Shown piece by piece: positions 1 to 24,209 of a stretch of DNA of 24,209 bases. The position numbers and the translations under genes were made by a program. The notes beneath the pieces are model-generated. The model saw only the letters and a list, made by a program, of their open reading frames with translations. It was not told where the DNA came from and ran no database searches. Within the stretch, counting starts at the first letter, position 1. Each line of letters opens with the position of its first letter. The stretch comes from a virus: the IMG/VR virus record IMGVR_UViG_3300023235_000129, positions 1-24,209 of that record; one strand, 5' to 3'.

Positions 1-6
1 CAGTAA

Positions 7-2298
7 TTGAGCGAAACCGATAAGCGCGAACTCCTTCGCATGATGGAGGCACAGGTCGAGAACAACGAGAAAGGCAGGCTCTTGCGGTTGTACGAGGCCA
101 TGTATCCTTGGCAGAGGAGGTTTAATAAAGCAACGTCAGAGAACCTAGCAAGCCTGCTAATGGCGGCAAATCAGTGCGTTTCTGGTCACACCCCTATTCT
201 AGTGAAGCAGGGAACGGTTGAGAAGTGGCTCCCTCTCGTAGAAACTCTTTCCTTGCCAGATGTGCGTGTTCGCTCGTGGGCTGATGGATCGCTACATGAT
301 GCAGATATAGCGGGCGCATACTTTCAGGGAATTCTGCCAACGTATCGTTTATATCTATCAAATGGTCATCACCTAGACTGCTCGGGTGAGCATAGGGTAT
401 TAGACGGCGAGGGGAATTACCGTACCATTCTTTCTTTAGTGTCTGACTTAGATGCTCTGAGTTACTACCAAACAGGCGAAGATTCTCGGGCCCGTTGTGA
501 CGAGGGTGATTGTCTCTATGGTCAACCACTTCCCCCTGGTTTAAATATCGCCCCAGCATTACTTCCATTACTAGACGATGCTCTGCAACATATCCAGAAC
601 CCCCGTCTTTCGCCGCAGGATGCAGCGGAGCATACTGATCAATATAACCAAGCTTTCCAATCCGCCGACCTCCTTTCCAATGGGGGTGCTCGGAACCATG
701 CCGAGGGCCTGATCGACAAGTTTTCATCTTGCAGCGAGCTGCCGCCCTCTGGACTGATGTTAGGTTTACTCCAAGTATCTGAGCTGCTTCACGATGAGTC
801 AGCAAGTCCTCTTCGATCATGGACTTCAATCGGTTCATGCAGAATCTACGGTTATGGTGCGGCTTACAGCAATCGCATATACTTTCCACGGCCTATCTCC
901 TTAGTGGGTGATGTCAGTATTATAGCATTTCAAGGAATTGGTTTACAGCCATGCTTTGACTATAAGATACCGGATTATCACAATTACATTTCGGCGGGAG
1001 TAGTCAGCCACAACTGCGGAAAGACACGTACTGGCTGCATCATTGACGCCTATCACCTAACAGGCAACTATCCCGAAGGATGGGAGGGGCACAAGTTCAA
1101 GCGTCCTCCACTGTGCTGGCTATTAGGCCACTCAGGCGAGAAAACCCGCGATCTACTTCAACAGAAGCTATTCGGCAGGCTCAAGGATGGCGAGTTTGAG
1201 GGCGGATTCATATCCGCTGACTTGATCGTGGATTACAAATCCATGACCGGAACCTCTGGGGCTTGTCGTGAGGTACGAGTCAAACATGCTAACGGCATAT
1301 CGATCTGTCAATTCTGGTCATACTCACAAGGCCAGCACGCATTGATGGGCGACGTTGTAGACTGGTATCACATTGACGAAGAACCCAAAGACCAGACCAT
1401 CTATCCACAGGTAATGACGCGGACGCTCAACGGTGACAAAGGGGCTGGTGGTCGAGGCATCCTCACGCTAACCCCTGAGAACGGCAAGACTGATTTAGTG
1501 TGCGGGTTTATGGATGACCCAACAGACGGCCAGTACATGCAAACTGCAACATGGGATGATGCGCCACACTTGGACGAGACTACCAAAGAACAGATCCTTT
1601 CGGCCTATCCACCGTATCAGCGTGATATGCGCTCGAAGGGCATCCCATTGATGGGTTCCGGCCTAATCTACCCTGTTAGCCAAGACTCCATAAGCATTGA
1701 GCCGTTCAAGATACCTGATTACTGGTTCGTGATTAACGGCATGGACTTTGGATGGAATCACCCACAGGCACACGTTCAGCTCGTATGGGATCGAGACAAT
1801 GACATGTACTACATCACTAACGCCTGGAAGGGCAAGGAGAAGCAACCGTTTGAGGCGTGGCACGTTGTAAAGCCTTGGGCTGCCGATATACCCACAGCAT
1901 GGCCTCACGATGGCCTACAGCACGAGAAGGGGTCCGCCAAGCAGCAGAAGGAGTATTACGAAGAGGAAGGATGGATGATGTTGGCCGAACACGCTACGTG
2001 GCCTGATGGATCTAATGGAGTATGGGCTGGCATTACTGAGATAATCAACCTAATGGATACAGGGCGGTTTAAAGTCTTCTCTAACTTGTTTGATGTGTTC
2101 GAGGAGATTCGGGAGTATCATACAAAAACCACGCCATCGGGTGATGTGCTTATAGTCAAGACCAAAGATGATATACTAGATTCGATTCGATACGCCTATA
2201 TGATGAGGCGTTACGCTATTCGAATATGCGACATTAACCAGCAGTATCAAGACACTAATCGGAACACAGTAACGGCGGGTAACTATGACAACTTCTAA
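7..2298 (+). CDS. terL: Terminase large subunit (packaging ATPase/nuclease) precursor with in-frame intein
   Basis: This is the motor that pumps phage DNA into the prohead and cuts the concatemer. The precursor has 763 residues; removing the 280-residue intein leaves 483, normal for a TerL. The Walker A loop is split: residues 51-56 give LMAANQ and residues 337-340 give CGKT, rejoining to AANQCGKT. Walker B is WYHIDEEP with D457/E458. The RNase H-like nuclease acids are D580 (in GMDFGWN), D635 (in WPHDG) and D721/D722/D725 (in KTKDDILDS). The frame has a TAA at 4-6, so the start must be TTG at 7 or ATG at 40. TTG is preferred because no Shine-Dalgarno precedes ATG 40 and the upstream gene, probably small terminase, seems to end at the TAA. 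The 3' end overlaps the next small gene by 14 nt. Motifs are seen directly; the family name is by recognition. Confidence 0.93.
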   Translation: MSETDKRELLRMMEAQVENNEKGRLLRLYEAMYPWQRRFNKATSENLASLLMAANQCVSGHTPILVKQGTVEKWLPLVETLSLPDVRVRSWADGSLHDADIAGAYFQGILPTYRLYLSNGHHLDCSGEHRVLDGEGNYRTILSLVSDLDALSYYQTGEDSRARCDEGDCLYGQPLPPGLNIAPALLPLLDDALQHIQNPRLSPQDAAEHTDQYNQAFQSADLLSNGGARNHAEGLIDKFSSCSELPPSGLMLGLLQVSELLHDESASPLRSWTSIGSCRIYGYGAAYSNRIYFPRPISLVGDVSIIAFQGIGLQPCFDYKIPDYHNYISAGVVSHNCGKTRTGCIIDAYHLTGNYPEGWEGHKFKRPPLCWLLGHSGEKTRDLLQQKLFGRLKDGEFEGGFISADLIVDYKSMTGTSGACREVRVKHANGISICQFWSYSQGQHALMGDVVDWYHIDEEPKDQTIYPQVMTRTLNGDKGAGGRGILTLTPENGKTDLVCGFMDDPTDGQYMQTATWDDAPHLDETTKEQILSAYPPYQRDMRSKGIPLMGSGLIYPVSQDSISIEPFKIPDYWFVINGMDFGWNHPQAHVQLVWDRDNDMYYITNAWKGKEKQPFEAWHVVKPWAADIPTAWPHDGLQHEKGSAKQQKEYYEEEGWMMLAEHATWPDGSNGVWAGITEIINLMDTGRFKVFSNLFDVFEEIREYHTKTTPSGDVLIVKTKDDILDSIRYAYMMRRYAIRICDINQQYQDTNRNTVTAGNYDNF
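194..889 (-). CDS. HNH homing endonuclease encoded antisense inside the intein
   Basis: The gene encodes 231 residues on the strand opposite terL, wholly inside the intein. Residues 1-20 are Cys/His-rich (CDCC, HH, FC), like a decayed zinc ribbon. Residues 28-55 form a helix-turn-helix (THREAAQILGVNLTSVQRAA). Then come HPHWKGG and GYI..YAP. The HNH core runs from about 100 to 150: AEHRLVMEVMLGR, GEVVDH (D123, H124), HNGPENLRLF (N132, N136) and SNSEH (H146). This is the order seen in phage homing endonucleases. The last ~80 residues (nt 194-433) match no domain and are the complement of the intein N-terminal splicing domain, so they are probably a read-through tail. The start is GTG 889, seven bases after AAGGAG, with TGCTATAAT upstream. 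It presumably cuts intein-less terL near the P-loop; that target is inferred. Confidence 0.88.
   Translation of the reverse strand: MESICDCCKPHHNRRFCMNRLKSMIEEDLLTHREAAQILGVNLTSVQRAAARCKMKTCRSGPRHGSEHPHWKGGRRIGKLGYIDQYAPLHPAAKDGGSGYVAEHRLVMEVMLGRYLNQGEVVDHRDNHPRHNGPENLRLFGSNSEHLSQTLKKEWYGNSPRRLIPYAHPSSLGDDHLIDINDTLAEFPESMRPLYLHHVAIHQPTSEHAHLARKEFLREGATSQPFPASLE
890..902 (-). promoter_or_regulatory. Ribosome binding site deciding the GTG start of the HNH gene
   Basis: Minus-strand bases 902-897 read AAGGAG, a consensus Shine-Dalgarno, followed by a 7-nt spacer and GTG at 889. This favours the GTG over the internal methionines at residues 18 and 24, and argues that the antisense frame is translated. 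Confidence 0.75.
919..947 (-). promoter_or_regulatory. Extended -10 promoter for the antisense HNH gene
   Basis: On the minus strand, bases 927-919 read TGCTATAAT, a perfect extended -10 element. The -35 region at 17-bp spacing (947-942) is TGTAAA, a 3/6 match, as is usual for extended -10 promoters. Initiation would fall near 912, about 23 nt before the GTG at 889. The whole promoter lies on the antisense strand of codons for the intein C-terminal splicing domain. It implies recognition by host sigma-70-type RNA polymerase, independent of terL transcription. Confidence 0.65.
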
Positions 2299-2416
2299 AT
2301 GCCCTGACTGCATCCCAGTCAAGACAACCCGGTTAACTCATACCCGTTGCGAGAAGTGCGGCGACTGGCGACCCATGACCAAAACAGAACTGAAGAAGGT
2401 AGCTAATCGTGGCTAA
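2285..2416 (+). CDS. 43-residue four-cysteine zinc-ribbon-like protein
   Basis: ATG 2285 to TAA 2416 gives a 43-residue basic protein with CPDC at 6-9 and CEKC at 22-25, that is CxxC-x12-CxxC, the spacing of a small zinc ribbon. It overlaps the end of terL by 14 nt and the GTG start of the portal gene by 8 nt, so all three are probably translationally coupled. The stretch is too short for most gene finders, but without it 110 nt between terL and portal would be empty in an otherwise gap-free operon. Function is unknown. A packaging or DNA-binding accessory role fits the position, but that is inference only. Confidence 0.7.
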   Translation: MTTSKCPDCIPVKTTRLTHTRCEKCGDWRPMTKTELKKVANRG

Positions 2417-4613
2417 GTACGAATCAGAAGTCCCCAACGAAGAAACCGGCCTGTTAGTTGATAACCTTGACGCGGGCAATCTTGTTGATCAATTAGACGA
2501 ATTAAAGGGCGCGGATAACGTCAAGCCCAAGACTAATGCCTCGATCTACAACGAGACCCACAAGCTATACGGTGCTGCGAAGCAGTCGATGGCGAACTGG
2601 AAGAAGCGCTACACCAAGGCGCTGATGCTGGCTAAGATGCAGCCCTCCGACTCTTCAGGCAATGACATAGACTCCAAAGACTTCCCTTTTGCTGGTGCTA
2701 GTGTCGCGATGCTGCCTTATATCTTCGAGGCAATGCTAGACTTTCATGGGCGCGCTGTACCTGATTTGGTATGGAGCGAAGACCTTGTAAGCGTGAAGAT
2801 AAACGGCGCTAAGGTGCCAGAGCTAGAGATACCCGAAGGCGCACCACCTGAGCAAGCACAGCAGATTCAGGCTCAGTATGACGCGCAAGTCGAGAAGATG
2901 GAGAAGGTCAAAGAAGACCGCGCTAGCCGTGTTAAAGAGTATTCGAACTACCAAATAACCAATGACGTGCCGTTGTGGCGCGATTCTACCGACAAAGCTC
3001 TGCTTGCCTTGCCTTGTGTTGGCACGTACTACAAGAAGACTTACTTCAACTCTGACCTCAAGAAGATATGCTCTGACCTGAAGATGGCCGACAAGATCGT
3101 GTTTGACATGGCTTGCGAGTCATTCAGTGAGGCTCCTGACAAGTTTGAGGAAGTGACCTATTCACGCAATGAGCTGATTGGCTACATACGCGGCGACCAG
3201 GCATGGGATATTGACGAGGACGACCTCGAAGATGATAAGCATTCCTTTGATTTCATCGAAGCACATACATGGATAGACCTAGACGAGGATGGCATCAAAG
3301 AGCCTTATTGTGCTGTTCTCTATCCAGCCAAGAATAAGATTGTCTACCTATACCCTGATTACGACGAAGACTTAATACACTACAGCGAAGGTGGCGCACT
3401 GGTACGCATTGAGGATAAGGAAGTCTACACGCAGACTATCTTCCTTCCTGACCCTGAAGGTGGCCCAATGGGCGTAGGATGGGGCATATTGCTCGGACCT
3501 ATGTTTACTGCCATTAACACGCTGTTACGTGACAACATCGACGCAGGAACGCTCAATCTCACGACTGCTAACTCTGGCTTAATCGCTATGGGTATTGGCA
3601 AAGGTCGAGGCAATAGACAGCAAGCAGGCCCGATTGACGTGCAGATGGGCCAATTAACCCCTGTTGAGATGGGCGGCGTGCAAGGCTCGCTACAACAAAA
3701 CGTCTTACAACTTCCCTTCTCTGGCCCCTCGTCTACTCTGTTTGAGCTTATGTCATTTCTAATCGACTCGGCCAGGACTATGACCACGGCAGCTTATAAC
3801 GTAGAGGCGCAAACGGGTGAGGCGGCAAGCCTTTACTTGGCACGACTGCAGCAAGGCTTAAAGACTCCTAACTCTATTGTCATGCGCGTATATGGCGCAC
3901 AGCGTAAGGAATTCCAGAAGATCGGGCTATTGAACTTCAAGCACCACGATTCGTTCAAGTACAACAAAGTCTTAGATTTACCGACAGAAGCCAACATGAA
4001 GGCTGACTTCAACCCCGATGATTGCGACGTCAACCTCGTTGCTGACCCGTCAAAGGGTAGTGATATTGAGCGCGTAGGCAAGGCTCAGAACGTCTACGAC
4101 ATAGCGTTAGGGCAGATGGAGCGCGTTGGAAGAAGTGTTGTAGATATTCGGCAGGCATCAATCGACCTGATGGAAGCGTTAGGCACTGACGATGTTGACC
4201 GACTAGCACCAGAACCCCCACAAGGCCCAAGCCCTGAAGAACAGGAAGCGAAGCAGAAAGAAGCGGCGCGTGAGGCCATGCTTATGGAGTTTGAGAACAG
4301 AAAGATAGCTGTTGATGAATCCAAGCATGAGTTAGAGAAGTTCAAGCATGAGGCTGAGAAGTTAAAGCAGGTAAGAGATTCTGCCCTTGAGTTGACGAAG
4401 GCGGGTCTACAAGCAGACCTAGACGAATCCACTATTACTAAGAACTATGCCGAATCATTAGCAAAATTGGTTAAGGACGCTGGCCTAAGCTATGGCGATG
4501 CGTTGAACCAAGTAACACGAATTGAAGATCAATTCATAGAGTCCGAAGGAGGACAGTTAAATGGAAGACCGATTCAAACGATTAAGCAAGACCCAAGTCG
4601 AGATATGGCTTGA
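2409..4613 (+). CDS. Portal (head-tail connector) protein
   Basis: The 734-residue protein follows terL, the normal place for the dodecameric portal through which DNA enters and leaves the head. Length and layout fit the large P22-type podovirus portals: an acidic N-terminus, a mixed alpha/beta core (including FPFAGASVAMLPYIFE near 96-110 and the GVGWGILLGPMFTAINTLLRDNID stretch near 355-378), and a long charged coiled coil at about 608-674 that could form the barrel. The start is GTG 2409 (GTGGCTAAG), with GAAGG about ten bases upstream and no earlier in-frame start in the overlap. The 3' end overlaps the next gene by 53 nt. Assignment rests on size, position and sequence character rather than one signature motif. 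Confidence 0.85.
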   Translation: MAKYESEVPNEETGLLVDNLDAGNLVDQLDELKGADNVKPKTNASIYNETHKLYGAAKQSMANWKKRYTKALMLAKMQPSDSSGNDIDSKDFPFAGASVAMLPYIFEAMLDFHGRAVPDLVWSEDLVSVKINGAKVPELEIPEGAPPEQAQQIQAQYDAQVEKMEKVKEDRASRVKEYSNYQITNDVPLWRDSTDKALLALPCVGTYYKKTYFNSDLKKICSDLKMADKIVFDMACESFSEAPDKFEEVTYSRNELIGYIRGDQAWDIDEDDLEDDKHSFDFIEAHTWIDLDEDGIKEPYCAVLYPAKNKIVYLYPDYDEDLIHYSEGGALVRIEDKEVYTQTIFLPDPEGGPMGVGWGILLGPMFTAINTLLRDNIDAGTLNLTTANSGLIAMGIGKGRGNRQQAGPIDVQMGQLTPVEMGGVQGSLQQNVLQLPFSGPSSTLFELMSFLIDSARTMTTAAYNVEAQTGEAASLYLARLQQGLKTPNSIVMRVYGAQRKEFQKIGLLNFKHHDSFKYNKVLDLPTEANMKADFNPDDCDVNLVADPSKGSDIERVGKAQNVYDIALGQMERVGRSVVDIRQASIDLMEALGTDDVDRLAPEPPQGPSPEEQEAKQKEAAREAMLMEFENRKIAVDESKHELEKFKHEAEKLKQVRDSALELTKAGLQADLDESTITKNYAESLAKLVKDAGLSYGDALNQVTRIEDQFIESEGGQLNGRPIQTIKQDPSRDMA

Positions 4614-4845
4614 TGACCCCGTAACTAAGTATCATCTGATGTGCTTAGAGAATCAGGTTAGTGATGTAGAAGACATTGTTAATTCTGGACAGATTCAAGA
4701 CCCCACAAATAACGACCTAACTTGTCACAGGCTCTCATTCTACGAGGGCCAGAAGACAGGCTATCGTGCGTCTATGGCCCCAGAGGTTCTGTTTGATCAC
4801 TATCAGATGGTTGAGGAGGCTGACGATGCTGAAGATAACTCCTGA
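4561..4845 (+). CDS. Unknown 94-residue acidic protein between portal and co-chaperonin
   Basis: ATG 4561 is preceded by a strong AAGGAGG (4546-4552) with 8-nt spacing, so the long 53-nt overlap with the portal gene is real. The product is soluble, acidic at its C-terminus (EEADDAEDN), and has no membrane segment or recognisable motif. The N-terminus (MEDRFKRLSKTQVEIWLDDP) is probably helical. It overlaps the following gene by 20 nt, placing it in the head-assembly operon. I do not recognise the family. A head-assembly or virion accessory role is suggested only by its neighbours. Confidence 0.8.
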   Translation: MEDRFKRLSKTQVEIWLDDPVTKYHLMCLENQVSDVEDIVNSGQIQDPTNNDLTCHRLSFYEGQKTGYRASMAPEVLFDHYQMVEEADDAEDNS

Positions 4846-5245
4846 GATAGTCGCCAAGGCTAAAGAAATCTGCAACAAGAGCCTATCGAACCCCGCAGGC
4901 TACCGCATAAAAGTCTATTGCATTCCCGCTGATAAGGGCTTTTCTGGCGAAGATAAGGAAAAGTTCGAAACTCTCGAAAGGCTAGGTTTTGAATCCAAGT
5001 CTAACGATCAGCTAGAGCGTGAGACTAGAGGCTCAGATCGCGGAATCATTGTTGATGTTGGCAGGGCTGCATGGAAGGGAAGTCACATTGTAGACACTGG
5101 AGCATGGGCGAAGGTCGGTCAAGTTGTTCTCTATCAGAACTACGCAGGCAAGGCAGACGAAGAACCCAAGGGCAGCGGCAATATGTACCGGCTGCTAAAC
5201 GATGAAGACATAATCGGATTTTATGAGGAGAGCTGTAATGAGTAG
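4826..5245 (+). CDS. GroES-like co-chaperonin (Cpn10 fold)
   Basis: The 139-residue protein carries the strand order of GroES. YRIKVYCIP at 26-34 is the first barrel strand. RGIIVDVG at 72-79 corresponds to GxVVAVG. KVGQVVLYQNYAGKADEE at 96-112 corresponds to VGDxVLFxxYAGxE. YRLLNDEDIIGFYEE at 121-135 corresponds to YLxxREDDILAVxE. The segment 38-70 between strands would hold the mobile loop that contacts GroEL; it is longer than in bacterial GroES. T4 gp31 is the known precedent for a phage GroES analogue needed for capsid folding, and here the gene lies between portal and scaffold. ATG 4826 follows GAGGAGG at good spacing. An in-frame extension to 4766 is rejected because that part is portal-side shadow sequence. 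Sequence resemblance is by eye. Confidence 0.75.
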   Translation: MLKITPEIVAKAKEICNKSLSNPAGYRIKVYCIPADKGFSGEDKEKFETLERLGFESKSNDQLERETRGSDRGIIVDVGRAAWKGSHIVDTGAWAKVGQVVLYQNYAGKADEEPKGSGNMYRLLNDEDIIGFYEESCNE

Positions 5246-6101
5246 ATCAATGGAAGAGATTACGGCTGACCTTGAGAAAGCCCAAAGCGACGACTTGGAT
5301 GGGGAGGAATTGCCCGCTCAAGACGAAGAAGAGAATGAAGAAGAAGCCCCCGAAGAGATTCCAGGCTACATGGGATATGAAGACTGGATAGCAGCAGGCA
5401 AAGACCCTGACGATTATCGAGGTAAGAACGCCTATAAGGCTCAGTATGACATTATCCAAGACAACAAAGCCCTGAAGGACGATGTAAGGGGCGTTAAGGA
5501 CATGCTGACCGATGTGGTCAGTGCGGCTGAAGATACTCGGAAAGCACAGGCGGCGGCGTACAAGGTTGAGCTTGAGGAGCAATTAGCCAAGCAAAAGGAC
5601 GAGATGGACGTAGAAGGAGCGCTTAAAACGTCGAGGGAGATAGACTCTCTGGCTACCAAAGAAACACCCAAAGCGCCTGAGATTAACCCCGTAATCACGT
5701 CTTTTGTGGCTGATAACCCTATTCTTGATAAGGATAGCGCCGACTATAACGCTGACTTCCACGCTGACATGATTGCTTTCCACGATGCGGGCATTGACGC
5801 TTTAGGTGGCGGCACTAGACCTATCACGGACGCGCAGATATCTAAGAACCTAGCCTCGGCCTTGAGAAAGGCTAAGGAGCTTAACTCTGACCTATTCGCA
5901 AGCCCTCGCAATAACCGAGCGGGTACAGGCCGTGGAGGCAAAGGTGGCAAGGGCAGTAATGACAAGAAACTGAGCGACTTCAAGATTGATGATACCGAAG
6001 ATCCGCGCAATCAGAGCGCAGCTACGGCGATGTACGAGTCAATCAAGCTCAAGAACCCTGCAAAGGCCGAAGAATTCAAGAAACGACTTCTACAAGGATA
6101 A
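5238..6101 (+). CDS. Capsid scaffolding protein
   Basis: The 287-residue protein has the composition of a scaffold: a very acidic N-terminus (residues about 17-42, rich in D and E), a helical coiled-coil-prone middle (about 70-140, with KVELEEQLAKQKDEMD), a Gly/Lys-rich flexible segment near 229-243 (GRGGKGGKGSNDKK), and a charged helical C-terminus (NPAKAEEFKKRLLQ) of the type that docks onto coat protein. It would template prohead assembly and then leave. ATG 5238 is chosen because GAGGAG lies just before it; the in-frame ATG 5223 would put the Shine-Dalgarno inside the gene. It overlaps the co-chaperonin stop (ATGAGTAG). Position between portal and capsid genes supports the call. Confidence 0.8.
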   Translation: MSRSMEEITADLEKAQSDDLDGEELPAQDEEENEEEAPEEIPGYMGYEDWIAAGKDPDDYRGKNAYKAQYDIIQDNKALKDDVRGVKDMLTDVVSAAEDTRKAQAAAYKVELEEQLAKQKDEMDVEGALKTSREIDSLATKETPKAPEINPVITSFVADNPILDKDSADYNADFHADMIAFHDAGIDALGGGTRPITDAQISKNLASALRKAKELNSDLFASPRNNRAGTGRGGKGGKGSNDKKLSDFKIDDTEDPRNQSAATAMYESIKLKNPAKAEEFKKRLLQG

Positions 6102-6105
6102 GACT

Positions 6106-6618
6106 ATGTTTGATAAGAATGCAGACAAGAACCAAAGACAGCCAGTGGGTGGCGGGAAGGCTAACGAGAACACGAAGGCAGTCCGGCCCAACCTGTCGCG
6201 CAACATGAAGCTAGATTCCTCGTTTTATGAGGCATTGCATCCCGATATGAAGTTTTTGAAGATCAATGACGTGGATGGAGATGTGCAGTGGTGGATTGAC
6301 CAAGGCGCGGTTCCGGTAGAGCGCAAGTCAGAGCAGCGTAAAATCTACAAGGGCTTGAATGATAAGGGCGATTCGGAATATGTGAATTGGCACGGTGGCG
6401 AGTCAGACGGTACAGCCTTTAAGGTTTGGCTGTTAATGATGGAGCCTGAAGAGTATGACCGTGTAAAACTTGGTCCTCAGCGCGAACGACAGGCAGCTAT
6501 TGCGGCGGCTATGTCCGGTGGTGCGAATCAATCCGATGTGAACGCTCAGACATACGCCCCCAATCTTGAAGAGGCTGGAGGCCGAGGACAGGGGCATAAT
6601 CAGATAAGAAATAGCTAA
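6106..6618 (+). CDS. Unknown 170-residue head-module protein
   Basis: ATG 6106 follows AAGGA and lies four bases after the scaffold stop. The upstream in-frame extension to 5986 lies wholly within scaffold codons and is discarded. The product is hydrophilic and basic at the N-terminus, with a central segment containing MKFLKINDVDGDVQWWIDQG and a Gly/Ala/Gln-rich, probably disordered C-terminus. I do not recognise a family. Its location after scaffold and before the decoration and capsid genes suggests a head-associated or assembly protein. The structured leader of the capsid genes begins seven bases after its stop. Confidence 0.78.
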   Translation: MFDKNADKNQRQPVGGGKANENTKAVRPNLSRNMKLDSSFYEALHPDMKFLKINDVDGDVQWWIDQGAVPVERKSEQRKIYKGLNDKGDSEYVNWHGGESDGTAFKVWLLMMEPEEYDRVKLGPQRERQAAIAAAMSGGANQSDVNAQTYAPNLEEAGGRGQGHNQIRNS

Positions 6619-6624
6619 AACCTT

Positions 6625-6684
6625 CATTATTTGGCGTGAATGCGTAATACCTAAAGAAACTATTGCGTATTCCGCTAAATAATG
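6625..6684 (+). promoter_or_regulatory. Long RNA hairpin (24 bp, one bulge) upstream of the capsid genes
   Basis: Bases 6625-6649 pair with 6661-6684 around an 11-nt loop (6650-6660): 24 pairs with only a single bulged T at 6637. The three non-Watson-Crick positions (6633/6676, 6642/6668, 6645/6665) are all G-U in the + strand transcript and would be A-C mismatches in the opposite transcript. That points to pairing selected in the sense RNA. No U-tract follows, so it is not an intrinsic terminator. An RNase III-type processing site or an mRNA-stabilising 5' element is plausible, by analogy with T7 late transcripts. That role is inference. Confidence 0.75.
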
Positions 6685-6729
6685 GTGTATTATCACAGTA
6701 TATAGCCCAAGAGCGGCGCTTAAATCAGT

Positions 6730-6809
6730 ATTCCTCCGAAAGCGGAGAATTACACAACTAACCAAACCAAAAGCGGTGAGGTTGTAATAATTCTTTTAAC
6801 TTTCGGAGG
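6730..6809 (+). promoter_or_regulatory. Shine-Dalgarno-sequestering leader with two alternative folds
   Basis: The ribosome site of the next gene, CTTTCGGAGG (6800-6809), is an exact 10-nt complement of CCTCCGAAAG (6733-6742). The pairing continues inward: 6746-6752 with 6788-6794 (7 bp), 6754-6758 with 6781-6785 (5 bp), and 6761-6763 with 6775-6777 (3 bp). This gives one long hairpin of 25 pairs that buries the Shine-Dalgarno. The same upstream bases can instead form a local hairpin, 6730-6750 (CTCCG/CGGAG plus ATT/AAT with a bulged C), which would free it. The two folds exclude each other. Pairings are seen directly; regulation is inferred. Confidence 0.65.
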
Positions 6810-6815
6810 CCAAAC

Positions 6816-7406
6816 ATGGCTAATATTGATGCAGCTAACGGTTTTCAAGTCGTTGGCACACTCGACGGCAGTGACTACCACGGCAAGGCGCAGAAATGCT
6901 CATTCCTTGCAGCTACTGGTACAGCCTGCTTTATTGGAGACGTTGTAAAACTGACGGGCACAGGCTCAGCAGATGCAACATCGCCAGAAGTAACCCAATG
7001 CGCCGCAGGTGATCGACCTTACGGCGTTCTCGTATCCCTAGACCCTAACTTTGCTGACGAAGGCTCTCTCTCCTCTGCTAACTACCGTGTAGCTAGTACG
7101 CTGAGAACTGGCCGAGTCATTCCTATGGACGGGCTTTTATGCTCGGTTCAAGAGGACTCTGTTGGCGGTTCAATGTCTCGGCTAGACATAGGGATGAACG
7201 TAGATATTGCCACTGTTGGCTCTGGTAACACTGTTACCGGCGCTTCTGCAATGGAGATCCAATCTGCATCCCCAGCCACGTCCAACACTGTTGTTTTCAG
7301 GCTCGTAGAGCTTGACGCTTCAACTGGTAACGCTGTAGGCACAAACGCTCGTTGGATTGTCACCTCTAATCTAACCAACCTCAACAACACAACTGGAGTT
7401 TCATAA
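6816..7406 (+). CDS. Head decoration / capsid-stabilising type protein
   Basis: The 196-residue protein is rich in Ala, Gly, Ser, Thr and Val, with a beta-strand pattern (GFQVVGTLDGSDY, GDVVKLTGTGSAD, RPYGVLVSL, GMNVDIATVGSG, NTVVFRLVEL). It has no signal or membrane segment. It lies two bases upstream of the major capsid gene, where decoration or cement proteins are commonly encoded. ATG 6816 follows CGGAGG with a 6-nt spacer; this site is the one that can be buried in the leader hairpin. Its order and spacing imply joint control with the capsid protein. The decoration role is from position and beta character, not from a diagnostic motif. Confidence 0.68.
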   Translation: MANIDAANGFQVVGTLDGSDYHGKAQKCSFLAATGTACFIGDVVKLTGTGSADATSPEVTQCAAGDRPYGVLVSLDPNFADEGSLSSANYRVASTLRTGRVIPMDGLLCSVQEDSVGGSMSRLDIGMNVDIATVGSGNTVTGASAMEIQSASPATSNTVVFRLVELDASTGNAVGTNARWIVTSNLTNLNNTTGVS

Positions 7407-7408
7407 TC

Positions 7409-8314
7409 ATGGCGATGTCAATTCAGACACAAGGTAGTACCGCCCGATTGCTCCAAGAGGGTATTCGAGCAGTAGCGACATTGGAGTATGAAGATTTACC
7501 AATGGAGCTAGACGCAATCTTTGAGACTAAAGAATCAGACAAGGCATACGAGCTAGACGTTTCGTTGTCCGGTACTGGTCTTGCAGCTCTCAAGCCTGAA
7601 GGCACTGCAATCGGTTACGACAACGAGAAGCAGGACTTCACTACTACTTACACTCATAACGTGTATGCGCTAGGCACTATCATTACGATGGAAGCCTTGA
7701 TGAACAACAAGTATCAAGACCTGGTTAATACAGCCGGTAAATGTCTTGGTCGTTCACTGAAGCATACCGATGAGCAACTAGCGGCTGACGTGATCAATAA
7801 CGGCTACACCACTAACATTGGTGACGGCGTTCCCTTGTTCTCCACAGCTCACGTATTGGGCAAAGGCGGCACATTCTCGAACCGTAACGCATCCTTCACA
7901 GCGCTTAGTCAGGCTGCGATTGAGGACGCTCTGACGGCTCTTGAGGACTACCGCGATGGCGCTAACCTGTTGATCGATGCGAAGGCCCAAAGCCTGCACA
8001 TACCTCGACAGCTACGCTGGATTGCAGACCGGATCTTGAAGTCACGGTTTGAGCCTAATTCAGCTAACACGGCGACTGTGAACCCTATCTCGGACATATT
8101 CCCAGATGGCTATCACGTCAATCACCGTTTCACTTCTGCGACAGATTGGTTTATCAAAACCAATGTTGATAATGGCTTCTGCCGTTTCAACCGCATGGAC
8201 TACACGTTTGAGCAAGATAATGACTTTGGTACTTCTAACTTCCGATCAAAAGGAATGTTCTATAAGTCTTACGGCTTGACTGACCCACGCGCTGCTTTTG
8301 GTAGTGGTACATAG
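7409..8314 (+). CDS. Major capsid protein, Mu gpT-like
   Basis: The 301-residue protein would form the icosahedral shell. Its length is close to Mu gpT (about 305 residues). It shows the gpT-family style features GDGVPLFSTAHVLGKGGTFSNRN near 146-168, followed by a helical stretch (AAIEDALTALEDYRDGANLLID) and the closing segment near 265-300 (FEQDNDFGTSNFRSKGMFYKSYGLTDPRA). The N-terminus (MAMSIQTQGSTARLLQEGI) lacks an obvious long cleaved delta domain, consistent with use of a separate scaffold. ATG 7409 follows GGAG with about ten bases between. It is the last gene before an intrinsic terminator, as expected for the most abundant virion protein. Confidence 0.85.
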   Translation: MAMSIQTQGSTARLLQEGIRAVATLEYEDLPMELDAIFETKESDKAYELDVSLSGTGLAALKPEGTAIGYDNEKQDFTTTYTHNVYALGTIITMEALMNNKYQDLVNTAGKCLGRSLKHTDEQLAADVINNGYTTNIGDGVPLFSTAHVLGKGGTFSNRNASFTALSQAAIEDALTALEDYRDGANLLIDAKAQSLHIPRQLRWIADRILKSRFEPNSANTATVNPISDIFPDGYHVNHRFTSATDWFIKTNVDNGFCRFNRMDYTFEQDNDFGTSNFRSKGMFYKSYGLTDPRAAFGSGT

Positions 8315-8321
8315 AGAATAT

Positions 8322-8348
8322 GGGGGTGTAAAAACCCCTTTATTTATT
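8322..8348 (+). terminator. Intrinsic terminator after the capsid gene
   Basis: GGGGGT (8322-8327) pairs with ACCCCT (8334-8339) around a short A-rich loop, followed by the T-rich run TTTATTTATT to 8348. It lies eight bases past the capsid stop and would cap the head operon transcript, possibly partially. The stem is only six pairs, one of them G-U. Confidence 0.7.
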
Positions 8349-8351
8349 GAA

Positions 8352-8387
8352 CTGTAAAAATTCTACGGACCCTATAGGGGTTTACAG
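8352..8387 (+). promoter_or_regulatory. Leader hairpin overlapping a phage-RNA-polymerase-like promoter sequence
   Basis: CTGTAAA (8352-8358) and TTTACAG (8381-8387) are exact inverted repeats enclosing a second palindrome, CCCTATAGGG (8370-8379). The outer repeat touches the Shine-Dalgarno AGGAAA (8386-8391) of the next gene. The stretch TACGGACCCTATAGGG resembles a T7-type promoter (TACGACTCACTATAGGG) with one base missing. No second copy was found in the window and no phage RNA polymerase gene is visible here, so the promoter reading is weak. The inverted repeats are certain. Confidence 0.4.
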
Positions 8388-8395
8388 GAAATAAA

Positions 8396-9349
8396 ATGTC
8401 AATTTCAACTTATCAAAATGGTTTCAAGGATGTGGTCACTGTTCGCGGTGTCCCTCTAGTTACAACTAATCCCGGCAAGGTTTTCTGGGTCAATTCTACT
8501 TCTGTGCGCCTTGGTGGGGATTCTGGTGTAGTAGCTGGCGAAGATTCTACCTCTATTCAATCAGGCACATACCAACGACCCTTTGCGACTATCGACCACG
8601 CTATTAATCAGTGTGTCGCGGCTCGCGGTGACGTTATCTTTGTAATGCCTGGCTATACTGAGACTGTTGCTAACGCGACTAGCCTAGTCCCTGATGTTTC
8701 GGGCGTTGCTATCATTGGTCTTGGTGCTGGCACTCTCAGACCGACGATTACACTATCGGCTGTGGCCTCTAGTATTATCGTTTCAGGTGCTAGCTCAGTG
8801 TTTCAAAACTTTCTCCTGTTGGCCGAGCATGATAATACTATTATGGTTGAGGTCACTGGTTCCGACATTCAGATCGTCGATGTTGAGTGTCGTTCGCGCG
8901 TAGCGGCTACAGCTCGTCAATTTGTCACGGGCATTGATGTTGGCGGTGCTTCTGCTAACGATTGTGACCGTGTTGTGGTTTCTGGCTGCAAGCTAACCTC
9001 TCCTGCTGTTGGCTCTACTGACGGCATCAAACTCAGCGAAGTCTCTGAGGGCGTTATTATTGAGAACTGCGATATTTTCGGTGATTTCTCCGTTGCTCCT
9101 GTTCATAACCCTACAGGCAAGGTTTGCACTAATCTGACTGTAAGGGATTGTACTTTGATGCAGCTCCAAGCGGCTGATTTGGCTCTTGAGCTTGTTTCGG
9201 CTTGCACAGGCGCTCTTGTACGTAACTTCTACGGCTCGTCTGTAGCGGGTATCGGCGGCGTTGACCCAGGCTCATGTCGTTCTTACGAGTGTTTCGCCAC
9301 TGATGCGATTAACGTATCGGGCGCACTTGCACCGACTGTTGCTACATAG
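8396..9349 (+). CDS. Right-handed beta-helix (pectate-lyase-fold) virion protein
   Basis: The 317-residue protein has an N-terminal domain ending in TYQRPFATIDHAINQC (near 60-75), the signature lead-in of parallel beta-helix proteins where an Ile/Ala helix caps the helix. It is followed by short repeating strands (GDVIFVMPGYTET, GVAIIGLGAGTLRPTITL, SIIVSGASSVFQNFLL, DIQIVDVECRS, RVVVSGCKLTS, GVIIENCDIFGDF, NLTVRDCTLM). No catalytic residues of a lyase are evident, so it is probably structural or glycan-binding: a head fibre or surface protein encoded next to the capsid gene. It has its own leader after the capsid terminator and starts at ATG 8396 after AGGAAA with a short spacer. The stop TAG overlaps the next start. 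Confidence 0.75.
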   Translation: MSISTYQNGFKDVVTVRGVPLVTTNPGKVFWVNSTSVRLGGDSGVVAGEDSTSIQSGTYQRPFATIDHAINQCVAARGDVIFVMPGYTETVANATSLVPDVSGVAIIGLGAGTLRPTITLSAVASSIIVSGASSVFQNFLLLAEHDNTIMVEVTGSDIQIVDVECRSRVAATARQFVTGIDVGGASANDCDRVVVSGCKLTSPAVGSTDGIKLSEVSEGVIIENCDIFGDFSVAPVHNPTGKVCTNLTVRDCTLMQLQAADLALELVSACTGALVRNFYGSSVAGIGGVDPGSCRSYECFATDAINVSGALAPTVAT

Positions 9350-9660
9350 TGCGTTTCTCTCTAGCGGAGTGTGGTTATGAGACTTCGATTCTCGATATTG
9401 ACCATGTTCCGCTAGATGAGGATTACTTGTTTATTATCCACGATGACTGTGGAAAGGCGTTCTCTTCCGGCAAGGATGGATTAGTATTATCGCTTCCTTT
9501 GCTTCAGCCAAGTAACACGCTGACATTATTCAATACTGGACTCGACGAAAGGTGCCAGCTATCCATTAAACCTTACAATGGCAATGGCATTATGTATCGC
9601 GGTCACGGCAAATCTTATTCTAATTTGGTGAATACTCGCGCAACTCAGCGGAGCGGGTAA
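9349..9660 (+). CDS. Unknown 103-residue protein, GTG start coupled to the preceding stop
   Basis: GTG 9349 shares its first base with the TAG of the beta-helix gene (TAGTG), so translation probably reinitiates there; no Shine-Dalgarno is visible. The product is soluble and of mixed composition (LDIDHVPLDEDYLFIIHDDCG, LSLPLLQPSNTLTLFNT), with a basic C-terminal tail. No motif is recognised. The open frame fills the space between two structural genes on the same strand, and no better frame exists there. That is the main support for it being real. Confidence 0.6.
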   Translation: MRFSLAECGYETSILDIDHVPLDEDYLFIIHDDCGKAFSSGKDGLVLSLPLLQPSNTLTLFNTGLDERCQLSIKPYNGNGIMYRGHGKSYSNLVNTRATQRSG

Positions 9661-9670
9661 CGTGCTGCTG

Positions 9671-9706
9671 TATAATACAAACAGATTTATTAAGAGGATT
9701 TAACGA
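9671..9706 (+). promoter_or_regulatory. Possible -10 element and clear Shine-Dalgarno before the 228-residue gene
   Basis: TATAAT at 9671-9676 is a perfect -10 hexamer in a 45-nt gap, but there is no -35 match at 16-18 bp spacing and no TGn extension, so promoter activity is doubtful. AAGAGGA (9692-9698) with 7-nt spacing to ATG 9706 is a good ribosome site. Confidence 0.3.
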
Positions 9707-10392
9707 TGCGACCCCAAATAATCACAACCATTGCGCTCACTAATGACGCGAATGGAATCATTGAAGACCAAACCACAGGCGCGGCGGGTGCTTTGACGCT
9801 CGATGGAGCCTTAGTTGTGGATGGCGTTGCCTATGCCTACGGTGTAGCTCTGCCTAATGCCAAGCAAGGCCAGCTCATAGCCATTGAAGGCTCAGGCAAT
9901 AACTCAGGCGTTGTTGCTACCATTACAGGGACGTTTGGCGGCGGGGCACAGGTTGAGGAATTGACCCTAGCTAACGCGGGCACAGCTACCTCGGTTAAAT
10001 ACTGGACGACTGTTTCAAGCATTACCGTAGATGGCGCTGTAACGGGCAATATCGAAGGTGGCTGGCTATCGGGCAGCACAAGCCCCATGGCGACACTAGC
10101 CTACAAGACTGACTACGCGCAACAGCCCTTTAATGCGTCCATCGGCGTGGGTGTTATCTCTGGAACGCTAGACTACACGGTACAGCACACTTTTGATCTG
10201 CCACAGAATTCTTACGGCACTTCAAGCTGGGATGCTGACGCTATCTGGTTAAGCACTGACGGACTTTCCGCTAAGACTGCTACCGACAACGGCAACTACG
10301 CCTTTCCGGTAATGGGGTCGAGATTGATATTCAATTCTTACACTAGCGGCACAGTGAAGTTTAGTGTCACACAAGGACAGGGGTCTTGGTAA
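9706..10392 (+). CDS. Unassigned beta-rich virion structural protein (228 residues)
   Basis: The sequence is dominated by Gly, Ala, Thr, Ser and Val strands (GAAGALTLDGALVVDGVAYAYG, GQLIAIEGSGNNSGVVATITG, SSITVDGAVTGNIEGGW) and ends in a second sandwich-like part (LDYTVQHTFDLP, SRLIFNSYTSGTVKFSVTQGQG). This is typical of phage capsid-surface or tail-attachment proteins. There is no signal peptide or membrane segment. The gene lies between the beta-helix protein and the neck genes. I do not recognise a specific family; virion location is inferred from neighbours and composition. The start ATG 9706 is supported by AAGAGGA. Confidence 0.72.
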   Translation: MRPQIITTIALTNDANGIIEDQTTGAAGALTLDGALVVDGVAYAYGVALPNAKQGQLIAIEGSGNNSGVVATITGTFGGGAQVEELTLANAGTATSVKYWTTVSSITVDGAVTGNIEGGWLSGSTSPMATLAYKTDYAQQPFNASIGVGVISGTLDYTVQHTFDLPQNSYGTSSWDADAIWLSTDGLSAKTATDNGNYAFPVMGSRLIFNSYTSGTVKFSVTQGQGSW

Positions 10393-10405
10393 GGGAGTAG
10401 AGACA

Positions 10406-10660
10406 ATGGGAAGTTATGTAACAACTAACTACTTTCAGCCAAATGCGTCGAATACCATAGACGATATAACCGGTTTCAAGAAGAAATCTACCGAGGTGGT
10501 GCGAGACTGGCAGGGATTTTATGGTGTTCCTGAAGCGGTGAGCCCCAGAAACAAGCAAGACTTCGCGCCTACGATTCTTGAGACTGTGACGTACAAGAAC
10601 ACACGCTTTGAGTCCAACAATCCATCTGAGGCAGCGGCAACTCCTCCAGAGGTCATTTAA
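10406..10660 (+). CDS. Unknown 84-residue protein before the neck genes
   Basis: ATG 10406 is preferred to the in-frame GTG 10364, because the latter lies inside the preceding gene while GGGAG sits shortly before ATG 10406. The protein is soluble, with an N-terminal Asn/Thr-rich segment, a central basic part (GFKKKSTEVVRDWQGFYG) and a Pro/Ala-rich, probably disordered C-terminus. Its TAA overlaps the ATG of the gp4-like gene (TAATG), so the two are coupled. No family recognised. Confidence 0.72.
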   Translation: MGSYVTTNYFQPNASNTIDDITGFKKKSTEVVRDWQGFYGVPEAVSPRNKQDFAPTILETVTYKNTRFESNNPSEAAATPPEVI

Positions 10661-11598
10661 TGGCAACTAGCGGCACATATTCACTTGCGACAAGCCTCAA
10701 TGAGCTTCTTGAAGAGTCGTTTGATTTATTGCAAATAGGGCAGGACGGCGAGACTCTGTCTGGAGATATGCTTCAAAGAGGAAGGCGAACGCTGAATTTT
10801 ATGATCAAAGCATGGGAAGGTCAGGGGCTGCATTTGTGGGTCTATGAAACCGGCACTTTATTCCTCACTATCGGGCAGGCTTCTTACCCTTTCGGTGATG
10901 CGACTACCCATTTAGCCAACGATTACAACGAGACCACCACGGACGCCGCAGAGGCCATAGGGCAGACGGTAATATCTGTGACCTCTACTACCGGATTTGC
11001 TGTAAACGACCCCATAGGCGTTGTGACGGACGATAACGACCTGCACTGGTCTACTATTGCTTCGTTTGTTGCTAATGACACGGTAACTCTCAATGATGCA
11101 CTGCTTGTGGCGGCTGCTAGTGGCAATGTGGTCTATCACTACACGCTAGACTCGTTTAAGCCCGTTTCACGTGTAACGTCGGTGAGAAGGAAGGAAACGA
11201 CCGATTACGAAGTGCCTATTAATTTTCTTTCGAAGGAAGATTACGAGCAATTGCCGAATAAGAACCAAAACGGCACAGTAATTCAGACTTATTACTCCAG
11301 ACTTCAGCCAACTGGCACGATGTTTGTCTGGAATCCGCCCGTTTCGGCTATTCCGGTGATCAGATTCAGCTACGAGCGACAAATTCAGATCATGGAAGAG
11401 GCGGCGAATACGTTTGACCTGCCAGAGCAGTGGTTTGAGTGCATAGCTTACAATCTAGCTGTGCGACTTATCCCCAAATACGGCTGTACTCCCCAAAGAT
11501 CGGCAGAATTAAAGCAATTAGCTATGGAATCTCTGGATGTGGCATTAGGCTTCGACGTGGCGAACTATCCGATTACAGTGAAAATGAGGCAAAGATAG
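10660..11598 (+). CDS. Head-tail adaptor / DNA-stabilisation protein, P22 gp4-like
   Basis: The 312-residue protein shows the layout of the P22 gp4-type tail accessory factor, which binds below the portal ring and closes the filled head. An N-terminal helical domain (SLNELLEESFDLLQIGQDGETLSGDMLQRGRRTLNFMIKAWEGQGLHLWVYE, about 11-62) is followed by a beta domain (VTSVRRKETTDYEVPINFLSKEDYEQLPNK, about 172-202) and a C-terminal helix (LPEQWFECIAYNLAVRLIPKYG, about 253-274). An extra beta insert lies near 85-165. It is longer than P22 gp4 (166 residues) but typical of environmental podovirus homologues. Next-but-one is the gp10-like gene, as in P22. It is coupled at both ends by TAATG and TAGTG overlaps. 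Confidence 0.82.
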   Translation: MATSGTYSLATSLNELLEESFDLLQIGQDGETLSGDMLQRGRRTLNFMIKAWEGQGLHLWVYETGTLFLTIGQASYPFGDATTHLANDYNETTTDAAEAIGQTVISVTSTTGFAVNDPIGVVTDDNDLHWSTIASFVANDTVTLNDALLVAAASGNVVYHYTLDSFKPVSRVTSVRRKETTDYEVPINFLSKEDYEQLPNKNQNGTVIQTYYSRLQPTGTMFVWNPPVSAIPVIRFSYERQIQIMEEAANTFDLPEQWFECIAYNLAVRLIPKYGCTPQRSAELKQLAMESLDVALGFDVANYPITVKMRQR

Positions 11599-11651
11599 TG
11601 GCGTTCCAGCTAATCAAGTTCATTATTAGCCTAATAATAGGCGTTGACTAA
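11598..11651 (+). CDS. Possible 17-residue hydrophobic leader or relay peptide
   Basis: GTG 11598 overlaps the gp4-like stop (TAGTG) and runs 17 codons to a TAA that overlaps the ATG of the gp10-like gene (TAATG). The peptide is MAFQLIKFIISLIIGVD. Without it, 52 nt with poor ribosome sites would separate two otherwise tightly coupled genes. It may carry ribosomes from one gene to the next, or be a tiny membrane peptide. A caveat is that the same bases form an AT hairpin, ATTATTA-GCC-TAATAAT (11622-11638), which by itself would spell Ile/Leu-type codons. Confidence 0.4.
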   Translation: MAFQLIKFIISLIIGVD

Positions 11652-13072
11652 TGAATATCCCATTAGGGCTCAAGAGTGGCGCTTACAACTCCATTAAGGA
11701 GAAGGGCAATTTAGTCAATATGCTCGCTGAGACTAATCGAGATGGTGATTTCATCTCTGTTAAGCGTCTTGACGGGCTAACTCTACATGATGATTCGCTG
11801 ACTAACCCTATGCGCTCGAATATCCACCTAAACAGTGGGTTTAAGTATTTTGTCTCTGGTGTTGGGCTGTATCGATTTGCTACGGGTGTGCCTGTGTTTT
11901 TAGGCGTTGTGGGCGGCTCTGGAGTGGCTACAATCGTGTCTAACTCGGTACCCGGTGACAATCAGGTGATGATTCTGAACGGTGAAGGACAGGGTTATAT
12001 ATACGACTCGAATGGCTTGGTTGAGATAACCGACGTGGATTTCTTCCCCACTACTTCGGTAACGGTATTAAACGAGCGATTTTGGTGTACTAGGGACAAC
12101 AGAAACGAGATATTCGCCTCCGATGTGTCCGATGGCACGTCTTATAACCCTTTGTCGTTCATATCGGCGGAATACAAGCCTGATGAGGTGGTGATTAACA
12201 TCTCCAAAAAGTCGGCTATGTGGACGCTGGGCGGCAAGACGATGGAATACTTCCAGAGTGTTACTGATTCTCTGGTGCCTATTCGCCCAGTTAAAGGCAT
12301 GGGTCAGAACGTAGGCATCTTAGCCAAAAGCTCTTTTGCTGAGCAGGACGATTATTTTGCTTTTCTGGCCGATGACTCGACTATATCTCTGGTCAAAGGC
12401 ACTGACATTAAGACAATTTCGGACTTGGAGTTTGAGTTAAAGATTCGCGGTGATGGAACGGTGCAGAATCCGGGATTTACAGCCTCAGAAATAGCTAGTT
12501 GTATTGGCTTTTTTGTCGATACACCGCACCATAAGATGTATTACTTGTCATTTCCTGATGTGAACTACACGTGGGGCTATAACGTGTATACCGGACTTTC
12601 CACTACCCGATCATCTACTAATGGCGAGGCATGGCGGGCTAACTACTCTTTGAGCGACCAAAACATCATCTATATCGGTGATAGAATAGACGGGAGCATT
12701 TGGATACTAGACCCTGATGCAAAGACAGAGGGCGGGGAGATATTAAAAGCGACAATGCGCTGCCCGTCGATTAGTTTTACAAAAGACGTGTTTTTGCCTG
12801 TAATTGCGGTCGATATGGAGGTAGGAGTAGCTGAATCGCCTTCTCTGACCGACCCATTGATGCTGGTTAGATATTCGAAGGACGGCGGCAAGACTTACAT
12901 TAATCACTCGCCTATTTCATTGGGTGGATGGGGTGATCATGCGAAGCGCGTTGTTTTGAGGAATTTCGGCAAGCTGGTAAGGCACAAAGATTTCATTTTA
13001 GAGTTATCGGTAACAGATCCGGTAAGAGTACAGTTTTATTCGATTGATGCAGAGGCCGAGGTAAGCATGTAA
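11651..13072 (+). CDS. Tail hub / DNA-stabilisation protein, P22 gp10-like
   Basis: At 473 residues the length matches P22 gp10 (472). The protein is beta-rich with propeller-like repeats: GFKYFVSGVGLYRF, DNQVMILNGEGQGYIYDSNGLVEITD, SVTVLNERFWCTRDNRNEIFASDVSDGTSYNPLSF, KSAMWTLGGKTMEYFQSV, and DDYFAFLADDSTISLVKG. The phrase pattern D....FW....G...I..S...D is characteristic of gp10 and related hub proteins. It would assemble as a hexamer under the gp4-like adaptor and connect the neck to the fibres. ATG 11651 lies in TAATG, and the stop overlaps the following ATG. Order and length together make this the firmest neck assignment. Confidence 0.87.
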   Translation: MNIPLGLKSGAYNSIKEKGNLVNMLAETNRDGDFISVKRLDGLTLHDDSLTNPMRSNIHLNSGFKYFVSGVGLYRFATGVPVFLGVVGGSGVATIVSNSVPGDNQVMILNGEGQGYIYDSNGLVEITDVDFFPTTSVTVLNERFWCTRDNRNEIFASDVSDGTSYNPLSFISAEYKPDEVVINISKKSAMWTLGGKTMEYFQSVTDSLVPIRPVKGMGQNVGILAKSSFAEQDDYFAFLADDSTISLVKGTDIKTISDLEFELKIRGDGTVQNPGFTASEIASCIGFFVDTPHHKMYYLSFPDVNYTWGYNVYTGLSTTRSSTNGEAWRANYSLSDQNIIYIGDRIDGSIWILDPDAKTEGGEILKATMRCPSISFTKDVFLPVIAVDMEVGVAESPSLTDPLMLVRYSKDGGKTYINHSPISLGGWGDHAKRVVLRNFGKLVRHKDFILELSVTDPVRVQFYSIDAEAEVSM

Positions 13073-13293
13073 TGGCGAGTGATTTCAGCCCAGACATTGC
13101 GATTACTAAAGACGGGAAGGCGACTTCGTATCTTGAAGACTATCTTTATCTACTAGGCAGATCGGTAGGAATAGACACACCGGCTTCAGCTACGGCTGCA
13201 GGCGATAAAGGCACGATAGTCGCTGATGAGGATTACATTTACATTTGTTGGGATACTGACGCATGGGTACGAGTAGCGGTAGCCACATGGTAA
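13072..13293 (+). CDS. Small 73-residue tail protein in the position of the P22 tail needle
   Basis: The gene starts at an ATG overlapping the gp10-like TAA. The product has a short helical part (SYLEDYLYLLGRSVGID) and ends in GDKGTIVADEDYIYICWDTDAWVRVAVATW. That ending is the G-x-I-x-x-D-x-x-Y-I-Y-x-C.....W-x-R-V motif found at the tips of many phage fibre proteins. In P22 this place, between genes 10 and 14, holds gene 26, the 233-residue coiled-coil needle. Here there is no long coiled coil. It may be a reduced plug or tip protein, or unrelated; both are inference from position and motif. Confidence 0.72.
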   Translation: MASDFSPDIAITKDGKATSYLEDYLYLLGRSVGIDTPASATAAGDKGTIVADEDYIYICWDTDAWVRVAVATW

Positions 13294-13682
13294 AGCGCGA
13301 CTTTGATGCCGCGTTTATTAACTCGGTGATTAATGACCCCGCTGTGCGTGGTGGCGCCAAAGTAATTGAGGACGTGGATTTGAGCGAGTTTATCAAAGAC
13401 ACTAACAACATTGTCCTGACCTATGAATACGGTGGATTTGTTTTGATTAAGCGCGATGATTCTTACGAATTGCATACACAGGCTTTAAAGAAGGGGCGCG
13501 GCAAAATGTTGAGAGACGCATTGAAGGAAATGTTTACTTATATGTTTGCCCGTTGCGACAAGATTACCTCAATGACGTGCTTGGATAATCCGGCATCTAC
13601 AGCTCTAGCGAGAGAATTTATGACCGAAGTAGACAAAGACAACGAATATTATTACTTCGTGAAGGAGGCTCCATGCCAGTAG
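13287..13682 (+). CDS. P22 gp14-like protein with GNAT-type acetyltransferase features
   Basis: The 131-residue product from ATG 13287 overlaps the previous gene by 7 nt (ATGGTAA); the in-frame GTG or ATG further upstream is shadow. It has strand GGFVLIKRDDSYELHTQAL (49-67), then LKKGRGKMLRDALKEMF (68-83), where KKGRGK resembles the acetyl-CoA-binding Q/RxxGxG loop of GNAT enzymes, then MTCLDNPASTALAREFM (97-112), as in GNAT motif B. P22 gene 14 lies at the same place between 26 and 7, and its relatives belong to a GNAT-like family. Whether the fold is enzymatic or structural in the virion is not known from sequence. It overlaps the next gene by 10 nt. Confidence 0.68.
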   Translation: MVKRDFDAAFINSVINDPAVRGGAKVIEDVDLSEFIKDTNNIVLTYEYGGFVLIKRDDSYELHTQALKKGRGKMLRDALKEMFTYMFARCDKITSMTCLDNPASTALAREFMTEVDKDNEYYYFVKEAPCQ

Positions 13683-15151
13683 CTCCCTTTATACCCGCCA
13701 TTATCGGCGGAGTAGCCGCCGTAGCATCTGGCGTGGCGGCGAACAAGTCCGCAGAAAGCGAAGGCAAGCGAATTGATGCTCTTGAGAGGGAGAGGTTCGC
13801 ACAAGCTAAAATTGAGGCCGATACACTTCGTCAAAGAGGCGATGAGGCGGCGGCGGTAGCTATTGAAGAAGGCGTTTTAGCCGAATTAGGCGCGGAGAAT
13901 TACGAAACATTTTCCAATGAATACGCAGACAGTGCTGAGAAATTCGCCACAACTCGACAGACAAAGGGAGCCGACTACGCTAAAAAGGCGCAGGACTTCG
14001 CCGCTAGAAATGAGGGTCTTGCTTACGATCTTTACGAGAGAATCGGCGTTGCGGCTGACGAACGACAAGCAACCGGTGAAGCGGGCGCAGGGCGGATAAC
14101 TAGCACGGCTAATCAGGGCGTTAATTCGCTAAGAAATGCCACGTCTCAAGGCGTAGAGAGCTTGCGTGGCGCTGCTGGCAACGTGACAGCTCAAGCAGAG
14201 CGGGCTAGTGCTGTACAGACGGACGCATTCGGCAATATTGACGAGAGATATTCCCCCTTTCTAAACTCCGAAAGGCAAGCTGTAGGGCAATTGGGCGCGG
14301 AACTAGGTCTTAGTCCTGGCGAGCAATACAAGGGCTACCGTGATTCCCCCGCTTATCAGGCGGCTATGGATGCCTCTACCGGCGCTCAAGAAGCCACGAT
14401 GGAGGATATACGGCAAGAAGGCGCAAATGCCGGTTCGTTGTATTCAGGGCGCAGAATCCAAGAGGGTGCGGATAGGGCTAATCGCGGTAATTACGAGCGG
14501 GCTGGAATTGAGCAATCGTATTACCAAAACTATATGAACATGCTCCAGCAACAAGCCAATCCAAATGCGGCGGGCGCTGTTTCGGGGTTTGAGGCGCAAA
14601 CGGCTAGAGATGTGGGCCAAAACTACATGAACGCGGCTCAGGCTGGTTTAAGTGCAGAGGGCAGGGCTTTGAGTGCTACGCAAGGCGCTGAAACAACGGC
14701 TTTAAATGCTCAAATGGGCGCACAGGCGAACGCAGAGCAACTACGACAGGCATCTTTACGCACGGGAGGAGAGGGCGCTTTCTTGCGCGACATGCGGCAG
14801 ACGGGCCTAGAGGGCGCTGGCGTTGAATTAGCTACAGGTAGGACGGGCACAGAGGGTTATGAAATAGCAGCCACTGGCTTTGACAGGGGGACCGCTGGAA
14901 GTCCTTACAGGATGGGTGCGGCTGGAACACAACTAGACACTCAATTACAGGCAGGCGGATTGATTACGGGCAATATGCCAAATGGTCAACCGGGCGCTAA
15001 TTTACGGATGCAAGGCGTAGCGGCTCAGAATGCGGCGATTGCTGATATTGTTGGTGGTGTCGCTCAGGGCTATTCGTCTTATCTTGGCAGACCTTCAGCA
15101 AATACGTCAGGCTATACAAAACAGCAAATAATCGACAATCAGATGTACTAG
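13673..15151 (+). CDS. DNA ejection / internal virion protein (P22 gp7 position)
   Basis: The 492-residue protein begins with a hydrophobic Gly/Ala segment (FIPAIIGGVAAVASGVAANKSA, about 6-27), then long Ala/Glu/Gln helices to about 180. Next comes the block YSPFLNSERQAVGQLGAELG...DSPAYQAAMDA...GSLYSGRRIQEGADRANRGNYERAGIEQSYYQNYMNML (about 192-290), a pattern repeated across podovirus injection proteins. The C-terminus is Gly/Ala/Gln-rich. Such proteins leave the capsid with the DNA and help it cross the envelope; the N-terminal segment could insert in membrane. P22 gp7 is 229 residues, so this one is about twice as long. Identity rests on position and composition. Confidence 0.72.
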   Translation: MPVAPFIPAIIGGVAAVASGVAANKSAESEGKRIDALERERFAQAKIEADTLRQRGDEAAAVAIEEGVLAELGAENYETFSNEYADSAEKFATTRQTKGADYAKKAQDFAARNEGLAYDLYERIGVAADERQATGEAGAGRITSTANQGVNSLRNATSQGVESLRGAAGNVTAQAERASAVQTDAFGNIDERYSPFLNSERQAVGQLGAELGLSPGEQYKGYRDSPAYQAAMDASTGAQEATMEDIRQEGANAGSLYSGRRIQEGADRANRGNYERAGIEQSYYQNYMNMLQQQANPNAAGAVSGFEAQTARDVGQNYMNAAQAGLSAEGRALSATQGAETTALNAQMGAQANAEQLRQASLRTGGEGAFLRDMRQTGLEGAGVELATGRTGTEGYEIAATGFDRGTAGSPYRMGAAGTQLDTQLQAGGLITGNMPNGQPGANLRMQGVAAQNAAIADIVGGVAQGYSSYLGRPSANTSGYTKQQIIDNQMY

Positions 15152-15159
15152 GAACAATT

Positions 15160-16410
15160 ATGCCTTTATACACTCCATTTTTTGAACGCGGCATGGCGAC
15201 TATCGAGCAAGGTAGAGAGCGCGGCGCTACTCGTGATGCGGCCAAGAGTGCCTATATGAGCGGTGATTTGTCTGGGCTGTACGCGCAAAACCCTGAATTA
15301 GCTAATCAGATGGAAGGGAGGCAACTCCAAAGACAGCAAGTAGAGGGCCAGAATGCCGCTACCCAACAAAGAGCAGAGCAGGCTAGGGCTGCGTCTGAGC
15401 GTCAGGCAGAGCGGGATAGGCTTGCCGACGAAGAGGCATCAAACGCTTTTTACAACCAAATGGCTGGAGAAGTGGCAAACATTGACGACTTTGAAACGGC
15501 CAAAGCCTATGTGGCAGACCAAATTAATCGCTCTCCCTACAAAGAAGATTTTGATATAGAAACCTTCACGCCTGAGCAGCATGAGCAATACAAGCAGGTG
15601 GCAGGAGTCGAGCAAGAAGACGTAGGGTTTGCCGATCAGCGAGCAAGAAAAATTGACGAATACCAAGATTTATATGATTTGAGCGTAGAGGAAGCCACGC
15701 GCCGAGTTGATCAAGATTTGCGACTTGACGATAAGGGTAATCTGATTATTTACGACCCCACTACCGATGCAGCTAGGCTCGCTAATATAGAGGGAAGCCC
15801 AGAACAAGATATTGTTGCGCCCCCGTCAGGAACTACAGTGGAAGATTTGTCTTTTGATCCCGGCAAAGGAACAGGGTTTGGGGCTTCTTTTCTTGGCCTA
15901 TGGAACAGCTCGGTCGGACAGCTTCCTTTTATGCCGATAGCAGAGGGGGCCGAAGAATCTGCGCAGAATTTAAGATTATTGGAAAGAGATGCTATCCGCG
16001 CTTTGGCCGTTTCTGGAAGACCCCCTGTAGTGGAGCAAGAAAGAATATCTGCTCTTATTCCTAACGCTATGGCATGGACTCAAAACCCCGATGTTGCAAG
16101 ATTTCAAATGACCAATTTTATTGACTTGATGATGAACCAGTATACCGATGACATTAGGTTTTCAGGCAATTCACGAAACCCTAAAACGGTAAGAGAAGAG
16201 TCGACGGCAAGAGCAAAAAACATCGAAAGCATTATAAGGAGAGTATTGACTCCAGATGCAGCTTCAGCAATGTTCGATTCTCTGAGCAGGGTGGAGGGCG
16301 AGATGGGAGAGGTCAGGGACATGAGCTCAACTCAATTGATGGATGTTGATCCTGACAGCCTAACCCCCGCCCAGCTAGATATATATATTGAAAGATTAAG
16401 AGAAAAGTAA
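15160..16410 (+). CDS. DNA ejection / internal virion protein (P22 gp20 position)
   Basis: The 416-residue protein starts at ATG 15160 after AGGAA. It has a helical, Gln/Ala/Arg/Glu-rich N-terminus (residues about 50-95, QLQRQQVEGQNAATQQRAEQARAASERQAERDR) and a mid-region acidic linker near 210-245. A semi-hydrophobic helix lies near 250-270 (FGASFLGLWNSSVGQLPFMPI), and a helical C-terminus follows. No enzyme motif is visible. Size and place fit the second member of the P22-type ejection trio (gp20 is 471 residues). It is coupled to the next gene by TAATG. Function is inferred from gene order. Confidence 0.65.
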   Translation: MPLYTPFFERGMATIEQGRERGATRDAAKSAYMSGDLSGLYAQNPELANQMEGRQLQRQQVEGQNAATQQRAEQARAASERQAERDRLADEEASNAFYNQMAGEVANIDDFETAKAYVADQINRSPYKEDFDIETFTPEQHEQYKQVAGVEQEDVGFADQRARKIDEYQDLYDLSVEEATRRVDQDLRLDDKGNLIIYDPTTDAARLANIEGSPEQDIVAPPSGTTVEDLSFDPGKGTGFGASFLGLWNSSVGQLPFMPIAEGAEESAQNLRLLERDAIRALAVSGRPPVVEQERISALIPNAMAWTQNPDVARFQMTNFIDLMMNQYTDDIRFSGNSRNPKTVREESTARAKNIESIIRRVLTPDAASAMFDSLSRVEGEMGEVRDMSSTQLMDVDPDSLTPAQLDIYIERLREK

Positions 16411-18554
16411 TGGCCGATAGCGAATTACAAAGAAAGTTAAAAATTGCTGAAGCCTTGAGGGCTAAGCAGCGATTGATGGCATCTTCTGGCGGACAACCGG
16501 GAGAAAACAACAGCTCTATTGGTGACAGAATTGCTGGTTATGCCGATGGAGCCACTAATGTCGTAAATGAATTTAATAGAGGTATATTAAGCCTCGTGCC
16601 CGCACCCGCTAGAGAAAAATTAAACGCAATTGGTGTTGGTGTAGAAACTGAATTTTCAGGCACTTCCGCAGGAAAAGGCTTTAATGTTATGGGCATGTCT
16701 GCTCCTTTTGTGGCCGCTGCACCACTGTTTGGAAATGTTAGCGCTCCTATTTTGGGGAGAACGGGAATTTTCAAGACAATGATTGATGACATAGCCAAGT
16801 TTGCCACTTCTGCCCCTAAAACATATTTCGGGGCCGAGGCGGCAGGTGCTTTTGGTGCTGGAGCTGCTGGAGAATCGGCAAAACAGGGCGGGGCTGGGCC
16901 AAAAACTCAGCTAGCGGCAGAGGTTGTAGGCGGCATGGGTTTTGGTGGCGTTGTTTCTGCACTACCAAGAACAGCTAGAGCTGCCAGAGAAGGAATAACC
17001 GCTAACCTATTCCCAATGACCGAAGAAGGAGGGTCTATTCGTGCAGCAAGACAAATGCAAGAAAGGGCGGGAAGCCCAGAAAGAGCAAGACAAGCGGCCG
17101 AAAGGCTGGATTCGATTCCTGAAGGTGTTACACCTGCTCAGTGGATTGGTGATGAGCGCCTAATGGCGCAAGAAGCTCGACTGTTACAAGACAACCCAGA
17201 GCTAGAGAATATAGTTAGGTCGGAGTTACAAGAGGCCAGATTAGTGGCCCAAGAAGAGTTGGTAGATAGCTTTGGTAAGCCTAGAACTCGGCAGCAATGG
17301 GAAGTGTCTGTGCTGGATAGAGTTACGCCAGAAGGGTTCACTGTTACCCCCGGAATGTCTGATGACATGCTAAATCAAGCATATACAAGCTTTAAGCCAT
17401 TGTATGAGGGGGCTAAGGGCCATCCCATGTCTACGGCTGGAATATCTAACGAAATACGTGCATCAACCAATACTCCAGACATTATGGCTACGAATTTTGA
17501 AAGAGAGGTGGTTGACAAGTGGTTAGGAAGCAGGCTAACCGCGTATGGTGATGATTTTGCGGGCGACCAAGTTGATAGCGAGGTTCTTTTAAACCTTCGG
17601 TCCAAGATACGGGACGAGCGTAGGTTGCAAACGCAAAGAGGCCGAGACGAGAGGGCCGACCTCCTTGGCGCGGCCGAATCAACAATAACCACAAGAATTC
17701 AGAACGAGCTGCCGGAAGGCGCTATAGATATTCTAAGGCAAGCGGATTCTCAGTATAGGAAATACAAGGTAGTTGAGAATGCCATGTTTAATGCGGCTGA
17801 CTCTAATTTAACTCCAGCGGATTTAACCAGGGCTATTCAGCAGGGCGGTTTAGCTACCGACAGCCAGTATGCTCGTGGAGTGGATGAAACTACCCAAGAG
17901 CTTCGCAGGGTCGCTATGAGCGGTCGATCTACGGAGGAAGTATTGGGAGATCCCGAGCGAGCGCAATTATTTGTTCGCGGCCTTACAGATGCCGATAAAG
18001 CAGCGGTTCACGCAGATTTTTCAGACGTTTTGTTTAATAGGGCCAAGTCGGCGGATGCGACCCCTAGTGGGCAGGCATATCTTGACGGCAAAAAGCTACT
18101 CACTAACGTCATGGAAAACAAAGAAGTGATGCGGTCTTTAGGAATGAACAAAAAACAGATAGACCACCTAAGCTATATTGGCGAAACCATCTTATCGTTG
18201 GGGAAAAAATCCCCGCAGGCTGTAGATAATCTATTTGAAGACGGCCCTGCATCTATACTTCAGCTTGCGGCTACTTTGGCTGGCGCAAAAAGCGGCCAGA
18301 GGATGGCGGGAAAAGGGCTTGGCTCGTCTCTTGTTTTGGCTCAGTTTATGAGCAACAAGGCCCGAAACACGCTGGCTAGGCTAACCTCTAACGAGGCGGA
18401 AAGGCTGATGATGGACGCTGTGAATGATCCGCAACTCTACAGCGCACTGCTGACAAGATCGACTTTAGGCCAGCAGCAAATGCGAACTAGGGCGGCATAT
18501 CTTGAGTCGTGGCTAATGGGTGTCGCTTTAAACAAAGCAAAGGAAGACGAATAA
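16410..18554 (+). CDS. Large DNA ejection / internal virion protein (P22 gp16 position)
   Basis: The 714-residue protein has a short charged N-terminus and then two hydrophobic Gly/Ala-rich stretches, about 90-120 (GFNVMGMSAPFVAAAPLFGNVSAPILG) and about 142-190 (AAGAFGAGAAGESA, AAEVVGGMGFGGVVSAL), that could insert in membranes during ejection. A long helical, charge-rich remainder follows (including ERARQAAERLDSIPEGVTPAQW and MRSLGMNKKQIDHLSYIGETILSLG). A third Ala/Gly-rich segment lies near 610-645. I see no lysozyme or transglycosylase active-site pattern. P22 gp16 is 609 residues. Overlapping TAATG junctions at both ends place it in the same translational chain. The role is inferred from order, size and hydrophobic pattern. 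Confidence 0.68.
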   Translation: MADSELQRKLKIAEALRAKQRLMASSGGQPGENNSSIGDRIAGYADGATNVVNEFNRGILSLVPAPAREKLNAIGVGVETEFSGTSAGKGFNVMGMSAPFVAAAPLFGNVSAPILGRTGIFKTMIDDIAKFATSAPKTYFGAEAAGAFGAGAAGESAKQGGAGPKTQLAAEVVGGMGFGGVVSALPRTARAAREGITANLFPMTEEGGSIRAARQMQERAGSPERARQAAERLDSIPEGVTPAQWIGDERLMAQEARLLQDNPELENIVRSELQEARLVAQEELVDSFGKPRTRQQWEVSVLDRVTPEGFTVTPGMSDDMLNQAYTSFKPLYEGAKGHPMSTAGISNEIRASTNTPDIMATNFEREVVDKWLGSRLTAYGDDFAGDQVDSEVLLNLRSKIRDERRLQTQRGRDERADLLGAAESTITTRIQNELPEGAIDILRQADSQYRKYKVVENAMFNAADSNLTPADLTRAIQQGGLATDSQYARGVDETTQELRRVAMSGRSTEEVLGDPERAQLFVRGLTDADKAAVHADFSDVLFNRAKSADATPSGQAYLDGKKLLTNVMENKEVMRSLGMNKKQIDHLSYIGETILSLGKKSPQAVDNLFEDGPASILQLAATLAGAKSGQRMAGKGLGSSLVLAQFMSNKARNTLARLTSNEAERLMMDAVNDPQLYSALLTRSTLGQQQMRTRAAYLESWLMGVALNKAKEDE

Positions 18555-20839
18555 TGGCTAACACCTCAACAATAGTAAATGCTTTCCAGAAGTTCTATGC
18601 CAGCGACGGTGTAACGGCTTTAGGTGGAGGCACGGCTACGTTTTACCTAAATAAAACGACCACTTTGGCGTCCATTTTCTCCGATCCAGCATTAAGCGTG
18701 TCTCAGACTAATCCGTATACTTTAGACGCAGGCGGAAGAATTCAGGGCGACGTAAGGTTCTCGGGCACATTGAGTATTCTGCTGAAGGACTCGGCGGGCG
18801 CAACGATTAGAACTGATGATGATAATGTCTGTTTTACCGGAACCACAGCCTTTGGTGGGTGGGACGCTGGAGTTATTTACGGTGTTGGTGATTTAGTAGA
18901 AGGCTCTGACGGGCTTTATTACGTGTCTATTGCGGCCTCAAACCTAAACAATGACCCTGCTTCTGGCGCAAGTCCTACCAAGTGGTCGCAGATCGTCTTT
19001 AGGGGCATTTATAACGCTAGCGAAACCTATGCTCTGGGCGATGTTATTCAGGACGCTACGGGCAATAACTGGAAGAGCTTATCGGCGGCGAATACAGGAA
19101 ACACGCCTAGCACATCTTCTGCCTTTTGGCGTAAGGCTATAGTCAACAATGTGCAGACCGGCATTACGGCAAGCACCACACAGACTCAAGCGGCGGCTAC
19201 GGACCTAACTGCTGACCTGTGCAATATCACAACAGTTGCGAACCTGAACGACTCTGTAAAGCTCAGAACTGCCGTGGCTGGAGATAGTCAAACGGTTATT
19301 AATAACGGCGCTATTGGTGTGCAGGTATTTCCCAATACAAGCGACAAGATAAACGGTGGCGCGGTTGATGCGGCTGACACTATGGCTATTGGTGCGGGCG
19401 AGATTAGAACCTATAACAGCATTGATGGTGAGAGCTGGTATGGCCCCAACTCTACAGCCAATTCGGTATCGGTAAACGAGCAGTCTAGCGCGGTAGATAT
19501 AACGCTAATGGAAGGCTCTAGCCCGATTCAGTTTCTAACCTATACAGCGGCGAGCAAAGATTTAGACTTGCCAGACGCTACGACAATGGCCGAGGGCGAG
19601 TATTTCAGAGTCCATGCGTCATCTACCTCTCTAGCATTTACCATTAAGAACAGCGCGGGCGCGTTTTTGGCTAACGTGGCATCTGGCGAGTCCTATCTCT
19701 GCACTGTGCTGGATAACACTATTGCGGGCGGCTGGGAGGTCAAGAAATACGAAGACCCTAACGCCTTTAGATTTGGGCTGACATTTACTAACAGTAGTTC
19801 TGCGACTTACGTTTCGGGCGATAAGGTTACAGCCAATACAGGCGTTGTGGCGTGGGTGTTATCAGGTGCATTAAAGGCCCAAGTAGTCCAAACAGATGGC
19901 ACTGTCGGGGCAATATTGACCTTTGAGTCCTCAGACGCGGCGGCGGGTCGGCCTATTATTACTATGCTGACAGCTACAGAGGGGCTTATAGCTTTTTCAA
20001 AGACCACGGGAGGAGTGTTTGGGGTTTATTACTTCAGTGTTAGCGGAACGACTATTGTTGCGGGCAACTTAGATGTTACGACAGCAACCGGCGGCGGTAC
20101 TTGCTCCCTGTCTAGGCTTACAGATACTTCGGCAATCCTCACCTTTGCTAATACTGCAACCGTAATACTTGGGGCGGTTGTGACCATATCCGGCACAACC
20201 CCGACAATAAACGCCGAGGCCACAATGACCAGCTCGGCAAAAATCCAGACCGGTGTAGGAAAGGCGAGCGTGGTTGTGGCTACGGCAGCAACTACTGGAG
20301 AATTGTTTTATGTGCAAACCGCTGACGATGTTTATCATGTGAGCTGGACGATATCGGGAACAACCATTACGGCGGGTTCTGATAGCGGAGTGTTTACAGG
20401 CATCACAACAACTCAGGTCGATGCCAAGTTTGTTGGTGATTCTATAGTGTTGGCTGCTGTAGATACTGGCGCTACTCCAGACGATCTATACACGCGAATA
20501 GTTGAGCTAACCTCTGGGGTTCTTAGCGCCGCAACGCTTACTTCTATACAGGCGGGGGTTGGGGGCGTAAGCGCTACGGTTGACGTTATAAGGTTCTCTG
20601 ACGACAACACGGCGCAGGTTTGGTGTGACCTTGGGTCAATTACATCGGGTGGCGGCACCAAAACGTATGCTGCTGTTAACGTTGTATCTGCGACAGTATC
20701 CATCTTAGCGAGTTTAGACACTAGCTATTCCGCCCTGTTCGCACAGGGCGGCAGTATTTCAGACCTAGACGATGGGGCGATACTTATGGATGCCGCCGCC
20801 GTTGATTTTCAAGTAATCGACAAGAGCGCGGCAATTTAA
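18554..20839 (+). CDS. Head-binding tail protein with two CBM5/12-like modules and a propeller-like C-terminus
   Basis: The 761-residue protein starts at ATG 18554 (TAATG). Residues 1-95 resemble the P22 tailspike head-binding domain: ATFYLNKTTT, then SVSQTNPYTLDAGGRI, then SILLKDSAGATIRTDD, matching the GKIYIG...IINAAGKIVY...MAIYDANGSQV pattern. Two carbohydrate-binding-module repeats follow at 102-145 (GVIYGVGDLVEGSDGLYYVS...W) and 150-193 (GIYNASETYALGDVIQDATG...W), of the chitin-binding CBM5/12 style. A mid-domain spans about 200-400. From about 400 to the end, repeats of the form ALLTF....G.VVTISGTTxTxG suggest a beta-propeller. It probably attaches to the tail hub and contacts host polysaccharide. 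Domain calls are by eye; the ligand is inferred. Confidence 0.75.
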   Translation: MANTSTIVNAFQKFYASDGVTALGGGTATFYLNKTTTLASIFSDPALSVSQTNPYTLDAGGRIQGDVRFSGTLSILLKDSAGATIRTDDDNVCFTGTTAFGGWDAGVIYGVGDLVEGSDGLYYVSIAASNLNNDPASGASPTKWSQIVFRGIYNASETYALGDVIQDATGNNWKSLSAANTGNTPSTSSAFWRKAIVNNVQTGITASTTQTQAAATDLTADLCNITTVANLNDSVKLRTAVAGDSQTVINNGAIGVQVFPNTSDKINGGAVDAADTMAIGAGEIRTYNSIDGESWYGPNSTANSVSVNEQSSAVDITLMEGSSPIQFLTYTAASKDLDLPDATTMAEGEYFRVHASSTSLAFTIKNSAGAFLANVASGESYLCTVLDNTIAGGWEVKKYEDPNAFRFGLTFTNSSSATYVSGDKVTANTGVVAWVLSGALKAQVVQTDGTVGAILTFESSDAAAGRPIITMLTATEGLIAFSKTTGGVFGVYYFSVSGTTIVAGNLDVTTATGGGTCSLSRLTDTSAILTFANTATVILGAVVTISGTTPTINAEATMTSSAKIQTGVGKASVVVATAATTGELFYVQTADDVYHVSWTISGTTITAGSDSGVFTGITTTQVDAKFVGDSIVLAAVDTGATPDDLYTRIVELTSGVLSAATLTSIQAGVGGVSATVDVIRFSDDNTAQVWCDLGSITSGGGTKTYAAVNVVSATVSILASLDTSYSALFAQGGSISDLDDGAILMDAAAVDFQVIDKSAAI

Positions 20840-20852
20840 ACCGGAGAGGAAA

Positions 20853-21383
20853 ATGATAGCAGTTAGAACGACAGACAATACGGTTTTCAGGTGCGGCACC
20901 TCTATCGCCTTCGAGGACGATATTCTGGTCATCAAAAACAACGGCAGAACTGTTAAGGCGACTGACAGGAATGCCAAAAACACAGCCATATTCGATGTTG
21001 GCTTACCTGAAGGTGTGGAAGCCAACGAAGCAACCTACACAGAGCGGGGCGGGTTTGTGATTATCGCAAGCGCTCAGGCAGATATTGACGCTAGAGCCAC
21101 AGAGAAGACAAGGAAGGACACGGAAGCTGCTGTGAGGCCCGCTAAGCTCGCCGGCGTGAAACTAGGCTCTATCATGGCTTCTGCTACCAGAGATGACCAA
21201 GACGGTCTTACCGCTATCTCTGTGGGCGTTATAATGAAAAGGGCGGCGGGCAAGACTTTTCCAGACACGGTATTTAAGTTCGTGAATGGCGAGAAGCTGC
21301 TAATCACTGATGCTAATTTTGATGGCTACTTTGCCACATGGTCTGCCTTCAGGCAGAAATTTTTCGCACCGAAAGGATTATAA
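20853..21383 (+). CDS. Tail-fibre assembly-type protein with DUF4376-like C-terminus
   Basis: The 176-residue product starts at ATG 20853 after GGAGAGGA. An N-terminal beta part (1-70) is followed by a charged helix (ADIDARATEKTRKDTEAAVRPAKLA, 76-100). The C-terminal domain is GVKLGSIMASATRDDQDGLTAIS (101-123), then VFKFVNGEKLLITDANFDGYFATWSAFRQKFF (140-171). The helix, then G-V-x-F/L, S-x-x-x-Q-x-x-L, and x-F-x-F-x-N-G-x-x-L-x-x-T order is the style of DUF4376, common in fibre-assembly proteins. The truncated gene at 23744 carries a related domain. Its place between two fibre genes fits a chaperone or fibre-associated role, which is inferred. Confidence 0.6.
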   Translation: MIAVRTTDNTVFRCGTSIAFEDDILVIKNNGRTVKATDRNAKNTAIFDVGLPEGVEANEATYTERGGFVIIASAQADIDARATEKTRKDTEAAVRPAKLAGVKLGSIMASATRDDQDGLTAISVGVIMKRAAGKTFPDTVFKFVNGEKLLITDANFDGYFATWSAFRQKFFAPKGL

Positions 21384-21384
21384 A

Positions 21385-21816
21385 ATGGGCACTGTATCAA
21401 ACACCAAAGGAGCCGTTCTCGGCGCTAACACCTTCACGGGTACGCAGAATCTTGCAGATAACACCCTGCAACGAGCTAACCTACTAGACTACGGTGAAGT
21501 AACTAACGCCATTGGCTCAACTGGTGGCGGCACACAAAGTATCGACCTAACGCTAGGCAACTCTGTCACAGCCACCGTAGACACTTCAGCTAACACATTC
21601 ACATTTGACAACCCTACAGCCGGTGATGAGCTGTGCGGCTTTGTTCTATTCCTAACTAACGGTGGCTCACAGACGGTTAACTGGCCTAGCTCAGTTGATT
21701 GGCCTGCTGCTACAGCACCTACGTTGTCTGCTTCAGGTCTGGATATACTTGTCTTCACCACCGTTGATGGCGGGACTATATGGCATGGTCAAGTCGCTGC
21801 GACACTGAGTTCATAA
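21385..21816 (+). CDS. Small tail-fibre-type protein (143 residues)
   Basis: ATG 21385 follows AAAGGA and the previous TAA by one base; the longer in-frame extension to 21310 lies within the previous gene. The N-terminus carries a fibre-like segment (GANTFTGTQNLADNTLQRANLLDYGE, 13-38). The rest is a beta sandwich-like tip (QSIDLTLGNSVTATVDTSANTFTFDNPT, then FVLFLTNGGSQTVNWPSSVDWPA, then LDILVFTTVDGGTIWHGQVAA). Such modules close tail fibres in many environmental phages. It probably forms a trimeric fibre tip or accessory. It is separated from the next gene by one base. Confidence 0.65.
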   Translation: MGTVSNTKGAVLGANTFTGTQNLADNTLQRANLLDYGEVTNAIGSTGGGTQSIDLTLGNSVTATVDTSANTFTFDNPTAGDELCGFVLFLTNGGSQTVNWPSSVDWPAATAPTLSASGLDILVFTTVDGGTIWHGQVAATLSS

Positions 21817-21817
21817 T

Positions 21818-23734
21818 ATGACTGCTATTAAACGAGTAATGATGGCAGCGGCAGGGCAGGGGGGCGACCCTGTTTATGTCGAAGATGTGTTTAGCACTTG
21901 GCTTTACAAAGGAAATAGCTCGACACAGGTTATTACAAACGGGCTAGACCTAGATGAGTTCGGTGGTCTTGTGTGGGGGAAAAGTAGAACATTGACTGCA
22001 AGACATACTTTGACCGACACTGTTCGAGGAGCCACTAACGCTCTAGGTTCTAATATAACTAATGGAACGGTGGTGGATCCAGCCGGAGTGACTTCGTTTT
22101 CTTCTACTGGATTCACGGTGGGAAACGATTCTAATTACAATAATAGCTCACACTATTATGCCTCATGGACATTCCGCAAAGAAGCCGGCTTCTTTGACAT
22201 AGTAACCTACACAGGCACAGGCTCGGCTCATGCTATCGACCATGCTCTAGGGTCTACACCGGGCTGTATATTTGTCAAGAACCTATCGGCTGCCGATGAT
22301 TGGAAGGTCTATCACAAGTCCAACACAGCAAACCCTGAGACAGATTACCTAGTCTTAAACACCACGGCGGCTACAGTAGATGACGCGACTGTTTGGAATG
22401 ACACAGCACCAACGGCTACGCAATTCACGGTAGGCACACACTCTGACGTAAACACAAGCGGGGAGGACTATGTAGCCTACATATTCGCAGACGACGACGA
22501 ATCATTCGGCGTAGCCGGTAACGAGAGCATTATTAAGTGTGGGAGTTATACAGGTGATGGAGCCGCAGCAGGACAGCAAATATCTTTAGGATGGGAGCCA
22601 CAATATGTTCTATGGAAACCAACCAATGTGGCAGCAATCTGGAACGTCTACGACATTATGCGTGGTTGGGATGTAGGAGGTAACGACCAATACTTATTCC
22701 TCAATACAACTAACCCTGAATCAGACCTAGAGAATGGAAGTCCTAACGCTGACGGGATGTTAATGCTTGGCAATAACAGTAATATTAGTGCTAGGGACTA
22801 CGTCTACATAGCAATACGCCGACCGATGAAAGTACCCGAGAGTGCTAGTGAGGTATTTGCTATTGACCAAGGAGATGGCACTGGCGGGTCTGGAGTTAAT
22901 GCTTTTACTTCTGGCTTTCCTGTTGATTGGGGGTTTTTCAAATCAAACTCAGTACAGAGTTGGGTTACTAGTACAAGGCTAACACAAGGTAAAGAACTTA
23001 ACTTTGACGTTACTAACGCTGAAGGTAGTGCTTCCGCAATGGCTTTTGACTACATGGATGGTTGGTATAATAACGCTAGGACTACTGCGTTTTATTCGTG
23101 GATGTTCAAGAGAGCGCCAGAGTTCATGGATGTTGTTGCTTATACTGGCACAGGCTCGGCGCATACTGAGGCGCACGGGTTAGCAGTTACTCCTGAGCTG
23201 ATCATAATCAAGAACAGGGATGCCGCAGATGCTTGGGCTGTATATAACTCGACGGTAGACGAGACTGATTACTTAGTTTTAAACACTACGGCGGCGGTTG
23301 TCGATGATGCAACTTTCTGGAACGACACAGCACCAACGTCCTCAGTCTTTACTGTAGGAACCAACGTGGCGGTGAACACGTCCGCAGAGAGTTTTATTGC
23401 CTATCTATTCGCAACCCTAGCCGGAGTCTCTAAAGTAGGCAGCTACACAGGCACAGCAGCAACACTTACTATTGACTGTGGATTTGCAGCAGGTAGTAGC
23501 TTTATTCTTATTAAGAGAACAGACGCTACAGGGGGCTGGTACTTGTGGGATTCTGTTAGAGGAATTATAGCCGGTGACGATCCTTACTTCCTACTGAACT
23601 CAACAGCAGCAGAAGTAACAGACAAGGATTGGATAGACCCACACGCCTCTGGATTCCAACTAAGTAACGAAGCCTCTAATCTAGTAAACGTAGACGGTAG
23701 TGAGTATATCTTCTTAGCAATAGCAGCTATATAA
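21818..23734 (+). CDS. Six-repeat tail fibre / receptor-contact type protein
   Basis: After a 27-residue lead, the 638-residue protein is built of six divergent repeats of about 85-100 residues: 28-119, 126-224, 239-334, 345-431, 437-532 and 538-637. Each follows the plan Y-x-G-x-G, a hydrophobic strand ending I/V-K (FVKN, LWKP, FFKS, IIKN, LIKR), then W-x-V/L-Y-D, x-Y-L-x-L-N-T-T/S, F-x-V/L-x, and a closing Y-x-x-A/Y-x-F/I-A. Repeats 2 and 5 are nearly the same, with YTGTGSAH, TDYLVLNTTAA and WNDTAPT in both. No signal peptide or enzyme motif is seen. It is probably a long fibre or adhesin made of beta-sandwich modules; receptor binding is inferred. Confidence 0.7.
   Translation: MTAIKRVMMAAAGQGGDPVYVEDVFSTWLYKGNSSTQVITNGLDLDEFGGLVWGKSRTLTARHTLTDTVRGATNALGSNITNGTVVDPAGVTSFSSTGFTVGNDSNYNNSSHYYASWTFRKEAGFFDIVTYTGTGSAHAIDHALGSTPGCIFVKNLSAADDWKVYHKSNTANPETDYLVLNTTAATVDDATVWNDTAPTATQFTVGTHSDVNTSGEDYVAYIFADDDESFGVAGNESIIKCGSYTGDGAAAGQQISLGWEPQYVLWKPTNVAAIWNVYDIMRGWDVGGNDQYLFLNTTNPESDLENGSPNADGMLMLGNNSNISARDYVYIAIRRPMKVPESASEVFAIDQGDGTGGSGVNAFTSGFPVDWGFFKSNSVQSWVTSTRLTQGKELNFDVTNAEGSASAMAFDYMDGWYNNARTTAFYSWMFKRAPEFMDVVAYTGTGSAHTEAHGLAVTPELIIIKNRDAADAWAVYNSTVDETDYLVLNTTAAVVDDATFWNDTAPTSSVFTVGTNVAVNTSAESFIAYLFATLAGVSKVGSYTGTAATLTIDCGFAAGSSFILIKRTDATGGWYLWDSVRGIIAGDDPYFLLNSTAAEVTDKDWIDPHASGFQLSNEASNLVNVDGSEYIFLAIAAI
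22208..22489 (+). repeat. Repeat 2 of the fibre gene (closest copy is at 23141)
   Basis: This copy encodes residues 131-224. At DNA level it shares long near-identical runs with 23141-23413, for example GGCACAGGCTCGGC and GACACAGCACCAACG exactly, while other codons differ synonymously (TACCTAGTCTTAAAC against TACTTAGTTTTAAAC). This suggests an internal duplication younger than the other repeats, or gene conversion. Confidence 0.75.
23141..23413 (+). repeat. Repeat 5 of the fibre gene (closest copy is at 22208)
   Basis: This copy encodes residues 442-532 and pairs with repeat 2. Shared peptides include YTGTGSAH, DYLVLNTTAA, VDDAT and WNDTAPT. Three residues are missing relative to repeat 2 (the ANPE region). 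Confidence 0.75.
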
Positions 23735-23743
23735 GGAACTGAA

Positions 23744-24209
23744 ATGACAAAGTACATTAATATAGAAACACAAGAAGTCAGTACCGATAGAGCTATTATT
23801 GATTCTATTAAGAGGACCACTTCGATAGGCCCAAACACATTAGCAGAACGTGGTTGGGTTCCTGTCTTGCCATCTCCTAAGCCTACTCCATCAACTAGCT
23901 TAAAAGTAGTGGTTAGTAATGGGGTGGTTCAAGATGCTAAAGGCAACTGGGTAGATGGTTATACCGAAGTCGATATGTTCTCCGATGACGATGAAAGCAC
24001 CAAGGCTGAGAAGGAGGCTGTCTATCTTGCCAAGATCGAAGCTGATAAGGCAGCGGCAGAGAAGGAAGCGTCCAAGCTCACAGGCATAGAGATACTAGGC
24101 GTTATGTGTTCAGCGACTAAAGAAGATCAAAATGGGATGCTGGCTATAGGCTTCGATAAGCTAACAAACACTATGGCTGGCACCAAAATGGGTTCGACCG
24201 TCATGAAGT
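23744..24209 (+). CDS. Partial fibre-assembly-type protein with DUF4376-like domain (runs off the window)
   Basis: ATG 23744 follows AAGGAA and the frame is open to the window end, giving 155 residues without a stop. The N-terminus is MTKYINIETQEVSTDRA, then NTLAERGWVPVLPSPKPTPS. A lysine/alanine/glutamate helix (STKAEKEAVYLAKIEADKAAAEKEASKL, about 85-112) leads into GIEILGVMCSATKEDQNGMLAIG (114-136). That is the same arrangement as residues 76-123 of the 176-residue protein at 20853. It probably completes a DUF4376-like domain beyond the window. A role as a fibre-assembly or fibre-associated factor for the upstream repeat protein is inferred from order. Confidence 0.68.
   Translation, partial: MTKYINIETQEVSTDRAIIDSIKRTTSIGPNTLAERGWVPVLPSPKPTPSTSLKVVVSNGVVQDAKGNWVDGYTEVDMFSDDDESTKAEKEAVYLAKIEADKAAAEKEASKLTGIEILGVMCSATKEDQNGMLAIGFDKLTNTMAGTKMGSTVMK

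Follow-up and report, generated by a model that had tools for sequence, protein, structure and literature searches.

A homing-type HNH endonuclease gene encoded antisense within a phage terL intein

An intein in terL and a gene on the opposite strand

Mobile inteins were thought to carry their endonuclease as part of the spliced polypeptide, or between the halves of a split intein. The first gene of a 24,209-nucleotide viral sequence (IMG/VR virus record IMGVR_UViG_3300023235_000129, positions 1 to 24,209; hereafter the window) raises the question of whether the endonuclease can instead be a separate gene on the other strand. A preliminary description made from the sequence alone had proposed this layout: an intein in the P-loop of terL, an essential DNA-packaging gene, with an HNH homing-type endonuclease gene written on the opposite strand. 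To test this, we first re-examined the reading frames, and the observation is confirmed with its coordinates correct. The features of the locus are as follows.

7..2298 (+), terL precursor ORF (763 aa, TTG start): N-extein, intein and C-extein
163..174 (+), first part of Walker A in the N-extein (AANQ), after which the intein is inserted
175..1014 (+), intein, 280 aa (C1 ... H279-N280), a single continuous frame
175..444 (+), N-terminal splicing half (predicted Hint fold, about residues 1-90)
445..873 (+), sense linker (about residues 91-233), predicted disordered, not conserved in the family, no endonuclease signature
877..1014 (+), C-terminal splicing half (about residues 235-280)
1015..1026 (+), start of the C-extein, CGKT (+1 Cys and GKT of Walker A)
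194..889 (-), HNH endonuclease gene, 231 aa, GTG start at 889, stop at 194-196; antisense codon position 1 lies opposite sense codon position 1
897..902 (-), Shine-Dalgarno AAGGAG, 7 nt upstream of the HNH GTG
713..838 (-), predicted helix-turn-helix (HTH) DNA-binding domain of the HNH protein
437..580 (-), HNH (beta-beta-alpha) core: EHRLVMEVMLGRYLNQGEVVDHRDNHPRHNGPENLRLFGSNSEHL
194..444 (both strands), stretch where the HNH C-terminal region and the N-splicing half overlap in opposite directions

The precursor matches Pfam Terminase_6C (4.6e-20) and Terminase_6N (8.1e-14). The window's sense insert alone matches the Pfam intein splicing profile only weakly (6.4e-4; 20 bits, below the gathering score of 35.8), although relatives exceed this score (44.7 for L166; L numbers denote the sequences compared here). 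In an alignment of 53 relatives only splicing residues are invariant: C1, the block-B His (H73), Y271, H279 and N280. The +1 residue is Cys in the window and C, S or T in relatives. A profile of these 53 relatives matched solved inteins at both ends and left the middle unaligned (9.4e-24 for 4o1r). Consistent with this, the AlphaFold model of the window intein has a confident Hint fold at residues 1-90 and 235-280 (pLDDT about 93-97), whereas block means across the linker are mostly 40-59, with one block at 72. A Foldseek search with the model returned DnaE, DnaB and RecA inteins (E down to 6.6e-6). No nuclease family was found in the window's sense insert or in any of the 53 sense inteins, and a conventional intein with an in-frame endonuclease between blocks B and F was therefore rejected. 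A fractured gene with a split intein was also rejected, since the precursor is a single continuous ORF in the window and in the loci tested.

To identify the antisense product, we searched it against Pfam and PHROG. It hits HNH_3 at 2.2e-6, above the curated cut-off (27.7 versus 24.8 bits), and PHROG HNH families down to 7e-21. Of 56 members, 54 hit HNH_3, and E103, H107, N115, N119, N126 and H129 (numbered from the M at 838) are invariant in all 56. The structural model (mean pLDDT 85.9, pTM 0.75) has three N-terminal helices (residues 2-10, 15-22 and 26-35) and a strand-strand-helix at 104-134. VIA-align gave matches only to HTH domains over residues 1-42, and relatives have HTH Pfam hits. 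A Foldseek search of the PDB with the model likewise returned only HTH domains, with no significant match for the HNH part, which was a weak test of the small HNH fold, and a sequence profile reached I-HmuI (1u3e) only at E 0.0046; these observations leave the match to a solved HNH fold undecided, and the nuclease assignment rests on sequence profiles and conserved residues. An inner ATG at 838 was considered as the start but lacks a Shine-Dalgarno, whereas the AAGGAG upstream of the GTG at 889 supports the start proposed in the preliminary description.

A family with a single register

To determine whether the layout is unique to the window, we searched for relatives. With the single HNH sequence as query, viral contigs gave only two near-identical contigs, and an alignment query was needed. 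Two alignment-guided scans of IMG/VR with HNH queries and one with the sense intein (252 + 203 + 147 matches) gave about 175 distinct contigs. In all 174 loci tested, the HNH lies antisense within a long open frame, in the same register as in the window. The third scan was seeded with the sense intein, and 80 of 80 matches carried the antisense HNH, although that query contains the linker and may favour inteins that keep it. The HNH gene is contained in the intein in 134 of 139 cases. This amends the preliminary description: the layout is that of a large family, not a single oddity.

Nine sequenced phages carry the layout: Pectobacterium phages Koroua, Amona, Taid, Pappous, Ymer, Abuela and Sabo, Dickeya phage Setonix, and Pseudoalteromonas phage PHS3 (the DNA was read for Koroua, Setonix, Ymer and PHS3; the others were identified by tblastn match). 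So do a Nitrosospira MAG and the prophage of E. coli MEI003. A search of plasmids and a search of E. coli with the window intein gave nothing. Host genes include several TerL families (Terminase_6, Terminase_3) and, in L141 (2490-4760, -), a SNF2-like helicase gene, interrupted at its Walker A loop, so the class is not confined to terL. Two Walker A sites are used: before xGK[ST] in 131 of 139 inteins with defined boundaries, and after GK in 8; a few boundaries were assigned automatically and may be off. The second site, two residues downstream (GK|S/T), is the classic P-loop intein position and is used by a minority (L101, L102, L104, L112, L113, L115, L118).

To assess whether the antisense gene is a cistron of its own, we examined the sequence upstream of its start. 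A Shine-Dalgarno of 5 bases or more precedes the best HNH start in 35 of 76 representatives, against 3.3% for matched control starts. A promoter scan upstream of the HNH gene in the window found nothing above chance.

Both strands are under selection

In this register the wobble base of each frame faces position 2 of the other, so that selection on the two strands can be separated by codon position. In close pairs, substitutions in the HNH core fall at sense position 2, opposite the antisense wobble base (by sense codon position, L149/L158 [4,34,0], L142/L163 [2,14,1], L125/L129 [8,34,3]), while in terL plus the rest of the intein they fall at position 3 ([83,51,273], [19,6,194] and [112,84,330], respectively). 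Over 15 pairs, antisense dN/dS is 0.05-0.31, while the same bases read in sense give 0.8-9.7; TerL C-exteins, where calculable, give 0.02-0.21. These values come from a simple Nei-Gojobori count, not a model for overlapping frames. The window's own intein has no moderately diverged close relative, so its codon-level test used five relatives of 47-55% HNH identity: amino-acid identity in the HNH core is 0.47-0.55, versus 0.24-0.33 for the same DNA in sense.

To test whether the open sense frame could arise by chance, we shuffled HNH codons synonymously. Shuffles of the window's HNH gene give a mean of 5.6 stops in the sense frame, and about 1 in 2,000 is stop-free. Across 56 non-redundant relatives, 320.8 stops are expected and 0 were seen, whereas eight free-standing HNH relatives have 4-9 stops in that frame. 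The other two sense frames average roughly 7 and 10 stops.

The preliminary description had also held that one stretch of DNA must serve two proteins. In ten pairs, divergence where the HNH C-terminus overlaps the N-splicing half is 8.5% and spread over positions [42,69,68]. It is 15.6% for the HNH core over the linker ([147,432,115]), 13.4% for the C-splicing region alone ([50,33,113]) and 22.1% for TerL ([570,356,1849]). The claim is therefore fully true only in the overlap, where both proteins are constrained; this dual constraint was measured in close pairs of relatives, not in the window itself. Under the HNH core the sense linker is essentially unconstrained except for staying stop-free.

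The intein and its HNH gene move together

To look for mobility, we compared inteins with the genes that host them. L160 and L161 have 95.5% identical inteins in terL genes only 57% (N-extein) and 59-67% (C-extein) identical (56-67% across terL); the corresponding values are 91% versus 52-73% for L125/L129 and 95% versus 63-78% for L244/L247. HNH identity follows splicing-domain identity (rho 0.70) more than TerL identity (0.39). Intein-free alleles of terL (for example, the FVAGFGSGKTWIG allele) are uninterrupted at the exact insertion point: AANQVGKT and ASNQCGKT for the window, AGFGTGKS for the Pectobacterium type and AGFGSGKT for the E. coli type. The intein-free relatives of the window's terL that read ASNQCGKT (L015 and L020) already have Cys at the intein's +1 position, and their DNA is nearly identical to the window's flanks. 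Of 774 E. coli genomes with the MEI003-type terL, only MEI003 matched the intein.

A proposed mobile intein with an antisense homing endonuclease cistron

The interpretation in the preliminary description is supported by these results. It had named in advance what would count against it, namely an antisense frame with no HNH profile hit and no codon-level constraint, or related terL inteins lacking the gene; the profile hit and the constraint were both found, and related terL inteins do carry the gene. With high confidence, we interpret the locus as a mobile intein whose homing endonuclease is not a domain of the spliced polypeptide but a separate gene lying entirely inside the intein's DNA on the opposite strand, with the sense linker a disordered, stop-free passenger. 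In this view the sense strand is translated as one TerL precursor, and the Hint domain, two halves joined by a long disordered linker, excises itself and restores the Walker A loop. The antisense gene would be transcribed and translated on its own to give an HTH-HNH_3 endonuclease, which most likely cuts or nicks intein-less terL alleles at the Walker A codons, so that repair copies the intein plus antisense gene into the gap. The sequence comparisons demonstrate the two reading frames, the family-wide layout and register, purifying selection on the antisense frame, selection for a stop-free sense frame, dual constraint in the overlap, the ribosome-binding sites, co-movement of intein and HNH between diverged terL genes (comparative evidence only) and exact insertion. 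Splicing, antisense transcription, the cleavage site and homing are inferred, as neither precursor splicing nor transcription nor cleavage or nicking of an empty allele was assayed.

If this is correct, nuclease level no longer follows TerL level, and the nuclease can die without touching splicing. A broader reading, which we consider likely, is that a large, previously undescribed class of inteins in tailed phages has coupled splicing and homing by bidirectional coding: the endonuclease is an independently regulated antisense cistron, so that its dose and timing are uncoupled from host-protein synthesis, and its C-terminal region and the N-splicing domain are true sense/antisense overlapping proteins held in one register across the family. 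The separation may let the nuclease be expressed early or at low level while TerL is a late protein, but this is speculation. The family also provides a natural set of long sense/antisense protein overlaps, at more than 80 diverged nuclease types, in which the two strands can be dissected by codon position.

Of the alternatives, all of which we consider very unlikely, the best surviving is that the antisense ORF is real but dead in most phages, the inteins being fixed passengers that homed only in the past. Homing endonucleases typically decay after fixation, and in L269 (3001-3900) the antisense frame is broken by a stop codon while the sense intein stays open, a plausible decaying endonuclease. 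However, L269 was the only one of 80 inteins found through the splicing blocks with a broken antisense frame, and both the low dN/dS between close pairs and the recent transfers at about 95% intein identity argue against this. Next, the HNH protein could be a packaging accessory that the phage needs, as HK97 gp74-type HNH proteins next to terminase genes are; HNH proteins near terL can be required for packaging, and conservation of the nuclease would fit. Yet almost all intein-free close relatives of this terL have no such insert, 773 of 774 E. coli genomes with the MEI003-type terL did not show the intein in the search made, the HNH tracks the intein and crosses with it between diverged terL types, and one copy lies in the SNF2-like helicase gene. 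Slightly less likely still, the gene might mainly dampen terL expression through its transcript or protein, with nuclease homology a relic; convergent antisense transcription would be expected to interfere and an N-terminal HTH is present, but a relic would lose the core residues that are invariant across 56 diverged members and the low dN/dS over the nuclease core. Finally, although antisense shadow ORFs are common in GC-rich genes, a shadow of a conserved sense domain or of base composition is refuted by the codon-position, dN/dS and stop-codon results, and it is the antisense protein, not the sense one, that has free-standing homologues elsewhere.

Relation to known systems

Conventional inteins with an in-frame endonuclease include the phage TerL P-loop inteins TerL1-a/-b of mycobacteriophages (PMC5050341) and the intein of cyanophage CL131 dCTP deaminase (PMC6293099). 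They share the Hint domain, Walker A insertion and mobility, and CL131 even uses the same HNH_3 nuclease family, but there the nuclease is part of the sense polypeptide. Antisense homing endonuclease genes occur in nuclear rDNA group I introns of Didymium (PMC9548176), opposite the splicing element and host gene and expressed as their own transcript, with expression and cleavage shown experimentally. In that case the host is a self-splicing RNA and the opposite strand does not have to remain a protein-coding frame, whereas here both strands are protein-coding and share bases. Fractured genes, in which a free-standing endonuclease gene lies between the halves of a split intein, also couple phage inteins to a separately translated endonuclease but break the host gene and intein into two genes (Dassa et al. 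2009, NAR 37:2560); here the precursor stays one continuous ORF that the endonuclease gene overlaps in antisense. Free-standing phage HNH_3 endonucleases (for example, Halobacterium phage phiH, MW202481, mycobacteriophage Thibault gp148) have a homologous nuclease domain but are ordinary genes outside any intein, and stand-alone HNH relatives found in bacterial genomes have no long antisense ORF. Full-text searches of 5.39 million open-access papers, which did not extend to subscription journals or preprints, found no description of an antisense endonuclease gene in an intein. The parts are known, and what appears new is their architecture, in a large family.

Annotation of the locus and shorter variants

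Standard gene annotation tends to miss this family. In E. coli MEI003 (L340, 4026-6313; NZ_CP071263.1), RefSeq calls the antisense HNH gene and marks the intein-bearing terL as a pseudogene ('incomplete, missing N-terminus'), although the ORF is continuous. In PHS3 terL is truncated, and in the Pectobacterium phages annotated at this locus terL is 'hypothetical' and the HNH gene is missing. Two loci, L280 (275-952) and L281 (1230-1907), have shorter inteins (226 aa) whose antisense HNH appears to lack the N-terminal HTH.
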